Shown here: positions 1 through 64,000 of the stretch, one piece after another
How positions within the stretch are numbered: the stretch's first letter is position 1
Layout of the letters: the number at the start of each line of letters is the position of its first letter
Made by a program: the position numbers and the translations under genes
Origin: Methanoculleus chikugoensis
Lineage (GTDB): Archaea > Halobacteriota > Methanomicrobia > Methanomicrobiales > Methanoculleaceae
Direction: 5' to 3'
Length of the DNA stretch: 64,000 nucleotides
Assembly (NCBI RefSeq): GCF_019669965.1
Contig: NZ_AP019781.1
Span: forward strand, 1,675,092 to 1,739,091
The notes under the pieces: model-generated
The model's input: the letters and a program-made list of their open reading frames with translations, nothing else
Database searches by the model: none
What the model was told of the DNA's origin: nothing

Positions 1-56
1 CCGGTCTATGTTTTTCACCGGCAGAGCCGCAGGGCGCAGTCATCGTAACCACCCCT

Positions 57-1589
57 CTAGGTCGACACAAAGAGATAGATCCCCCCACGCTGCCTGACGA
101 ACTCTGCATTTTCATTAAGCCAGTCCACCGCATCCCCGGTGGGGTCCACGGCAAAGATATCCCAGGTCACGATGTAGAACGCACGCTGTTCTGGATGCCA
201 GTCCCGGATCGCCTCGAGATCCTTCCCGGTTGTCGCCCCGAGTTCGATGGTTCCGTCGGTTGCGTTGCTGTAGTAGTAGTCGAGCGGTTGCGCCATGTAG
301 GACGGCAGCATGACGACAAGATCCCCTTCTCCGGTCATCTCGCCCAGTTCCATGGAGAATCCCCGCCAGTCGTTCTTCTGCAGTGTCGTGTAGTAGGTTG
401 CAAGGAAGGGTGCGCTGACGAGAAACACCAGCGTGATAGCGAGATAGACCGCTCTCCTGTCCCTGACGAGGGCATGGAGTCCGGGATACGCCGACGCGAT
501 CCCGATGAAGTAGATAGGAAGGAGGAAGATAAGGTGGCGCGGGATCATCGGCATCCGTGAAGAGAGGATAAGGCTCGCCGCCAGCGGGAGAACCATCATG
601 AAGACGAGGAGGAGCGCTTCGTTCCTGTCCTCGCGCCAGGTATAGGCGACGCCGAGCAGAAAGAGGAGGAGGAAGGGAACCATGATGAAGTCGCTGAACC
701 CCGATATCTGCGAGAGGGTCATGTGGATGACGTCGAGTCCCTGCATGCCGAAGGTCGGGGTGGATGACGTCCTCGCCATGAAGAGGTTGAACGTGACGAT
801 GAGCAGGGGAAGGGTGGCAACGATGAAGGCAGCGAGCGCGAGGATGGGGCTCCTCACGTTCCTGACATCCTTTCGGATCTCGCCGACGCGGGTGACCAGG
901 GCGTGGAGAACGAGGACAGCAACCGGCACGATGGCGTAGAAGTGCATCCAGAAGGCAATTGCGGAGAAGAAGCCGAAGAGAGCCCAGGAGCGGGTCTCGT
1001 TCGATCTGTTTGCCCGCACGTAAAAGAGTAGTGCGAAGGAGAAGAAGAAGAGCATCGGGGCGTATGCCCGGGCTTCCTGGGAGTAGAAGATATGAAAGGG
1101 CGAGAACGTGAGGAGGGCGGCGGCGATGAGCCCGACGTTCCTGTCCCGGAACTCAGAGCCGATGTAGTATATAACCGGGATCGTCAGGACGCCGAAGAGT
1201 GCGGGGAGAAACCGGAGCACGAACTCACTCTCGCCGAAGAAGAGCATGCCGTGTTCCAGCCAGTAGAAGAGCGGTGGGTTGAACTCGCCGCCAGCGGTGC
1301 TCCCCCATATGCCGAGGAGTGACTGCCGGGCAAATGTGAGGGTCGCAGCCTCGTCGAGCCAGAGCGAGTTGCCGGCGAGGTTATAGAACCGGAGGAGAAA
1401 ACCGGCGAGTGTCAACCCAAGAAGAGTCTGGACATACCTGCTGGTTTTTATGGATGCCACAACGGTATCGAGGGCGGATGCACCCGGGCGTACCGAAGTG
1501 GAGATCCCTGAATCAAGATCCCTTCCGCCATCGTGCACGTCTGCCTTGCGTTTGGCCCGTTTCTCCTGCTTTTTACCCATCGTTATCAT
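57..1589 (-). CDS. GT39/PMT-like membrane glycosyltransferase
   Basis: Polytopic membrane protein of about 510 residues. It is probably a GT-C glycosyltransferase that moves a sugar from a polyprenyl-phosphate donor to lipid or protein outside the membrane. The first lumenal loop carries LWLDEA with the acidic pair D79-E80 expected of GT-C enzymes, followed by FNPPLFYWLEH and by SPFHIFYSQEARAY, both typical of the PMT_2 (ArnT/DPM-protein mannosyltransferase) group. The N-terminus is a charged cytosolic segment (MGKKQEKRAKRK). I chose the ATG at 1589; an ATG three codons later (1580) is equally possible. Longer in-frame extensions upstream look non-coding. Acceptor and sugar cannot be told from sequence. 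Confidence 0.85.
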   Translation of the reverse strand: MITMGKKQEKRAKRKADVHDGGRDLDSGISTSVRPGASALDTVVASIKTSRYVQTLLGLTLAGFLLRFYNLAGNSLWLDEAATLTFARQSLLGIWGSTAGGEFNPPLFYWLEHGMLFFGESEFVLRFLPALFGVLTIPVIYYIGSEFRDRNVGLIAAALLTFSPFHIFYSQEARAYAPMLFFFSFALLFYVRANRSNETRSWALFGFFSAIAFWMHFYAIVPVAVLVLHALVTRVGEIRKDVRNVRSPILALAAFIVATLPLLIVTFNLFMARTSSTPTFGMQGLDVIHMTLSQISGFSDFIMVPFLLLFLLGVAYTWREDRNEALLLVFMMVLPLAASLILSSRMPMIPRHLIFLLPIYFIGIASAYPGLHALVRDRRAVYLAITLVFLVSAPFLATYYTTLQKNDWRGFSMELGEMTGEGDLVVMLPSYMAQPLDYYYSNATDGTIELGATTGKDLEAIRDWHPEQRAFYIVTWDIFAVDPTGDAVDWLNENAEFVRQRGGIYLFVST

Positions 1590-1913
1590 CAACCGTTGGC
1601 CATGGGTGCAGATATACGTTACTGGATTGATTTGATAATGGGATCCAGGTCTGGTGAGCATTCCTCCCCGAACACTGCATGTTACATCCGTTTGTGTATG
1701 CATTATATTCGAAATACAGCAGACATTTTTTGGTGGATATAAAAATCCTTTCCGGTAAATCTCCCCGGAAAAAAACACGACCATCCTCTTTGAGATGGCC
1801 CTTCAGAGGCCGGGTTGATATAATCCTTAATCCGGCTGGATTTCGGGCTACAACACCTGACTCAGATCCACATCTCCCGTATAAATTATTTCACCGAATA
1901 TCCAAGAGTAAAA

Positions 1914-1923
1914 ACATAAATAT
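1914..1923 (+). promoter_or_regulatory. TATA box for a leaderless transcript
   Basis: An acataaatat box is centred about 27 nt before the ATG at 1946. In archaea transcription starts about 25-27 nt after the TATA centre, so the mRNA would begin at or next to the start codon. No Shine-Dalgarno sequence precedes this ATG. Confidence 0.5.
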
Positions 1924-1945
1924 CCCCCTGCATAATCCCTCTACG

Positions 1946-2578
1946 ATGAGCATGGTATATAAGTCGCTCTTTGCAGCTGCGGTGATGATCCTGGTTCTCG
2001 CATCCGCCGGGTGCACGGAGATGCCGACCGGCAACGATCCGGGCTGGTCCGGAAGCCTTTCACCGGAGGAGACGGCCGGAGAGGATGACGATCCCGGATA
2101 CCTGACCCCGGCAACCCCGTATCCGACTGCAACAAGCGCTATGGCCGGCCCCACGCTCAGCAGACCGGCGGAGGTCCCACCGACGCCGGACCCCTACGTG
2201 ACGCTCTACGACAGGACAACAGAGTTCGGTCCCGCTCACCCGAGAGACGCCTACTCCTTCAACCTGACCGCGCCCCCGCTCATCATCGAGTTCGATGTGG
2301 AGCCGAAGATGGTCACACGGGAGAAGCATACTACAAGCGATTACGGCAGCAAAAAGGACATAGTCGTCAAACAGGAATACCCGAGCGAGGATGCATGGTT
2401 TACGGTGACCGTCAGGGAGCGCGAGTCCGGCAAGATCGTGGCCGAGGACGGGTTCGGAAAAGGTTTCGGCACGGCGACCGATAAGCGGATCTACCTCGGC
2501 AAGTATGGGGACTACCTGATCGAGCTCTCCGGAAACGAAGTAAAGGTGCACGTAGAGATGCGCGCCGGGGGCGTGTAG
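1946..2578 (+). CDS. predicted exported lipoprotein
   Basis: Protein of about 210 residues of unknown function. It starts with a signal peptide ending in a lipobox (LASAGC), so it is probably anchored outside the membrane through the cysteine near residue 22. A Pro/Thr/Glu-rich linker follows (about residues 25-90), then a globular beta-rich domain (about 100-205). The start at 1946 sits immediately before the signal peptide and fits a TATA box at 1914-1923; an ATG two codons later is also possible. It stands alone between a divergent glycosyltransferase and a tRNA gene. The family was not recognised. Confidence 0.75.
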   Translation: MSMVYKSLFAAAVMILVLASAGCTEMPTGNDPGWSGSLSPEETAGEDDDPGYLTPATPYPTATSAMAGPTLSRPAEVPPTPDPYVTLYDRTTEFGPAHPRDAYSFNLTAPPLIIEFDVEPKMVTREKHTTSDYGSKKDIVVKQEYPSEDAWFTVTVRERESGKIVAEDGFGKGFGTATDKRIYLGKYGDYLIELSGNEVKVHVEMRAGGV

Positions 2579-2719
2579 CCTCGGGGGCAGGTCGTTGAAC
2601 GGGTTTTTTCCGTCGAATTCCGGCATCTGCAGTCATTGCCATGGCGTTCTCATCGCCTGGTGAGCAATCCTTTTTAACCTGGAGAACCTAGTTACTAGGG
2701 GAAAGACACTTATTCTCGT

Positions 2720-2791
2720 GTCCCGGTAGGGTAGTGGATATCCTAGAAGCCTGCGGAGCTTTTGACCCGGGTTCAAATCCCGGCCGGGGCG
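2720..2791 (+). tRNA. tRNA-Arg (anticodon GCG)
   Basis: The 72-nt gene folds as a cloverleaf. The acceptor GTCCCGG pairs with CCGGGGC (one U-G). The D arm contains AGTGGATA. The anticodon stem GAAGC/GCTTT (one G-U at its base) encloses the loop CTGCGGA, so the anticodon is GCG, reading CGC (Arg). The variable loop is 4 nt. The T arm is CCGGG-TTCAAAT-CCCGG and the discriminator is G73. CCA is not encoded. A T-rich run (ctttttgatttt) follows and probably ends transcription. No intron is seen. Confidence 0.93.
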
Positions 2792-3099
2792 CTTTTTGAT
2801 TTTGTATTCTATTTATCATCGCAGCCAGAACCTGCAGATCTGTGCTCTTTCGGTCCTGACTTCGCACGCTGCCCCGTTTGCGCGCAGGTCCGGAAACCAA
2901 CCGCGCACCCGGATCTCCCGGCCAGGAGACGCGCCCGGGCCGGAGGGGACAGTCCAGAACGGGACGCAGGCAGAAGGTAGTTGGCGACGGAGCAGAAACA
3001 TCCGCCGGGCGTCCGAACTGCGGCTGAACGTGAGGCACGGCTGGACAGAAATACGGTGAACCTGCATGAGCGGTGGGAAAGGGCGGATACTGTCCGATC

Positions 3100-3355
3100 T
3101 CCCGTGACACCTACGGGAGGGTTCACGATTCGGGTCATCTCGCCGCAAAGCCTCTCCCTGACGGCGTAGCCTTCCCACTCTTCCTCCTGTTTGCACCGGA
3201 CGGCGATCCGCAGCTTCCCCGGGCCGAATGCTCTCTGAAACGGGCACGATGATCCTTTCTGCCTCCATACTCTCAACGCCTCCAGGTGTCGTGCAGTCTA
3301 CACACTCCCCCTCATACAAGCTGTTCCCGAGGCACTCTTTCGGCAGGCCGAACAA
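3100..3355 (-). pseudogene. possible frameshifted small gene
   Basis: Two neighbouring minus-strand frames look like one broken coding sequence. The first (from 3355) reads MFGLPKECLGNS and contains C-x2-C (ECVDC), running to VPVSE near 3235. The next frame continues with FGPGKLRIAVRCKQEEEWEG and on to LCGEMTRIVNPPVG. Codons on both sides favour G/C at third positions, as in neighbouring genes, and the switch lies near 3230-3240. Beyond about 3100 the reading frame stops looking like protein. It could be a decayed gene, a sequencing indel, or chance. No family was recognised. Confidence 0.35.
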
Positions 3356-3394
3356 CCACTCCCTTCTTCACCCCCCGCCCCAATACCACCTCCA

Positions 3395-4060
3395 ATGCCC
3401 AACGACCGGGAGATCATCGGGGCGGCCATCCGAAAGGCCCGTGAACTCGGGGCGGACGTAGCAGGCGCCGTGGCGGCGGCACGGCTCATCGACTGCCCCT
3501 CGGCGGTCGTGGAAAAACGCCCGGGATCAGAGGAAGACCGGGGGACCTACATCGTCCTCGGCCTCTCCCACGACCCCGGGCACCCCGAACTCGACCTCTG
3601 GGAGCCGGGCCGGGGGACGCCCGGCGACCGGATACTCGGAAAGATCGGCAAAGAACTCGCCCGCTGGCTGCAGAAAGAGTACGGAACCAGCGCCCGACTT
3701 ATCCCCTACCGGATCGAGGAGGGCGGGATCTACCTCAAAGACGCGGCCTCTCTGGCAGGGATTGGGCGGATGGGGAGGAGCAACCTCATCATCGTCCCGG
3801 GCTACGGGCCGCGGGTTCGGTTCCGGGCGGTATGGGCTGACCTGGACAGCCCGGATGTGGAACCGCCGGAGGGAGACGACCCCTGCACCGGCTGCGAGAA
3901 CTCCTGCGCCCGCGCCTGCCCGATGGACGCCTTCTCCACCGGGAGATTTAGCCGGACGCGGTGCCTGGCACGGATGGACGCCGACAGGAACTCCGGGAGG
4001 GAACGGATCGACCACTGCCGGGCCTGCGAACTCGCCTGCCCCGCCGGAGACAAAGGGTAG
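3395..4060 (+). CDS. QueG-like 4Fe-4S cluster protein
   Basis: Protein of 221 residues with a C-terminal double [4Fe-4S] domain: C164-x2-C167-x3-C171-x3-C175-P, then C190 and C208-x2-C211-x3-C215-P. The central KDAASLAGIGRMGRSNLIIVP matches the epoxyqueuosine-reductase (QueG/DUF1730) core in which GIG-x-x-G-x-N-x-L is conserved. The protein is shorter than true QueG (about 350 residues) and lacks an obvious cobalamin-binding N-terminal half. It is therefore better called an archaeal QueG-like ferredoxin of unknown reaction. Start at 3395; no strong ribosome-binding site is visible. Confidence 0.75.
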   Translation: MPNDREIIGAAIRKARELGADVAGAVAAARLIDCPSAVVEKRPGSEEDRGTYIVLGLSHDPGHPELDLWEPGRGTPGDRILGKIGKELARWLQKEYGTSARLIPYRIEEGGIYLKDAASLAGIGRMGRSNLIIVPGYGPRVRFRAVWADLDSPDVEPPEGDDPCTGCENSCARACPMDAFSTGRFSRTRCLARMDADRNSGRERIDHCRACELACPAGDKG

Positions 4061-4139
4061 ATAATCCGGCGGGTAAAATACTCCGGGAGCCACCGAGGAG
4101 AGCCTGATCCGGGTGGAGCCGGACGCTGGAGAGGATATC

Positions 4140-4301
4140 ATGAAGGTGCTCGTGAGAACCCCTGACGGGGCTGAAGAGGTCAGGGAAGTCGACTCCGAAT
4201 GGGTCATCCCCGGCGACGTCCTGGACGACGGCTCGGTCGTCCTCGAACTCTGGGACGAACTCTCGGACGACGACTATCTGGCGATCGGCCTCTACGACTG
4301 A
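4140..4301 (+). CDS. small acidic protein, unknown function
   Basis: Open frame of 53 residues (MKVLVRTPDGAEEVREVD...), highly acidic toward the C-terminus (WDELSDDDYLAIGLYD). The ATG at 4140 is preceded by GGAGAGG about 6 nt upstream, which favours it over an upstream ATG at 4113. It has no cysteine pairs and no membrane segment. It lies 79 nt after the QueG-like gene and may be co-transcribed with it. The family was not recognised. Confidence 0.6.
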   Translation: MKVLVRTPDGAEEVREVDSEWVIPGDVLDDGSVVLELWDELSDDDYLAIGLYD

Positions 4302-4389
4302 GCGGTGAGGCAGGGCGCAGAAGTGCCCGTTGCGACTCGTTTCGGCCGGGAAGCGCCGCGTCCCGTGTTTCTCCTCCGGAACCCCGCCG

Positions 4390-7104
4390 TTAAAGATTCT
4401 CCTCTTCAATCCCCCGGACCGCTCGACCAATCTCGGCAAAGACCCGCTCCTCGTCCACCTCAATCTCCGCCCAGCGGTCGGCATCGACGAAGTAGAGGTA
4501 GGGCGTGACCGGACTCCCGAGGAACTGGCCGGCGGCATGGCAGTAGACCGTCATCTGGATCGCATAATCCGCGGCGTCCCCCGGCGTCCCGGTCTTGTAG
4601 TCGATGAGCATCCAGGCGCCGTTCAGCCGCTGCACCAGCCGGTCGATGACCCCCCTGAACGCAATCCCGTTCACCCGCACCAGAAACGGCACCTCACGGT
4701 GGTCGCGGACGATCCCCTGCATCAGGGGGGAGGCGAGGAACCGGGAGTAGAGTTCCCGGTACTCCGGTGCCCGGATGGGATCCAGCCCATGCCGCCGCAG
4801 CACCGCGGCGGGATCGCGGCCGCGGAAGACCTCGTGGACGGCGAGACCTCGAATTAGGGCGTCATCCCCGGCGGCGAACCCCGGCAGCCGGGACTCTGCC
4901 GGGCCGCGGAGGTGCGCCTCGATCTCGCTTGCCGAGTAGACACGCTCCCCCTCTCCGTTCGGGGGAACGCCCGGCGGGACAACCGCCGTGGGGATATCGT
5001 CCCGTAGCGGGAGACCGGGCGGGGTGGTCTCCCGCGCGTCGGCCGGGATCGCCGCGGGATCGAGAGCAGGCGGGATGCGGAGCGTCTCGGTGACGGACTC
5101 ACCCCGCGCGATGGAGGCACAGGCCTGCCGGATTGCCGCGAGCCCGGAGTCCGGGAGATCGCCGTTCCCCCACATCCCCGGGGAGAATGCCTCACGGACG
5201 GCGTCCACAAACCCGGAACGGATCACCGGGGTCGCACCGTCGGTCGCGGGGTAACTCAGGTAGATCCTGGAGCGGGCGGAGAGCAAGGCGGCGGTGAAGT
5301 AATACCGCTCCTCCCGGAGGATATCCTCCCTCGACCGCGCCCCAGAGCGCTGGGTCCCGGCATCGGCGGTGAACGGGGGCGGGGTGGTCAGCTGCGGCAT
5401 CACGCCCTCGACGAGGTTGCCGATGAAGAGGTAGGGGACGGCGAGGTGCGCAACCTCCCGGACGCCGACCACCTGGACGCCGCCGCTGTTCCGGCGACGG
5501 GCTGTCCGGGTTCCGGCGGCAAGTTGCGCGAGCAGGGAGGAGAACTCCGCAAGAGATATCTTCTCTTCCGGCAGCAACCGGGCGAGGCGTTCGAACGACG
5601 CGAGAAGATTGATGAACTCCCCGAGAAGATCGGGATCGCCCATCTTTGACATAACCGGAGCCTGCCACCGCTCGATGAGGGAGCGATAGACGGCGATATG
5701 GTCGGCGAGCGTCTTCGTCCCATCGAGCATCGAGAGATCGGCAAAGAGCGTCCCGACGGCGTCCCGTGCCGACGCTATCGAGACCGCCTTTGCTGCGAGC
5801 CGGGATCTCGCGGGTTCCGGGGTTTCCGGTCGGTCTCGCTCATCTTCGACGGTGCGGAGAAGCGCGGCAAACTGCTCGTCCCAGGAGGCCGCCCCGGCGG
5901 TTATCCGGGCCTCCCGGGAGAGGAGATCGAGATCGCAGCCGCATGTGATCGGTAGGAATGGAGAGGCCGCGAGCGCGACGACGTCCTCCCGCCGGTAACC
6001 GCGGGCAGGAACCGCGGCGACGTCGAGCAGTGCCCTGACGAGCGGCAATGCAGAGAGCGGCCGGCCGTCGGACGCAACGTATGGAACCCCGAATTCGGGG
6101 AAGACCGCCTCCACGCAAGGCAGCGCCGATGCTAAGTCGGGGAACGCGACCGCGATCTCGCCCGGCCGCACGCCGGCGGCGACCAGATCGCGGATCTCCT
6201 GCGCGATCGCCCGGACTTCGTCGAGCCCGTCACGTCGTTCTGCGAGGCGGATGCAGCCGCCGCAGTCAGCGGACTTGGCCCGGGAGAAGAGGAGGGCAAG
6301 GCGTGAGCGGCGCGTGTCCGGGGCATCCCCGGAGATGACCGTATCCGGGAGCAGCCATTCGCCGTCATCGGCAAAGACCACCGGATTTCTGGCGTAGGGG
6401 ATCGAGTAATGAAAATCCTCCGCAGATTCCCGCAGGGAAAGAAGCAGGTCGCGCTCGAGCGGCATCGGCTCGAAGAGACCGTAGACGAAGACCGTCCGGG
6501 GAGGGCGGGCATAATACCTGCCGGCTGTCCGCGGCATCGGCTCGAAGAGGCCGTAGATATAGACCGTCCGGAACCAGCCTGTGTCGGAGAGTATCCTGAC
6601 CACACGGGCAAAGAGCGCGCGCTCGTCGACGAGGTCGTGCTCGTCGAGGAACCGGCGGTAGGCATCGAAGAGGCGGGCGATCTCGACGCATCTGGCGGTC
6701 GCGAGATCGTCGAGAGCGGCCGGGTAATCGACCTTCCACATGAGGATGGCCTCAAAAAGGGTCGCGAGTTCGTCGACCGCACCGGTGCCGGAAAGAAGCG
6801 GGTACTTGCCGGCGTCGAGGAGGCGGGCGAGGATGAGCCGGGACTCGGCCCCGGAGATCAGCGTTTCCGACGTCGCATAATCGAGAAAGATCTTCCGGGC
6901 GAACCCGGAGAGGGTCGTGACCGTGTCGGCGACGACCGGGACATCCTCTTCCCTGAGGCGGCGGACGATCTCCCGGGCAAGATGAGAGGTCGGGACGATG
7001 AAGACGGTGCCGAACGGATCGCGGGCGGCGGCTTTCCGGAACTCTGCGATGAACGCGTCGAGACCCTCTCCGGGCAACTGGCGGTACAGGATGGCGGGGG
7101 ACAT
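4390..7104 (-). CDS. AddB/RecB-like nuclease with degenerate helicase domain
   Basis: Protein of 904 residues built like the AddB subunit of bacterial repair nucleases. The N-terminal part resembles a UvrD-type helicase without a Walker A motif (GTVFIVPTSHLAREIVRRL). The C-terminus is a PD-(D/E)xK nuclease of the RecB/Cas4 type: GLAVHEVF near residue 750 and LIDYKTG with D835 and K837. No four-cysteine Fe-S arrangement is evident. A 24-residue direct repeat lies inside (TVYIYGLFEPMP at 180-191 and TVFVYGLFEPMP at 204-215). No AddA/UvrD partner flanks it here, which is unusual for this family. Probably involved in DNA end processing. Confidence 0.75.
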   Translation of the reverse strand: MSPAILYRQLPGEGLDAFIAEFRKAAARDPFGTVFIVPTSHLAREIVRRLREEDVPVVADTVTTLSGFARKIFLDYATSETLISGAESRLILARLLDAGKYPLLSGTGAVDELATLFEAILMWKVDYPAALDDLATARCVEIARLFDAYRRFLDEHDLVDERALFARVVRILSDTGWFRTVYIYGLFEPMPRTAGRYYARPPRTVFVYGLFEPMPLERDLLLSLRESAEDFHYSIPYARNPVVFADDGEWLLPDTVISGDAPDTRRSRLALLFSRAKSADCGGCIRLAERRDGLDEVRAIAQEIRDLVAAGVRPGEIAVAFPDLASALPCVEAVFPEFGVPYVASDGRPLSALPLVRALLDVAAVPARGYRREDVVALAASPFLPITCGCDLDLLSREARITAGAASWDEQFAALLRTVEDERDRPETPEPARSRLAAKAVSIASARDAVGTLFADLSMLDGTKTLADHIAVYRSLIERWQAPVMSKMGDPDLLGEFINLLASFERLARLLPEEKISLAEFSSLLAQLAAGTRTARRRNSGGVQVVGVREVAHLAVPYLFIGNLVEGVMPQLTTPPPFTADAGTQRSGARSREDILREERYYFTAALLSARSRIYLSYPATDGATPVIRSGFVDAVREAFSPGMWGNGDLPDSGLAAIRQACASIARGESVTETLRIPPALDPAAIPADARETTPPGLPLRDDIPTAVVPPGVPPNGEGERVYSASEIEAHLRGPAESRLPGFAAGDDALIRGLAVHEVFRGRDPAAVLRRHGLDPIRAPEYRELYSRFLASPLMQGIVRDHREVPFLVRVNGIAFRGVIDRLVQRLNGAWMLIDYKTGTPGDAADYAIQMTVYCHAAGQFLGSPVTPYLYFVDADRWAEIEVDEERVFAEIGRAVRGIEEENL
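6460..6567 (-). repeat. 72-nt direct repeat inside the AddB-like gene
   Basis: Codons 180-191 and 204-215 encode nearly the same peptide (TV-aromatic/I-x-YGLFEPMP). The intervening 12 residues complete a 24-codon period. The DNA copies are also similar (ggcatcggctcgaagag in both), so this looks like an in-frame tandem duplication that lengthened the protein without breaking it. Confidence 0.7.
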
Positions 7105-7460
7105 CCGATCTTCTCTCCTGAAGAGAAGTTGGGGTGGAAGAGGGATGAGTGTTGTTATTTGGGTCGGGGTGACGATCGAGATCGTCCAGTTTACGTGCGG
7201 GTGCAGAAAAGCAATGAGCGATCATGTTGTGTATATCAAAACCCCGATCCGGTATACGTAAATCAATTTCCGGGAACGTTTGTGGGTCATAAAACACACA
7301 ATATGGCCCACAAATATTTTTGCGGGACACCGGTGACGCGCAACAATCGGACCCGGCCGGCCACCGGGACCGTGGTCTGCAGCGCCGTGACGGCGGCATG
7401 AGCGTGGGAACAGGACGACCGAAAGCGAATCTTTTCGATCCCGGAAGATAGAGATCTACC
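7105..7460. promoter_or_regulatory. divergent intergenic region with inverted repeat
   Basis: This gap separates the AddB-like gene (minus) from an HD hydrolase gene (plus) and holds no convincing ORF. Its main feature is an inverted repeat: tttgtgggtcat at 7279-7290 and atggcccacaaa at 7303-7314, 11 of 12 positions pairing across a 12-nt A-rich spacer. It could be a regulator-binding site for either gene or a hairpin. Confidence 0.45.
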
Positions 7461-8057
7461 ATGCATGAAGAGACGGCCGCGATGTTCGACCACGTCAGGA
7501 CAGCGCTCCCGGAATCGGGGGCGCACGGGTTCGACCACACCCTCCGGGTCGTGCGCCTCTGCGAGCGGATCGGTGCCCGGGAGGGAGCGGATATGGCGAT
7601 CCTCACCCCGGCCGCCCTCTTCCACGATATCGCCCGGCCCTTTGAGGAGGAGACAGGCGTTCCTCACGAGGAGGAAGGAGCGCGGATGGCGGAGTCCTAC
7701 CTCCGCTCCGTCCGCTATCCCGAGGAGCGCATCCCGGGCATCGTCCACGCCATCCGTGCGCACCGCTACTCCTCGGGTATCGCCCCGGAGACCCTGGAGG
7801 CCCGGGTGCTCTCGGATGCGGACAACCTCGACGCGATGGGCGCGGTCGGGATCGCGAGGACGTTCATGCAATCCGGGGAGCAGGGACGGGATATTTCAGA
7901 CGCAACCGGTCACTTCCACGACAAGCTGCTCAATCTCAGAGACCGCATGTACACAGAGATCGCCCAGAGTATCGCTGAAGAGAGGCACGCGTTCCTCCTT
8001 GCGTTTCTCGATGCACTGGATGACGAGATAGGCGCCCGAATCTCGTCGGATTCGTGA
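7461..8057 (+). CDS. HD-domain phosphohydrolase
   Basis: Protein of 198 residues with the HD-superfamily metal-binding set: H26 in GFDHTLRV, H55-D56 in ALFHDIARP, and D121 in SDADNLDAMG. Family members are metal-dependent phosphohydrolases acting on nucleotides or related phosphoesters; the substrate is unknown. The ATG at 7461 is placed at the natural start of the domain. A diverged copy of its last 28 codons survives at 14191-14307, so the genome once had a paralogue. It is monocistronic, with a possible operator upstream (7279-7314). Confidence 0.85.
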   Translation: MHEETAAMFDHVRTALPESGAHGFDHTLRVVRLCERIGAREGADMAILTPAALFHDIARPFEEETGVPHEEEGARMAESYLRSVRYPEERIPGIVHAIRAHRYSSGIAPETLEARVLSDADNLDAMGAVGIARTFMQSGEQGRDISDATGHFHDKLLNLRDRMYTEIAQSIAEERHAFLLAFLDALDDEIGARISSDS

Positions 8058-8378
8058 TTGCAGAAGGAACCTCCGGACAGCGAGGAAATTCTTCCAGATC
8101 CTCGGAAAAAGAAACGCTTAACGGCCATACGGCCAGTATTTCTATCATGGATACCCGAATAATCGCTTTTTCCTCATCGGGCGCTCATATCCGGCGGTGC
8201 TGTCTACCTCGCGACCGCACCTCCGTCTCCCGAAGAGAAAGGGAAAATGAAGGGGAGACAGAGGACACCCTCTTCCCCGGTACGAGCGGCAGGCCTCCCA
8301 CCGGCAGCAGATCCCTGTTGCGAGGGACGGTTCGTCATGCTCAAATCCAATGCTGGGTGCTGTCCGGCGGGAGAGTGT
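8058..8378. other. intergenic region, possible degraded ORF
   Basis: No supported gene. From 8148 the plus strand reads MDTRIIAF; in a shifted frame a hydrophobic stretch follows (ALISGGAVYLATAPPSPEE) to about 8235. This might be a frameshifted small membrane protein, but the evidence is weak. The rest appears to be the 3' flank of the converging APC permease gene. Confidence 0.2.
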
Positions 8379-9764
8379 TCAGGGAGTCTCAACCCGCAAT
8401 CTTCCCGGATCCTCGGAGACTTCTTCCACGGGCCGGCGGAGCAGAAGGCGTATCTCCCGGACAATCCTCTCTCCTTCCGGGGTATCCTCGAGGATGAAAA
8501 GGATCGAACCTATCAAAAGGGCACAGAGACCGAGCAGGACAATCGGCGGTGCGAGAGTGAGGAGCATCGCCATGCAGGACGCGGTGCCCAGCAGCGGGAA
8601 GAGGATGCCGAACGGAACGACAAAATAGCTCTTATTCGGGGGGAGCAGCGCCTCCTGCCTCACCAGAATGATCGCGCTTATGTTCACGAGCGTCATGGTG
8701 CTGAGGATCGTGACATTGGTGAGTTCTACGATGAAGGAGAGATTCCCGATCAGAATGAGGAGGAGCACAAGTCCGGCCCCGAGCAGGACGGAGTTGATCG
8801 GCTGGCCGTTCCGGATCCGGGCAAATCTTCCCGGGATCTGTTTTTCGCTCGCCATTTCCAGGATTATTCTCGAGGCTCCGATGATGTTGGCATTCGCGGA
8901 CGAGAGCGTCGAGAAAAGTGCCCCCAGTGCAATGATAATCCCGCCGACGGATCCGAAGAGGACAACCGATGCATCGAAGACACTCTCGCTCCCGTACGAG
9001 GGAAGCTGTGCCGCGAGCAGTGCAACGACGACTCCCGTATATATCAGCGCCACGATTCCGATGGATGCAAGAGTGGCAAGCGGCACGTTCTTCGAGGAAC
9101 TCTTCACCTCTCCACCCATCATGGCCACGACCTGAAACCCGATATAGGCAAAAAAGACCATCGTCACCCCCTGCAGCATGCTGCCCATGCCTCCCGGAAG
9201 GAATGGCTTGAAATCGGATACCTGGATGTGGACGAGCCCGACCAGTATCAGAACAACCAGGATTGCCACTTTCGAGGCGACGAGGGCGACTTCGATCCTT
9301 CCTGCTTCCGCGATCCCCCGGAGGTTGAGAGCCGTGAGCAGCACGAGGGCAGCGATGGCGCCGTACCGCGGATCGAGGCTCGTCCCAATCAGTAAGTTTA
9401 CGTAGATTCCGAATCCGAGGAGGACAAAGGCAGTAGCGATGGTGACGCTGATATACATCGCCCATCCCGCGAGAAAACCCGGATAGGACCCAAGGATGCG
9501 CCGGGCGTAGAGATATCCGCCCCCATCCTCGGGATAAATGCTGGCGAGCGTTGCGTAGGAGAGAGCCGAGAAGACAACGATGAGACCGCAGAGAAGGTAG
9601 GAGAAAACTGCCGAAGGGCCGGCGATACCCACGATGAGGCCGCTCAGCACAAAAACCCCGGCACCCACCATATTTCCTACCGCAAACGCGATAGCAGCAT
9701 ACATGCTCAACCCTTTTGTCCGCTGTGCTCCGTTCTGCATTGTGCTCCGAATCCGGCTGGTCAC
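8379..9764 (-). CDS. APC-family amino acid/polyamine permease
   Basis: Protein of 461 residues with about 12 membrane segments. The first helix carries FAVGNMVGAGVFVLSG, the APC signature with the unwound G-rich substrate-binding turn, and YPEDGGGYLYARR follows helix 2-3. The later STLSSANANIIGASRIILEMA matches the conserved helix 8 region. It should import or exchange amino acids or amines across the cytoplasmic membrane; specificity is not readable. Start at 9764; an ATG eight codons inside (MQNGAQRTKG) is also possible. It precedes the sugar-related pair on the same strand but is separated from it by 115 nt. Confidence 0.88.
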   Translation of the reverse strand: MTSRIRSTMQNGAQRTKGLSMYAAIAFAVGNMVGAGVFVLSGLIVGIAGPSAVFSYLLCGLIVVFSALSYATLASIYPEDGGGYLYARRILGSYPGFLAGWAMYISVTIATAFVLLGFGIYVNLLIGTSLDPRYGAIAALVLLTALNLRGIAEAGRIEVALVASKVAILVVLILVGLVHIQVSDFKPFLPGGMGSMLQGVTMVFFAYIGFQVVAMMGGEVKSSSKNVPLATLASIGIVALIYTGVVVALLAAQLPSYGSESVFDASVVLFGSVGGIIIALGALFSTLSSANANIIGASRIILEMASEKQIPGRFARIRNGQPINSVLLGAGLVLLLILIGNLSFIVELTNVTILSTMTLVNISAIILVRQEALLPPNKSYFVVPFGILFPLLGTASCMAMLLTLAPPIVLLGLCALLIGSILFILEDTPEGERIVREIRLLLRRPVEEVSEDPGRLRVETP

Positions 9765-9879
9765 ACAAATAGATTACTGACGGCAGCTCTCGCTGTGCCC
9801 GGGTATGCCCGGACGAAGGCGTGGGCCGTCGCAACGGGGATGGTGAAGACGGCTGGAGAGGGAGCCTGCCTGCTCCGGT

Positions 9880-11781
9880 TCAGCGGCTGCGCTTATTACC
9901 CCCGCCGCCATGTCCTGCAGCATCCGCGGCGGCAGCGTGGTGCGGACTGACCATGCCGACGTATCCTGCGTGAGCAAGTGATACGGCAGCGTTGATGATC
10001 CCGATGTGCGAGAACGACTGCGGGAAGTTGCCCATATGGGTTCCGGTCACCGGCTGGAGTTCTTCGGCGTAGAGGCCGAGCGAACTGGCGCGTGCAAGGA
10101 GGTGCCTGAATATCCGGTGCGCCTCATTCGTGCGCCCGGCACGTATCAGCGCGTTGACGAGCCAGGCCGTGCAGACGACAAAGGTCCCTTCCTTCCCGGC
10201 CACGCCTTCCGGAGCGTCGACGTAGCGATAGCAGAGGCCGTCGACGACGAGGTGTTTCAACGTGGCGTCTATCGTCGAGATCATCCGTGGGTCATCCCCC
10301 TCGATGAAATTGATGATCGAGAGGCGCAGGTTCGCGGCATCGAGTTGCTCGTCTTCGTAAGACTGTTTGAACGCGCCCAATGCGTCGCTCCATCCCTTAT
10401 CGAGCACTTCCTCGTGGATCATGCCGCGTTCGCGGCGCCAGCCTGCAAGATCGCCCGGGAGCCGCATCTCTTCCGCGATCTCGATCCCGCAGTCGAGGGC
10501 GAACCACATCATGGCTTTACTGTAGACGAAATGCCGCACGCCGCCCCTGACCTCCCAGAGCCCGCTGTCCCGGTTGTGCCAGTGGCGGACCACCCAGTCG
10601 AGCATCTGCCGTATCGTCCCCCAGAGCGGCGTCGGATCGTACTTCCCGATCCGCCAGGCGAACTGAATGGCGCCCATGACTTCCCCGTAGACATCGAGCT
10701 GCTCCTGGACCGCCGCCCGGTTCCCTATCCTCACCGGCCGGGAGTCGCGGTACCCCCTGAAGTGGTCGAGCACCTCTTCGGCGGTTCTGCTCTCCGGAAT
10801 GATGGGGTACAGGATCGAGATGCCCGTTCCCTTCAGTTTGACCGTGCGCACAAGCCAGTCGAAGAACGGCTGCTCGTTATCGAGGTAGCCAGCAAGGAGG
10901 AGCGCGTACAGGGTGAACGATGCGTCACGTATCCAGGTGAAACGGTAGTCCCAGTTCCGTTCGCCGCCGAAGGTCTCGGGGAGCGATGTCGTCGGCGCCG
11001 CAACGATGGCGCCCGACGGTTCGTAGGTCATCAACTTGAGGGCGAGAGCGCTGCGAATCACGATATCGCGATACGGCCCATCGTAGGTGCAGGCGCCGCT
11101 CCACTGCCGCCAGTAATCGGTCGTCACCTTCAGGGAGTCTGCAGGCGTAAGCTGCGGCAGGGTGGCGTCGTCCTCCGTTGCGAGCGTAAACGCCGCCGTC
11201 TCACCCGCGTGAAGCGTGACCCGGCAGGTCAACGCTTCGTTCGCATCGTCCACCTGCCATGCGGCCGGCCCGGTGAGCGTATACCCGCCGAACACCGCCT
11301 GATTCTCCTGGAGTGCAAACTCCGGGGGCGTGCGGGCGTAGTTCGGTCGGGGAAGGCAGTTGCTGACGATCCCGGCCTTCCCGCCGGTGCATTCTGCTAT
11401 GCGTACGATTCTGCCGGGAGCCGGTAGCCGGCGGAGGCGGGCAACACTTGCGATGTCCATAAAGTCCCGGACGATCACGGTTCCCCCCTTGCACTCGAAG
11501 GTCGTCTCAAGGATGTTCGTCGCCTCCCGATACCGGCGCGAACTCTCGAACGGCTCCTCAGGCTGTATGCTCCAGTAGCCGCCGCGGTCCGGATCGAGAA
11601 TCCGGGCAAAGAGCGACGGAGAATCGAACCGGTGGAAGCAGAGCCAGTCGATGGATCCGCTGCTGCTGACGAGCGCCACGGTATGCCCGTTCCCGATCAC
11701 CCCGTAGTCCTCGATCGGCCGGTACTCGTCATGGGACTGCACGGGAGCCTGCGACTTGTTCTGCCGGATCCGATCGGGCAT
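9880..11781 (-). CDS. GH15 family glycosidase (trehalase/glucoamylase-like)
   Basis: Protein of about 633 residues with the GH15 layout: an N-terminal beta-sandwich (YRPIEDYGVIGNGHTVALVS, SIDWLCFHRFDSPS) and a C-terminal (alpha/alpha)6 barrel with ERNWDYRFTWIRDAS at 274-288, QLDVYGE near 350 and NFPQSFSHIGIINAA near 585-600. These enzymes cleave terminal alpha-glucosides by inversion; close relatives include archaeal and bacterial trehalases. No signal peptide is present, so it acts in the cytosol. The ATG at 11781 lies one base after the stop of the sugar porter gene; a GTG at 11790 would overlap that gene. A Gly/His-rich tail ends the protein. Its substrate presumably enters through the neighbouring porter. 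Confidence 0.88.
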   Translation of the reverse strand: MPDRIRQNKSQAPVQSHDEYRPIEDYGVIGNGHTVALVSSSGSIDWLCFHRFDSPSLFARILDPDRGGYWSIQPEEPFESSRRYREATNILETTFECKGGTVIVRDFMDIASVARLRRLPAPGRIVRIAECTGGKAGIVSNCLPRPNYARTPPEFALQENQAVFGGYTLTGPAAWQVDDANEALTCRVTLHAGETAAFTLATEDDATLPQLTPADSLKVTTDYWRQWSGACTYDGPYRDIVIRSALALKLMTYEPSGAIVAAPTTSLPETFGGERNWDYRFTWIRDASFTLYALLLAGYLDNEQPFFDWLVRTVKLKGTGISILYPIIPESRTAEEVLDHFRGYRDSRPVRIGNRAAVQEQLDVYGEVMGAIQFAWRIGKYDPTPLWGTIRQMLDWVVRHWHNRDSGLWEVRGGVRHFVYSKAMMWFALDCGIEIAEEMRLPGDLAGWRRERGMIHEEVLDKGWSDALGAFKQSYEDEQLDAANLRLSIINFIEGDDPRMISTIDATLKHLVVDGLCYRYVDAPEGVAGKEGTFVVCTAWLVNALIRAGRTNEAHRIFRHLLARASSLGLYAEELQPVTGTHMGNFPQSFSHIGIINAAVSLAHAGYVGMVSPHHAAAADAAGHGGGGNKRSR

Positions 11782-11782
11782 A

Positions 11783-13201
11783 TCAACCACGTGGTCCCGG
11801 TGCGCCCTTCAGTTCGCGGGGGTGCCTGCCGGCCCTGAAATGCTCTTCGATCTCTTCGAGCGTGAGCCCTTTCGTCTCGGGCACCAGCCTGAGGACGAAG
11901 AACCATGCTAAGAGGCCCACGAGTGCGTAGAGCCAGAAGACGCCGGCCTGTTCCAGTATTCCGACCAGCGTCAGGAACGTCAGGGTGATGAGAAAGTTCG
12001 CGCCCCAGTTGGCGACGGTCGCAACGCTCATGGCCCGCCCTCGCACGTTGAGCGGGTAAATCTCGGCGATCAGCAGCCAGAACACCGGCCCGAGGCCGAT
12101 CGCGAACGAAGCGACGTACGCCATCAGGCTGACCGCGGTGATCAGCCCGAGGAGACTCCCGCTCTGAACCGCTCCACTAAGAGCAAACCCGGCCCCGAGC
12201 ACGGCAAGACTCACGACCATGCCGGCGATCCCCGCAAGGAGAAGAGGACGGCGTCCTGTCCGGTCGACAAGCACGACGGCAGCGACGGTGGCGAGGACGT
12301 TCACGGCGCCGACGCCTGCAGTCGCTGCGATCGAGGCACCGGCAGAGTGCAGTCCTGCAAACTGGAAGATCGTCGGAGCGTAGTAGATGACGGTGTTGAT
12401 GCCGGTCAACTGCTGCAGGACGGCCAGGCCGAAGCCGACGAACAGGGGCATTCGGATTGACGGTGCCAGCAGGTCCGACCATCTCCCGGCTTTCTGCACA
12501 CCGTTCGACTTCGTGATCTCCTCGAGTTCACCCGATATCTCCCCGGTTCCACGGACCTTACGGAGAACGGCGGTTGCCCGGTCTGTCTGCTGCCGGGACA
12601 CGAGCCATCGGGGGCTGTCCGGGAGCAGGAACATTCCGACGAGGAGAACCGTGGCCGGCACCGCACCGAAGGCAAACATGGCACGCCAGTCGCTGCTTGC
12701 GGAGAAGAGGTAATCAACCCCATAGGAGATGAGGATCCCGATCGTGATGAAGAGCTGATTGAGCGACACCATGCCGCCGCGGAGTGCCGAAGGCGCAATC
12801 TCCGATATATACAGAGGAACGACGAACGATGCGATGCCGATGGCCATGCCGATCAGTACGCGGCCGGCGAGGAAGACGGGCAGGCCCGGTGCAACGACGA
12901 CGACACCCGTGCCTGCAAGGAACACGACCGATGCGGCGATGATCGAGAGACGTCGCCCGATCCTGTCGGCGAGGAGACCGCCGGCGATCGCACCCAGGAT
13001 TGCGCCGACGAGCACAGAACTGGTCGCGATCTCTTCCAGGGTCGGCGGGAGAGCGAACTCGCCGGTGATGAAGAGGATCGCTCCTGAGATGACTCCCGTG
13101 TCGTACCCGAAGAGGAACCCTCCGACGGCCGCCACCGCAACGGCGACATAGACAAATGTCGTGAGACCGGATCTCTTCGGCTCTCCACCTCGTGCACTCA
13201 T
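11783..13201 (-). CDS. MFS sugar porter
   Basis: Protein of 472 residues with 12 predicted membrane segments and the sugar-porter family marks: GGFLFGYDTGVISGA in helix 1, DRIGRR after helix 2, LPDSPRWLVSR before the central loop, and PETKGLTLEEIEEHF at the C-terminus. Members are proton symporters or uniporters for hexoses, pentoses or polyols. The gene is directly upstream of, and probably translationally coupled to, the GH15 glycosidase, suggesting uptake and cleavage of a disaccharide or handling of an internal alpha-glucoside. A sugar uptake system is unexpected in a CO2/formate-using methanogen and may have been acquired by transfer. Confidence 0.9.
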   Translation of the reverse strand: MSARGGEPKRSGLTTFVYVAVAVAAVGGFLFGYDTGVISGAILFITGEFALPPTLEEIATSSVLVGAILGAIAGGLLADRIGRRLSIIAASVVFLAGTGVVVVAPGLPVFLAGRVLIGMAIGIASFVVPLYISEIAPSALRGGMVSLNQLFITIGILISYGVDYLFSASSDWRAMFAFGAVPATVLLVGMFLLPDSPRWLVSRQQTDRATAVLRKVRGTGEISGELEEITKSNGVQKAGRWSDLLAPSIRMPLFVGFGLAVLQQLTGINTVIYYAPTIFQFAGLHSAGASIAATAGVGAVNVLATVAAVVLVDRTGRRPLLLAGIAGMVVSLAVLGAGFALSGAVQSGSLLGLITAVSLMAYVASFAIGLGPVFWLLIAEIYPLNVRGRAMSVATVANWGANFLITLTFLTLVGILEQAGVFWLYALVGLLAWFFVLRLVPETKGLTLEEIEEHFRAGRHPRELKGAPGPRG

Positions 13202-13929
13202 AATACCTCATTCACCTTCGATTTTTTAAGCGAATTGTCACGGGTCCCTTCATAGTCCGGGAGACACCGCCATTGCATATTCCCGATCCAGTAGACCCGG
13301 AATGGAGGAACATCCTCTGAATGGAGTAAGGAGTGCCTATCGAGCATTTTCATATCCATTCAAATAATAATCGCACAGCCAGCAGTTTTTCATCAGGCTT
13401 CATTCACGCATACATAAAGGTAGTGGCACTACCATCATACCCTGCAGATCGTCCATCTAGAACAGCGGCGGTGGGGATTATAAGGCGGGCTGGAGATACG
13501 CACCCCGTTTACCTGGCCCACTTGATCTCACTCTGATCGATGAGTCTGCGGCCGCGAACATTCACCCGGTCCATGTTTGCGAGTTCCTCGTCGATAGCGT
13601 ACAGCCAGACGAGTCCGGCCAGGGCCAGACGGGGTTGCATACCCGATCGACTGGGTGTCTCATAGACTGGAGTGTACACTGGTACCGATCTCCAGGCTAT
13701 CCGGATACGGGGCCGATCTGAACGGAACAATCTCACGATGTAACAGGAGCGACTGTTGTGCAGGAGATAGACCGAGATAATCGGTTTGCCGGATTTCGGT
13801 CACCCTGCGGGATCCGACACCCCGGCCGTCACTCGTCTACACCAGATCTCTCCTGCCAGGGTGTACAGGACGCTTCCTGGCCAGTGCAGATTGCGCCTGC
13901 CTTCCGGTACGATTACGGGGAATCGTGTT

Positions 13930-14091
13930 TCACCAACGGAATCCAATCCTCCCCAGCACCGAGACTTTGACGGTGTCGTTCACCGGCAGCGCAAAAATAC
14001 CGGCGAATAGGACGACGAGGAGGGTTATACGAGGGGAGACCGGGGCGATCCCGGGAACCCCGACGATCGTTATCATCGCAATGACAACCAT
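13930..14091 (-). CDS. short hydrophobic ORF, possible gene remnant
   Basis: Frame of 53 residues starting MVVIAMITIVGVPG, with two hydrophobic stretches separated by the polar turn APVSPR (second stretch ITLLVVLFAGIFALPV), ending DTVKVSVLGRIGFRW. The hydrophobicity pattern and codon third positions look like a genuine membrane segment. A stop lies just upstream in frame, so it may be the intact small protein or the surviving middle of a larger membrane protein. The family was not recognised. Confidence 0.3.
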   Translation of the reverse strand: MVVIAMITIVGVPGIAPVSPRITLLVVLFAGIFALPVNDTVKVSVLGRIGFRW

Positions 14092-14190
14092 ATCGATAAC
14101 GATAGCTCAAAGAAGGGGTTTGCCGGGCATCGAACGCCAGAACCGACCCCGCTCCCTCACAACGAAGAACGTGAACATCCCCGAGTGGAA

Positions 14191-14307
14191 TATACGGAGA
14201 GCGCCCGGAGCATCGCCGAAGAGAGGCACGCGTTTCTGTTTGCGTTTCTTGACGCCCTGAACGGCGAGATATGCACCCAAAACCCGCAGGACCCAATACT
14301 TCGCTAG
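14191..14307 (+). pseudogene. 3' fragment of an HD-hydrolase paralogue
   Basis: The 28 codons at 14191-14274 match codons at 7950-8033, near the 3' end of the HD gene at 7461-8057, at 68 of 84 bases and 22 of 28 residues (for example SIAEERHAFL in both). Most differences are at third codon positions, so the copy evolved as a protein before it was lost. A short unrelated tail leads to TAG at 14305. No HD catalytic residues remain upstream, so this is a truncated paralogue. Confidence 0.8.
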
Positions 14308-14453
14308 TTTTGGCACCCGGTATCGAGCGATGGGGTCCCGTGGATGCCTTAACACGGGTTGGCTGCACCCGGACACCAAACTTCACGTGAAATGACCGGT
14401 GTAGATAATGATACAGTCTCACATGAAGTGCGACGGGCCGGCACGGCCCTCCT

Positions 14454-14783
14454 TCACGCATCCGAACAGAACCGCAGCCCCACGATCCCCGCTACGATCA
14501 GGAAGATGCAGAGGAGGCGGATGACGCTCCTGGACTCGCCGAAGAACACGATCCCGGCGATGACCGTTCCTACCGCCCCGATACCCGTCCAGACAGCATA
14601 CGCCGTCCCGATAGGGAGGGTGGTGAGCGACCGCGAGAGGAGGTAAAAACTCCCGACCATCAGGATGATGGTCGCCACCGACGGCCCAACCTTCGTGAAC
14701 CCTTCGGTATACTTGAGGCCAAGCGCCCAGCCGGTCTCCAGGAGCCCGGCAAAGAACAGAGTGATCCAGGCGGTATTCTGCAT
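14454..14783 (-). CDS. SMR family exporter, SugE/Gdx-like
   Basis: Protein of 109 residues with four membrane helices typical of small multidrug resistance exporters. Helix 1 has [20 protein letters not shown] with the essential E16 in the W-x3-GLLE-x2-WA-x2-LK pattern. That pattern is typical of the SugE/Gdx branch, whose characterised members export guanidinium. Helix 3 carries [15 protein letters not shown]. It works as an antiparallel dimer, exchanging substrate for protons. I chose the ATG at 14783; longer upstream extensions lack membrane or family features. No paired second SMR gene is present, in line with a homodimer. Confidence 0.88.
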
Positions 14784-14910
14784 GATTCCTCTTTTATTTG
14801 GTCCGGAAAATGATATACCTTCTCCACCCGGAAGATCATGCGAGTCATCTGCTTCCGTCACGTTTAACAGGGATGAGTGCCCTCCCGGAGATCCAGAGGA
14901 GGTATGGAGT

Positions 14911-15138
14911 GTGGTGAAGATAACCATCGACAGGCCGGGATGCATCAGCTGCGAGTCGTGCTGGACGCTCTGTCCGGACGTCTTCGAACAGGATTCAAAC
15001 GACGACCTGAGTTCGGTCACGGAACAGTACCGGGTCGACGGCAACCCCGCGGAGGGGGAGGTGCCCGACGACCTCACCGACTGCGCCCAGGAAGCCGCCG
15101 ATTCGTGTCCGGTTACGATCATCTTCGTCGAAGAATGA
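14911..15138 (+). CDS. single-cluster ferredoxin
   Basis: Protein of 75 residues: [14 protein letters not shown], then WTLCP, and a distant [11 protein letters not shown]. The three closely spaced cysteines plus the distal CP give a monocluster [4Fe-4S] ferredoxin; the WTLCP portion is followed by an acidic insertion. It probably carries electrons in the cytosol. The start is GTG at 14911 (or 14914), placed 8-9 nt after GAGGAGGT. It is divergent from the SMR gene 127 nt away, and overlaps no other gene. Confidence 0.8.
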
Positions 15139-15570
15139 GGCTATCCGGCCGGCGGCGCAACTACCGGCGCCGAACAATTGTTATTCCCATGGTCGGACAA
15201 GAACTATAACCTTCGAGAGCTATGGGGGGGTTGCCTGGGAGAGGAATCAACCAGAAGGTGCCTCACCATGAGGCAACAGTTCACAGGCCCAGGCGGTTAA
15301 GGCCTGAGAACACCAAAAATGCTGCACCCATGGACCGAAAAGCACCCCGGACACGATCCCGCCTCCCGGGCACACCGATTCTTCAGACTCACCAGCGTGG
15401 TTCTGCCACATCAGCGAGCGCTCCCGCGTCGTCGTTCCCTCCACGGCGATTGTCCCACGGTGCACTGCAACGTGATACTTCCGTATTTCGATTGCGTCGT
15501 TGCTGACGGGGGGAGACAGCAGTGTGATCTCTAACGGAAGGATCTCTCCTGAACAAAAAAGAGGGTTGTA
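15139..15570. other. intergenic region with competing stem-loops
   Basis: No convincing gene. GTTGCCT (15230-15236) can pair with AGGCAAC (15271-15277), while GCCTCA (15260-15265) pairs with TGAGGC (15269-15274), so the two hairpins are mutually exclusive. A third hairpin joins CAGGCC (15284-15289) to GGCCTG (15301-15306). A minus-strand frame from about 15550 to 15247 looks partly protein-like (SNDAIEIRKYHVAVHRGT) but has no clear start. An A6 run at 15555-15560 would act as a T-tract terminator for the M42 operon. Confidence 0.35.
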
Positions 15571-16608
15571 TCAGAGCGCAGGTTTGCTCTTCAGCGCCTC
15601 GACGAGGAGCCGGACCCCCGCCTCGATATCGGCGGTATCGACCACCTCGACCGGGGAGTGGATATAGCGAGCCGGGATCGAGAACGGGATGCTCGGGATA
15701 CCGCCCCGCTCCAGGTGGATGATCGTCGCGTCGGTGTTGCCGCCGGTGCCGACCTCGAGCTGGCAGGGGATGTCGTTCTTCTCCGCGGTCTCGCGGAGCC
15801 ACGCGGTCATCCTCGGATCGGCCATCAGCCCGCGCCCGCTCGCGCTGACGAGAACCAGGACCGGCCCTTTGCCCATCTCGACGCTCGCATCCTTCTTCTC
15901 GATCCCGGGATGGTCGCCGGGGATGGTGACGTCGGTCGCGATCGCGCAGTCGGGGTTTAACGAGTAGGCGCTCACCTTCGCGCCTTTCAGCCCCAGCTCC
16001 TCCTGGACGGTAAAGACAGCGTAGATCGTGTGGGGCGACTTCGCCTGCTGCAGCGCCCGGATGAGCATCGCGACGCCGACCCGGTTATCGAGCGCTTTAC
16101 CCGTGACGCGGGTGCCGGCAAGTTCGGTGTACTCGCGGTCGATGGTGATCGGGGTGCCGATCTCGATCCCGAGACCCTTCACCTCCTCCTCGCTCGTTGC
16201 GCCCACGTCGACGAACATATTCTCGATCTTGATCTCCTTCTTGCGCTCCTCCTCTTTCATGACGTGCGGGGGTTTTGCGCCGAGGACGCCCATGACCGGC
16301 CCCTTCTTCCCGTGCAGGATCACCCGCTGGCAGTAGAGCACCGGCCCGAACCATCCCCCGATGGGGACGACCCGGATGAACCCTTTCTCATCGATGTACT
16401 GCACCATCAGGCCGATCTCGTCCATGTGGGCGGCGAGCATGACGGAGAAGTCGTCGCCGCGCTTCACGGCAATCAGGTTCCCCATCGTGTCCTCGCGGAG
16501 CTCGTCGACGACACCTGCAAGTTCCGCCCTGACGATATCCCTGATGTTTCCTTCACTGCTGCTGACGCCGTGGGCGTCGGATAACTTCCTGAGTAACTCT
16601 TTCACCAT
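15571..16608 (-). CDS. M42 family aminopeptidase
   Basis: Protein of 345 residues, the usual length for the M42 (tetrahedral TET/glutamyl aminopeptidase) family. Visible metal ligands and catalytic residues: H61-x-D63 in AAHMDEIG, D174 in KALDNR, E203-E204 in VQEELGLKGA, D226 in ATDVTIP, and the C-terminal histidine in YIHSPVEV. It trims peptides in the cytosol as a large oligomer with two metal ions. The start lies 7 nt after the aminotransferase stop, so the gene is the last of the hxlB-aminotransferase-M42 operon. Confidence 0.93.
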   Translation of the reverse strand: MVKELLRKLSDAHGVSSSEGNIRDIVRAELAGVVDELREDTMGNLIAVKRGDDFSVMLAAHMDEIGLMVQYIDEKGFIRVVPIGGWFGPVLYCQRVILHGKKGPVMGVLGAKPPHVMKEEERKKEIKIENMFVDVGATSEEEVKGLGIEIGTPITIDREYTELAGTRVTGKALDNRVGVAMLIRALQQAKSPHTIYAVFTVQEELGLKGAKVSAYSLNPDCAIATDVTIPGDHPGIEKKDASVEMGKGPVLVLVSASGRGLMADPRMTAWLRETAEKNDIPCQLEVGTGGNTDATIIHLERGGIPSIPFSIPARYIHSPVEVVDTADIEAGVRLLVEALKSKPAL

Positions 16609-16615
16609 TCTTCTC

Positions 16616-17722
16616 TCACCCCATCAGTTCCCCGAGACGCCCGACCGCGCGGGAGAGGTTCTCCCGGGAGGTCGCGTAGCTGAAGCGCGCGTACTCGGGT
16701 GCCCTCGAACCGAATGCCTCGCCCGGCACAATGATGACGCCAGCATCGATGGCCTTCTCGATAAGGTTTCGCCCCATCGGGACGAACATGTAGAACGCAC
16801 CTTCCGGCCGGGGGAAATCGAACCCGAGACCGGTCAGCCCGTCGTAGAGGAGGTCGCGTCGGGCGCGGTACTCATTGCGCATCCGCACGACCGGCTCCTG
16901 GTCGCCGGTGTATGCGGCGAGCGCGGCATACTGCGAGATCGAGGTCGCGCACGCCTGGGCGTACTGGTGCACCTTGAGGAACTCCGGGATGTAATCCTCG
17001 GGTGCTGCAAGGTAGCCGACCCGCCACCCGGTCATGGCGTAGGTCTTGCTCGCGGCGTTGACGGTGATGACGTCGTCGCCGAACCGGGCCGCGCTGAAGT
17101 GTTCTTTCTCGTAGACGAAGTGCTCGTAGACCTCGTCGGAGACGACGGTGACCTTACGATCGTTTGCATACTCCACGAGGGCGCGGATCGACTCCTCGCT
17201 CTCGACCGCGCCCGTCGGGTTTGCGGGAGAGTTCAGGACGAAGATCCGTGCACCGTCCATCTGCTCCTTCGCCCGTTCAACGTCAATGTGCAGGGTCGCG
17301 TCGAGCCCGACGCCCTCGGGCTTTCCGCCGGCAATGGTCGCAAGGGCGGCATAGGAGACGAACCCCGGGTCGGTGAAGAGGACGCGGTCGCCCGGGTCGA
17401 CGAGCGCCTCCATCACGAGGTGGAGCGCCTCGCTTCCTCCCGCCGTGACCAGGATCTGCTCCGGCCGGCAGGCGAGGCTGTTCTCGCGCGCGAGTTTCTC
17501 GCAGATAGCCTCCCGGAGTTCAATGATCCCGGCATTCGGGGTGTAGCCGGTTCTCCCCTCCCTGATGGCGCTGATCGCGGCCATCTTGATGTGATCGGGC
17601 GTATCGAAGTCCGGCTGTCCGATGCCGAGGTTGATCGCGTCCGGGCCTCCGGCTTCGAAGAGTTTGCGGATCCCCGACATCTCCACGCTTTTGACCCGGT
17701 CGGCATACCTGTGTTCGTTCAT
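16616..17722 (-). CDS. class I/II pyridoxal-phosphate aminotransferase
   Basis: Protein of 368 residues of fold-type I. The PLP lysine is K226 in SKTYAMTGWRVGY; N168 in NSPANPTG and D196 in VVSDEVYE bind the cofactor. The family (AspC/AlaT-like) transfers amino groups between amino acids and 2-oxoacids; archaeal members are often annotated aspartate aminotransferase, but specificity cannot be assigned. It sits between hxlB (7-nt gap) and the M42 peptidase (7-nt gap), so all three are almost certainly one transcript. Confidence 0.92.
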   Translation of the reverse strand: MNEHRYADRVKSVEMSGIRKLFEAGGPDAINLGIGQPDFDTPDHIKMAAISAIREGRTGYTPNAGIIELREAICEKLARENSLACRPEQILVTAGGSEALHLVMEALVDPGDRVLFTDPGFVSYAALATIAGGKPEGVGLDATLHIDVERAKEQMDGARIFVLNSPANPTGAVESEESIRALVEYANDRKVTVVSDEVYEHFVYEKEHFSAARFGDDVITVNAASKTYAMTGWRVGYLAAPEDYIPEFLKVHQYAQACATSISQYAALAAYTGDQEPVVRMRNEYRARRDLLYDGLTGLGFDFPRPEGAFYMFVPMGRNLIEKAIDAGVIIVPGEAFGSRAPEYARFSYATSRENLSRAVGRLGELMG

Positions 17723-17729
17723 GATTACC

Positions 17730-18329
17730 TCACTCGATGTTCGCGTGGCGGCACTGGAGGTCTTCGGGCCGGCACTGGGTGATCTCCATCAGCCGCGATA
17801 TGATCGCGTCCGCAAAGACCATGGCGGTCGTCTCGAAGATGGTGCCGAGCGGCGCGAACGACTTGTGCTCGCCCATCATCTGCCGGATCTCGAACTCCGC
17901 AGACTCGTCGGCCACCTTGTCCCGCTGACTCTCGATGATGACGATGCAGTCGGCGATACGCCCGATCCGCGAGTCTTTCTTTGACGTGATGAGGCAGATC
18001 CTCCCGCCGATCTCCTTTGCGGTCTCCGAGATATCCGCAACCGTCTTGGTCGCGCCGGATCCGGAGAAGACGATAATGACGTCTCCCGGCTTCATGGCCG
18101 GGGTCACGGTCTCCCCGACGACGAATGCGGAGAGCCCGAGGTGCATCAGGCGCATGGCAAACGATTTCGCTACAAGCCCGGAGCGCCCGGCGCCCATGGT
18201 GTAGATGCGGTTTGCGTTCAGGATCTCGGCGAGAAGCATATCGATCTCGTCGTCGGACATCACGTCCGCTATCGTCCTGATCTTGGTCGCCATCAACCGC
18301 ATCATGTTCTTAACCGGGTGATTTGTCAT
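17730..18329 (-). CDS. hxlB: 6-phospho-3-hexuloisomerase (SIS domain)
   Basis: Protein of about 199 residues. It interconverts D-arabino-hex-3-ulose 6-phosphate and fructose 6-phosphate, in archaea as part of the reversed ribulose-monophosphate route that supplies pentose phosphates. The SIS domain is shown by IYTMGAGRSGLVAKSFAMRL and by VGETVTPAMKPGDVIIVFSG. I chose the ATG at 18329 (MTNHPVKN); an upstream ATG at 18365 would add 12 residues. The hexulose-phosphate synthase partner is not in the window. It is the first gene of the operon with the aminotransferase and M42 peptidase. Confidence 0.85.
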   Translation of the reverse strand: MTNHPVKNMMRLMATKIRTIADVMSDDEIDMLLAEILNANRIYTMGAGRSGLVAKSFAMRLMHLGLSAFVVGETVTPAMKPGDVIIVFSGSGATKTVADISETAKEIGGRICLITSKKDSRIGRIADCIVIIESQRDKVADESAEFEIRQMMGEHKSFAPLGTIFETTAMVFADAIISRLMEITQCRPEDLQCRHANIE

Positions 18330-18869
18330 CGTAATTCCGTTATTAAGTTTCACCAGATCATACATTAGAATATCCCAGACGCCCCGTGACGGGGGCGGCC
18401 GCCCTCTTCCCCCCGGGTTCGCCGGGACACGGCACAGGAGGGGACGGTAATTGCCGAAAATGGGGACAGCAACCATTATCCCGCAGAGAGGGGGTCGCGG
18501 GTTTCGTCCGGCCGCCCGGCGGATCGGATATCGGTTAAATCGGGCAATAAATCCAATACCGACGCAATAAACCCGCAATATATCATCCATCCACCACGGC
18601 AGATCGCTTCTGGAGATGCAAAAGGCTATTGTGGATGATTGCAAAATACATACAAAATTCGGCACGACGCTCCGGCCGCAACAGGAGGATTACAGCTGTC
18701 AGAACTCATTTTTGCAGCACCACACCCCAATTTCGACGCCCCATTGCGCCGATGCGGGTAAATTCTCCCGGATATGGAGCGGATCAGGGATTACGCGGGC
18801 CTGCCGTTCCCCGCAACCATATGCGGGGGGGCGCACGGCGGGACTCAAGGGACGACAAGAGGTAACAGG
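18330..18869. promoter_or_regulatory. divergent promoter region hxlB / lhr
   Basis: About 500 nt between divergent genes with no supported ORF. An aatatatc element near 18577 could serve as a TATA box for either direction. AGGAGG at 18680-18690 is a strong ribosome-binding-like sequence but is not followed by a standard start codon of a plausible gene. Confidence 0.3.
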
Positions 18870-21488
18870 ATGGAGAAGCGGCCGGAAAGGCATTCGAACG
18901 AGGAGATCCTCGATCTCCTCGACGAGAACGCACGGGAATGGTGCATACGAAGACTGGACGGGCGGTTCACCCCGCCGCAGCGGATGGCAGTCCCGCTCAT
19001 CCACGAGAGAAAGAACGTCCTCATCTGTTCGCCGACCGGGTCGGGAAAAACCCTCTCGGCGTTTCTTGCAATCATCGACGACCTCTTCGTCCGGGCACGG
19101 GCAGGAGTACTCGAAGACAGCGTCTACTGCCTTTATGTCTCGCCGCTCAAGTCGCTTGCAAACGACATCCACAAGAACCTCAGCCAGCCGCTCGACGGGA
19201 TCGCCGAGGTTGCCCGCGAGCGCGGGATCGACCACACCCCGCTCCGCCACGCCATCCGGCACGGGGACGTCTCGCGGGCGGATAAGGCAAAGATGGCGCG
19301 AAGACCCCCGCACATCCTCAACATCACCCCCGAGACCCTCGGGATCCTCTTGAACTCCCCGAAGTTCCGCGAGAATCTCCGGACGGTCCGGTGGGTTGTC
19401 GTCGACGAGATCCACTCCCTCGCGGGCTCGAAACGCGGCGTGCACCTCTCGGTGAGCCTTGAACGGCTCGAAGAACTGGTGAAGGAGACCGGCGGCGGTT
19501 TTACCCGGATAGGCTGCTCGGCGACGATCGAACCCCTCGCCGAGGTCGGCCAATTCCTGGTCGGCGCCGGACGCGAGGTGGAGATCGTCGACACCCGGTT
19601 CGCGCGGGAGTTCGACCTCAAACTCCTCTGTCCGGTTCCCGATCTCATCGACACCACTCCCGAAGACCTATCGCGGCATCTTTATTCGACGATCCACCGT
19701 CTCGTCCAGGAGCACAGCAACACGCTCGTCTTCACGAACACCAGGAACGGTGCCGAACGGATCCTCCACAACCTCCGCGTCCGCTACCCCGAATGGTACA
19801 CGGAGGAGAACACAGGCTGCCACCACGGCTCGATGGGGACGGAGGGGAGGCTCTCCGTCGAGGAGCGGCTCAAATCAGGGAGGGTGAAGGTGGTGACGAC
19901 CTCGACGTCGCTCGAACTCGGGGTCGACATGCCGCACGTCGACCTCGTCCTCCAGGTAGGCTCCCCGAAATCCGTCGCGGCGCTCCTCCAGCGGGTCGGG
20001 CGGGCCGGCCACCGCCTCGGCGAGGTGGTGAAGGGGCGGATCGTCGTCCTCGACCGGGACGAACTCGTCGAGTGCGCGGTGATGCTCCGGGAGGGGCAGA
20101 ACGGGTTCGTAGACCGGATCCACATCCCGGAGAACTGCCTCGACGTTCTCACGCAGCACGTCTTCGGGATGGCGCTCGACGGGGAGGCGCAGATCGATGG
20201 GATGCTCGAGATTATTCGCCGGTCGTACTGCTATCGGGACCTCGAGGAGGAAGACCTGATGAGCGTCGTCCGCTACCTCGCCGGGGAGTACGCAGGGCTC
20301 GAGGAGCGGCGGATCTACGCGAAGATCTGGCACGACGAGGAGACCGGGACGGTGCGAAAGCGGGGGCGGAACGCCCGGATGATCTACTTCCTCAACTCCG
20401 GGACGATCCCCGACGAGTTCTCCTGCGACGTCCTCACCCGTGACGGGATCTTTGCCGGCAACCTGGACGAGAAGTACCTGGAGCGGATGAACAAGGGCGA
20501 CGTTTTCGTCCTCGGCGGGCGGCGCTACCGGTTCGCCTACCGCCGGGGCGGGAAACTCTACGTCGACCCGACGACCGACCGGCCGACGATCCCGAGCTGG
20601 TTCTCGGAGAAACTCCCGCTCTCGTTCGATCTCGGGCTCCACGTCCTCCGGTTCAAGGAGATGATGCTTCGCGCGATGGCGAGGGGGGAGACGGAAGAGA
20701 TCGTCGAGGATCTCCTCGCCGAGTATCCCATCGACGAGAACAGCGCCCGGAGCATCTGCGCGATCTTCGAGCAGCAGGTGCTTTATCTGGGCGACGAAGC
20801 CGTCCCGACGTTGAACCGGATCGTCGTTGAGGAGCAGGTCGATCAAGAGAACCATCGCAGGCTCTACTACTTCATGACCAACTACGGGCTGCGGTTCAAC
20901 GACGGGTTCTCGCGGATCGTCGCCTTCACGATCGCACGGGACGTGACGACGAACGTCTCGGTCGGGATCAGCGATACCGGGTTTCTGGTCTCGATCCCCC
21001 TCGAGAAACGGGCCGACCCCGCACGCATCCTCCGGGCTATCCGGGCCGACGAGTGCAACGAGATCCTCGAGGAGGCCGTCGGGGACACCCAGCTCTTAAA
21101 ACGGGTCTTCCGGATCAACGCCGCCCGGTCGTTCATGATCCTCCGTAACTACATGGGCAGGCGGAGGAGCGCCCGGCGCCAGCAGGTGAGCGCCGATATG
21201 CTGATCTCGTTTGCCAAACGGCTCCCCGGGTTCGCCGTGATGCGGGAGACCTACCGGGAGGTGATCGAGGATCGGTTCGAGGCGGAGAACATCCGGCGGA
21301 TCGTCGACGGGATCGGTGCCGGTGAGATCGAGGTCGTCCTGACCCGCACCGCGTCCCCGAGCCCGCTCGCGTTCGGGATCGCGACGCTCGGCGTCTCCGA
21401 TGCGGTCTACGCGCAGGACAAACTCTCGATGCTCCGCGAGTTCCAGCGCCGGGTGATGAGCAGCATCGGCGGCGAGGCGGCGGCATGA
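18870..21488 (+). CDS. lhr: Lhr-type superfamily 2 helicase
   Basis: Protein of 872 residues, the length of archaeal Lhr-core enzymes. Motifs in order: Q-motif region FTPPQRMAV, Walker A SPTGSGKT with K60, motif Ib TPETLGILL, DEIH at 179-182, SAT in CSATI, then in RecA2 TTSTSLELGVDMPHVD and QRVGRAGHR. The winged-helix and Lhr-specific C-terminal domains follow. It unwinds DNA or DNA-RNA hybrids 3'-5' in repair or restart. The ATG at 18870 has AGAGGT upstream and is preferred over an ATG at 18774. The 3' end overlaps the phosphoesterase gene by 4 nt. Confidence 0.93.
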   Translation: MEKRPERHSNEEILDLLDENAREWCIRRLDGRFTPPQRMAVPLIHERKNVLICSPTGSGKTLSAFLAIIDDLFVRARAGVLEDSVYCLYVSPLKSLANDIHKNLSQPLDGIAEVARERGIDHTPLRHAIRHGDVSRADKAKMARRPPHILNITPETLGILLNSPKFRENLRTVRWVVVDEIHSLAGSKRGVHLSVSLERLEELVKETGGGFTRIGCSATIEPLAEVGQFLVGAGREVEIVDTRFAREFDLKLLCPVPDLIDTTPEDLSRHLYSTIHRLVQEHSNTLVFTNTRNGAERILHNLRVRYPEWYTEENTGCHHGSMGTEGRLSVEERLKSGRVKVVTTSTSLELGVDMPHVDLVLQVGSPKSVAALLQRVGRAGHRLGEVVKGRIVVLDRDELVECAVMLREGQNGFVDRIHIPENCLDVLTQHVFGMALDGEAQIDGMLEIIRRSYCYRDLEEEDLMSVVRYLAGEYAGLEERRIYAKIWHDEETGTVRKRGRNARMIYFLNSGTIPDEFSCDVLTRDGIFAGNLDEKYLERMNKGDVFVLGGRRYRFAYRRGGKLYVDPTTDRPTIPSWFSEKLPLSFDLGLHVLRFKEMMLRAMARGETEEIVEDLLAEYPIDENSARSICAIFEQQVLYLGDEAVPTLNRIVVEEQVDQENHRRLYYFMTNYGLRFNDGFSRIVAFTIARDVTTNVSVGISDTGFLVSIPLEKRADPARILRAIRADECNEILEEAVGDTQLLKRVFRINAARSFMILRNYMGRRRSARRQQVSADMLISFAKRLPGFAVMRETYREVIEDRFEAENIRRIVDGIGAGEIEVVLTRTASPSPLAFGIATLGVSDAVYAQDKLSMLREFQRRVMSSIGGEAAA

Positions 21489-22201
21489 ACGCGGTCACGG
21501 AGACCGAACTCCTATCCCGGTTCGGTTTTTATAAGGGCGCGCTCTACGTCAGGGAGGAGTCCCTCTGCGTCGTCTCCGACGTCCATATCGGGCTTGCAGA
21601 GGCGCTCTACCGGCAGGGGCTCCACTTCCCGCTCCACGAGGAGGAGACGCTGCTCGAGCGGTTCGAGGCGATCCTCGGCCGGTTCAAGCCGGGGGTCTTC
21701 GTACTCGGCGGAGACATCTTCCACGCCTTCGATCGGGTGAGCCGGGATGTGAAGGAGACGTTTGAGACGATCCTCGCGACGCTCCGGGCGGAGTGCGAGG
21801 TCGTCCTCGTCCGGGGATCGCACGACGTCATGCTGCCGACGATCCGGGGAGGGACGGTCGAGCGCTACGACCGCGGCGGCTACACGGTGGTTCACGGCGA
21901 TCAGGCGGTCGACGACCACGGGACGCTCATCATCGGCCACGACCACCCGGCGATCGAGATCGATCTCGCCCGGTTCCCCTGCTTCCTCTACGGCGAGGGC
22001 GTGGTGCGCGGGAACGACCTCATCGTATTGCCGGCCTATAACCCGCTCTCTCCGGGCGTCACGATCAACTACGCAAAGAGCCGCGACTTCCTCTCGCCCG
22101 TCCTCCGCCGCGTGGATGCAGGCGCCCTGCAACCGGTGGTGGAGGTCGACGGCGAGACGGTCGTCCTCCCGCCGCTCGCGGGCATCCGGCGGTTTGCATA
22201 A
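21485..22201 (+). CDS. Lhr-linked calcineurin-like phosphoesterase (COG1407/PdeM type)
   Basis: Protein of 238 residues with the dinuclear metallophosphoesterase motifs D32-x-H34 (VVSDVHIGLAEAL), GGDIFHAFD, GSHD, HGDQ and GHDHPAI. In bacteria related phosphoesterases (PdeM) are encoded next to Lhr-like helicases and act as nucleases in DNA damage response; the same pairing here suggests a joint nucleic acid processing role. The start codon overlaps the lhr stop (ATGA), implying coupled translation and near-equal amounts of both proteins. The substrate has not been shown for the archaeal branch. Confidence 0.88.
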   Translation: MNAVTETELLSRFGFYKGALYVREESLCVVSDVHIGLAEALYRQGLHFPLHEEETLLERFEAILGRFKPGVFVLGGDIFHAFDRVSRDVKETFETILATLRAECEVVLVRGSHDVMLPTIRGGTVERYDRGGYTVVHGDQAVDDHGTLIIGHDHPAIEIDLARFPCFLYGEGVVRGNDLIVLPAYNPLSPGVTINYAKSRDFLSPVLRRVDAGALQPVVEVDGETVVLPPLAGIRRFA

Positions 22202-22244
22202 GATTACGCCGCCGGGACCAGGACACTCATTCAAAACTTATCGA

Positions 22245-22425
22245 GTTTTCATGCGAAGGACGACGGCCCTTCGGCCTGTCGCCCTTCGCGGCTTCGCGTC
22301 TTTCGCGTGAGGCCGTATTGTTACCCATCCCGGTTATCTTACGCGAGGCCGCGAAGGGCGACTTCCCCGCAGGGTGCGACGGAGACAGCCGGCATCTCCA
22401 GATTTGACGGCTTCGCATGAGACAT
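22245..22425. repeat. dispersed CTTCGCGTGAG repeat, copy 1
   Basis: The gap after the phosphoesterase gene contains gcccttcgcggcttcgcg, tttcgcgtgaggccg and the inverse cgcgaggccgcgaaggg, plus cttccccgcagggtgcgac. The same words recur at four other intergenic sites in this window. The opposing orientation of TTCGCG and CGCGAA words would fold into long imperfect hairpins. Confidence 0.7.
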
Positions 22426-22500
22426 CAGCGCCCCCTCAGGGAAAATGGGAAAACGGGGGTGTGAAACAGTCCTGTAGCACCGCGATAACCTACGAAAGGC

Positions 22501-23100
22501 TTACTTCCCCCTCCGGATGACTCTTCCGAAGGAGAACGGTGTCGGGCCCGGCACGGTTGCCGGAAACGTCCCCTCCGCCGCCCGCCGAACGTCCTCGATC
22601 GAGTAGAACGCCCTGGGGTTGAACTCATGGATGGCGTCCTCCACGTCGCGCATGTTTTTGCGCTTGACCACCGAGAAGATCACCTTGCCCGGCCCCTGCT
22701 TCCCGTGGGCGTCGAGGACGGTCACCCCGTAGCCTGCGGCGCGGAGGTAGTCGATAAGGTTCGTCGCGTCGCGCTGCGTGATGATCCGGATGAGCGCGAG
22801 CCCCATCGCCAGCCGCTCCTCGACAAGCATCCCGACGTAGTTCCCGGTGGCGAACCCGGCCGCGTAGGCGAAGTAGTTGAGAGGGTTCGTGAGGTTCTGA
22901 AAGATCTGGCCGACGGCAATGATCCAGATGAAGACCTCGACGAACCCGAGGATAGGGGCGACCACCTTCATCCCGCGGGAGACGAAGATGATCCGCATCG
23001 TCCCGATGGTGACGTCGCAGATGCGTGCGAGAAAGATGAAGACCGGGACGACGACCAGGGAGAAGAACTCCGGGTCGATACCTGGGACGGCACCGAGCAT
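22501..23100 (-). CDS. UPF0316 (DUF5698/DUF2179) membrane protein
   Basis: Protein of 199 residues with three hydrophobic segments in the first half ([50 protein letters not shown]) followed by a cytosolic DUF2179-like domain from about residue 100 ([38 protein letters not shown]). This arrangement is that of UPF0316. DUF2179 domains are thought to bind small ligands in membrane regulators or transporters; no function is established. It is monocistronic, followed by the repeat element. Confidence 0.85.
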
Positions 23101-23486
23101 GGATCATGGTTGACGAGCAGGCGATATATTATTATCCATATTCAAATATATGCCGGATGCAAAAGATCCCATAAAACCAATATTTGGAGATATCAGTTGA
23201 AAATGACGGGAGAACGGGAGAGTCCGACACGCAGATCGTACGGAAGGGCGCGGTACCCGGATCTTCGCCCGCTTCCCGAACAGGGTAACTCCTCCCGTCG
23301 GCGCCGGAAGCGGCCGGGGATCCGCCCGCCGTACGTGCGAACGCATGAGCACCGTGAGATCGTCGTAAACCGCATTCCAACCACGTTTTCAGCCGATTTC
23401 TCCCTACAGCCGGGGTTAGTGCCGGAACCACCATGAGATAACCTTATGGCATCAGAGTCCAATCAGGCACAGTGTGGTGATATGCC
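23101..23486. other. intergenic region, nothing supported
   Basis: An AT-rich stretch (23125-23200) probably holds the promoter of the UPF0316 gene; the remainder to 23486 has no protein-like frame that I can support on either strand. Confidence 0.4.
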
Positions 23487-23618
23487 ATGCCGAAATGCTA
23501 CAGCTGCGGAGCGGAGATCAACCCGAAGAAGACGCGATGTCCCAGGTGCGGGGCAAAAGTAGAGGCAGGGACCGGAGAACAACCACAACAAGCGGGAGTT
23601 ACAAGGGGGCGACGGTAA
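23487..23618 (+). CDS. small zinc-ribbon protein
   Basis: A 43-residue frame beginning MPKCYSCGAEINPKK and continuing TRCPRCGAK. Two C-x2-C knuckles 12-13 residues apart make a classic zinc ribbon; the tail is Gly/Gln rich. The ATG at 23487 has GTGGTGAT just upstream. Such mini zinc ribbons are common in methanogens and of unknown role, perhaps binding nucleic acid or protein. It is easily missed because of its length. Confidence 0.65.
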   Translation: MPKCYSCGAEINPKKTRCPRCGAKVEAGTGEQPQQAGVTRGRR

Positions 23619-23651
23619 AGACCCCTTAAAACCCTCTCACCGGACCTTTTT

Positions 23652-24302
23652 TTATTCTTCGTGCTCTTCTTCCACCCGGTAACGCGGGGATGTGCGCCAC
23701 CAGTAGTAGACCTCATAGGCCAGCAACGCGAGCAGCACCGCGCAGGCGCCGAAGAAGAAGCCCATCACGATATCGTGGGCCGGCAGCGCCCCGGCGCCGT
23801 CCAGGGCAGGAACGGGAGACTGGAGCGTCGAGACATCCTCTCCGGTGCCGCCTGCGTATTTATCCCCATTCTCGGTCATCAGCCTTGAAACGGGCGTAGA
23901 ACCGCCGAACGGCAGCACCGCCGGGAGGATTGACCAGAGCCCGATGCTCGCGAGGACGACGACCCCAAAGAGCGTTGCGTACTTCTGCAGCACCGACCGG
24001 AGATCGCTTGCCGGGGGCGCGATGATGAGAACCTGGTTCGCGAGCCCGTAGACCTTCACTTCACGCCCCTTCTCGCTCCAGCGGGTCTCCATGACCTCAA
24101 GGAGCCCGGCGTCGAGAAGGTTCTCAATATGGTAAGAAGCGGTGGTGATGGGGATCTTCATCCGCCGGGCGACCTCCGACGACGTCAGCGGCCCGCCGCC
24201 GAAGGCCTGGATGATCGTGTTTGCCGTCTGGCTCGCCATCGCCCGGGCGATCTTCTGTGCCCGTTCATCACCCGGCTGGACAACTACAACATCATTCGCC
24301 AT
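23652..24302 (-). CDS. ArsR-like winged-helix regulator with membrane anchor
   Basis: Protein of about 216 residues. An N-terminal winged helix (SQTANTIIQAFGGGPLTSSE, RRMKIPITTASYHIENLLDA, beta-wing near GREVKVYGLAN) is followed by two membrane segments, VVVLASIGLWSILPAVLPF and DIVMGFFFGACAVLLALLAY, separated by a roughly 60-residue loop. This is a membrane-tethered one-component regulator; its signal is unknown. The ATG at 24302 overlaps the last 11 nt of alaS, so it is co-transcribed with alaS and translated from an overlapping start. Confidence 0.82.
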   Translation of the reverse strand: MANDVVVVQPGDERAQKIARAMASQTANTIIQAFGGGPLTSSEVARRMKIPITTASYHIENLLDAGLLEVMETRWSEKGREVKVYGLANQVLIIAPPASDLRSVLQKYATLFGVVVLASIGLWSILPAVLPFGGSTPVSRLMTENGDKYAGGTGEDVSTLQSPVPALDGAGALPAHDIVMGFFFGACAVLLALLAYEVYYWWRTSPRYRVEEEHEE

Positions 24303-27039
24303 GGAGTGCTTCAATAATTCTGTTGCGCCCGTACTCGAGCGCCTCCTCGAGCCGGGAGGCGTCCGTGCCCGCGCCCTGGGCAAGGTTCGGCTTGCCGCCG
24401 CCCTTCCCGCCGAGGATGCCGCAGACCTCCCGCACGATATCGACGGCGTTCACCGCCGGGACGCCCGACGTCGCCACCACCTTCACGGTTCCGTCTGCCG
24501 ACGCAAAGAGCGCCACGCCGCCCTCGGCGGCGACAGTCGTGGCGAGTGCGACGAGTTCTTTATGGGTCGCGTCGAGCGTTCTGACGACGACCCGGACCCC
24601 GTCCACCACTTCGCCGTCGAGATTCTGCATCTCGAGGTCCACCACTTTCTTCCGGAGACGTTCGATCTCCTTCTTCTGTTCCTTCCATTCCGAGAAGAAG
24701 CGCGCTACCGTCGGCGGCAGGTTCTCGGGCTGGACGCTCACCACGTCGGCAGACTCCTGGAGGAGGTCGGCCTGGTGCTGCACGGCATGCACGGCGGCGA
24801 TACCGGCCGCAAAGACCAGCCGCTCGACGCCGTCCTGGATATGCTCGACGCCGATGACCCGGATCGGCCCGATCTCACCGGTTGCCCGGACGTGCGTTCC
24901 GGCACATGCCTGCACGTCGGCACCGATCTGCACTGTCCTGATCTCCCGGCCCGGCGGGACGCCGCCCTGGTAGAGACCGAACCCATACTTCTGCTCGGCC
25001 TTCGTCCGCTCCTCGATGTGGACATAGACCGGCGTATCGGCCATGACCAACCGGTTCGCCTCAGTCTCGATCCTCTTGAGTTCATCGGGCGTGATGTGCT
25101 TGTAGTGCCGGATGTCCAGGCGGGACGCCTCGCTTCCCTTCTGGGCGCCCGCCTGGTGCACGTGGACGCCGAGCACCTCCTTTGCGGCGTGAAGAAGGAC
25201 ATGGGTCGCCGAGTGATGGCGCATCAGCGACCACCGGCGTTCCTCGTCCAACATGCCCTTCACCCGTTCGCCGCGCTTCAGGGGGCCGCCCGTGACCCGG
25301 TGGAGGATCACCTCGCCGAGTTTCACGACCTCCTCCACCCGCACCATGCTCTCGGACGCCACCAGGGTGCCGGTATCGGACGGCTGGCCGCCGCCCTCCG
25401 GGTAGAAGAGCGTCTGATCGAGCACCGCTATCCCGTCGAAGTAGTCCAGCACCATCGCCTCGAACTCGATCTCATTCGGCAGCTCGTAGTAGAGTTTCTT
25501 CGTCGGGGGGAGGGAGGCTGCACGCTCGCGGTAAGCTTCAAGCGGGTCTTCTCCCCTCGCCTCCTTCTGCGCCTCCGAGTGCGTCTCGGCGATCAGCGAG
25601 TAGAAGTTGTCGGGGATCTCCACGACGGCGCCCTCGGCGGCGGCGACCTCCTTCACCATCTCGGGCGGGATGCCGTGCGAGTCGTAGAGGGTGATGACCT
25701 CCTCGAGAGGCACCCGGGAACTCTTTGCCTTGTAGTTCCGGGCGATCTTCTGGACGATCCGGGCCCCGCGCTCAAGCGTGCTTGCGTACCTCGCCTCCTC
25801 GCTCTCCACGATCTCCCGTACCGCGTCCACGTCCTGCTCAAAGTTCTCGACCCCCACGACCTGCATCTGTGCTTCGATCAGGTCGCCGAGATCCTCGTCC
25901 ATCGAGAGGTCGTTCATCATCCGGAGCGTCCGGCGAAGCACGAGTCGTGCGAGGTAGCCCTCGCGGACGTTCGAGGGGACGATGCAGTCCCCGAGCATGT
26001 AGGCGAGGCAACGGGTGTGGTCGGCGATCGAGTAGACCTTCTCGATCGGGACGACGATCCGCTCGAGCCGATCGACCGGCACGCTGATTGCATCGGCGAC
26101 CTTTCTGCGGAGGTTGTAGAGGTTCGTCCCGGAGATGTCCATCACCCCGGCGAACCGGGCGCTGAGCCCCATGATCTTCGTGAACTCCGGGTTGTCGAGG
26201 AGATTCTCGAGATGAGCCGATCGCATCAGGCGGCTCACCATCTCCGGGAAGACCGCATCATAGATCGTCGGCGAACCCTTCGAGGCCCAGACGAACCGTT
26301 CAAGGCCGTAGCCGGTGTCCACGATGTTCAGCCGCATCGGGTAGTATGGCACCCCGTTCACGTCGACGGGCGGCTTGTCGGTCTTCTGCCGCCCGAGGTT
26401 CATGAAGACCAGCGTCGCGACCTCAAGACCGCCGATGAGCACCTCGACTGACGCTCCGGCGTTCCCGCCGCCGTACCAGGGGTGCTCCTTGTAGCTGACC
26501 CGGGTGGGATCGCCGCCGATGGACTTGATGAACTCGTCGCAGAGGGCGACCGTCTCATCCTTCCAGTAGATCCGCTCCTCCGGGGTGTTGAAGGCGTGGT
26601 GCGCCATCATCTCAAAAAGCGTCAGGTGGCGCCCCGACCGGCCGACCGAGTCGAGGTCGTTTAAGCGGATGCAGGGCTGGGAGATGGTCAGCGGGTTCGC
26701 CGGCGGGGGAACGACCCCGCTCGTGACGAACGGCTGAAAATCGGCGATGGATGCGATGGTGAGGTAGATATCGTCTCTCCATCGGGCGGCTACGGGATAT
26801 CGTTCGAGGCGTGTATGGCCGTGCCGCTCGAAGAACGAGAGGAACGCCTCCCGCATCTCGCTGACGTTATGAGGTTTGAAGACCGGATTGCCGATGAAGT
26901 TATACGTCACGCACGGGGCGTCGCCGCAGAACTCCTGTTCCGGATCCCGGGTCCAGAAGGCCGACCCGCAACTCTTGCAGATCTTCCGCTCAAACCCCTC
27001 CGACTTGAAATAATCGAGCGTATATTCTTCCTCGAGCAT
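24292..27039 (-). CDS. alaS: alanyl-tRNA synthetase, archaeal type
   Basis: Protein of 915 residues that charges tRNA-Ala. The archaeal N-terminal extension carries a zinc-like C-x2-C (FERKICKSCGSAFWTRDPE). The class II catalytic core follows with QPCIRLNDLDSVGRSGRHLT. The editing domain holds HHSATHVLLHA and CAGTHVRATGEIG, whose His and Cys residues bind zinc to clear mischarged Ser and Gly. A coiled coil (EWKEQKKEIERLRKK) and the C-Ala domain end the protein (GGKGGGKPNLAQGAG). It is followed by the overlapping wHTH membrane gene. Confidence 0.97.
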   Translation of the reverse strand: MLEEEYTLDYFKSEGFERKICKSCGSAFWTRDPEQEFCGDAPCVTYNFIGNPVFKPHNVSEMREAFLSFFERHGHTRLERYPVAARWRDDIYLTIASIADFQPFVTSGVVPPPANPLTISQPCIRLNDLDSVGRSGRHLTLFEMMAHHAFNTPEERIYWKDETVALCDEFIKSIGGDPTRVSYKEHPWYGGGNAGASVEVLIGGLEVATLVFMNLGRQKTDKPPVDVNGVPYYPMRLNIVDTGYGLERFVWASKGSPTIYDAVFPEMVSRLMRSAHLENLLDNPEFTKIMGLSARFAGVMDISGTNLYNLRRKVADAISVPVDRLERIVVPIEKVYSIADHTRCLAYMLGDCIVPSNVREGYLARLVLRRTLRMMNDLSMDEDLGDLIEAQMQVVGVENFEQDVDAVREIVESEEARYASTLERGARIVQKIARNYKAKSSRVPLEEVITLYDSHGIPPEMVKEVAAAEGAVVEIPDNFYSLIAETHSEAQKEARGEDPLEAYRERAASLPPTKKLYYELPNEIEFEAMVLDYFDGIAVLDQTLFYPEGGGQPSDTGTLVASESMVRVEEVVKLGEVILHRVTGGPLKRGERVKGMLDEERRWSLMRHHSATHVLLHAAKEVLGVHVHQAGAQKGSEASRLDIRHYKHITPDELKRIETEANRLVMADTPVYVHIEERTKAEQKYGFGLYQGGVPPGREIRTVQIGADVQACAGTHVRATGEIGPIRVIGVEHIQDGVERLVFAAGIAAVHAVQHQADLLQESADVVSVQPENLPPTVARFFSEWKEQKKEIERLRKKVVDLEMQNLDGEVVDGVRVVVRTLDATHKELVALATTVAAEGGVALFASADGTVKVVATSGVPAVNAVDIVREVCGILGGKGGGKPNLAQGAGTDASRLEEALEYGRNRIIEALHGE

Positions 27040-27100
27040 TGAAAATCACGCAGCATAAATCTGTTGGATTCTGCGCGATATAGTTGTTTGTGCAGCCTAT

Positions 27101-27418
27101 TCATACTTTCCATGTATCCTGATACCAGAGGTCGTAGGATTCATATAATCCCGTCCTCTCGGCGATACGCACCGCAAGGATGTGCCAGCATTCGCGCCCC
27201 CGGAAGAGGAAGTCGCTGCAGGTGCAGAAGTCCCCCTCGACGATGTACTCGCTGCTCCGGCCCACCACGACGAAGAAGTCGAGGTAACGCTTCACCTGCC
27301 CTGCATCGACGGCCTCGAGCGCCTTTCTCCCTCGCTCGCCGTAGACACGCTCGATGCAGGCGCGGAACTCCGGCGTCAGCGCCCGGTCCTGCTCCATCTT
27401 CTGCCAGAGACCCCTCAT
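27101..27418 (-). CDS. SWIM zinc-finger protein
   Basis: Protein of 105 residues consisting mainly of a SWIM domain: C65-x-C67 in DFCTCSDFLF and C77-x-H79 in RECWHILAV, the CxCx(n)CxH zinc ligands. Standalone archaeal SWIM proteins accompany recombination or tRNA-related genes in some genomes; the role here is unknown. The ATG overlaps the NIF3 stop (ATGA), so the two are translationally coupled. alaS begins 61 nt further on and could belong to the same transcript. Confidence 0.85.
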   Translation of the reverse strand: MRGLWQKMEQDRALTPEFRACIERVYGERGRKALEAVDAGQVKRYLDFFVVVGRSSEYIVEGDFCTCSDFLFRGRECWHILAVRIAERTGLYESYDLWYQDTWKV

Positions 27419-28125
27419 GGAACTACCACTACGTGTGGCGGATCAGGGATATAATGCCACCCCATGCGTGATGCGAGGGCCTCCATGGCCGGGGCCTCAA
27501 GCACATAGTGAGTGGATTCGAGGCAGGGGATGGGCGATGCACGGGCTACGCTGTGCTTCAGCTCCGCCGAGAGGAATGCTTCCGCCCCGAGACCGGCGGC
27601 CTCCCGGATCAGGTCGGGGTCAAACCCGCTCCCCCCCACGACGGCGAGGCGCCGGATCGTTCCCACCTCGCCGTAGACCCGGATCCCGCCGCCCGGGAGG
27701 CGGCGGGCAATCTCCCGGGCATCGAGGGAGCAGTCGCCGACGAGCCCGACGGTCATCTGCTCCGTCTGCAGGAGATCGAGCCGGGCCGCGAGGACGTCGT
27801 TGACGCCGCCCTCGGCACGGTCGAAGTTCGTGTGCATGACGTAGAGATTTATATCGGCGGCAAGGAGCGTCCGGAGCAGGCGCGACGTCGCCCCCCGGAC
27901 TGCCGTGACCGGACTCCAGAGGGGCGTATGGTGGACGACCAGCATATCCGCGCCGGCACGGGCGGCGGCATCCACCACCTTCTGTGTGGCATCGAGCGCA
28001 CAGCAGACGGTTCCGATCTCTTCTCTTCCCTCGACGACGAGGCCGATCCTCCCGGCATCGTACTCCTCGGCCAGTTCGGGCGGAGCAACCTGCTCCAGTG
28101 CGGCGATGAACCTCTCGATATCCAT
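27415..28125 (-). CDS. NIF3 family metal-binding protein
   Basis: Protein of 236 residues. Dinuclear-metal ligands are visible as H65-H66 in VVHHTPLW, H98 and D102 in MHTNFDRAEGGVND, and the C-terminal AELKHSV. NIF3/DUF34 proteins form toroidal hexamers; GTP cyclohydrolase and metal-chaperone roles have been proposed but none is settled. The ATG at 28125 is preceded by GAGGT at a 5-nt spacing, better than the ATG at 28137. It is the first gene of the NIF3-SWIM pair. Confidence 0.9.
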   Translation of the reverse strand: MDIERFIAALEQVAPPELAEEYDAGRIGLVVEGREEIGTVCCALDATQKVVDAAARAGADMLVVHHTPLWSPVTAVRGATSRLLRTLLAADINLYVMHTNFDRAEGGVNDVLAARLDLLQTEQMTVGLVGDCSLDAREIARRLPGGGIRVYGEVGTIRRLAVVGGSGFDPDLIREAAGLGAEAFLSAELKHSVARASPIPCLESTHYVLEAPAMEALASRMGWHYIPDPPHVVVVP

Positions 28126-28349
28126 ACGGTACCTCATATGGCACTCACAAAATAAAAGGGTGAACGAGGACGCCACCCTGCACCCAGAAAAATCCCATCG
28201 AATAAAATTTCTTTCCCAGGAAGTTTTGAACATAATTCGAGAGAAAATGGGCCATTATCTGATAAAGGCAGCAGGTATGGAATAGATCAAATAGAAATAA
28301 TTATCTCTAAAAAAGCCGAGACTCGATTATCGTCTTTCGGAGACAGAAC

Positions 28350-29645
28350 ATGTTGAGACCACTTATTATCGGAGCAATACTCCTCGTTCTCTGCGCCGGC
28401 ATCCCCGCCGTGTCCGCACTGGGAGGAGATGAAGGATGGTACCGCGTCCACTGCAACGTCGACGGTGCCAACGTCTACTTCGACGGACAGTACCAGGGTA
28501 CCACCTACGGTGGGTCGCTCGACGTCCCGGTCTACACCACCGGGGCGCCCTACAGTTCCTACCGTGTCGAGAAGAGCGGGTACAACTCGTATTCCGGCAG
28601 CCTGCCCTCGGGCCCCGCGGCAGGCCAGACCGTGGACGTCTACGCGACACTGCAGCCGGTCGAGACTACCGGCTCGATCCACGTCACGTCAAGCCCCTCA
28701 GGTGCGGCGATCTACCTGAACGGAAACTACCGGGGCACAGCGCCGCTCACGATTCAGAGCCTCTCCCCCGGAACCTACTCCCTTGAAGCCGAGCGATCCG
28801 GCTACAACTCCGACCACGCCACCGTCACGGTCAGGTCAGGGCAGCAGTCGAACATCCAGTTCACCCTGACGCCGATCGAGCAGTACGGGTCGATCAAGGT
28901 CACCTCCAGCCCATCGGGTGCGTACGTCTACATGGACGGCGTCTACAAGGGCCGGACGCCCCTGACGCTCACCAGCGTCTCGGCAAAGAAACACAATATC
29001 GAACTTGATCATAGCGGCTACTACGACTGGAGGTCGACCGTGACCGTGAGCCCCGGCGTGACCAGTTACGTCAACGCCTACCTGACGACCATCCCCTCCG
29101 AGACCACCGGCGCCATCGACGTGGTCTCCTACCCGGCAGGCGCGGACATCTTCCTCGACGACAGGTACCAGGGCAAGACCCCCGCGGCCGGAGTATACGC
29201 GATATCGAACGTCGCGGTCGGCTCCCACACGGTGAGGGTAGCCCTCTCCGGCTACCAGGACTACACGACGTCGGTCATCGTCAGCGGGGCAACCACAAGC
29301 CACGTCACCGCGACGCTCCAGCCCGGCCAGTCGACCTCGACGGGCTCGATCTCGGTCACCTCCTCCCCCTCCGGAGCCGAGGTCTACATCGACAACGTCT
29401 ATAAGGGTATCACCCCGCTGACCGTCGACGGGATTGCCACCGGCACCCACGCGGTCAGGGTGGCGCTCGGCGGCTACAGCGACTGGTCGACCACCGTTCA
29501 GGTCGGTGCCGGAAGCACCGCCTCGGCCTCGGCTTCGCTCTCGCCTGTGCCGACCCAGGCCCCCCACGCGGGCGTGGCACCCTTTGCCGTGATAGGCGCG
29601 CTCGGGATCCTCGGGATCCTCGTCGCGTTGCACAGGCGGGACTGA
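28350..29645 (+). CDS. PEGA-repeat cell-surface protein
   Basis: Protein of 431 residues. A signal peptide (to VSALGG) precedes five PEGA-type repeats of about 70 residues each, roughly at 28-102, 105-172, 176-243, 247-320 and 325-392. Several begin GSI-x-VTSSPSGA-x-(V/I)Y(L/M/I)(D/N) and contain KG-x-TPLT. A C-terminal membrane segment (FAVIGALGILGILVAL) with RRD at the end anchors it outside the cell. PEGA domains are beta-sandwich surface modules in methanogens, probably for adhesion or envelope structure. Hydroxylated residues are abundant, suiting glycosylation. Confidence 0.88.
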   Translation: MLRPLIIGAILLVLCAGIPAVSALGGDEGWYRVHCNVDGANVYFDGQYQGTTYGGSLDVPVYTTGAPYSSYRVEKSGYNSYSGSLPSGPAAGQTVDVYATLQPVETTGSIHVTSSPSGAAIYLNGNYRGTAPLTIQSLSPGTYSLEAERSGYNSDHATVTVRSGQQSNIQFTLTPIEQYGSIKVTSSPSGAYVYMDGVYKGRTPLTLTSVSAKKHNIELDHSGYYDWRSTVTVSPGVTSYVNAYLTTIPSETTGAIDVVSYPAGADIFLDDRYQGKTPAAGVYAISNVAVGSHTVRVALSGYQDYTTSVIVSGATTSHVTATLQPGQSTSTGSISVTSSPSGAEVYIDNVYKGITPLTVDGIATGTHAVRVALGGYSDWSTTVQVGAGSTASASASLSPVPTQAPHAGVAPFAVIGALGILGILVALHRRD

Positions 29646-29664
29646 ACACGAAAAAAACCCACAC

Positions 29665-29670
29665 TTTTTT
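29665..29670 (+). terminator. T-run terminator after the PEGA gene
   Basis: A T6 run lies 20 nt after the stop codon at 29645, following an A7 run. Archaeal termination commonly uses oligo-T tracts without a hairpin. Confidence 0.4.
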
Positions 29671-29761
29671 GAGAAGCATAAATCTCCCAGATGTTACCGA
29701 TTGACCGTTGACGGCAGGGTTCATACCCCGACGCAATATTACCTAAAGTAATAAACAACAC

Positions 29762-29771
29762 CTATAAATAT
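29762..29771 (+). promoter_or_regulatory. TATA box, leaderless start of the homocysteine operon
   Basis: The ctataaatat box is centred 26-27 nt before the ATG at 29793 and no Shine-Dalgarno sequence intervenes, so the transcript should begin at or within a base or two of the start codon. Confidence 0.5.
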
Positions 29772-29792
29772 TCCGAAAATGAATATACGTTC

Positions 29793-31301
29793 ATGGCAAA
29801 GTCCCTCGACCTCATCAATGCCCGGATACGCGACGGTAGTGCACGAGTAGTTACCGCCGACGAGATGCCGGCAATCGTCGACGAACTGGGCGAGGAAGGG
29901 GCACTGGCGGAGGTCGACGTCGTCACGACCGGGACGTTCGGGGCAATGTGCTCTTCCGGTGCCTTCTTTAACTTCGGGCACGCCGACCCCCCCATCCGGA
30001 TGGAGCGCGTATGGCTCAACGACGTTGAGGCATACGCGGGGATTGCAGCGGTCGACGCCTACCTGGGCGCAACCCAGGAGGCCGAGTCCAAAGACAGGCC
30101 GTACGGCGGCGCCCACGTCCTCGAAGAACTCGTCGCGGGAGGCACCGTCGAACTGCGGGCAACCTCCCACGGGACCGACTGCTACCCGCGCCGGAGCATC
30201 ACGACGGAACTGCTGCTCGAGGATATGAACCAGGCAATCATGGTCAACCCGAGGAACTCCTACCAGCGCTACAACGCGGCGACGAACACCACCGACCGGA
30301 CGCTCAACACCTACATGGGGACACTCCTCCCACGGTGCGGCAACGTCTCCTACTCCGGCGCAGGGACTCTCTCCCCGCTCATAAACGACCCCGGTTTCCG
30401 GGTCATCGGGAGCGGCGTCCCGATCTTCCTTGCCGGTGCGGAGGGGATGATCGTCGGCGAGGGGACGCAACACTCGGCGGGCGGCGGGTTTGGAACCCTG
30501 ATGGTGACCGGGGACATGAAGCAGATGCGCCAGGAGTTCCTGCGGGCGGCGGTGATGAACGGCTACGGTGTGACGATGTACGTCGGCGTCGGCGTCCCGA
30601 TACCGGTGCTCGATACCGGGATCGTCCGGAGCACCGCGGCGCGTGACGAAGATATCCTGACCGAGATCATCGATTACGGCACGCCCCGGCGTGACCGCCC
30701 GTCGCTCGCGAGGGTCAGTTACGCCGACCTCAAGAGCGGGTCGGTCGAGATCGGCGGTGAGACCGTCCGGACGTCGTCGCTCTCCAGTTACCGGCGGGCA
30801 CGCGCGGTTGCAGTGGAACTCAAAGACTGGATCGAGCGAGGAAAGATGGAACTTGCCCTCCCTACCCGCCGGATCGACCCGACAAAACGCGCGAAACCCA
30901 TGCGGGAGACAGCCGTCACCCCCCGCGTCCGTGATATCATGAACCGGCAGGTGATCAGCATCACGGAGGACGAGGAGATTCGCGTGGCGGCAAAGCGGCT
31001 CTTGCGGGGCGAGACGAACCACCTCCCGGTTCTCGACGGCAACGGCATGCTGGTCGGGATCATCACCACTTACGACGTCTCGAAGGCGGTGGTGACGGAC
31101 GGGAGGCTCCGTCAGGTAAAGGACATCATGACCCGGAACGTGATCAAGACGACACCCGACGAGCCGGTGGACGTCGCCGCCCAGAAACTTGAGCAGAACA
31201 ACATCAGCGCCCTTCCCGTGGTGGACGCGACGAACCGGGTGGTCGGCATCCTCTCGGCGATCGATCTCGGGAAACTCTTCGGCGGGAGGCGGCGGCGATG
31301 A
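29793..31301 (+). CDS. L-aspartate semialdehyde sulfurtransferase (DUF39) with CBS pair
   Basis: Protein of 502 residues homologous to Methanosarcina MA1821, which converts aspartate semialdehyde to homocysteine using sulfide-derived persulfide. The two conserved cysteines are C53 (TTGTFGAMCSSGAFFNFGHA) and C130 (SHGTDCYPRRS), matching the spacing of the catalytic Cys54 and the second conserved Cys131 of that family. Residues about 381-502 form two CBS modules (VRDIMNRQVISITEDEE and VKDIMTRNVIKTTPDEP), a likely adenosine-nucleotide or AdoMet sensor. The stop overlaps the next gene by 4 nt. Function is from family knowledge. Confidence 0.92.
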   Translation: MAKSLDLINARIRDGSARVVTADEMPAIVDELGEEGALAEVDVVTTGTFGAMCSSGAFFNFGHADPPIRMERVWLNDVEAYAGIAAVDAYLGATQEAESKDRPYGGAHVLEELVAGGTVELRATSHGTDCYPRRSITTELLLEDMNQAIMVNPRNSYQRYNAATNTTDRTLNTYMGTLLPRCGNVSYSGAGTLSPLINDPGFRVIGSGVPIFLAGAEGMIVGEGTQHSAGGGFGTLMVTGDMKQMRQEFLRAAVMNGYGVTMYVGVGVPIPVLDTGIVRSTAARDEDILTEIIDYGTPRRDRPSLARVSYADLKSGSVEIGGETVRTSSLSSYRRARAVAVELKDWIERGKMELALPTRRIDPTKRAKPMRETAVTPRVRDIMNRQVISITEDEEIRVAAKRLLRGETNHLPVLDGNGMLVGIITTYDVSKAVVTDGRLRQVKDIMTRNVIKTTPDEPVDVAAQKLEQNNISALPVVDATNRVVGILSAIDLGKLFGGRRRR

Positions 31302-31696
31302 AACTCCTGCTGACGTTCTCCCGGAAAGGAAAAGCCGACCCGGGAAGAGAACCGGTGATCGCCCGGGTGGTGAAGGAGACCGGCGTTCTCATCAACGTCG
31401 AGAAGGCCAACATCGACTCGATGGCCGGCGAGGTGTTGATCGACGTCCCGGACAGCAGCGCAGACCAGATCCGGCGGCGCCTTGAGGATCTCGGAGTCTC
31501 GGTTCGTGTGATGGAGAACGCTATTGCCCGCGACGAGGAGGAGTGCGTCGACTGCGGGGCGTGCATCAGCATCTGTCCCCAGGAGGTCTTCTCGTTCGAT
31601 GCGGAGTGGCGCCTTTCCGTGAGCGCCGAACGCTGCGTCCTCTGCGGGAAGTGCATCCGGGCGTGCCCGCACGGCGCCCTCTCGCAACAGGGATGA
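31298..31696 (+). CDS. NIL-domain 2x[4Fe-4S] ferredoxin (MA1822-like)
   Basis: Protein of 132 residues. An N-terminal NIL domain (about 1-75) is followed by two [4Fe-4S] motifs, C83-x2-C86-x2-C89-x3-C93-P and C113-x2-C116-x2-C119-x3-C123-P. In Methanosarcina the equivalent protein supplies reducing power to the DUF39 sulfurtransferase to release the homocysteine sulfur. It overlaps the DUF39 gene upstream and the UPF0280 gene downstream by ATGA each, so the three are translated together. Confidence 0.92.
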   Translation: MKLLLTFSRKGKADPGREPVIARVVKETGVLINVEKANIDSMAGEVLIDVPDSSADQIRRRLEDLGVSVRVMENAIARDEEECVDCGACISICPQEVFSFDAEWRLSVSAERCVLCGKCIRACPHGALSQQG

Positions 31697-32409
31697 TCCG
31701 GGAACATTTCGAGTACCGGCAGACGATCGCGACGATTCTCGCGGATGAACCGCGGCAGATCGAGGCGGCGAAATCCGGCATACTGGCCGCCCGGCAGGAG
31801 GTCGAGCGGCAGATTGCCGTCGACCCCTATTTTTCGGCAACGTTCGAGCCGTATACTCCAAAGAGCCCTACAGATATCCCGGCAAGCATGGCCCGGGCAG
31901 CCGCGGAGGCCGGGGTCGGGCCGATGGCGGCGGTGGCGGGCGCCATAGCCCGGGCAGGGGTGGAGGCGATGGTCGAGGCCGGCGCAGTGTTCGGCCTCGT
32001 CGACAACGGCGGGGATATCGCTCTCGTGAGCGACCGCGAGGTGACGATCGGCATCTACGCGGGGGCATCACCGTTGAGCGGGCGTTTTGCGTTCCTGATC
32101 CCTCCGAACGAGGAGATCCTCGGCATCTGCACCTCGTCGGCGACGGTGGGGCCGTCGATCAGTTTCGGCATTGCCGACGCCGTGACGGTCATTTCTCCCG
32201 ACGTCGCCGCCGCGGACGCATGGGCGACGGCGATCTGCAATCGGATCACGGTTGACGACACCTCCGTCCTCGACGACCTTGAGGGGACCAGTATCCGGGG
32301 CGTGCTTGCCGTCATCGGCGATGCGGTGATCCGATGGGGGGACCTCCCGCCGATCGTGCGGGCAAGGGTGGACGAACGGCTGATCACCGCCGGGAGATCG
32401 CCGGTCTAG
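31693..32409 (+). CDS. UPF0280 (COG2122) ApbE-like protein
   Basis: Protein of 238 residues: MIREHFEYRQTIATILADEP, the small-residue stretch GVGPMAAVAGAIARAGVEAM, VDNGGDIALVSDREV, and CTSSATVGPSISFG-IADAV. These are the marks of COG2122, distantly related to the flavin transferase ApbE. This family co-occurs with DUF39 and NIL-ferredoxin and has been tied genetically to homocysteine synthesis in Methanosarcina; its exact step is not established. The start at 31693 overlaps the ferredoxin stop (ATGA), which rules out longer extensions. Confidence 0.9.
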   Translation: MIREHFEYRQTIATILADEPRQIEAAKSGILAARQEVERQIAVDPYFSATFEPYTPKSPTDIPASMARAAAEAGVGPMAAVAGAIARAGVEAMVEAGAVFGLVDNGGDIALVSDREVTIGIYAGASPLSGRFAFLIPPNEEILGICTSSATVGPSISFGIADAVTVISPDVAAADAWATAICNRITVDDTSVLDDLEGTSIRGVLAVIGDAVIRWGDLPPIVRARVDERLITAGRSPV

Positions 32410-32424
32410 TGCTACTGGCTTCAA

Positions 32425-32580
32425 TTTGCGTGAGGCCGCATCCATCTTTATGCACCGTCAGCTCACGCGAAGACGCAAAGAACGCGAAGGGAAGGTAGGG
32501 TACGATCAACAATCTTCGCGCCTTCGCGTGAGACCGCATCATCATCCCTATGCCGTCAATTCACGCGAAGACGCGAAGTA
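32425..32580. repeat. dispersed CTTCGCGTGAG repeat, copy 2
   Basis: Contains tgcgtgaggccgcatcc, ctcacgcgaagacgc, cttcgcgccttcgcgtgag and tcacgcgaagacgcgaag, arranged as two inverted pairs. It fills most of the gap between the convergent UPF0280 and 130-residue protein genes and would form long hairpins in either transcript. Confidence 0.7.
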
Positions 32581-32647
32581 TGTGATCTATTGACGACCTT
32601 CAAACCTCGCAAAAGACTATGCCCTCAAACGAAGGCAGCCCGACGTA

Positions 32648-33040
32648 TCAGAGGCACTCCTCCATGTAGCGGGCAATCTCTGCGTATGCCTCCGTGCCGC
32701 TGAACCGTGCGGGCGTGTTCTCCCCGTCGGTGAGGAGGACGGCCGGCTCCCCGTCTTCCATCAGAAAGATCACCTCGTAGAGGTCGACCTCATCGATGAC
32801 GAGCCCCCGTGCGAGGTCCGATGCGGCGTGGAGCTGCAGCCGCTCCATCGTCAGTTCGTCCGGTGTCTCCCGGAAGTAGTAGTAAAAGACCTGGTACGCG
32901 TTGAGAAGGTCGGAGGAAAGCAGCGCTCCTCGGGTCTCTTCGTCAAGCGTATCCAGCATCTTCGCGAGAAGCTCGTCGTCGTCTTCACTCGCCTCAAAGA
33001 GGCTGTCGGCAAGTTCCGCCAGTTCCATATAGTCGGTCAT
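32648..33040 (-). CDS. acidic alpha-helical protein, unknown function
   Basis: Protein of 130 residues (MTDYMELAELADSLFEA...), strongly acidic, with long amphipathic helices and a beta-rich C-terminal part (LYEVIFLMEDGEPAVLLTDG). The ATG at 33040 is preferred over a start at 33124 because the added residues would be Arg/Cys/Trp rich and would overlap the divergent gene. It may be a small archaeal regulator or binding protein. The family was not recognised. Confidence 0.65.
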   Translation of the reverse strand: MTDYMELAELADSLFEASEDDDELLAKMLDTLDEETRGALLSSDLLNAYQVFYYYFRETPDELTMERLQLHAASDLARGLVIDEVDLYEVIFLMEDGEPAVLLTDGENTPARFSGTEAYAEIARYMEECL

Positions 33041-33122
33041 ACCCGGTTCCCACCTGCACATCCAATCTCCCGCACCGGCTGAACAACCGCGCCGATAGCG
33101 GCCGACAGAGCCGGAACGGTGC

Positions 33123-33443
33123 ATGAATAACTATATCGGTCTCCCGGAAAAAAGAATAGGTGTGCGTGAGGAAGATCTGGACTGGGCCGTATATCACCGG
33201 ATTCCCGAAACCGGCGACATTACGGTCGGAGACCTGGTAGCAGCCACCGGATTTGAGCCCGATGCGGTGACGGCATCGCTCGAGCGTCTTGAACATTACC
33301 TTCTTATCAGAAAGACGGGGAAGATGGTGCGCCTTCTCTCTATCCAGGAATCGCTGATAGAGTGCCAGTGCCGCCATACCAGAGAAGACCTGCCGTTCAT
33401 CATCGAGAACGGAGTAATCCGGGCAAAAAGGAGCGAGGAATGA
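33123..33443 (+). CDS. winged-helix DNA-binding protein
   Basis: Protein of 106 residues with a helix-turn-helix: [40 protein letters not shown] and a wing near [14 protein letters not shown]. It looks like an archaeal transcription regulator for the genes that follow; the ATG of aTrm56 overlaps its stop (ATGA). The C-terminal part ([20 protein letters not shown]) carries two cysteines that might be redox or metal sensitive. It is divergent from the 130-residue gene, from which it is separated by about 80 nt. Confidence 0.75.
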
Positions 33444-33973
33444 GCGGGATGCCCGAAGTAGCCGTGCTCCGGATAGGCCACCGGCCCGAACGCGACCAGC
33501 GGGTGACGACCCACGTCGGGCTCGCGGCGCGGGCGCTCGGTGCCCGGGGGATGTACCTCGCCGCAGACGACCCCGGTGTCGCTGCGAGCATAACGGACGT
33601 GGCAGACCGGTGGGGAGGAGACTTCTTCATCGAGAACGACGTGAAGTGGCGGCGGTGTATCCAGGACTGGAAGGCCGCCGGCGGCAAGGTCGCCCACCTC
33701 ACGATGTACGGGCTCCGGATGACCGACGTCATCGACGAGATCCGCGCAGAGGAGCGGGTGCTCGTCGTGGTGGGGGCAGAGAAGGTGCCGGGCGACATCT
33801 ACGGGCTCGCCGACTACAACGTCTCGGTGACGACCCAGCCTCACTCCGAGATATCGAGCCTCGCCCTCTTCCTCGACCACCTCTTCGAGGGGAGGGAACT
33901 CAACCGGGAGTACCCGGACGCGAAGATCCGGATCGAACCGGCAAAAGCAGGCAAGAAGACGGTGGAGCGGTGA
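33440..33973 (+). CDS. tRNA (cytidine(56)-2'-O)-methyltransferase aTrm56
   Basis: Protein of 177 residues, a SPOUT-class RNA methyltransferase specific to archaea that methylates the ribose of C56 in the T-loop. The N-terminal [20 protein letters not shown] and [10 protein letters not shown], and the knotted C-terminal half with [20 protein letters not shown] and [20 protein letters not shown], match the family closely. Both ends overlap their neighbours by 4 nt (ATGA upstream, GTGA downstream), making a tight three-gene operon. Confidence 0.93.
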
Positions 33974-35046
33974 AGGGGCGGGTTCTGGTTGCGGGGTTCG
34001 CCACGCGGCATGTGGCGCAGTCGGCCCGCCGGGCAGGTTATGCGGTCTACGCCGTCGACCACTTCTGTGACCAGGATCTCCGCTGGTACACGGAAGACTG
34101 CGTCTCGTTCGACGAACTCGATGAACTCCCGGGAAAGATCGCCGAATTCGCCATCCGCCATCCGGTCGACGCGCTGGTCGTCGCTTCGGGCGCCGAGGCC
34201 GTCGGGACGACGATCCCGCTCTGCGGCACGCCGCCCGCGAAGGTGGAGCGGTTCCTCGACAAACTGGAGATCCAGCGGTTCTTCGAGGAACTGGACGTTC
34301 CGGTTCCGCCACTCGCCGGGGACGACTGTTACCCGGCGATGATCAAGCCGCGCCGGGGGGCGGGGGGATGGAGGAACGCGGTCGTGAGAGCGGAGGAGGA
34401 ACTCCGCCGGTGGGAGGAGGCCTGGCCGGACGTCCCCTACGTCGCGCAGGCTCTCGTCGACGGGATTCCGTCGAGCGTCTCCTGCGTCGCGGACGGCCGG
34501 CGTGCGCGGGCGATCGCGGTCAACCGCCAGATCCTCCGGGGCGAGGGGGAGAGCGCACACGGGTTTGCCGGGTCGGTCACCCCGTTCTCCCATCCCCTTG
34601 CCGGGGAGATGATCGCGGCGGCGGAGCGGATCTCTGCCGCAAGCGGGTGCGTGGGCTCGATCGGGATCGATTTCGTCGCGGGTGAGAAAACCTGGGCGAT
34701 CGAGATCAATCCCCGGTTCCAGGCCACCCTGGACACCGTCGAGATGGCGATCCGGAAGAGTGTCTTTGCCATGCATATGAACGCCTGCCGCGGGGTGATC
34801 CCGGTGACGGTGCCCGTCCCACGGCAGGTCGCAGTCCGGCGGATCCTCTTTGCCGAGCGGGATATGCGGCTTGAAGCCGACCTCTCAGACCTTGCGCCCC
34901 GCATCGCCGATATCCCCTGGCCCGGAACCGAGTTCGAGGAGGGGCACGCCGTCGTGAGCGTCTACGGCTGCGGCAAGACGGAAGAAGAGGCGTATGCCGA
35001 CTTCGAGAGGAACACCGCGGCCGTCCGAAAGCGGATCGGGAGATGA
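33970..35046 (+). CDS. ATP-grasp ligase (COG2232-like)
   Basis: Protein of 358 residues starting with GTG at 33970, which overlaps the aTrm56 stop as GTGA. An N-terminal pre-ATP domain ([20 protein letters not shown]) is followed by the ATP-grasp core: [19 protein letters not shown], the adenine-loop region [11 protein letters not shown], and the metal-binding [18 protein letters not shown]. It should join a carboxylate to an amine or thiol with ATP. The methanogen cofactor ligases (for example in methanofuran synthesis) belong to such groups, but I cannot assign the substrate. Confidence 0.8.
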
Positions 35047-35160
35047 GCCCGCTCCCTCAGGGCGGGAAAAGTGAATTAAAGATTGAGAACAGAGTATGGT
35101 AGGCATCGATGCGGCATATAAACTCTTATATGATAATTCTACTACAGGAGAGATTTAAGT

Positions 35161-35682
35161 ATGGTATCCGTCACTGAACTGTTGAACGATCCGGCAATCA
35201 ACGCCTATATTCTGCGCATGATCGGGGAAGAGGGAATCGAACTTCTCAGGCGGTTCCCTGAAGAAGGAGAGCACAGTGACGAGGAACTTGCCGAAATGAC
35301 CGGTGTCAACCTCAACACCGTCCGCCATACCCTTTACACGCTCTATGAGCAGCGCCTCGCCGAGTACCGGCGACTGAAGAACTCCGAGACCGGCTGGCTC
35401 ACCTACCTCTGGCACCTCCGCCTCGACCGTCTCCACGATGTGCTCGAGGAGCAGGTCCGGGATGTGCTCGAACATCTCGACGCCCGGCTCGCCTACGAGG
35501 AGAAGAACGACTTTTACATGTGCAGGAACTGCAGCGTCATCTACACCTTCACGGACGCGGCGAACTGGAACTTCGAGTGTCCGAACTGCGAGGAGATGCT
35601 CGAACATTTCGACAACGAACTCATCGCCGCCGCCCTCAGGAAGAGAATCGACAGGATCAAGGAGAGCCTCGGGAGTGCGTGA
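35161..35682 (+). CDS. tfe: transcription factor TFE (TFIIE alpha)
   Basis: Protein of 173 residues. The N-terminal extended winged helix (about 1-90: [39 protein letters not shown]) is followed by a coiled linker and a C-terminal zinc ribbon with C121-x2-C124 and C140-x2-C143. TFE helps archaeal RNA polymerase open promoters by binding the clamp and the non-template strand. An SD-like AGGAGA lies 8 nt before the ATG, and a tatat element near 35130 serves as TATA. Its stop overlaps the downstream HD gene. Confidence 0.95.
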
Positions 35683-36160
35683 AGAGGACTGCATCGATCT
35701 CCTCAGGGGGGCGGGCTGTTCCGACGGGGTCATCGCACACTGCCGGGCGGTGCGCGACCTTGCGCTCGCCTACGCGTCCGACCCCCTGGTCGACCGCGAC
35801 CTGGTCGAGACCGGCGCCCTTCTGCACGATATCGGCCGGGGGGTGACGCACGACCTCCGCCACGCCGAGGTGGGCGGCGAGATGTGCCGGTCGTTCGGCC
35901 TTGACGAGGCAGTCGCCGCCATCGTCGAGCGGCACATCGGGGCCGGGCTGACGGCCGACGAGTCTTCGCTGCTGGGTCTCGCCCCGCGCGACTGCATGCC
36001 CTGCACGCTCGAAGAGAAGATCGTCGCCCACGCGGACAACCTGGTGAAGGGAACCCGCGCCATCGCGCTCGAAGAGCGGCTGCAGCACGCAATTGCCCTC
36101 CCGCGAAGGCAGAGGAAGCGGGTCTGCAGGCTCGCGCAGGAGATGGAACTTTTCAGATAA
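35675..36160 (+). CDS. HD-domain protein (TIGR00295-like)
   Basis: Protein of 161 residues starting with GTG at 35675, overlapping the tfe stop by 8 nt. The HD metal-binding residues are H-R in [12 protein letters not shown] in [11 protein letters not shown] in RHAEVGGEM and D in AHADNLVKG. These small archaeal HD proteins are presumed phosphohydrolases of unknown substrate. Coupling to tfe puts it under the same promoter. The gene converges on the ACT gene, with an 8-nt overlap of the 3' ends. Confidence 0.85.
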
Positions 36161-36656
36161 CCAGCCGGTTTACCTGCGGAAGGGCCCGCATCTCTTCATA
36201 GACCGAAGCCGGGATCCGCGGTTCGTCGACGATCATCACGAGTCTGGGCTCCTCCGCGAGGTAGGGGTCGGTGACGAAGATCTGGCGGATGGAGAGGTTG
36301 TGCTCGACGAGGACTTCGACCGCCGCGCCGACGATCCCTTTTTGCTGCGCGTCCTTCGGGTAGAGGGTGATGACCGAGAGGCCGAGGGCCTCGGCGACCC
36401 GGGTGAGGTCGGGGGCGGCGCGCATACGGATGAAGATCTCGCGCAGTTCGGGATTATCGAGGATGCGGCGGGCGGTGGCATCGACGACTCTCCGGTCGGT
36501 CTCGATCGCCCTGCCGATGTGCGTCGCGGGGATCTCGATGCCGTTGCAGACGATGCGCCCTTCTTCGTTGATGCCGAACCCGTTCTCCAGCAGAAAACGG
36601 ACTACCCTGCCCTGGGACGGCGAATCGGCGAACTTCCGTGAGATGTCAGCCCACAT
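36153..36656 (-). CDS. ACT-domain regulator of amino acid metabolism (COG2150-like)
   Basis: Protein of 167 residues. The N-terminal half resembles a winged helix (ISRKFADSPSQGRVVRFLLE, ETDRRVVDATARRILDNPEL) and the C-terminal half an ACT domain (SVITLYPKDAQQKGIVGAAV, NLSIRQIFVTDPYLAEEPR). Archaeal proteins of this layout are predicted to regulate amino acid metabolism on binding an amino acid. The ATG at 36656 is the first in the domain; upstream frame sequence is low-complexity and GC-rich. Convergent with the HD gene. Confidence 0.82.
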   Translation of the reverse strand: MWADISRKFADSPSQGRVVRFLLENGFGINEEGRIVCNGIEIPATHIGRAIETDRRVVDATARRILDNPELREIFIRMRAAPDLTRVAEALGLSVITLYPKDAQQKGIVGAAVEVLVEHNLSIRQIFVTDPYLAEEPRLVMIVDEPRIPASVYEEMRALPQVNRLVI

Positions 36657-36750
36657 GCGGGATCGTTGGATCCGGGCGCATAAATACACATCGAAGGCGG
36701 TTCCGGGGCGCTGGGGTACAGGTGTCGCAGGAGGGATCCGCCCGGGAAAC

Positions 36751-36842
36751 GGCTCCCTGCCCCGCGCCCGCGGGAGCCCGGCAGGCATGCCAGGGCGCCT
36801 GGATCTGCGGCGCCTCCCTGCCCCGCGCCCGCGGGAGCCCGG
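36751..36842. repeat. two 28-nt GC-rich hairpin repeats, 61-nt period
   Basis: An identical 28-nt unit occurs at 36753-36780 and 36814-36841. Each lies in an inverted repeat GGCTCCC/GGCGCCTCCC ... GGGAGCC, so each copy folds into a stem of about 7 bp with a C-rich loop. They sit between the ACT gene and tRNA-Leu. They could be transcription-blocking hairpins or part of a small RNA. Confidence 0.7.
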
Positions 36843-36897
36843 GTTCCGGCAGAGCAAGATATTTCTGGTTGCAGCGCATTGTATAGAGAAGCACAGG

Positions 36898-36982
36898 GCG
36901 AGGGTTGCCAAGCCAGGTCAAAGGCGCCAGGTTGAGGGCCTGGTCTCGTAGGAGTTCGTGAGTTCGAATCTCACCCCTCGCA
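36898..36982 (+). tRNA. tRNA-Leu (anticodon GAG)
   Basis: The 85-nt gene starts GCGAGGG and ends CCCTCGC plus A73. The anticodon stem CCAGG/CCTGG holds the loop TTGAGGG, giving anticodon GAG, which reads CTC (Leu). The long variable arm (tctcgtaggagttc region) marks a class II tRNA. The T arm is GTGAG-TTCGAAT-CTCAC. CCA is not encoded and no intron is seen. Confidence 0.94.
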
Positions 36983-37479
36983 TTCGGTTCTTGTTTTAGA
37001 TGTTTCCCGGGCAGATCCGGCACCAATCAGTCTTCACCGAATCCCCCCGATTCTGCCGGTAGTGCTTGTTGCCGCTTAAATCTATAAATCTCGCACTGCC
37101 ACCTTTCACATCCTTCGCCCCTTTTGCGTGAGGCGTTGATGCTCTCTATTACTCCTCACGCGAAGAGCGCGAAGCCGCGAAGGGGCGTTGCATTTCACGC
37201 ACCGGAATCTCCAAATTAAAGTGGCACGATCCAGTAATTATCCCAGGACTCTGCCATTACTTCGCAACCCATAAGGGACAGAAGAGCCGGTAATCCCGGC
37301 AAGAGAGGGCAGGGCTACGGCATCGGTAAATCAGGAGCCTATTTATCCCGAGCTGGCCGTGCATGACGCAGATCTGATCCGGGCGACTCTCCCGCGGGTA
37401 TTTTATTTCTGCGATGATTATGATTGGATAACGAGCATGTTCGCACATCAACTGCCCGGCATCCGGGGAGACGGCCGCC
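36983..37479. repeat. intergenic region with dispersed repeat copy 3
   Basis: About 500 nt without a gene. The repeat at 37110-37200 includes ccttcgccccttttgcgtgag, ctcacgcgaagagcgcg and gaagccgcgaaggggcg, an inverted pair enclosing about 20 nt. The rest contains only short frames. The region 37210-37470 is unassigned and may carry the promoter of the Cys-rich gene at 37480. Confidence 0.6.
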
Positions 37480-38010
37480 ATGGCGTGTAGGTGCTGCCAG
37501 TGCGGCAGTTGCTGCAGCAACATGGGAAACGTCCACACGGTCATCGAAGAGCGCGGCAACTACATCTTCGTCGTCCGCAACGCCTACAGCGGGGACGTGA
37601 AGGAGGTGCGGATCGACCCGGACAAGATCGCCCTCTTCGAGGATGAGAGCAGCATCGCGGAACTGCCGGACGCATGCCCCTTCCTGAGGTTCGAAACCCC
37701 CCGGGATTCTCCTGATCCGTTCCATGGGAACGTCGCATTTGACGGGAAGACGGGAAAGGCATGGTGCACCGTCCACCTGACGCGCCCCGAGATCTGCCGC
37801 GATTACTGCTGCTGGCGTCTCCTCATCCTCGATTCGCAGGGCAAAAGGGCCGGGCGCGTGATGTACCGGACAACATTCCTCCCGGACACCGACGAACTCC
37901 GCCGGCTCTGGGAACGGGTGCAACCGACCCTGAACGGGCTCTCCGGCACCGAATGGGACGATGCCGTCATCGATATTCTCACGGCGGCCGGATACCGTGT
38001 CCGCCGGTAA
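37480..38010 (+). CDS. Cys-rich YkgJ-like metal-binding protein
   Basis: Protein of 176 residues. The N-terminus has a dense cysteine cluster (MACRCCQCGSCCSNMG); others follow in LPDACPFLRF, KAWCTVHLTR-PEICRDYCCWRLLI. The pattern CxxCGxCC ... CPFL ... CxV/IH..RP..CR.Y is that of the YkgJ zinc/iron-chelating family. The metal and role are unknown; a link with Fe-S or metal storage is possible. The ATG at 37480 immediately precedes the cluster, and a GGGGAG lies 9 nt upstream. Confidence 0.8.
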   Translation: MACRCCQCGSCCSNMGNVHTVIEERGNYIFVVRNAYSGDVKEVRIDPDKIALFEDESSIAELPDACPFLRFETPRDSPDPFHGNVAFDGKTGKAWCTVHLTRPEICRDYCCWRLLILDSQGKRAGRVMYRTTFLPDTDELRRLWERVQPTLNGLSGTEWDDAVIDILTAAGYRVRR

Positions 38011-38138
38011 CTGCCGGGATTACGGATGCTCCCACTGCCTGCGGGTGAAAGGAGATAGGAACCCTTCCCATCACCTGCCGGCGATCTGCACAACCCAGAT
38101 ATACCGGGATAGCAACAAGCCCGGCCGAGGTCGAGCAT

Positions 38139-39005
38139 ATGAGAGCATCGATGAGACTGCTGGCGGGCTGTTGCCTGTTGCTGATGGTGTGCCAGGTCTC
38201 CGCCATGGCCCCGCCCGCCTGGGCAGAGCCCGGAACGAAGGTGACGTATCAGGCCGCGCTGACCCCGTACTACGCCATCGACCCCGACGACCCGATGGAC
38301 CAGTGGGTGCATCACGAGGGGACCGGGGTATTCGGGTATCTGACCGACACGATCACCGCCGGGGACGCCGCGGGCGGCTATTCAGGCGACTCGGTGGTGG
38401 TGAGCGGCATCGACGGGGGAACCCTGTACACAGGTTCGTGGTCATACCTTCCGGGGGATCCGGGGATGGGGCTCGTACCATTCTGGGTCGACCTCGACAG
38501 CCCCGCCTTCAGCCCGGAGTTCATGGTCCTTGAGGGGCCGCTGGAACTCGCCGGCACGGAATGGGATGCGCAGGCGTATTACTACGCAAACCTCGGGACG
38601 AGTTTTGACATACGCTACGTCGTCGATAAGGAGAGCGGCCTCGTGCTGATCAAGAACGCGGGGCTGACGGGCGCAAACAATCAGATGCAGAGGGAGATCT
38701 ACATCCTGCAGTCGCTTGAGACCGGATACCCCGGAAGCGGTATGCCGGAGAACGACACCTTCCCTATCATCTGGAACTCCACGCACCCGGAGCGCGGTAT
38801 GCCGGAGAACGCCACCCGGCCTATCACCTGGGGCCTCCGGCACCCCGGAAGCGGTATGCCGGAGAACATCACCCGGCCTATCGATGAAATGGTCGGAAAC
38901 TCCGGGTGGGCAATGAGGCATTTGGGGGAGGAAACTCCACCCCTTCACCATGCCTCTCATGATGGCGCTGAACATCCCTACAATCCTGGAGGTGACGGAA
39001 ACTAA
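38139..39005 (+). CDS. exported protein with sequon-bearing C-terminal repeats
   Basis: Protein of 288 residues with a signal peptide (cleavage near AWAEP) and a central beta-rich domain (about 30-190). After that come three copies of a unit like HPGSGMPEN-x-T-x-PI-x-W, each about 20-24 residues. Each unit contains an N-x-T sequon (NDT, NAT, NIT), with NST between units, so the tail is probably N-glycosylated outside the cell. The end is His/Gly rich. No membrane anchor is visible; it may be secreted. The family was not recognised. Confidence 0.72.
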   Translation: MRASMRLLAGCCLLLMVCQVSAMAPPAWAEPGTKVTYQAALTPYYAIDPDDPMDQWVHHEGTGVFGYLTDTITAGDAAGGYSGDSVVVSGIDGGTLYTGSWSYLPGDPGMGLVPFWVDLDSPAFSPEFMVLEGPLELAGTEWDAQAYYYANLGTSFDIRYVVDKESGLVLIKNAGLTGANNQMQREIYILQSLETGYPGSGMPENDTFPIIWNSTHPERGMPENATRPITWGLRHPGSGMPENITRPIDEMVGNSGWAMRHLGEETPPLHHASHDGAEHPYNPGGDGN

Positions 39006-39130
39006 GAGGGAATTCCGGGATCCTGTCAAGGCGACAATCGAGGAGCGGGATCTCCCGTTCCCGGAACTCCTGCGAGAGGAGGAAAGGCTCCCGGTAGAAG
39101 ATGGTGATCGAGCGCGGCCCCGAGAGAGAC

Positions 39131-42100
39131 TTATGCTCTATGGTCAGGTCGTATGACAGGTCGCTCCCGGATCCGCTCCACCGCATTCTCGGCGGCTTTC
39201 CGGGCGTACCAGTCCTCGTCGTCGAAGATGCCTTCAAGGGGCGCAATCGCTCGTGCATCCCCGATCTCGGCGAGCACGTCCGCCGCACGTTTCCGGACAT
39301 CGCCGTCCGGGTCGCCGAGCGCGGATACGACCGGATCCACCGCCGGGGCCCCTATGGCGACGAGCGCCGCTGCGACCTCTCGCCGGACGCTGTAGTAGTC
39401 GTCGTGGAGGAGACTCATGAGCCCCGGAATCGCGCGCGGGTCGCCGATCTCGCCGAGAATCATCGCCGCCCGCCGCCGGATACTGTCGTCGTGGTCGCCG
39501 AGCACACGCACCAGCGGTTCGACCGCGGCCGCTCCCACCCGGGCGAGATCGCCCCATCGCTCCTTCGCGATCAGGTAGACGACCGTCTCCTCCCCCGTTG
39601 CAGGCGACCAGCCCAGGTGGTCGAGGGCGTCCGCGACCCCGGCACGGACACGGAAATGCTCGTCGGTGAGCGCACCGGGGAGCAGGCGTGCCGCGGGCTC
39701 GCCGATCAGCACAAGCGCCGCCACCGCACCCTTCCGGGCCGCCTCGTTTCCGTCCCTGAGAACCCGCAGGAGCGGCCTGACCGCCGGTTCGCTCATCACC
39801 CCGAGCGCACGCACCACGACGCGCCCCAGGCGGTGGTCGTCGTGCAGGAGCGCATCGATCAGCGGCTCGGTGGCCGCCGGGTTCCCGATCTTGCCGAGCG
39901 TCGCGGCCGCTCCCATCCGGATTGTCGGGGGGGCGGCGCGGAGAGCCCGGACCAGTGGTTCGACGGCCGGATCGCCGATGCCGACGAGCGCCCGCGCCGC
40001 ACCCAGGCGGATCTGCCAGTCGCGGTCCTGGAGAGCCTCGATGAGCGGAATGACCGCCGGTTCGCCGATCATCTTGAGTGCCTCGACCGCCTTTCTCTGC
40101 GTGCCATCCTGTTCGATGCGGAGCTCGTAGATCAGCCTCGCGACTGCGGGAGCCCCGATCAGCCCGAGCGCCCGCGCCGCACCCATCTGGATTGCGCTGT
40201 CCGGGTCGTTGAGCGTCCGGATCAGCGGTCCGACCGCACCGGGCCCGATCCCGGCGACGGAAGCCCACTGTTCCTTCGCGATCAGGTAGCTGACGGTCTC
40301 ACTCTCGGTCCGCGGTTCCCACCCGGCCCTGCCGAGAACCTCCGCCGCGCCCAGCCGCACCAGGTAGCGTTCATCGTTGAGCGTCTGCATAAGCAGATCG
40401 ACGACCAGGCTCCCGAGGCGGGTGAGGACGTCGATCGCCCCGAGCCTGACGGCATCGTCGGGGTGCCCCAGCGCCTCGACGAGCGGGGCCGCAACCGCTT
40501 CCCCAAGACCGGCGAGCAGATCTCCCGCCCGCTGCCGGATCAGGGCGTCGTCGTTCCCGAGCGCCTCGACCAGGAGATCGAAGGCTTCCTCCCCCATCGC
40601 CTCGAGGATCCCGGCGGCGGTCTGCCCAATCCCGGGATTTCCGAGAACCGGGACGAGCGCGCCGGCCGCAGAACCCCCGATCCGGACAAGCACTCCGGCG
40701 GCCGTCTTGCGGAGCCGGGTCTTCTCCAGGACCTGGATCAGCGGTTCCACCGCGGGTTCGCCGATCGCAACAAGCGTCTCTACCGCCGGATCGCGGAGCG
40801 CCTTCCTGCCGAGCAGGAGGATCAGGGAGGGAACCGCAGGGGCCCCGAGGCCGACCAGCGCCTCCATTGCTCCGGCCTGCACCGCCGGATCAAGGTCGCC
40901 GAGCCGCGGCACCAGGTGGTCGACGGCGGGAGCACCGATATCCACGATCTCCGGCCATCGCTGCAGCGCGATCAGGTAGACAATCTCCTCCGCCGTCCGC
41001 GCTTCGGGAGCCCACCCGAGCTGCTCAAGGACTCTTGCGGCTCCCATGCGGATCGACGAGTTTTCGCCGCCGAGTGCCCCGGCAAGCGGTTCGAGCGCCG
41101 GAGCGCCGATCCCGGTGAGCGCCGCCGCCGCCCCTGCCTGACCGTCGCTCTCCTCACCGAGGAGAGGGATGAGGGCGTCTACCGCAGGCGCACCGATCCC
41201 GATCAGGGCGTCGACGGCCTTCCGGTGAAGGCGGTCCTCACCGGTCCTGACGAGTTCGACGATGGCCGGAACCGCCTCCGGCGTCCCGAGTCGGCCCAGA
41301 ACCTCGACGGCACTCTCCCGGGCGCCCCCGACCCCACCTTCAAGCAGTTCGAGGACGGGCGCCACGGCCGGTTTCCCGATGGCAACAAGCGCATCCGCCG
41401 CCACCGGGGCGACGGCCTCGTCGGCGAGGGCATCCACGAGCGCCCCTACCGCCGCCGGATCGCCGATCTCGCCGAGCGTCGCTGCAGCCTCGCAGCGTAT
41501 GCGGGCGTCATCGCCGCTGAGCATCCGGATCAGCGGCTCAACGGCCGGCGAGCCCATCAGGGCGAGTTCCATCCACTCCTCCCGGGCAACCAGGTACCAG
41601 GCCCGTTCAGAGTCGCTCCAGGGCTCCCAGTTCATCCTGCCGAGAATTTTAGCGACCTGGGACCGGATACGGGACTTCCCGGACGTCAGCGACTGGATCA
41701 GGGCCGGTACCGCCGGCTCGCCGAGCGCACCGAGAACCTCCTGAAGCGTCTCCTGCGCCTCCCCGTCCGCGGAGTCCAGGGCGCGGATGCACGCCTCCGT
41801 TGCCGGTTCACCGATCTTCGCCAGAGCCGCCGCCGCCGTTCTGCGGAGGGAGGGGACGGAGAGCAGCCCGATGAGCGGCTCGACCGCAGGAGAACCGATC
41901 TCCGTGAGCGCCATGGCCGCCAGCGGGCGGATCTCATCGCCCGCCTCGTGCAGAAGTTCGACCAGAGGATCGACCGCGGCCGCGCCGATCTCCCCGAGAG
42001 TCCGGGCGGCGTTCCACCACACCCCCCTGTCGGGGGACTTCAGGATGCGGATGAGGGGATCGACCGCAGTTTCACCGTAATCCGCAACGTCGAGCCACGC

Positions 42101-43426
42101 TTCGTCGGCGACGAGGTAGCGTATCGCACCGGCGTCGTCGGAGGCTTTCCACCCGAGTTCCCGGAGGACGGAGGCCGCCGACCTTCGGATGCTCCGCTCA
42201 GGCGCACCGATGGCCTCGATGAGGAAGGGGATTACTTCGGCGCCGATCTCCCGGAGCGCGTAGCGGGCACCGAACTGCACCTCGCCGTCATCGCTGGCAA
42301 GCGCTGCGATGAGAGGCGGCACAGCGGGAGACCCGATGCGCACGAGCGTAGCTGCCGCCCCGATCTGCGCCGTAACGTCCCCGAGCGCAGCAATCAACGC
42401 AGAGATTGAGTCCTCGCCGATCAGAGCGAGGGCCTCGGCGACGCACCACCGCCGCCCGTCGTCCGCAAGGGCAAGGGCCCGAACCAGCGGTTCCACGGCG
42501 TCGGCTCCACGCTCTGCGATGGCACTGACGGCACGCCCGCGAACTCCGGCATCGTCACTCCCGAGATCGTCGATGAGCGACTCTATCGGGCGTTCATCGT
42601 CTCCCCCCGCAGCCTCACAGATGGGAGGGAGGGGGGAGGTCACGGCCGCCGGCTCTTCCTCTGAGAGATCGAGTTCGAGTTCGAGTTCGGCAAGCCCGGG
42701 AGAGGGGTCGACATCTCCGTCCTCGAACTCCAGCATCTGCATGAGTTCATCGGCGCTGAGGGAGTCGGGGTGCGGCGCAGGCTGGTCGTCCGGAACGCCG
42801 GGCATGCCGTCATCCAGGAGAGAAAAGTCCGGGAAGTCTTCTGCCGCAGAAGGCTCCGTAGGGGAGAGAGCATCGACTTCGTCCGGGGGGGCAAGACCCC
42901 CGGGGCCGTCCGCAGGAGGCGCCGCCGGGGAAGGAACGGTAACCGTTTTGTCCGGCGAGACGAGTTCGTCGAACCGCCGGAGAGCATCGGGGACGTTCTC
43001 AAGCCTCTCGAGGACGCTCGCCCTACCGTCGGCCGGAGCATGCCTGCGCGGGGGGGTCTCGACGGACAAACCGGCAACCGGGGGTTTGGGGGCGCCCTTA
43101 CTTTCGCTCTCTTCGGTATCCTTCTTTATCCAGTGCCTGATAAGCGAAGAGCCGTTCGGCCCGAAGAGCCCGGGCAGGCAAACGATGGGCAATACTGATT
43201 CAACCGCCGGCATACCCGGCACTCCCGCACCGGGCAGAAGAAGGAAAAGACATACGATCCCGAAGATCGCGCAGATCAGGGCACGGAACGCCGGAAAAGG
43301 TGCACGGTCGTCACCGGGCGCTCGCCCATCCGCGGATACCGGCAACACCATCACTATACCGCGGATTTCGGCTGCCGGATCGGTGGATTGGCTGTCCGGG
43401 AATGCTCGTCGGCCCTCGATGCACAT
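39131..43426 (-). CDS. giant HEAT/PBS-lyase repeat membrane protein
   Basis: Protein of about 1431 residues. A hydrophobic N-terminal segment (RALICAIFGIVCLFLLL and following) anchors it. A Pro/Glu/Asp-rich linker (about 90-270) leads to a long array of HEAT repeats of about 31 residues, often with AVEPLI and ALGEIG, filling the remaining 1150 residues. The array is organised in larger blocks, each opened by a GW-x-P ... YL(I/V)A-x-x-x-W element; five of these are visible. Such solenoids act as protein-binding scaffolds. The ATG at 43426 fits a TATA box at 43450-43457 (leaderless). Partners are unknown. Confidence 0.85.
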   Translation of the reverse strand: MCIEGRRAFPDSQSTDPAAEIRGIVMVLPVSADGRAPGDDRAPFPAFRALICAIFGIVCLFLLLPGAGVPGMPAVESVLPIVCLPGLFGPNGSSLIRHWIKKDTEESESKGAPKPPVAGLSVETPPRRHAPADGRASVLERLENVPDALRRFDELVSPDKTVTVPSPAAPPADGPGGLAPPDEVDALSPTEPSAAEDFPDFSLLDDGMPGVPDDQPAPHPDSLSADELMQMLEFEDGDVDPSPGLAELELELDLSEEEPAAVTSPLPPICEAAGGDDERPIESLIDDLGSDDAGVRGRAVSAIAERGADAVEPLVRALALADDGRRWCVAEALALIGEDSISALIAALGDVTAQIGAAATLVRIGSPAVPPLIAALASDDGEVQFGARYALREIGAEVIPFLIEAIGAPERSIRRSAASVLRELGWKASDDAGAIRYLVADEAWLDVADYGETAVDPLIRILKSPDRGVWWNAARTLGEIGAAAVDPLVELLHEAGDEIRPLAAMALTEIGSPAVEPLIGLLSVPSLRRTAAAALAKIGEPATEACIRALDSADGEAQETLQEVLGALGEPAVPALIQSLTSGKSRIRSQVAKILGRMNWEPWSDSERAWYLVAREEWMELALMGSPAVEPLIRMLSGDDARIRCEAAATLGEIGDPAAVGALVDALADEAVAPVAADALVAIGKPAVAPVLELLEGGVGGARESAVEVLGRLGTPEAVPAIVELVRTGEDRLHRKAVDALIGIGAPAVDALIPLLGEESDGQAGAAAALTGIGAPALEPLAGALGGENSSIRMGAARVLEQLGWAPEARTAEEIVYLIALQRWPEIVDIGAPAVDHLVPRLGDLDPAVQAGAMEALVGLGAPAVPSLILLLGRKALRDPAVETLVAIGEPAVEPLIQVLEKTRLRKTAAGVLVRIGGSAAGALVPVLGNPGIGQTAAGILEAMGEEAFDLLVEALGNDDALIRQRAGDLLAGLGEAVAAPLVEALGHPDDAVRLGAIDVLTRLGSLVVDLLMQTLNDERYLVRLGAAEVLGRAGWEPRTESETVSYLIAKEQWASVAGIGPGAVGPLIRTLNDPDSAIQMGAARALGLIGAPAVARLIYELRIEQDGTQRKAVEALKMIGEPAVIPLIEALQDRDWQIRLGAARALVGIGDPAVEPLVRALRAAPPTIRMGAAATLGKIGNPAATEPLIDALLHDDHRLGRVVVRALGVMSEPAVRPLLRVLRDGNEAARKGAVAALVLIGEPAARLLPGALTDEHFRVRAGVADALDHLGWSPATGEETVVYLIAKERWGDLARVGAAAVEPLVRVLGDHDDSIRRRAAMILGEIGDPRAIPGLMSLLHDDYYSVRREVAAALVAIGAPAVDPVVSALGDPDGDVRKRAADVLAEIGDARAIAPLEGIFDDEDWYARKAAENAVERIRERPVIRPDHRA

Positions 43427-43732
43427 AATGAAAACTCTACGTCTAAAAATTAAATATGTTTGTTTCTCTCGCCCGGGAAATAAAAAAATCATTATATATC
43501 ACCTGTTTCAGGAACGAATATTAGCTGCCCGGACCCCGGGGTCGCCGGGCAGCGTCTGCACCGGACTGATGAGGCGTATCAGGCGGCGGTCACAGGTACG
43601 GTGCCGCATGGAGCGTTGCAGCGACGTGACCGATCAACCGCTATTTGCGGCATGGGCAGGAAAATCCGGAGAACTACGGCCCTGCTGCCGAATTAACCCC
43701 ATCGGCACCTGAATCAATCCACCAACGGCCGA
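43427..43732. promoter_or_regulatory. promoter region of the HEAT-repeat gene
   Basis: On the minus strand, atatttaa at 43450-43457 is centred about 27 nt before the ATG at 43426, so transcription probably starts at that codon. A second TATA-like element (atatataat, near 43486-43494) lies further upstream. The remainder, 43500-43732, has no supported gene and separates the HEAT gene from the DUF6573/HTH gene on the same strand. Confidence 0.45.
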
Positions 43733-44344
43733 TCAGAATCCTTCGTTCATGATCCGGTTGAGTTCCGAACGCTTGATCCGCCAGGTTCCCCCGCACTTGA
43801 CCGCCGGAATCCGCTCCTCCCGGATGAACTCCCGGATCCGGCCGGGAGTGAAATTCAGGGTCGAAGCAACGTCGTCGACGGTGAGCATTGCGTCGCCCGC
43901 GTTGTGGTGGTGGCCGCACCCGATCGTCTCCCAGTTCTCGTCCGGCAGCATGATGGTGATGACCGGTTCGCCGTCGTCCCCGGGGGAGACCGCAGCCTTG
44001 AACGTCAGGGTGGGAACAAGGCCGTTCTGGTAGAGGCTGACCTGAAACTCGAACTCCTCCTCGGTCGTCGTGTGGGCTTTGGCCCGGAACGCGTGAAGGG
44101 TGTCCCAGAGGTTCTCCGTAACGGTCTCCTGCGGGATGTTCGGGAACGGAACCATACTCTGTGCGGCCCGTGCCGAGACGGCAAGAGGGAACGTGATACC
44201 CAGATCCCTTCCCATCCGGGTGATCTCGACCAGATCGCCGTCGTCGATGGCGTCCTGGCGCGTCTTCCTCTGCTGTTCCGGGTCGGCCAACCCCCAGGTG
44301 TCTTCCGGTGTCCGTAATCGTGCTCTTCGTATCTCCATGGTCAT
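43733..44344 (-). CDS. DUF6573-like domain fused to excisionase-type HTH
   Basis: Protein of 203 residues. The N-terminal part matches the DUF6573 pattern: DLVEITRMGRDLGITFPLAVS, a central LWDTLHAFRAKA, and the near-invariant PGDDGEPVITIMLPDE at 121-136. DUF6573 proteins are mostly found on plasmids and conjugative elements. A His-rich hinge (CGHHHNAG) links to a MerR/excisionase-like helix-turn-helix (LTVDDVASTLNFTPGRIREF ... GGTWRIKRSELNRIM, about 154-199). Both ATGs at 44344 and 44338 are possible. It is probably a DNA-binding regulator of mobile-element origin, divergent from the CARF-like operon. Confidence 0.7.
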   Translation of the reverse strand: MTMEIRRARLRTPEDTWGLADPEQQRKTRQDAIDDGDLVEITRMGRDLGITFPLAVSARAAQSMVPFPNIPQETVTENLWDTLHAFRAKAHTTTEEEFEFQVSLYQNGLVPTLTFKAAVSPGDDGEPVITIMLPDENWETIGCGHHHNAGDAMLTVDDVASTLNFTPGRIREFIREERIPAVKCGGTWRIKRSELNRIMNEGF

Positions 44345-44631
44345 ATCTCTCCGGAATAATTCCGCGCTCTACTATACCACTATGGGGATATCGATCATAA
44401 AATATTTACCAAAAATTTCGCGGTATTTTCCGATTTATTCCACGTTAAAGGCTTATTTAGAAGGGGCCGCGAGTGAAATGCCCCCATGATCCGGCAAGAA
44501 CGGTCCTCCGACTCCAGGAAACGCGAATACAGAGCCAATAATGCAAAAATAATGAAGCAAAAGGTTCAGAATGGCTCCCATGAATCCCAATCCCGGGAGG
44601 GCTGCTCCGACAAAGCCTATATAGCATCAGG
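44345..44631. promoter_or_regulatory. divergent promoter region with TATA at 44618-44623
   Basis: An AT-rich gap between the DUF6573/HTH gene and the CARF-like operon. TATATA at 44618-44623 would place the plus-strand transcription start near 44646, just before the GTG at 44647. AT-rich sequence at 44380-44460 probably serves the minus-strand gene. No ORF is supported. Confidence 0.45.
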
Positions 44632-45159
44632 GTGAGTCTTGAGGCAGTGATTGTCCCCGTGACACCCGCTTCCGGCGACGCCTACATAGCACTTCTCGGC
44701 CGCTCAACATGGGCGCTCGTCAACGCTTATCACGCAGTCCTGCGTGAGAAGGGACTGCGCCCCGAACGGGTCATTATCGTCACCGAAGAACCCTACGCGC
44801 AGGAAGCATCGGTCGCGGCCGAAGCAATCGGAGTCGTTTCGGAGGGATACGGGTTCGCCCCCGCGATCGAAACGGAGATCCTGCCCGAAGCGGACTTCGT
44901 GAGGACCGGACAGACGATCAGGTCGCTTGCCGGTGATCTCATCGAGCAGGGACTTCACGTGGCGATTGACATCACCTCCGGCAGGAAAGTCACGGTCGCC
45001 GGGGCGCTCATTGCGGTCTCGGTCGCGGGACTCGATATCCGGCACATCTATTATCTTGCCATGAAGAACACCGACGACGTTGCAAAGCCCTACATGATGA
45101 TTCCGCACCAGATCCAGCAGATCCGGGATATCATGGAGGACGCGGGGGCGAGAGGATGA
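44632..45159 (+). CDS. standalone CARF-like Rossmann-fold protein
   Basis: Protein of about 175 residues. The first strand (VIVPVTPASG) and GRSTWALVNAYHAVLREKG-x-RPERVIIVTEE follow the CARF pattern, and AIDITSGRK at 111-119 with AGALIAVSVAG matches the CARF (D/N)-x-TGG-(T/R)-K ligand-binding loop. In CRISPR type III systems such domains bind or cleave cyclic oligoadenylates; single-domain examples include Crn1 ring nucleases of similar size. No CRISPR genes are present here. GTG at 44632 is the longest start; the TATA box favours GTG at 44647. The stop overlaps the PIN gene (ATGA). Confidence 0.65.
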   Translation: MSLEAVIVPVTPASGDAYIALLGRSTWALVNAYHAVLREKGLRPERVIIVTEEPYAQEASVAAEAIGVVSEGYGFAPAIETEILPEADFVRTGQTIRSLAGDLIEQGLHVAIDITSGRKVTVAGALIAVSVAGLDIRHIYYLAMKNTDDVAKPYMMIPHQIQQIRDIMEDAGARG

Positions 45160-46163
45160 ACGATGCGATCGTCAGGGAGGACGAACTGCAGGTTCTCATC
45201 AACAGCCTCGATGAGATCCGCATCAGGTACCCCCTCTACGAGGGCGATATCCTGGTCGCACGCCCCGAAGGTACCGGGTTTTCGCTCGAACTGCCCGCGC
45301 CCCGCGAGACCTTCCAGGACTGGGTCGCCGAATACGAGCCGGTCTCCGCGGAACTTCCTTCCTACGCCGATCTCCAGGAATGCATGTTTGCAAGCGGGGT
45401 CGCCCGCTACGTGAACCATGCCGCCTTTGAATCGATGCTCGCATCGTATGGGCAGCTCAAGAAGGCCGTCTTCTTCGGCCTGGATACGAACCTCTTCTAC
45501 CACGGGTTTGCATCGAACAATCCCCGGATCGAGCACGCTTCATACCTGATCGTCGATACCGTCCGGGACGAGATCGCGTATGCCATCAACCGCAAGTACC
45601 CGGCAAAGACGATCGGGGAGATGACGGCACTGGCGCCCGACTGCCGGGAATACATTGTGGAACTCGAGAACAAGCGGACGAAGCGGTCACGCAAAGCGGC
45701 GTATCTCGCGCTGAAGGAGTACCGCACCATCCGTGACCGGGCGACGAAGATTGCAGCCCCGGGCCCGCATACGCACCTCTCCGAGGAGAACGATTATAAC
45801 ATCGTCCGGGCGCTCCGGAAGTTCGAAGAAGAGCGGTACGCCCTCCCGGTTCTCCTGACCGCCGACATCTACATGGCCGATCTCTGCATGGCCGAGGGGC
45901 TCGAGTACTTCTACTTCGACCGCCCATATAGGTTGGAGACAACAGCCTGCACGGCGCCGGCGTTCCGGCGACTGCTCTTCAACCTTGCCGCCGTCTTCGG
46001 ATTCGTGGATTGCAACGGCACCACGATCTTCGGGGAGTACGGCGGAAAGGGCAACGACCTTGACGAGCTCAAAGTCCGTTTCCGGGACGACGAGGCGTAC
46101 CGTGCATTCACGAGGGAACTCAAGATATGCAGGCACCTTACGGCACTCGGCATACCGCGGTAG
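45156..46163 (+). CDS. PIN-domain nuclease coupled to CARF-like protein
   Basis: Protein of 335 residues. A PIN fold lies in the centre: D110 in FFGLDTNLFYHGF, E139 in DTVRDEIAYAI, D213 in EENDYNIVRAL and D237 in VLLTADIYMADLCMAEG, the four acidic positions that bind metal in PIN ribonucleases. An approximately 100-residue N-terminal domain (ending SYGQLKKAVF) and a C-terminal region (about 255-335) are not recognised and may bind substrate or the partner. It starts inside the CARF-like stop, so both are made together. It probably cleaves RNA; target unknown. Confidence 0.7.
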   Translation: MNDAIVREDELQVLINSLDEIRIRYPLYEGDILVARPEGTGFSLELPAPRETFQDWVAEYEPVSAELPSYADLQECMFASGVARYVNHAAFESMLASYGQLKKAVFFGLDTNLFYHGFASNNPRIEHASYLIVDTVRDEIAYAINRKYPAKTIGEMTALAPDCREYIVELENKRTKRSRKAAYLALKEYRTIRDRATKIAAPGPHTHLSEENDYNIVRALRKFEEERYALPVLLTADIYMADLCMAEGLEYFYFDRPYRLETTACTAPAFRRLLFNLAAVFGFVDCNGTTIFGEYGGKGNDLDELKVRFRDDEAYRAFTRELKICRHLTALGIPR

Positions 46164-46822
46164 AGGCGGTCCTCTGCGACATGGATAACACCCTCTTTGA
46201 CCTTATCGGAGCGAAGCGGGAGGCATGCCGGTGCGTGGTCGACTACCTCGGAACCGGCGACCCTGAATCGCTCTTTTCACAGTTTCTCCGGGGAATTCAC
46301 GGGTTCGAGGACCACGAGAACATACGCGATTATCTCGAAAGTCTCGGGGTGTACGAGGAGCGGGCATTCGAGGTCTGCTGCCGCACCTACGAAGACGTGA
46401 AACTCAGCCTGGTCGAGGCGTACCCGGGTGTTGAGGAGACGCTCCGGTGCCTCCGGGACGCCGGGATCGCTCTCGCGGTCGTGACCGACGCGGAGTCGTC
46501 CCAGGCACACCGGCGGCTCGAAAAGACCGGGCTCATCGATTACTTCGAGACCGTGGTGACCCCGGAGGTCTCGGGCCGGCGGAAACCGGAGCCCGACTCA
46601 CTCGTCTACGCTCTCCGGCGGCTCGATGCGGCTCCGGCGCGGGCGATGATGGTGGGCGACAGTCTGGTCCGCGACATCGCTCCGGGGAGAGATCTCGGGA
46701 TGGTGACCGCGTTCGCCGCCTACGGCGACTGGCGCGACGGCAGCGTGGCGGAGATAACGGCCGATATCGTTCTCGCAGAGTTCGGCGAACTCACCGACCA
46801 CCTGGGCATTACGGGCCGATAG
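46127..46822 (+). CDS. HAD-superfamily hydrolase, third gene of the CARF/PIN operon
   Basis: Protein of 231 residues with all HAD motifs: D18-x-D20 in AVLCDMDNTLFD, the T of VVTDAES, the lysine in SGRRKPEPD, and MVGDSLVRDI. The cap is helical (C1 type), as in phosphoglycolate phosphatase and 5'-nucleotidase-like enzymes. No start codon lies between the PIN stop and motif I, so the ATG at 46127 overlaps the PIN gene by 37 nt. The overlap suggests a shared transcript. It could dephosphorylate a nucleotide or a cleaved RNA product. Confidence 0.85.
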   Translation: MQAPYGTRHTAVEAVLCDMDNTLFDLIGAKREACRCVVDYLGTGDPESLFSQFLRGIHGFEDHENIRDYLESLGVYEERAFEVCCRTYEDVKLSLVEAYPGVEETLRCLRDAGIALAVVTDAESSQAHRRLEKTGLIDYFETVVTPEVSGRRKPEPDSLVYALRRLDAAPARAMMVGDSLVRDIAPGRDLGMVTAFAAYGDWRDGSVAEITADIVLAEFGELTDHLGITGR

Positions 46823-46934
46823 TCCATGAATATTGGGCTCTCGCAAAGTGCTTCGTTCAACCCCGGATAGTCCGTGGTGCAGGTCCGAAATAAAAAATCA
46901 AGGTCCTGCGAGTTTGTGAAGAGGGCTGCTAACA

Positions 46935-47100
46935 ATACAACTCCCCTTCGCGACCTTCGCGTTTCGCACCTAGCGGTGCTCATGCTCCCTCCCCACAGGG
47001 GAGGTCGCACTTCGCGTGAGACTTCTTCAGCATCGCAATACATGGCCTCACGCGAAGCCCCGAAGTCCGGATGGAGACCTTTGAGGGCCTTCGCGTGAGT
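46935..47100. repeat. dispersed repeat copy 4, with 55-nt shared block
   Basis: Contains cttcgcgaccttcgcg, the block tcgcacctagcggtgctcat... to cgcacttcgcgtgag (46966-47020), ctcacgcgaagccccgaag and ccttcgcgtgag. The block at 46966-47020 recurs at 48229-48285 with few changes in the same orientation, on the other side of the methanogenesis marker 8 gene. Confidence 0.75.
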
Positions 47101-47122
47101 TAATGATAGAGCTCATTCGGGA

Positions 47123-47980
47123 TCAGCGGAGCGGCGAGGGCGACTGCGATCCCGGCACCGGGAGGCGCGCTCCGTGGACGATGACCTGCTGGTCGGTCTC
47201 CGCGACCTTCCCGAGGATGATTGCTTTCCCCGCGGCCGTCATCGCGAAGACCGGGATCGACGTTCCCGCCTGGAGGAGCGCGGTCTTCGCCGCTTCCTCC
47301 CGGACGTGCCGCGAGGCGCAGGCGGTGAGGAGATCAGCCGAGCGGGCCATAAGGGCGGCGTCCTCCCGCGAGATCCCGGTCGTGTGAACGGCGACGATCA
47401 CGGCACCGGGGAACTGCTCCCGGATAGCCGCCGCCTCGGCGGCAACGGCGGTGGTCACGGCTATCCGGCGATGGCCGAGTTCTGCCGCCAGGGCGACGCC
47501 GGCGGCCTGGTCAATCGCGGCGGTTGCAGGAGCGAGGACGACGCCCCCGTTCTCTTCGATCCGCGCGACCACCTCCGGGATCGGGCTTGTCTTCACGAGA
47601 CCCGACATCCGGCCGCCGATCCCCTGGATGAGAGCGGGGTTCGTCGCAACGAGCGTCCCGGCCCCGTCGGAGGCGATCACCGCAGCGTCGAGGTCTCCCC
47701 GGCGGACGGCGCTGCTCAGGAGTTCCGACGCCCCGAAGATGACGAAGTCCGGCCCGGCAAGAACCTCGCGCTTTGGCGTGCACATCCCGAACGACCTGAT
47801 ACGCCCCTCGATGTTTCGTTTGATCGCCTCCGGCGTCATCTCCGGAACAGGGCAGGCGAACCGCCGCGCAAGCGGGCAGTCCTCTATCTGCGGCGTTCCG
47901 ACCTCGACCACCCGGCCGTTCCGGATCACGACCCGGCATCTGCCGGCGGCCTCTACGATATGCTCGTCATGGTCGCTCAT
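47123..47980 (-). CDS. methanogenesis marker protein 8 (DUF2099)
   Basis: Protein of 285 residues of the methanogen-specific family. Characteristic stretches: GRCRVVIRNGRVVEVGTPQI, EAIKRNIEGRIRSFGMCTPK, FVIFGASELLSSAVRRGDLD, VIASDGAGTLVATNPALIQG, GIGGRMSGLVKTSPIPEV. The family occurs in nearly all methanogens, which marks the host as one; its biochemical role is not established but a link to methyl-coenzyme M reductase assembly or activation is suspected. The ATG at 47980 (MSDHDEH) is chosen over an upstream start at 48022. Flanked on both sides by repeat copies. Confidence 0.9.
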   Translation of the reverse strand: MSDHDEHIVEAAGRCRVVIRNGRVVEVGTPQIEDCPLARRFACPVPEMTPEAIKRNIEGRIRSFGMCTPKREVLAGPDFVIFGASELLSSAVRRGDLDAAVIASDGAGTLVATNPALIQGIGGRMSGLVKTSPIPEVVARIEENGGVVLAPATAAIDQAAGVALAAELGHRRIAVTTAVAAEAAAIREQFPGAVIVAVHTTGISREDAALMARSADLLTACASRHVREEAAKTALLQAGTSIPVFAMTAAGKAIILGKVAETDQQVIVHGARLPVPGSQSPSPLR

Positions 47981-48164
47981 GAAAGAACGTAGAACGGACT
48001 GGAGAATAATAGTGCCTCCCACCGACCCCGGGGTAAACCCTTATCAGATAACCATTCCATGAAATTGTAGGCAAGCCATGATACGCTTACAGCAGGGCTC
48101 TGTAGAAAACCTCTCGCTGAGGCCATACAACCTACTGTGTCCATCGACGACAGGAAAACCTTCG

Positions 48165-48312
48165 GGGAGGTCTTGTTGCTTCGCGCGAAGACGTGAAGAC
48201 GCGAAATCCAGAGAGATGTCGGCATCCCCCTTCGCACCTGACGGTGCTCATGCTCCTTCCCCTGCGGGGAAGTCGCACTTCGCGTTCTTCGCGCCTTCGC
48301 GTGGGATTCCAG
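48165..48312. repeat. dispersed repeat copy 5
   Basis: Contains gcttcgcgcgaagacg, the block tcgcacctgacggtgctcat... to cgcacttcgcg (48229-48285) and cttcgcgccttcgcgtggg. It lies between the marker 8 gene and a small zinc-binding protein gene and shares its block with copy 4. Confidence 0.75.
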
Positions 48313-48366
48313 AGGCATGTGAAGCACTTCTGCAGAGTCCGCAGCAGGTAGACGGGGTGAGGGGAG

Positions 48367-48525
48367 ATGGGCAGGATCTGTAGTCCGTTCGTCGTGATCG
48401 AGTGCAGCCGGCAGTGCGGCTTCTCCCGGCTCTACAACGAGCCCACCGAGAAGCAGAGCCGGGAGATAACCGACACGAAGACCTGTCCTGCCTGCGGCGC
48501 CCCCGTCCGGAGAAGGCTCTTTTAA
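48367..48525 (+). CDS. small Cys-rich (zinc ribbon-like) protein
   Basis: A 52-residue frame (MGRICSPFVVIECSRQCGFS...) ending CPACGAPVRRRLF. Cysteines at C-x3-C (ECSRQCG) and C-x2-C (CPACG) could form a zinc ribbon. The ATG at 48367 has a strong GAGGGG just upstream, and the DUF1624 gene starts 11 nt after its stop, so the two are co-transcribed. It is a likely real but easily missed gene. Role unknown. Confidence 0.7.
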   Translation: MGRICSPFVVIECSRQCGFSRLYNEPTEKQSREITDTKTCPACGAPVRRRLF

Positions 48526-48536
48526 CGGTGGGAAGC

Positions 48537-49286
48537 ATGTCGGGGGAGCGCTACTGGGAGATCGACCTCGCCCGGGGCGGCGCCGTCGTGACGATGATCG
48601 TCTTCCACTCGGCCTTCGATCTCAACTTCTTCGGCGTCCTGCCGCTCAACGTCTCCGGCGGGTTTCTCCGGATGCTCGCCTACCTGACCGCATCGACGTT
48701 CATCTTCCTCGTCGGGGTCTCCTTCACCATCAGCTACGCCCGGGCTTCGCGGCGGCTTGACGGGCGCGGCCTCACGCTCAAGTATGTCCGGCGCGGCCTC
48801 ACCATCTTCAGCTACGGTCTCGCCATCACCGCCGTCACCCGGCTATTTCTACCGAACGTCTACATCGTCTTCGGCATCCTGCACTTCATCGGGATCGCGA
48901 TCCTCCTCGCACCGTTCTTCGTCCGGCTCGATCCAGAGAGACTCATCATCACGAGCATCGCCTTCCTCATCGCAGGCTATGCGGCAAGCCTCGTCTCCGG
49001 CCCGTGGCCGCTCCTCTGGCTCGGCATCCGGCCGGAATCCTTCGCGAGCCTCGATTACGTCCCGCTCCTCCCCTGGTTCGGCCTCGTCCTGGTCGGGATG
49101 GCCTGCGGGCATCTCTTCTATCCGGACGGTGTGCGAGGGTTCACGCTCCGGATGGCGGAGCCGGCGGCAGCCCGTCCTCTCTCGATCCTCGGCCGGCACT
49201 CACTCCTGATCTACTTCCTGCACCAGCCGGTTATCCTCCTCCTGATCGCGGTCCTCGCGCCGGACGCGGTGACGGGGTTCTCATGA
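48537..49286 (+). CDS. DUF1624 membrane acyltransferase-like protein
   Basis: Protein of 249 residues with about seven membrane segments. The N-terminal YWEIDLARGGAVVTMIVFHSAFDLNFFG has the RG-x4-MI-x-FH pattern of DUF1624/heparan-acetyltransferase-like proteins. VYIVFGILHFIGIAILLAPF and a C-terminal HSLLIYFLHQPVI (as in OpgC/acyltransferase-3 relatives) are also typical. It may move an acyl group across the membrane; substrate unknown. The ATG at 48537 follows GGTGGGAA. Confidence 0.82.
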   Translation: MSGERYWEIDLARGGAVVTMIVFHSAFDLNFFGVLPLNVSGGFLRMLAYLTASTFIFLVGVSFTISYARASRRLDGRGLTLKYVRRGLTIFSYGLAITAVTRLFLPNVYIVFGILHFIGIAILLAPFFVRLDPERLIITSIAFLIAGYAASLVSGPWPLLWLGIRPESFASLDYVPLLPWFGLVLVGMACGHLFYPDGVRGFTLRMAEPAAARPLSILGRHSLLIYFLHQPVILLLIAVLAPDAVTGFS

Positions 49287-49521
49287 GGGACGCGAGGGCC
49301 GCCGGGAAGCACAACTCTGCGAGGAGCGAGTCGCCGACAGAAGGCATTTGACGATAAAGCGAAAAATGATTGAGAAGAAAGGTAGGGTGTCCGGAAGTAC
49401 AGCACGGGCTATCTTCTGTTCTCCTTCCGTCCTGCCCTACCGGGCGTCCCGAGATGATCGAGACCATGCCTGAAATATTCATGAGCAAAGTGAGCCCGGA
49501 ACACCGGGTTGAGGGGAACCT

Positions 49522-50601
49522 ATGACAGACGTGACAGACACAGCGTGGATCGTATTCATCATCAACATAGTGGCTCTCCTTGCACTAGACCTCGGCGTCT
49601 TCAACCGCAAGGCCCACGTCATAAAACCGAGGGAGGCGCTCCTGCAGGTCGCCGTATTCATCGCCGCCGCGGCGGTCTTCAATATCGGAGTGTATCACTG
49701 GATGGGGGCTCAGGCCGGGCTGGAGTTCACTACCGGCTACATCATGGAATTGATGCTGAGCGTCGACAATCTCTTCGTCTTCATCCTCGTCTTCGCTGCA
49801 TTCTGCGTGCCGCGAAAAGACCAGCACAAGGTGCTTTTCTATGGCATCGTAGGCGCCCTGGCCTTCCGTTTCGCGTTCATCATAGCAGGCGTGGCGCTGG
49901 TGGAGACGTTCTCCTGGGTGCTCTACATCTTCGGTGCCTTCCTGATATTCACCGCCATCAGGATGGTAACCAAGAAGGAGGAGACGGCGGTCGAGCCCGA
50001 CAAGAACATCCTGGTCCGCGCGTTCCGCAAGGTCATGCCGGTTACAAAGGGTTATGAAGGTGACAGTTTCTTCGTTAAGAAGCCCGATGCGACCGGCAAA
50101 CTGGTGACCTGGGCTACCCCCATGTTCGTGGCCCTGCTGGTGATGGAGACGACCGATATCGTCTTCGCTGTGGACTCCATCCCTGCCATCCTCGGCATCA
50201 CCACCAACTCGTTCATCGTCTTCAGCTCCAATGCCTTCGCCATACTCGGCCTGAGATCGATGTACTTCGCGCTGGCGCATATCATGAACGCGTTCTGCTA
50301 CCTGAAGTACGGTCTGGCCGCCATCCTCAGCTTTGTCGGGGTCAAGATGCTGATCGCCGACATCTACCATGTTCAGGTGGAGATCTCGCTCGCCGTCATC
50401 CTCCTGATCCTGGCGGTGGCCATCATCGCGTCCTTGATCAGGACCCGGCGCACAGGAACCTGTCCGGAGGTGAAGAGAGTGCAGGCCGAGGCCTGCCCCG
50501 CCCTCCGGAGCCTCGATCCCGACGCCACCCCGGCTCCCACTACAGAGACGGCCGATTCAGCATCAAAGGACTTTGAGAATACCGAGAAAGGGGATGAGTG
50601 A
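49522..50601 (+). CDS. TerC family membrane protein
   Basis: Protein of 359 residues with about nine membrane segments. The TerC marks are ALLALDLGVFNRKAHVI, ELMLSVDNLFVFILVF (motif with D and N in the membrane) and METTDIVFAVDSIPAILGIT. A soluble Thr/Pro/Ala-rich tail follows (about 320-359). TerC proteins are linked to metal (manganese) export and tellurite resistance in bacteria and assist metal loading of exported proteins. The ATG at 49522 has GAGGGG 6 nt upstream. The gene is monocistronic. Confidence 0.92.
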   Translation: MTDVTDTAWIVFIINIVALLALDLGVFNRKAHVIKPREALLQVAVFIAAAAVFNIGVYHWMGAQAGLEFTTGYIMELMLSVDNLFVFILVFAAFCVPRKDQHKVLFYGIVGALAFRFAFIIAGVALVETFSWVLYIFGAFLIFTAIRMVTKKEETAVEPDKNILVRAFRKVMPVTKGYEGDSFFVKKPDATGKLVTWATPMFVALLVMETTDIVFAVDSIPAILGITTNSFIVFSSNAFAILGLRSMYFALAHIMNAFCYLKYGLAAILSFVGVKMLIADIYHVQVEISLAVILLILAVAIIASLIRTRRTGTCPEVKRVQAEACPALRSLDPDATPAPTTETADSASKDFENTEKGDE

Positions 50602-50804
50602 CCTCCCACCCGGGGCGTATGGTTAGAGCAGCCCGCGCGCCTGGCTGCCCGCATTCGAAAAAAAACTGGACGGGGTCAGTCTTCAACCGGAGGGGTGTAT
50701 CGCCGCCCCTCCCCTCTTTTCGACGCCCGATATCCATACAGTCGGAATCCTGAACATGAGCGAAGGGAGGGAGAGAGCACTGCCGGGTGCCCCCCTGTCC
50801 CCCC

Positions 50805-52463
50805 TCACTCGTAAAAGAGCGGGACGTCCGAGAACGCCCTGACGTCGAAGACTCCCCGTTCCGTGACCCGTACCTCGGGAATGACGGTCAGGGCAAGGAA
50901 CGAGAGGTACATGAAGGGGTTCTCGACCGAGCCCAGTCGCCGGGCATGCTCCTCAAGAGCCGCGAGGCGCTGAACGACCTCGCCGTAGGGAAGGGCCGAC
51001 ATCAGCCCGGCGCACTCGAGCGGGAGCGCGGTGATATCGTCTCCGGAGACGACCGCAAGGCCCCCGCCGAGCCGGATCACCTCGGCGACGGCACGGACGA
51101 TATCGGCGTCGCCTACCCCGACCGCAACGATGTTGTGGGAGTCGTGGGAGACCGACCCGGCGATCGCCCCCTCCTTCAGACCGAATCCATTGACGAGCCC
51201 GACGCCGGATCCGGTCGCCCGGTAGCGGTCGGTGACGACCGCTTTGAGGATGTCGCGGCCGAGATCCGGGATCCCGGCGGCGTCGACCGAACAGCGCAGG
51301 TCCCGGGTCGTGATCTGGCCGGGCACGATCCCGATCACCCGCGCCTCCCCCCGCCCGGTTATCCGGATATCGCCGGGCTCCGGCACGCGGACGCGCATGG
51401 GAGACGCCGGACAGGCCGGCCGGCGGTAACCGGTGTCGACCGCCTCGACGCCGCGCTTGAACGTCCGGAGGACCTTGAAGCGGTCGGGATCTTCGACGAT
51501 GCAGAAGTCCGCAAGCCTGCCCGGTGCAAGAGCGCCCCGGTCGTGGAGCCCGAACCTCCCGGCGGCGGAGAGCGTGGCCATACGGAGCGCCTGCTCAACC
51601 TCAAGGCCGCATGATACCGCCTTTCTGATGCAGTCGTCGATATGCCCCTCCCCGGCGAGCATGTCGGCGTGCCGGTCGTCGGTGGCAAAACAGCACCGCG
51701 GCGCCGTGCAGGCGTCGACGAGCGGGAGGAGGTCGCGGAGATTTCGCTCCGTCGAGCCTTCGCGGATCATGATGTACATCCCCCGGAGGAGTTTCTCCCG
51801 CGCCTCGGGAAGCGTCGTGCACTCGTGGTCGCTCTGGACGCCGGCATAGATGTAGGCGTTCAGGTCTTTACCCGAGAGGAACGGCGCATGACCGTCGACG
51901 ACCTCGAAGAGATCCAGTTTTGCCCGGAGATCCTCGTCGCCGAAGAGGACGCCGGGGACGTTCATCACCTCAGCGAGCCCGACGACCCCCTCGCGTCCCC
52001 GGAACCGGGCGAGGTCCGCGGCCGTGAGCACGGCGCCGCCCGCATCAAACGGCGTCGCCGGGACAGAGGAAGGAAGCATGACCAGGATATCGAGCGGCGT
52101 CCGTGCTCCTTCCGCAAGCATGTAGTCTATCCCCGGCGCCCCGCAGACGTTTGCTATTTCGTGAGGGTCGGCGATCACCGTCGTCGTGCCGTGCGCGAGG
52201 ACGAGCCGGGCATACTCCGCCGGCGCGAGGAGTGAACTCTCGATGTGGACGTGAGCGTCGATCAGCCCGGGCACCACGTAGGCGCCCGAGAGGTCGTACT
52301 CCCGCGCTCCCCGGTAATCCCCGAAGCCGACGATGCGGCCGTCCGTCACCGCGAAGTCCGTGCGCTCCCAGGAGCACGCGAACGGGTTGAAGACCTCCGC
52401 TCCGGAGAAGACGGCGTCCGCGGGTTCGAGCCCCCGCGCCGCCGCGAGTCCCGCCGGGGTCAG
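50805..52463 (-). CDS. ade: adenine deaminase with apparent CTG start
   Basis: Protein of about 552 residues that converts adenine to hypoxanthine and ammonia. The amidohydrolase core shows PGLIDAHVHIESS (H71, H73), VIADPHEIANV, GHAPFLSGKD and the later FATDDRHAD. The family's N-terminal segment is present upstream of every ATG/GTG/TTG (GLEPADAVFSGAEVFNPF), with no such codon available. The only fitting start is CTG at 52463, which overlaps the upstream stop as CTGA and has a perfect GGAGGT 6 nt before it. A GTG at 52349 would delete 38 conserved residues. It is coupled to the lipoprotein gene. Confidence 0.85.
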   Translation of the reverse strand: MTPAGLAAARGLEPADAVFSGAEVFNPFACSWERTDFAVTDGRIVGFGDYRGAREYDLSGAYVVPGLIDAHVHIESSLLAPAEYARLVLAHGTTTVIADPHEIANVCGAPGIDYMLAEGARTPLDILVMLPSSVPATPFDAGGAVLTAADLARFRGREGVVGLAEVMNVPGVLFGDEDLRAKLDLFEVVDGHAPFLSGKDLNAYIYAGVQSDHECTTLPEAREKLLRGMYIMIREGSTERNLRDLLPLVDACTAPRCCFATDDRHADMLAGEGHIDDCIRKAVSCGLEVEQALRMATLSAAGRFGLHDRGALAPGRLADFCIVEDPDRFKVLRTFKRGVEAVDTGYRRPACPASPMRVRVPEPGDIRITGRGEARVIGIVPGQITTRDLRCSVDAAGIPDLGRDILKAVVTDRYRATGSGVGLVNGFGLKEGAIAGSVSHDSHNIVAVGVGDADIVRAVAEVIRLGGGLAVVSGDDITALPLECAGLMSALPYGEVVQRLAALEEHARRLGSVENPFMYLSFLALTVIPEVRVTERGVFDVRAFSDVPLFYE

Positions 52464-52819
52464 GCTGTTACCTCCAGGTCGCGGATGACGGATGCTCTCC
52501 GCTCGCTGCCGACGAACACGGTCAGAAAGACCTTATATGAGCCGGGCTGCAGGTCTGCCCGGATCGTGTACTCGTTCTCTCCCCGTTCAAGGTCGATATA
52601 CCGCGCTTCGGAGAAGGCCTCGTGCTGTTCGAGCGCGCTCACCTCCATGATCATGATCTGGAGCACAGCGTTCTCGACGGGCTCGCCGGCGTTCTCTACC
52701 TGGACCTGCAGGGCACCGCCGCTGTAGGTCACCTCACCAAACGACATGGAGAGGCATCCGGCAGCCCCGGTGAGGGCGGCAAGGGCCAGTATCAGAAGGA
52801 TTGTATATATTCTGGACAT
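52460..52819 (-). CDS. predicted lipoprotein upstream of ade
   Basis: Protein of 119 residues: a signal peptide (MSRIYTILLILALAALTGAA) followed by a lipobox cysteine (GAAGCLSMS), then a small beta-sandwich-like domain (about 35-119, e.g. ALQVQVENAGEPVENAVLQI and GENEYTIRADLQPGSYKVFL), similar in style to CARDB-type adhesion modules. It should be lipid-anchored outside the membrane. The ATG at 52819 directly precedes the signal peptide. Its stop codon overlaps the CTG start of ade. Function unknown. Confidence 0.75.
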   Translation of the reverse strand: MSRIYTILLILALAALTGAAGCLSMSFGEVTYSGGALQVQVENAGEPVENAVLQIMIMEVSALEQHEAFSEARYIDLERGENEYTIRADLQPGSYKVFLTVFVGSERRASVIRDLEVTA

Positions 52820-53223
52820 CTGCTCGGAGAACCGGGGATCCGCACCCCGTGCCGGCGTAAGCACGGCCGTATGGCCCCTCCAGCCCTCCAGACTCACCTC
52901 CACTCTACTCATTCAGAATTTTGGTTGCTATTATTAAAATATTGTGAAAAAAACGGAGATTGCGTATGTTTCGAATCCGGGGCCCGATACCACAGGACGC
53001 GGTACGGGATTCACCCGGGTTCATGGAGATCGTGCAGGTGCATCTCCGGGTTTGCTCTCCCCGGGTTGCCGGAGAAGGAGGACTGCACCGGACCGGACGG
53101 TGCTTCGCCGGGAGAGACCTGCACCGGGGGATTACTGCGGGTAAAATCAGGAAACTATCGGAGACAGGGCGATCCGATCCGGAGCAACATTTAATATGAC
53201 TGTATTATTATAAATTAACAATA
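52820..53223. other. intergenic region, nothing firm
   Basis: The part to about 52935 likely contains the promoter of the lipoprotein-ade operon. A plus-strand frame (52960-53199) has some coding-like codons but no recognisable feature, and an internal hairpin (gcaccg ... cggtgc near 53086-53102). At 53191-53197 a ttaatat element lies about 28 nt before the ATG at 53224, giving a nearly leaderless promoter for the protease gene. Confidence 0.35.
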
Positions 53224-53904
53224 ATGGATGGCGCCGACCGCAATTCCCGCCTGTACCGGATATTCCGGGAACTTCAGGAGAAGGGATTGATTGACCGCAG
53301 GACGAGACTGGTGAGATGCCCCCTCACCGTCTCCATACGGGGATGTCCGGCACTCAACTGCATCCGCTACCGGCATTCATTCTACAAAAGAAACCTCTCG
53401 GGGGCAAGCGACAACACGCTCCGGTTCGTGCTGCTCCACGAGGAGGGGCACGTAAGGAAGGGCTCTTCTCTTCTCTCCGCCCTACCGGCCCTCCCGGTTC
53501 TCCTCTGCCTCGCCTTCCTCGGGCACCCGTCCCTGCATGCGGAAGGCCTCCCTGTTGCAAAGCCGGTCTTCGTCGCCCTCCTCCTCCTGACCGCCTTCTT
53601 CGCCTACCGGACATATTACCGCCGTATGGACGATGAGGAGTTCATAGCCGACCGGTACGCCGCCGATGCGATGAGGTGCTGCTACCGGGTCAGGGATCCC
53701 GGAGCCCTCCTCCAGAGCCTTCTTTCCGGCCTGATGGCAGGGACAGCGTCTCCCCGCCGTGCAGGCGTGATTCCCGGAGTCCTTCGTTCCGGGCCCGACT
53801 ACCGGCCGTCGATCTCCGAGCGGGTGCAGAGGCTCCGGGCTGCAATTGATCCCGGAGACAGGAAACCCGCTATGTCTTCCACAGACAGCGAATCCCTTCG
53901 GTGA
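53224..53904 (+). CDS. membrane zinc metalloprotease, M48-like
   Basis: Protein of 226 residues. The zinc-protease motif is HEEGH at 72-76 (VLLHEEGHVRK), with the probable third ligand E139 in DDEEFIADRYA, the E-x3-D layout of M48 (HtpX/Ste24) peptidases. Two hydrophobic segments (about 84-100 and 113-130) lie between the two motifs and would be the membrane helices. The N-terminal part has CPLTVSIRGCPALNC with three cysteines. It could degrade membrane or misfolded proteins. No neighbour suggests a substrate. Confidence 0.75.
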   Translation: MDGADRNSRLYRIFRELQEKGLIDRRTRLVRCPLTVSIRGCPALNCIRYRHSFYKRNLSGASDNTLRFVLLHEEGHVRKGSSLLSALPALPVLLCLAFLGHPSLHAEGLPVAKPVFVALLLLTAFFAYRTYYRRMDDEEFIADRYAADAMRCCYRVRDPGALLQSLLSGLMAGTASPRRAGVIPGVLRSGPDYRPSISERVQRLRAAIDPGDRKPAMSSTDSESLR

Positions 53905-54078
53905 AATCTGCTACGGGTATGCGCCGTACCTCCCGGGAGCGATTGGCCTGTACGGCGCTCTTTTTCCGTCTCCAGATTCCTCAAGATATAATGGCAAAAA
54001 ACCTTCAATTCATCATCTCGGATGAAAGAATATTTCAAAAAAGACGAGACGCTCAGAATATACATAGCAAAATAAAAG

Positions 54079-54096
54079 TAGGTTTAATATTACCTA
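54079..54096 (+). promoter_or_regulatory. palindrome over the TATA box of the chemosensory operon
   Basis: TAGGT (54079-54083) and ACCTA (54092-54096) flank a TTAATATT core that contains the likely TATA box (tttaatat). The core is centred about 32 nt before the GTG at 54119. A dyad covering the TATA box would let a repressor block TBP. An AGAGGT lies between the dyad and the start codon. Confidence 0.5.
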
Positions 54097-54118
54097 TTTC
54101 AAATAGAGGTAGTGAGGG

Positions 54119-55006
54119 GTGCTGGATATTACGATTATAGCGTTTGCCCACCACAAAGGTGGCACCGGGAAGACGACATCATGCCTCAACGTTGCAGGAT
54201 ACCTCCAGAAAGATGGGAAGAAGGTTCTGGTGGTGGACTGCGACCCGCAGGCCAATGCCACCACGGGTCTCGGAATCAACCCCGAAACCCTCAAACTGAG
54301 CATGTATGACGTCTTCATGAGCATCTTTGAAGGCTTTCCCGACGTCGCTATCACCGACGTGATTGTCCCCACGGCGTCGGGGATCGATCTCGCTCCGTCA
54401 ATCCTCGATCTCGTGGGGGTCGAACCCTACCTCTATGGCATCGAGGACCGGGCCGGGGTGCTCAGGGAAGCGCTTGCGCAGGTAAAGGACGCCTACGATT
54501 TCATATTGATCGACACGCCCCCGAGCATGGGCCAGTTCGTCATCAACGGCCTCGTCGCAGCAGACCACACCGTCGTCACCCTCGATTCCGGCACGTTCGC
54601 CCTGAAAGGCATGGAAGCGCTGTCTACGATCTTTGGCGACATCAGGGAGATGCTCGGGGAAGACGTCGCCGCAGATTTCGCCATCCTGACCCGCTGGAAA
54701 GGGTCGGGCGACCCGGCGGCCGGAACAGGCGGGCTTGCGCTCTTCCTGAAGCGGATCTTCTCACCCGCCTCCGCCGCAGAAGAGGAGAAGGAGAGGGAGC
54801 GACTGAAGGCGTTCGAGTCCGAGGTAAAAAAAGCGTTCAAGCAGGTATTCACCGTCCCATACTCACCTGCAATCTACGAGACGCAGCAAAAGGGGCTTCC
54901 TATCTCCCATTACGCGCCCGAGAGCGATGCCGGCAGGGAATACCGGGCAATAGCGACTGCGCTCGCCGAGCGGGACAAAAACGTGACGAGGATGTGTAAT
55001 CAATGA
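54119..55006 (+). CDS. ParA/MinD-type ATPase of the chemosensory operon
   Basis: Protein of 295 residues with a deviant Walker A motif, [11 protein letters not shown] (K13 and K18), switch I in [16 protein letters not shown] and switch II/Walker B in [18 protein letters not shown]. It is a full-length ParA-like ATPase that should form ATP-dependent dimers. In bacteria ParA relatives (PpfA, ParC) position chemoreceptor clusters; here the gene is directly followed, with an ATGA overlap, by a cytosolic chemoreceptor, suggesting the same task. No ParB or centromere-like repeats are seen. GTG start at 54119. Confidence 0.85.
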
Positions 55007-58000
55007 TCGATAAACCTGGAAGGAAAGCACTATTTACCGGGCCGGTTGTGCCGGGTATGACAGGACAGGCGCAGGGACAGGGGGCGGCGGTGCTGCCCGA
55101 GGCGATCGAGACCGCACTCCACGCGGCGCTTGAAGGCGACGACTCCGTTCAGATCGACCTTGCAGGCGTTCCGGAGAATTACCGGCCGCTGGCCACCTCG
55201 ATCAACGCGCTGCTCGAGAAGAAGCAGGAGGAGAAGCAGCGCTTCAAACGCCGGCTGGACGAGGCCAAGATGCTTCTGAAGGGGTCCGATACGATCATTC
55301 AGCAGAATCCGATGCCCATCCTGGTCGTCGATCCGAACTTCAAGGTGACCATGGCAAACACGGCCTACGCCGAGATGAGCGGGATCCCGATGGATCAGGT
55401 GCTCGGCAGGAGCCTGAGGGACTTCAAGATAACGTCGCAGAAGGGTTCCGGCCTCCGGCAGGCAATCCTGGAGAAAAAGCGCGTGTATGGCGAAATCGTC
55501 GCCGAACTGCCTTCGGGCACCCGCACGCTCGAGCAGTACGGCATCCCGTTGCTCGACAATGAGAATGCGGTCGAGAGCATCCTCATCGTCTACAACGACC
55601 TCACCAAGCAGCGGGAGGAAGAGGAAGAGATCCGGGCCCAGATAGAGAATATCGCCGAACTGCAACATCGATCCGATACGATCATCCTGAAGAACCCGAT
55701 GCCGATGCTGGTCGTCGATACCGCGATGAAGATCGTCACGGCCAACGAGGCATACCTCGAGCTGACCGGCATCGATCAGTCGCGCATCACCTCAATGACC
55801 CTGCGGGACTTCAAGGTCCTTGATCAGAAAGGAGACGGGATCAAGAAGGTGCTCACCGAGAAGGTACGTGTTTCCGGCGAAGTGACGGTCGAGTTCCCCG
55901 CCGGCACCTACAGCCTGGAACAGTATGGAATCCCGCTCTTGAACGAGAAGAACGAGCTGACAGGGATCCTGAACGTCTATAACGACGTTACTGAGAAGCG
56001 AAAAGAGGAGGCAGAGATCAAGAAGATGCAGCATCGCATCGACACGATGATCAAGCAGAACCCGCTTGCCATCGCGACGCTCCGCCCCGACAAGAGCCGG
56101 ATCGATATCAACGACGAGTATGCCAGGATGTGGCGGGGAACCCGGGAAGAGACCCTCGCAAAGAAACTCTACGACTACGACATCACCGTCATCGGCGGCG
56201 ACCACTTCTACGCCTGTTATGAAACGAAAAAGCGGGCACGAACGGACGTCATGGTCAAGTGGCCCGACGGGGTCAGGAAGTACCTCACCTTAAACGCCAT
56301 CCCCATCCTTGATGCGAACGGCGAGATCGAGATGGCCTTCTACGTCTGGAACGACTGGACCGACCTGCAGGTGCAGAAGGAGGAGGCCGAGAAACTCAAG
56401 CACAGTGTCGACACGATGATCAAGCAGAATCCGCTTGCCATCGCGACCCTCCGCGCCGACAAGAGCCGGATCGACATCAACGACGAGTATGCCAGGATGT
56501 GGCGCGGCACCCGGGAAGAGACGCTTGCAAAGAAACTCTACGACTACGACATCACCGTTCTCGACGGCGAGCACTTCTATGCCTGTTACGAGACGAAGAA
56601 GCCGGCACGAACGGACGTCATGGTCAAGTGGCCCGACGGGGTCAGGAAGTACCTCACCTTAAACGCCATCCCCATCCTTGATGCGAACGGCGAGATCGAG
56701 ATGGCCTTCTACGTCTGGAACGACTGGACCGACCTGAAGGAGAAAGAGGAGGAGGTCAAAGATACCGAGCACCGGGTGGATGCGATGATCAAGCAGAACC
56801 CGCTTGCCATCGCGACGCTCCGCCCCGACAAGAGCCGGATCGACATCAACGACGAGTATGCCAGGATGTGGCGGGGAACCCGGGAAGAGACCCTCGCAAA
56901 GAAACTCTACGACTACGACATCACCATCCTTGACGGCGACCACTTCTACACCTGCTACGAGACGAAGAAACTCGCCCGGACGGACGTCATGGTCAAGTGG
57001 CCCGACGGCGTGAAGAAGTATCTCACCCTGAACGCCATCCCCATCCTCGACCGAAACGGCGAGATCGAGATGGCCTTCTACGTCTGGAACGACTGGACCG
57101 AGCAGCGGGAGAGAGAGGACCAGATCCGCGACCTGATGGAGACCGCAAAGCAGGAGAGCGAGAGACTTGGAGCGAGCGCCAGGGAACTCGGGAACGCACT
57201 CGCCGCCATGGCAAAGGGCGACCTGACGACGTTCGTCGAAGCAGAAACCGAAGATCCTCTCCGGGAAGTCAAGAATGACTACAACACCTCGTTGACCGCT
57301 ATCCGCGGGCTCCTCGCCGACGTGGCGAAAGCCGCCCATCAGGTGGACATGACGACGAAGGAGGTCAGCAAGAGCACCGACGAGATCATCCGGGCGACAG
57401 AGCAGGTTGCCGTCTCGACACAGCAGTCGTCGGAGGATGCACGCCGCCAGCTCGAGAAGATCGAGGAGATCGGGATGGATATCAACGATCTCTCGGCATC
57501 CATCGAGGAGATTGCAAGCACGACGCAGTCGGTCATGGAGCAGGCATCGAAGGCTTCCAAGGAAGGGAACGATGCGGCAACGCTTGGTGAAGTCGCGACG
57601 AAGAAGATGCAACTCGTCGAGGAGATCTCCACACAGACCGTGGGAGAGATCAGCACCCTCAACAGCCAGATGCGGGAGATCAACAACATCGTCAAGTTGA
57701 TCGCCGACATCGCAAACCAGACCAACCTCCTCGCGCTGAACGCCGCGATCGAGGCTGCCCGTGCCGGGGAGCACGGCCGCGGGTTCGCTGTTGTCGCCGG
57801 CGAGATCAGGAACCTTGCCGGAGAGTCCAAACGTGCGAGCCAGGATATCGAGGACCTGATCCGGACGATCCAGGCAAGCACCGAGAAGACCACCGATTCG
57901 ATGCAGGCGTCTCACCAGGAGATCCAGGCGGGCATCGAGAGCGTCAATAAGGTCATCATAGGCCTGAACCGGATCGTCGACAGCGTGGAAGTGGTCACCA

Positions 58001-58239
58001 GCGGCATCTCAGAGATAACCAAGGCCACCGAGGACCAGGCGAACTCCACCAACAACGTCATGCAGAAGATGGACGAATCCACCCACATGACCAAGGAGAG
58101 CCTGAACCGCGCCGAGGACATGGCGGCACTCGCCGAAGAGGTCAGCGCATCGACCGAGGAAGTCGGAAGCGCTTCCCACGAACTGGCAGGCATGGCCGGA
58201 CAGCTCGAGAAGATAATGAAGCAGTTCAAGCTGAACTAG
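55003..58239 (+). CDS. cytosolic multi-PAS methyl-accepting chemotaxis protein
   Basis: Protein of 1078 residues without a membrane segment. A HAMP-like region lies at about 25-70; five PAS domains follow (about 95-205, 215-330, 345-465, 470-590, 590-710), the last three nearly identical in a 123-residue period. After a second HAMP-like region ([20 protein letters not shown]) comes the signalling domain with the hairpin tip [30 protein letters not shown], which binds CheA and CheW. Ligands for the PAS domains are not evident. The start overlaps the ParA stop (ATGA) and cheW follows after 7 nt. Confidence 0.93.
56041..57147 (+). repeat. triple tandem 369-nt PAS duplication
   Basis: Corresponding points of the unit lie at 56041, 56410 and 56779, giving a period of exactly 369 nt (123 codons). 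Long identical stretches occur at DNA level, for example aagagccggatcga in all three, and the encoded segments differ at only a few residues (RPD/RAD, IGGDHF/LDGEHF/LDGDHF). Low divergence suggests a recent expansion or ongoing gene conversion. Confidence 0.9.
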
Positions 58240-58246
58240 GGAGGAG

Positions 58247-58729
58247 ATGATGGCAGCATCCGTAGACGTGGTGGAGTTCCAGCTCGGGGAGGAGCACTAC
58301 GCACTGGATATCCAGATTGCACGAGAGATCGTGGAGATGATGCCGATCACTCCCCTTCCCCGTGCTCCCGACTACCTCGCGGGCATCATTAACCTGCGGG
58401 GCGAGATCACGAACATCATCGATCTCCGCGACCTTCTCGGGCTCCCTGGATCGGAGGAGACCGAGAACCGAAAGATCGTCGTGCTGATGCCGGATGTGAC
58501 GAACGGATCGAACGTGGGGATCATCGTCGACGACGTGCACAGCGTCGTATCGGTCAGGAATGAACAGATCGAACGTATCAGCGACGGCATTACGTCGTCT
58601 ATCAGCAGTTACGTCAAAGCAATCATCAAGATAGGGGACGAAGAGGACGGGAAGGCCAAGACCCTCATCATATGGCTCGATGTCCAGAAAGTAATCGGCG
58701 ATCTCGGCGGCGATCAAGCAAGTCGCTAG
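58247..58729 (+). CDS. cheW: CheW chemotaxis adaptor
   Basis: Protein of 160 residues made of one CheW domain: VDVVEFQLGEEHYALDIQIA, VEMMPITPLPRAPDYLAGII, NLRGEITNIIDLRDLLGLP and VGIIVDDVHSVVSVRNEQIE. It links receptors to the kinase CheA in chemosensory arrays. ATGs at 58247 and 58250 are adjacent; both follow GGGAGGAG. No cheA is encoded in the window, so the kinase must come from elsewhere or the system works without one. It is part of the parA-mcp-cheW-cheR operon. Confidence 0.95.
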   Translation: MMAASVDVVEFQLGEEHYALDIQIAREIVEMMPITPLPRAPDYLAGIINLRGEITNIIDLRDLLGLPGSEETENRKIVVLMPDVTNGSNVGIIVDDVHSVVSVRNEQIERISDGITSSISSYVKAIIKIGDEEDGKAKTLIIWLDVQKVIGDLGGDQASR

Positions 58730-58771
58730 ATCGTCTCCGCACTTCAACACCCGGCATAAGCAGGTTATCCC

Positions 58772-59566
58772 ATGGATGAATTCGCATCGCTCCAGAGAAG
58801 CATCGAGAGACTGGTACGGATCAAGTGCTCGAACTACAAGGAGGATTACATCAAACGGCGCATCCTCTCCCGGATGCGTCTGACGAACACCGCAGATTTC
58901 GAGGCGTATCATAAGTACCTCCTCGCGAACCCGCAGGAACTCGACCTGCTCAGGAACGCACTCACCATCAACGTCACCAAATTTTTCCGCGACCCGGAGG
59001 TCTTCGAAGTAATACGTCGGGAGATACTGCCGGATCTCGCCCACCGCAAAAACTCTCTCCGGATCTGGTGCGCCGGCTGCGCCACGGGTGAAGAACCCTA
59101 CTCGATCGCCATCCTCGCCCATGAACTGATGGCCCTTCATAAAAACGTCAGCGTAACGATATACGCGACCGATATCGATACCGTGGTGCTGCAGAAGGCC
59201 ATGGCCGGGGTCTACGACAGGAAGGCGCTCGAGAACGTCGACGATAAAAGGCTCCGCAAGCATTTCATCAGCCACGAAGACGGCACGTTCGAGGTCTGTT
59301 CCCATATCAAAAGCCTGGTTAAATTCCGGGAGCACGACCTGATGTCGGGCGTTCCTATTGCCCGGTACCTCGACGCCATCACCTGCCGCAACGTCACCAT
59401 CTACTTCACCGAGAAGCAGAAGAACGACCTTACGCATCTTTTCTACTCAGCGCTTGCCGCCGACGGCTACTACGTCATAGGGAAGACCGAGTACCTGGCA
59501 AGAGAGGTGGAGCACCTTTTTGTGCCGTACAACACCATGCAGAAGATATTGCGCAGGGCCGCCTGA
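58772..59566 (+). CDS. cheR: CheR receptor methyltransferase
   Basis: Protein of 264 residues that methylates receptor glutamates using AdoMet. The N-terminal helical domain recognises receptors (SNYKEDYIKRRILSRMRLTN) and the AdoMet site is IWCAGCATGEEPYSIAIL; the catalytic loop NVTIYF and the beta-subdomain are present. CheR in the same operon suggests the PAS receptor adapts by methylation, yet no CheB or CheD is visible nearby. It is the last gene of the operon, converging on a small membrane protein gene. Confidence 0.95.
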   Translation: MDEFASLQRSIERLVRIKCSNYKEDYIKRRILSRMRLTNTADFEAYHKYLLANPQELDLLRNALTINVTKFFRDPEVFEVIRREILPDLAHRKNSLRIWCAGCATGEEPYSIAILAHELMALHKNVSVTIYATDIDTVVLQKAMAGVYDRKALENVDDKRLRKHFISHEDGTFEVCSHIKSLVKFREHDLMSGVPIARYLDAITCRNVTIYFTEKQKNDLTHLFYSALAADGYYVIGKTEYLAREVEHLFVPYNTMQKILRRAA

Positions 59567-59569
59567 GCG

Positions 59570-59827
59570 TCACCAGAGGTAGCCGGATTCCACGTCCGTC
59601 TCGGTCTCTTCGAACTGCGACATCCGGTGCATGAAGGCCTTCCTGGCCTGGTAACGCTTCAACTCGGAGAAGAGCAGGTAAAAGTTTACACCGACGACGA
59701 TGATGATGAGCATCAGGCTGATCCAGAGCTGGCTACCGCTCTGGGTTGTGATGAAGGTCGCCGCAAGGAGCACCACGAAGGAGATCAGATAAAATATCAC
59801 CCACGTGCGCACCTCAGTGATATCCAT
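59570..59827 (-). CDS. small two-helix membrane protein
   Basis: Protein of 85 residues (MDITEVRTWVIFYLISF...) with two membrane segments (TWVIFYLISFVVLLAATFI and LWISLMLIIIVVGVNFYLLF) and a charged cytosolic tail (SELKRYQARKAFMHRMS). ATG at 59827 is chosen; an ATG at 59857 would add ten residues. It ends 3 nt from the cheR stop on the opposite strand. Family not recognised; perhaps an envelope or stress protein. Confidence 0.65.
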   Translation of the reverse strand: MDITEVRTWVIFYLISFVVLLAATFITTQSGSQLWISLMLIIIVVGVNFYLLFSELKRYQARKAFMHRMSQFEETETDVESGYLW

Positions 59828-60010
59828 GCTCTCACAGGATTGTGGTCGTGGCTTCATATTAACGATTCCGTTTTAGAGATTCTATTATGGAGGAGGGTTC
59901 TAAAAAAACCGGGTCAACCCGGCTCACAAACGATCTTCCCCGTCGATCTCCGGGCGAGAGCACGAGGGCAAACCCGAAGAACTTTTTACCCCGTACATCC
60001 TTTTAAATCT

Positions 60011-60610
60011 GTGGATAAAGGCGACGTCTTCAGCATTCTTACCGCCCTGATCATCGTCTCCGTGCTGGCACTGCTCCTTCGGCCGCCCGTAGCGGAGGCC
60101 GGGCCGGAGATCCCCGAGATCTCCGCACCGACGCCTGCCGTCACCGTCCCCCCCGCACCGACGCCTGCCGCGCCGCTCGAACCCACCAGGCTCTCCTACG
60201 CGACCGGAGTCTGGGACTACCCCCGCTGCCATCTCCCTGACAACCTCATGCTCTACGGTGGTTCCGACCCCCCATGGCAGGGAGCTCGGGGGATCATCCC
60301 GTTCGCTTACATCGAGGAGGGGCGAGGCGGCATCACCGAGGTGTTCCACGTGCCGTACGCGGTATGGAGGCTTAACTGCAGTGTCTCCTCAACAATACGG
60401 CCCCAGGCGGCGCATTTCAGGATGGCACTCGTGGAGTTCGAGAGCGGGACCATCATAGAGGGAGCCGACCTGCACTACCCCGGCGGCATTGTCAAAAACG
60501 TCGAGAGAGGAGGGAAAGACTTCTACCTCATCGTCAGTGTGGATGAAGTGGACGCATACCGCATCACCCTGGAGACGCTCCCCGAATATTTCTCTGCCCC
60601 GCTCGGATGA
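60011..60610 (+). CDS. exported Pro-rich-linker protein
   Basis: Protein of 199 residues. A signal anchor (FSILTALIIVSVLALLL) is followed by a Pro/Ala/Thr-rich linker (about 35-65, APTPA repeats) and a compact C-terminal domain (about 70-199, SYATGVWDYPRCHLPDN, VPYAVWRLNCSVSST, GGKDFYLIVSVDEVDAYRIT). Two cysteines in the domain may form a disulfide. The start is GTG at 60011; TTTTAAAT just before it is a poor spacing for a TATA box. Unknown function. Confidence 0.6.
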   Translation: MDKGDVFSILTALIIVSVLALLLRPPVAEAGPEIPEISAPTPAVTVPPAPTPAAPLEPTRLSYATGVWDYPRCHLPDNLMLYGGSDPPWQGARGIIPFAYIEEGRGGITEVFHVPYAVWRLNCSVSSTIRPQAAHFRMALVEFESGTIIEGADLHYPGGIVKNVERGGKDFYLIVSVDEVDAYRITLETLPEYFSAPLG

Positions 60611-60651
60611 GACCGGGGCATCCCGGCGATATGGTTGTAGTTGCGGGGACT

Positions 60652-60837
60652 TTAGATCTTTTCGACGGTCACCCTGACCCGGTCGCCGGCCCGCACGCCG
60701 TGGCCCTTGGGAACGTCGATGTTGAACCAGAGCACCTCCGGATTTTCGTGGTTCTTGTCCTGGGACATGAGGCAGTCCTTCTGATCGTTGATGTTGGCCA
60801 CAAATTCGACGGGTGCTTCAAACTCAATGATCTTCAT
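60652..60837 (-). CDS. small protein, unknown function
   Basis: A 61-residue frame (MKIIEFEAPVEFVANINDQK...) ending VPKGHGVRAGDRVRVTVEKI, with the look of a small beta-barrel (SH3/OB-like). The ATG at 60837 is chosen. It follows the wHTH gene on the same strand by 29 nt, so they could form a two-gene unit. The family was not recognised. Confidence 0.55.
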   Translation of the reverse strand: MKIIEFEAPVEFVANINDQKDCLMSQDKNHENPEVLWFNIDVPKGHGVRAGDRVRVTVEKI

Positions 60838-60866
60838 GCCGTAGAATAGAGCGTTCCAAGATAAAA

Positions 60867-61118
60867 TTATGATGCACGGGAGGTGACGCGCCACGTCGTA
60901 CTGTTCGAATAACTCCAGCGCCGAATATCCAGCTCATCGCAGATCTCAGAGAGGATGGCAAGGTTGATGCCGACCTCTTTTGCGGAAAGGCCAAGATCGG
61001 TTGCGATGTACTTGGATTTAAAGTAGGATTTGCCGGCTCGCAGCCCTGCCTTGAGGTGGTACAGGATCTTTCGCTGGGTGTCGCTATATTTCTCCTTAAT
61101 ACGATCTTTTGTCGACAT
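60867..61118 (-). CDS. winged-helix protein (DUF7123-like)
   Basis: Protein of 83 residues: DTQRKILYHLKAGLRAGKSY, FKSKYIATDLGLSAKEVGIN, LAILSEICDELDIRRWSYSN. This is an archaeal winged-helix layout in which the chromatin- or promoter-binding helix is NLAILSEIC-adjacent; similar short proteins in methanogens and halophiles are classified as DUF7123. A TATA box (atataaatatt on the minus strand, about 61162-61172) gives a short leader with GAGGGA as ribosome site. It is probably a DNA-binding regulator. Confidence 0.7.
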   Translation of the reverse strand: MSTKDRIKEKYSDTQRKILYHLKAGLRAGKSYFKSKYIATDLGLSAKEVGINLAILSEICDELDIRRWSYSNSTTWRVTSRAS

Positions 61119-61390
61119 CGACTGATTCCCTCGTGAGCAAGTGTTTTTTTGTCCAGATCAATATTTATATCTACCCATTTGTGCCCGTAAAATAACACGA
61201 GGGATATACTAATCATTGCATATAATTGAGCATCGTCGTGCCGATCCGGGGGGCAGGGAGTACCATCTGCAGCCCCGAGAGCGCAGCACGGTCATCGCGA
61301 GCGCGGGAACCGGAGGGGAAGGGGCGCTTTCGATAGCCCCGCGCCCCCGTCCCAAACGGCACCGGGCGACGACCGCCCGGCATCCCGCCG

Positions 61391-61987
61391 TCACCTCCGG
61401 TTCCGCCCGAACACGACGACGAGCGCGGCGACGAGCGCGGCCAGGATAGCGCCGGTAAGCGAGAGGGGGGCGGCCTGTGTCACACTCCCGTTGACCTGTG
61501 CCGCCTGGATCGGCGTGAACGTCGGCAGCTCGGCCGTGGCGGTATCTGCCGGCGTCGCCTCGTCCGTCCCGACTACAATGGGAGGACCGGTCTCGTTGGT
61601 CGTGTTGTTACCTGTCCCGGCCGGAGTCTCCTCAGGAGTCGCGTTCTCCACCGGCCCGACCAGGGTTTCTTCTGGAGTCACGTTCTCCACCGCTCCAACT
61701 AAGGTTTCTTCTGGAGCCGCGTTCTCGATTGCCCCGGACAGAGTCTCCTCAGGAGTCTCGTTCTCCGTCTCGTCCGGCGTAATGTCAGAAGCCTCATCGA
61801 CGGGGGTATCTTCCGGGATTTCCTCCGTCAGGGTCTCTTCGGGGGTCTCACCGGGGGTCGGACTGAGTGTCCAGGTCAGGGGTTCCGTGGCTGCCGTGCT
61901 CTGGGCCGCTGCGGGGAGCACAACAACCGCTGCCGCCAGAAGCAGCACGACCAGGAGTGCTCTCCACGCCCATAAGTTTCCGGTCAT
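61391..61987 (-). CDS. surface protein with acidic (E/T/P)-rich repeats
   Basis: Protein of 198 residues: signal peptide (ending LPAAAQ), then an acidic linker of TPEET and TPDET blocks, tandem units such as EETLVGAVENVTPEETLVGP with N-x-T sequons in most, and a C-terminal anchor (LSLTGAILAALVAALVVVFG RNRR). It is likely an N-glycosylated, negatively charged stalk at the cell surface. Similar low-complexity anchored proteins occur in Methanomicrobiales. Promoter: AAATATAAAA at about 62014-62024 (minus strand). Confidence 0.78.
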   Translation of the reverse strand: MTGNLWAWRALLVVLLLAAAVVVLPAAAQSTAATEPLTWTLSPTPGETPEETLTEEIPEDTPVDEASDITPDETENETPEETLSGAIENAAPEETLVGAVENVTPEETLVGPVENATPEETPAGTGNNTTNETGPPIVVGTDEATPADTATAELPTFTPIQAAQVNGSVTQAAPLSLTGAILAALVAALVVVFGRNRR

Positions 61988-62238
61988 GAGAGTCCACGTA
62001 GGAAATAAATCTATTTTTATATTTCGGTCGCCATCAAAATTGCATCGACGGTTAACCGCCAGGCGCGCCCCGCAACATGGCGACAGCATGCATCGCCCCG
62101 TAGCGGCGATGATCCGGGAAGAATATAAAGCGGCAGTGGTGCACCGGTGCCCGAAGGCCCTGGATGCAGCCAATCCCGGACGGGGCTCCAGAAGAGATCA
62201 GACCGCCCGGCCGCAACCTCACAGGAACGTGGTAGCGA

Positions 62239-64000
62239 TCAGATTGGCGATTCACCAATCTTCTTGATCAGGCTATCAACCACCACGTCACGCATCCCTT
62301 CCACGAACTTGATGCTCCCGACAACGAGGTGGCCGCCGCCGTTTACTCCGCCGCCGACGATCTCGCTACGGAGTTCGCGCACCATCTGCGGGATGTTCAT
62401 CATGACGCCGCGGGAACGCAGGACGGCAAAGTCCGGCCCGAACCCGATCGTGACGACCGGTTCTCCCGGGTGCTCCCTGACCAGCCGGTCGTGCACCTCG
62501 CCCGAGGTCTTCCCCGGCGGCGGGAACGTGAACCGGTGAGCGAAGAGCTCCACGTCGAGCATGAAGAGATGAGCACCGTTTTCGAGCATCCGGCTCTCGA
62601 CGTGCGGCATGATGGTCTCGAGCTGATCCTCGATCGCCCGGTTCGCCTCTTCAACCAGCAGGTTGACGAACTGTTCGTGGCGTCCGGGCTCGCCGGAGAG
62701 GTTCAGGATCTCCTTGACGATCTCTCTCCCGTCGCTGAACCGGAGCCAGAACTGCTCGTAGTCGAGCGCGAGCGCGATAGCGCGGCAGTCGTCCTCCGAG
62801 TACTCGGGTGCGGCGATAGCAAGGTAGCGGGCACGCTCCGGCGCTTCGCTCCGGTCGCCGACTCCCGCGATCGCCGGGAGGTGCCGGATCTGATCCTCGA
62901 CCGCGGGGTTGACCATGCGGGCGATCTCCGTGCCCAGCATCCCGGCCGTGATCCCGTAATCGCCGCCCACATGGTAGGGGTTGACGTGCCCGATCAGGTA
63001 ATCGTCCACGATCTCGTCGGGGTGGTGGTGGTCGACGACCATCACCGGCAGGTCGAAGATCCGGGTCACCCTCAGCGACGGCATATCCTCCTCGGTCGAC
63101 CCGTTGTCCATCAGGAGGATCATCGGCATCTTCTGTCCGTAGCGGGCGTTGTCCTTGAGGGCGAAGTCGAGATCCCGCGTGATATCCTCGATCTCGTAGA
63201 ACGGAGCTTTGGACGGCGAACGCTTGAAGAGGAAATACTCCGCGTCGAAATCTCCGCCGCTCTCCCGGATCAGCGCGGTCACCGCCTGTTCGACGGCAAC
63301 GGCAGCGCATATGCCGTCCGCATCCGCGTGGTGCCGGAGGATGATCGGCCGCGCGGTCAGAACGGCCTTGCGGATCTCCTTTGCCACTTTCCGCATCTGC
63401 GGTCTCAGGGCCAGAAGAACATCGCTCTCCACCAGGAACGGGAGGTCGGGCGGCTCCGCGCGCTCATCGAGCGCCGCGTCGATGCGCTCCCTGACCCGGG
63501 CCGCATCCTCCGGTTCCATGACCGTCATGGACGAGGCCTCGACCTGGAGCTGGTTGTTGCGCTGCATCACCTCGCCCGTGAGGGCGACGATATCCCCGAG
63601 TTCCACCTCGGGATACGCGCGGACGCCCGCCTCGATGAACGCGGCCGCGTTCGCGGTGCCTGATGCGTCCACGACCGTGAAGATCGTCGGCCCCGACGTC
63701 TGCTTTATCTGGGCGATCTCGCCCTCGATCAGCACCGTCCTGCCGATCTTCTTCCCGATATCGGCAATCAGCACGGTCGTTGTCGTTTTGGTCACGTTCT
63801 GTGTCTGGTAGACGGTCGGCGTAACCTCCTCGAGGTCGATGTTGCCGTTGCTCCGGATCTGGAGGACATGAACGATGATCGGGTCGCGCTCGGTATGCTG
63901 CACCTTCACGTTGCTCTTATGAACGAGCCCTTTGACCCGGTCATTTAACTGGACGAAAACGCCGAACGGGGCAAACCCCTGCACCCGCCCGAGGTAGGAT
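62239..64000 (-). CDS. RecJ-like DHH phosphoesterase with S1 and OB domains (partial)
   Basis: About 587 residues are visible; the N-terminus lies beyond the window. In order: the S1 RNA-binding domain (VQGFAPFGVFVQLNDRVKGL), an OB-fold (GRTVLIEGEIAQIKQTSGPT), the DHH core with HHADADGICAAVAVEQA and VVDHHHPDEIVDDYLIG, and a DHHA1-type C-terminus ending GGGVNGGGHLVVGSIKF. This is the archaeal COG1107 layout, whose full-length members also start with a DnaJ-type zinc finger. They are nucleases or phosphoesterases on DNA or RNA. The GTG codon at 63984 is inside the S1 domain and is not the start. Confidence 0.88.
   Translation of the reverse strand, partial: SYLGRVQGFAPFGVFVQLNDRVKGLVHKSNVKVQHTERDPIIVHVLQIRSNGNIDLEEVTPTVYQTQNVTKTTTTVLIADIGKKIGRTVLIEGEIAQIKQTSGPTIFTVVDASGTANAAAFIEAGVRAYPEVELGDIVALTGEVMQRNNQLQVEASSMTVMEPEDAARVRERIDAALDERAEPPDLPFLVESDVLLALRPQMRKVAKEIRKAVLTARPIILRHHADADGICAAVAVEQAVTALIRESGGDFDAEYFLFKRSPSKAPFYEIEDITRDLDFALKDNARYGQKMPMILLMDNGSTEEDMPSLRVTRIFDLPVMVVDHHHPDEIVDDYLIGHVNPYHVGGDYGITAGMLGTEIARMVNPAVEDQIRHLPAIAGVGDRSEAPERARYLAIAAPEYSEDDCRAIALALDYEQFWLRFSDGREIVKEILNLSGEPGRHEQFVNLLVEEANRAIEDQLETIMPHVESRMLENGAHLFMLDVELFAHRFTFPPPGKTSGEVHDRLVREHPGEPVVTIGFGPDFAVLRSRGVMMNIPQMVRELRSEIVGGGVNGGGHLVVGSIKFVEGMRDVVVDSLIKKIGESPI

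Follow-up and report, generated by a model that had tools for sequence, protein, structure and literature searches.

The locus under study lies in a window of 64,000 nt (the whole stretch of DNA that was analysed) from the methanogen Methanoculleus chikugoensis, order Methanomicrobiales (assembly GCF_019669965.1, contig NZ_AP019781.1, positions 1,675,092-1,739,091). The host genome consists of one contig of 2.62 Mb and is 99.6% complete. All three open reading frames that a first-pass annotation of this DNA had proposed were found where it placed them, and they code for a CARF-domain protein, a PIN-domain protein and a HAD-superfamily phosphatase (Table 1). The ATGA overlap between genes 1 and 2 was likewise confirmed. 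The figure of 37 nt given for the junction of genes 2 and 3 also proved right, but it measures an overlap and not a gap between the two. The earlier proposal that the three genes form one unit is also supported.

A probable promoter was recognized as a TATA-box-like element immediately upstream of gene 1, with AAAGCCTATATAG or a near variant occupying the same position in nearly all Methanoculleus loci examined. Judged from the position of this element, transcription would begin near 44645. Many relatives within Methanoculleus also have stop codons in this frame ahead of GTG 44647 or 44659. For these two reasons GTG 44632 is probably not the start codon, and translation of CARF probably begins at GTG 44647 or GTG 44659, which would give a protein of about 166-170 residues; residue numbers below are counted from GTG 44632. 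A scan for bacterial promoters and terminators, a method ill-suited to archaea, gave no matches.

Table 1. Coordinates of genes, overlaps and sequence elements at the CARF-PIN-HAD locus, in window positions.
Feature	Position	Strand	Remarks
TATA-box-like element CCTATATAG, archaeal type, probable operon promoter	44616..44624	+	Seen in sequence; function predicted
Gene 1, CARF-domain protein (predicted sensor), CARF_m1 clade	44632..45159	+	175 aa counted from GTG 44632
CARF loop following strand 1, GRSTWAL, residues 23-29	44698..44718	+	Core-clade form GRSxWA
CARF signature loop DITSGRK, residues 113-119	44968..44988	+	G117 and K119 conserved
ATGA, CARF stop codon overlapping PIN start codon	45156..45159	+	Seen in sequence; -4 overlap recurs in most loci
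Gene 2, PIN-domain protein (predicted nuclease)	45156..46163	+	335 aa
PIN catalytic Asp110 (DTN)	45483..45485	+	Invariant in 58 homologues
PIN catalytic Glu139	45570..45572	+	Invariant in 58 homologues
PIN catalytic Asp213	45792..45794	+	Invariant in 58 homologues
PIN catalytic Asp237 (TAD)	45864..45866	+	Invariant in 58 homologues
PIN/HAD gene overlap, 37 nt	46127..46163	+	HAD ATG within PIN codons ATA-TGC
Gene 3, HAD-superfamily phosphatase, helical cap	46127..46822	+	231 aa

Gene 1, which had been described as CARF-like, is a true CARF protein of the CARF_m1 clade. It matched the PADLOC CARF_m1--CARF profile PDLC01971 with an E-value of 1.7e-62 over residues 16-171 of 175, and Pfam Csa3_N at 5e-4. 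An AlphaFold model built with 55 homologues (pLDDT 93.2) has the Rossmann-like fold of CARF domains, and its top Foldseek matches were all CARF proteins (Cam1, Csm6, SiRe_0806, Csa3, Can2 and Cad1). Since these top matches show CARF proteins only, matches of the CARF profile to TAL effectors in the PDB were discounted as artefacts arising from the composition of an alanine-rich helix. The conserved DxTxGxK loop is present as DITSGRK at the residues named in the first-pass annotation, and its G117 and K119 are conserved in every core-clade, CRISPR-linked and haloarchaeal sequence compared. The loop after strand 1 differs between groups: it reads GRSxWA in the core clade, where R24 is present in 96% of sequences and W27 in 98%, and GSSPFA in most CRISPR-linked relatives. 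This difference hints at a different ligand but is no proof of one.

The structural comparison also resolved the identity of gene 2. Plain scans against Pfam and NCBIfam gave no informative PIN match, the Pfam PIN_4 match in the sequence-only scan falling below the cut-off. The AlphaFold model (pLDDT 94.7) had as its top Foldseek matches the CARF-PIN protein SiRe_0806 (PDB 9jxx/9jxw), with an alignment of about 340 columns. Below these came helicases, which are unrelated, and further PIN domains. The PIN fold of gene 2 is supported by the matches to SiRe_0806, SMG6 and additional PIN structures. The likeness to SiRe_0806 is remote, because sequence identity is only 12-14%. The four catalytic acidic residues of a PIN nuclease were correctly placed by the first-pass annotation at D110, E139, D213 and D237, and they are invariant in 26 homologues at the level of the order as well as in the 58 compared across archaea. 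The PIN domain is flanked by an N-terminal domain (about residues 1-100) and a C-terminal extension (about 260-335).

The two proteins together correspond to a single known architecture. Gene 1 covers the first third of the fused PADLOC profile CARF_m1--CARF_PIN and gene 2 the remainder (3.7e-16), so the pair is, as read from sequence and models, a split form of a fused CARF-PIN effector. The existence of this natural fusion supports the partnership of the two proteins, which in Methanoculleus are encoded by two genes with a 4-nt overlap and not by a single polypeptide of the SiRe_0806 type. In one further locus (L172) the CARF and PIN segments are in the same frame and are parted by one stop codon only. 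As a separate observation, two Geoglobus/Archaeoglobus-type loci carry a small PIN gene inserted between the CARF and PIN genes, VapC-like and 139 aa long in L099, and similar but preceded by a small ORF in L191.

A small gene that lies upstream of a PIN gene, overlaps it by 4 nt and strictly co-occurs with it also recalls a toxin-antitoxin pair, in which CARF would mainly restrain a toxic PIN RNase as VapB does VapC. We consider this very improbable, because PIN is accompanied by a conserved CARF protein, predicted to bind a ligand, and not by a DNA-binding antitoxin, the PIN protein of 335 residues has extra domains and is nearer to CARF-PIN than to VapC, and the pair has a core-genome distribution. 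A VapBC-like module in the strict sense, with a small DNA-binding antitoxin and a PIN toxin of about 130 residues, was rejected on grounds of size, fold and partner.

The assignment of gene 3 as a HAD phosphatase was upheld by its match to Pfam HAD_2 (2.8e-26) and by the presence of the four motifs of HAD family I, whose residues D18, D20, T120, K153 and D178 are invariant in homologues. In 32 of 32 loci the HAD start lies exactly 37 nt within the PIN gene. The PIN codon that precedes TGC at this start has A as its third base in 30 of these loci and G in two, while the encoded residue varies (I, V, L or A); at such codons elsewhere in PIN, A occupies the third position in 9%. The 32 loci are related, so this codon bias is not a formal probability, although it extends over several genera. 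The HAD protein is probably coupled to PIN by translation and has as its probable substrate a phosphorylated product or ligand; that it consumes the signal or product, as had been proposed, is speculation. No HAD gene was found beside PIN in the Thermococcales, haloarchaeal and CRISPR-linked loci examined.

Analysis of 150 genomes of the order revealed CARF and PIN genes in the same 51, with the two adjacent in every intact case; the pairing is obligate. All 29 Methanoculleus genomes carry the pair, and whole sister families of the order within the same survey lack it. Outside the order the PIN gene was found in Archaeoglobales, Thermococcales, Methanosarcinaceae, Bathyarchaeia, Methanomethylicia and one Asgard genome. 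CARF lies upstream of PIN in every one of these loci whose contig extends far enough, the Bathyarchaeia contig beginning at PIN with the CARF position outside it. The operon is under purifying selection (dN/dS 0.10-0.31). Taken with the shared occurrence in 51 of 150 genomes and the HAD overlap in 32 of 32 loci, these values place the operon far beyond chance, and conservation and dN/dS also eliminated pseudogenes or chance ORFs as an explanation. The first-pass annotation had made its proposal depend on the triad being a conserved neighbourhood, and this holds for the adjacency of CARF and PIN and for the HAD overlap where it occurs but not for the presence of HAD in all lineages.

The Methanoculleus operon is neighboured by genes for a HEAT-repeat protein, a DUF6573-HTH protein and methanogenesis marker 8, with no recognised defence genes among them. 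In the window the HEAT-repeat ORF (1453 aa) occupies 39131-43492 and the gene with DUF6573 plus helix-turn-helix 43736-44344, both on the minus strand, and several Methanoculleus genomes have the same two genes next to the operon. Other copies of the pair have different neighbours. An RNase J-like beta-CASP/MBL enzyme is encoded in or near the operon at 15 distinct loci (including L049, L052, L053, L101, L102, L104, L127, L194 and L197), directly 5' in Methanoregulaceae-type loci and directly 3' in Methanolobus; a search of the host genome for this partner, run without a positive control, gave no match. In five Archaeoglobales-type loci (L196, L197, L190, L193 and L100) CARF-PIN(-HAD) is preceded by McrB-McrC genes, with overlapping genes in L196 and L197, an arrangement which suggests that they share a type IV restriction operon. 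Some copies of the pair lie next to SbcCD-like or AddAB-like genes, the AddAB-like nucleases being found at some haloarchaeal loci, and Methanofollis loci appear from their sequences to adjoin transporter-like genes and no defence genes.

These data bear on the main rival of a ligand-gated RNase, which is constitutive RNA processing. PIN would then be a constitutive endonuclease of housekeeping RNA processing or decay, and CARF would bind RNA ends or serve only as a scaffold, with no alarm involved. Defence genes are seldom found in every member of a genus, and a distribution of this kind also agrees with a part in housekeeping RNA metabolism; purifying selection, the linkage to the RNase J-like enzyme, the transporter-like neighbours in Methanofollis and the AddAB-like nucleases at some haloarchaeal loci are all compatible with such a role. 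Entire sister families of the order, however, do not have the pair, a sister clade resides in type III-D operons (below), Archaeoglobales copies lie downstream of McrBC, and the CARF loop is strictly conserved, as ligand sensing predicts. On balance we regard a housekeeping function as unlikely, although it deserves more weight than any of the other alternatives considered here.

CARF proteins are known chiefly as receptors for cyclic oligoadenylates (cOA) made by Cas10, and one possibility raised in the first-pass annotation was that the host has a type III CRISPR system at another locus, of which the operon is an unlinked ancillary effector. Such an effector would be activated by cyclic oligoadenylate. 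The lack of a CRISPR array that it reported for the 64-kb window was borne out, and neither Cas10 nor Cas1 was found there, genome-wide searches placing both host Cas1 genes outside the window. In the complete host genome a Cas10 search with PF22335 gave no match and one with TIGR02578 only a sub-threshold fragment (E 0.17), the positive control being detected in both cases. The host CRISPR-Cas locus (L207:3228-19001) has an array of more than 100 repeats and no known cOA synthase, and would be of type I-C as read from gene order alone. A solo cas1 gene was also observed apart from this locus (G000:C1:859676-860485; L208:9650-10582). Cas10 was found in two of the 29 Methanoculleus genomes, leaving 27 without it. 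The survey of homologue-bearing genomes for Cas10 that had been called for showed no association within the order (5 of 51 pair-holders versus 10 of 99 non-holders, Fisher P=1.0) or in a sample of the phylum (11 of 46 versus 58 of 347, P=0.22).

Linkage to type III systems is confined to a divergent sister clade of the pair. Members of this clade are found within type III-D operons at five loci (L170-L173 and L176), of which L170 was annotated directly and has the order cas6-cas10-csm3-csx10-...-csm3-CARF-PIN-Csx1-cas1; the others were assigned by similarity, L176 being incomplete with only CARF seen. Another copy of the pair lies near a different cas10 locus (L175). No type III cas genes were detected near core-clade copies. 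In a concatenated tree the CRISPR-linked and haloarchaeal sequences split together from the core clade with a support of 0.99, and no Cas10 was found in the sampled genomes of the haloarchaeal clade. The tree is midpoint-rooted and is compatible with either direction of recruitment.

The match of both CARF and PIN to the cA4-binding SiRe_0806 and the residence of the sister clade in type III-D operons are what would be expected of a type III effector. Against this stand the failure to find Cas10 in the complete host genome or in 27 of 29 genomes of the genus, the absence of a Cas10 association, the lack of detected type III cas genes near core-clade copies, and a core-clade CARF loop unlike the CRISPR-linked one. 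The role of type III effector of the host was accordingly rejected, Cas10 not having been found, and among all the readings considered we give this one the least credence. The other possibility raised in the first-pass annotation, a stand-alone module, is favoured: its independence of Cas10 agrees with the genome data, and the RNA cleavage, signal and defence role that it included are retained here as predictions.

We thus favour, with a probability of roughly 60%, a stand-alone, two-component effector of the Methanoculleus core genome in which CARF gates PIN in response to a ligand. The CARF protein would sense a nucleotide or an RNA-end signal, and the signal-bound form would allosterically gate the PIN nuclease encoded by the overlapping gene. 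PIN so gated would then cut RNA, perhaps in stress or defence, and HAD may remove a phosphate from the product or the ligand. It weighs against this reading that neither HAD nor the beta-CASP partner accompanies every copy of the pair. Since Cas10 was not found, the signal in the host would not be a type III cyclic oligoadenylate. By analogy, fragments of RNA that carry a cyclic phosphate at their ends are reasonable candidates. A precedent for a ligand other than cOA is RtcR, in which the CARF domain binds fragments of tRNA with a terminal 2',3'-cyclic phosphate (PMC7790460). A ligand of this type has also been put forward for the CARF proteins that are linked to CoCoNuTs, which are related to McrBC (PMC11090510). 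Another possible signal is the product of a so far unrecognised cyclic-nucleotide synthase. A search of the host for SMODS (CD-NTase-like) domains gave only a sub-threshold match, at G000:C1:425366-425614 (L213) in an open frame of 616 codons, and this weak match makes such a nucleotide cyclase in the host a possibility.

Extending the ligand-gated effector beyond the genus, we judge the chances to be even that these loci represent a CRISPR-independent CARF pathway of archaea, in which a non-Cas10 messenger or cyclic-phosphate RNA activates a split CARF/PIN RNase of the core genome, the type III-D copy being either recruited or ancestral. The CARF-nuclease pair occurs throughout a genus, is spread across archaea and is statistically unrelated to Cas10, which implies either a second archaeal alarm signal or a sensor of RNA damage. 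With a sister clade inside type III-D operons, the pair also allows a test of whether CRISPR recruited or released a signalling module, and a search for the ligand would have a clean background in strains of Methanoculleus or Thermococcus that lack Cas10.

The family of each part of the operon is already known, as are the CARF_m1 and CARF-PIN profiles. What appears to be new, an earlier description being possible, is a split, Cas10-independent CARF-PIN operon of the core genome with a coupled HAD; no Cas10-free core-genome operon of this kind was found described in the literature covered, which excluded Makarova et al. 2020 and the SiRe_0806 papers. Gene 1 is a member of the CARF_m1 clade by its profile match (1.7e-62), and gene 2 matches the PIN part of a fused member; the profile library records sequences only. 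The clade itself (PADLOC PDLC01971-PDLC01973) we take to be that of Makarova et al. 2020. RtcR is a CARF-AAA-HTH activator of RNA repair and differs in being a transcription activator and not the partner of a nuclease, and in its divergent CARF domain. The type III-D-linked pairs (CARF alone in L176) share the split two-gene layout and the catalytic residues of the Methanoculleus pair, but they lie in cas operons beside Csx1 and Cas1, have mostly GSSPF in place of GRSxW in the loop, and are without HAD. SiRe_0806 of Sulfolobus islandicus, solved with cA4 (PDB 9jxw, 9jxx), has the CARF and PIN folds in common with the Methanoculleus pair. It is a single fused chain from a different archaeal lineage, whereas the Methanoculleus proteins are encoded by two overlapping genes, have a HAD partner and occur in a host without detectable Cas10.
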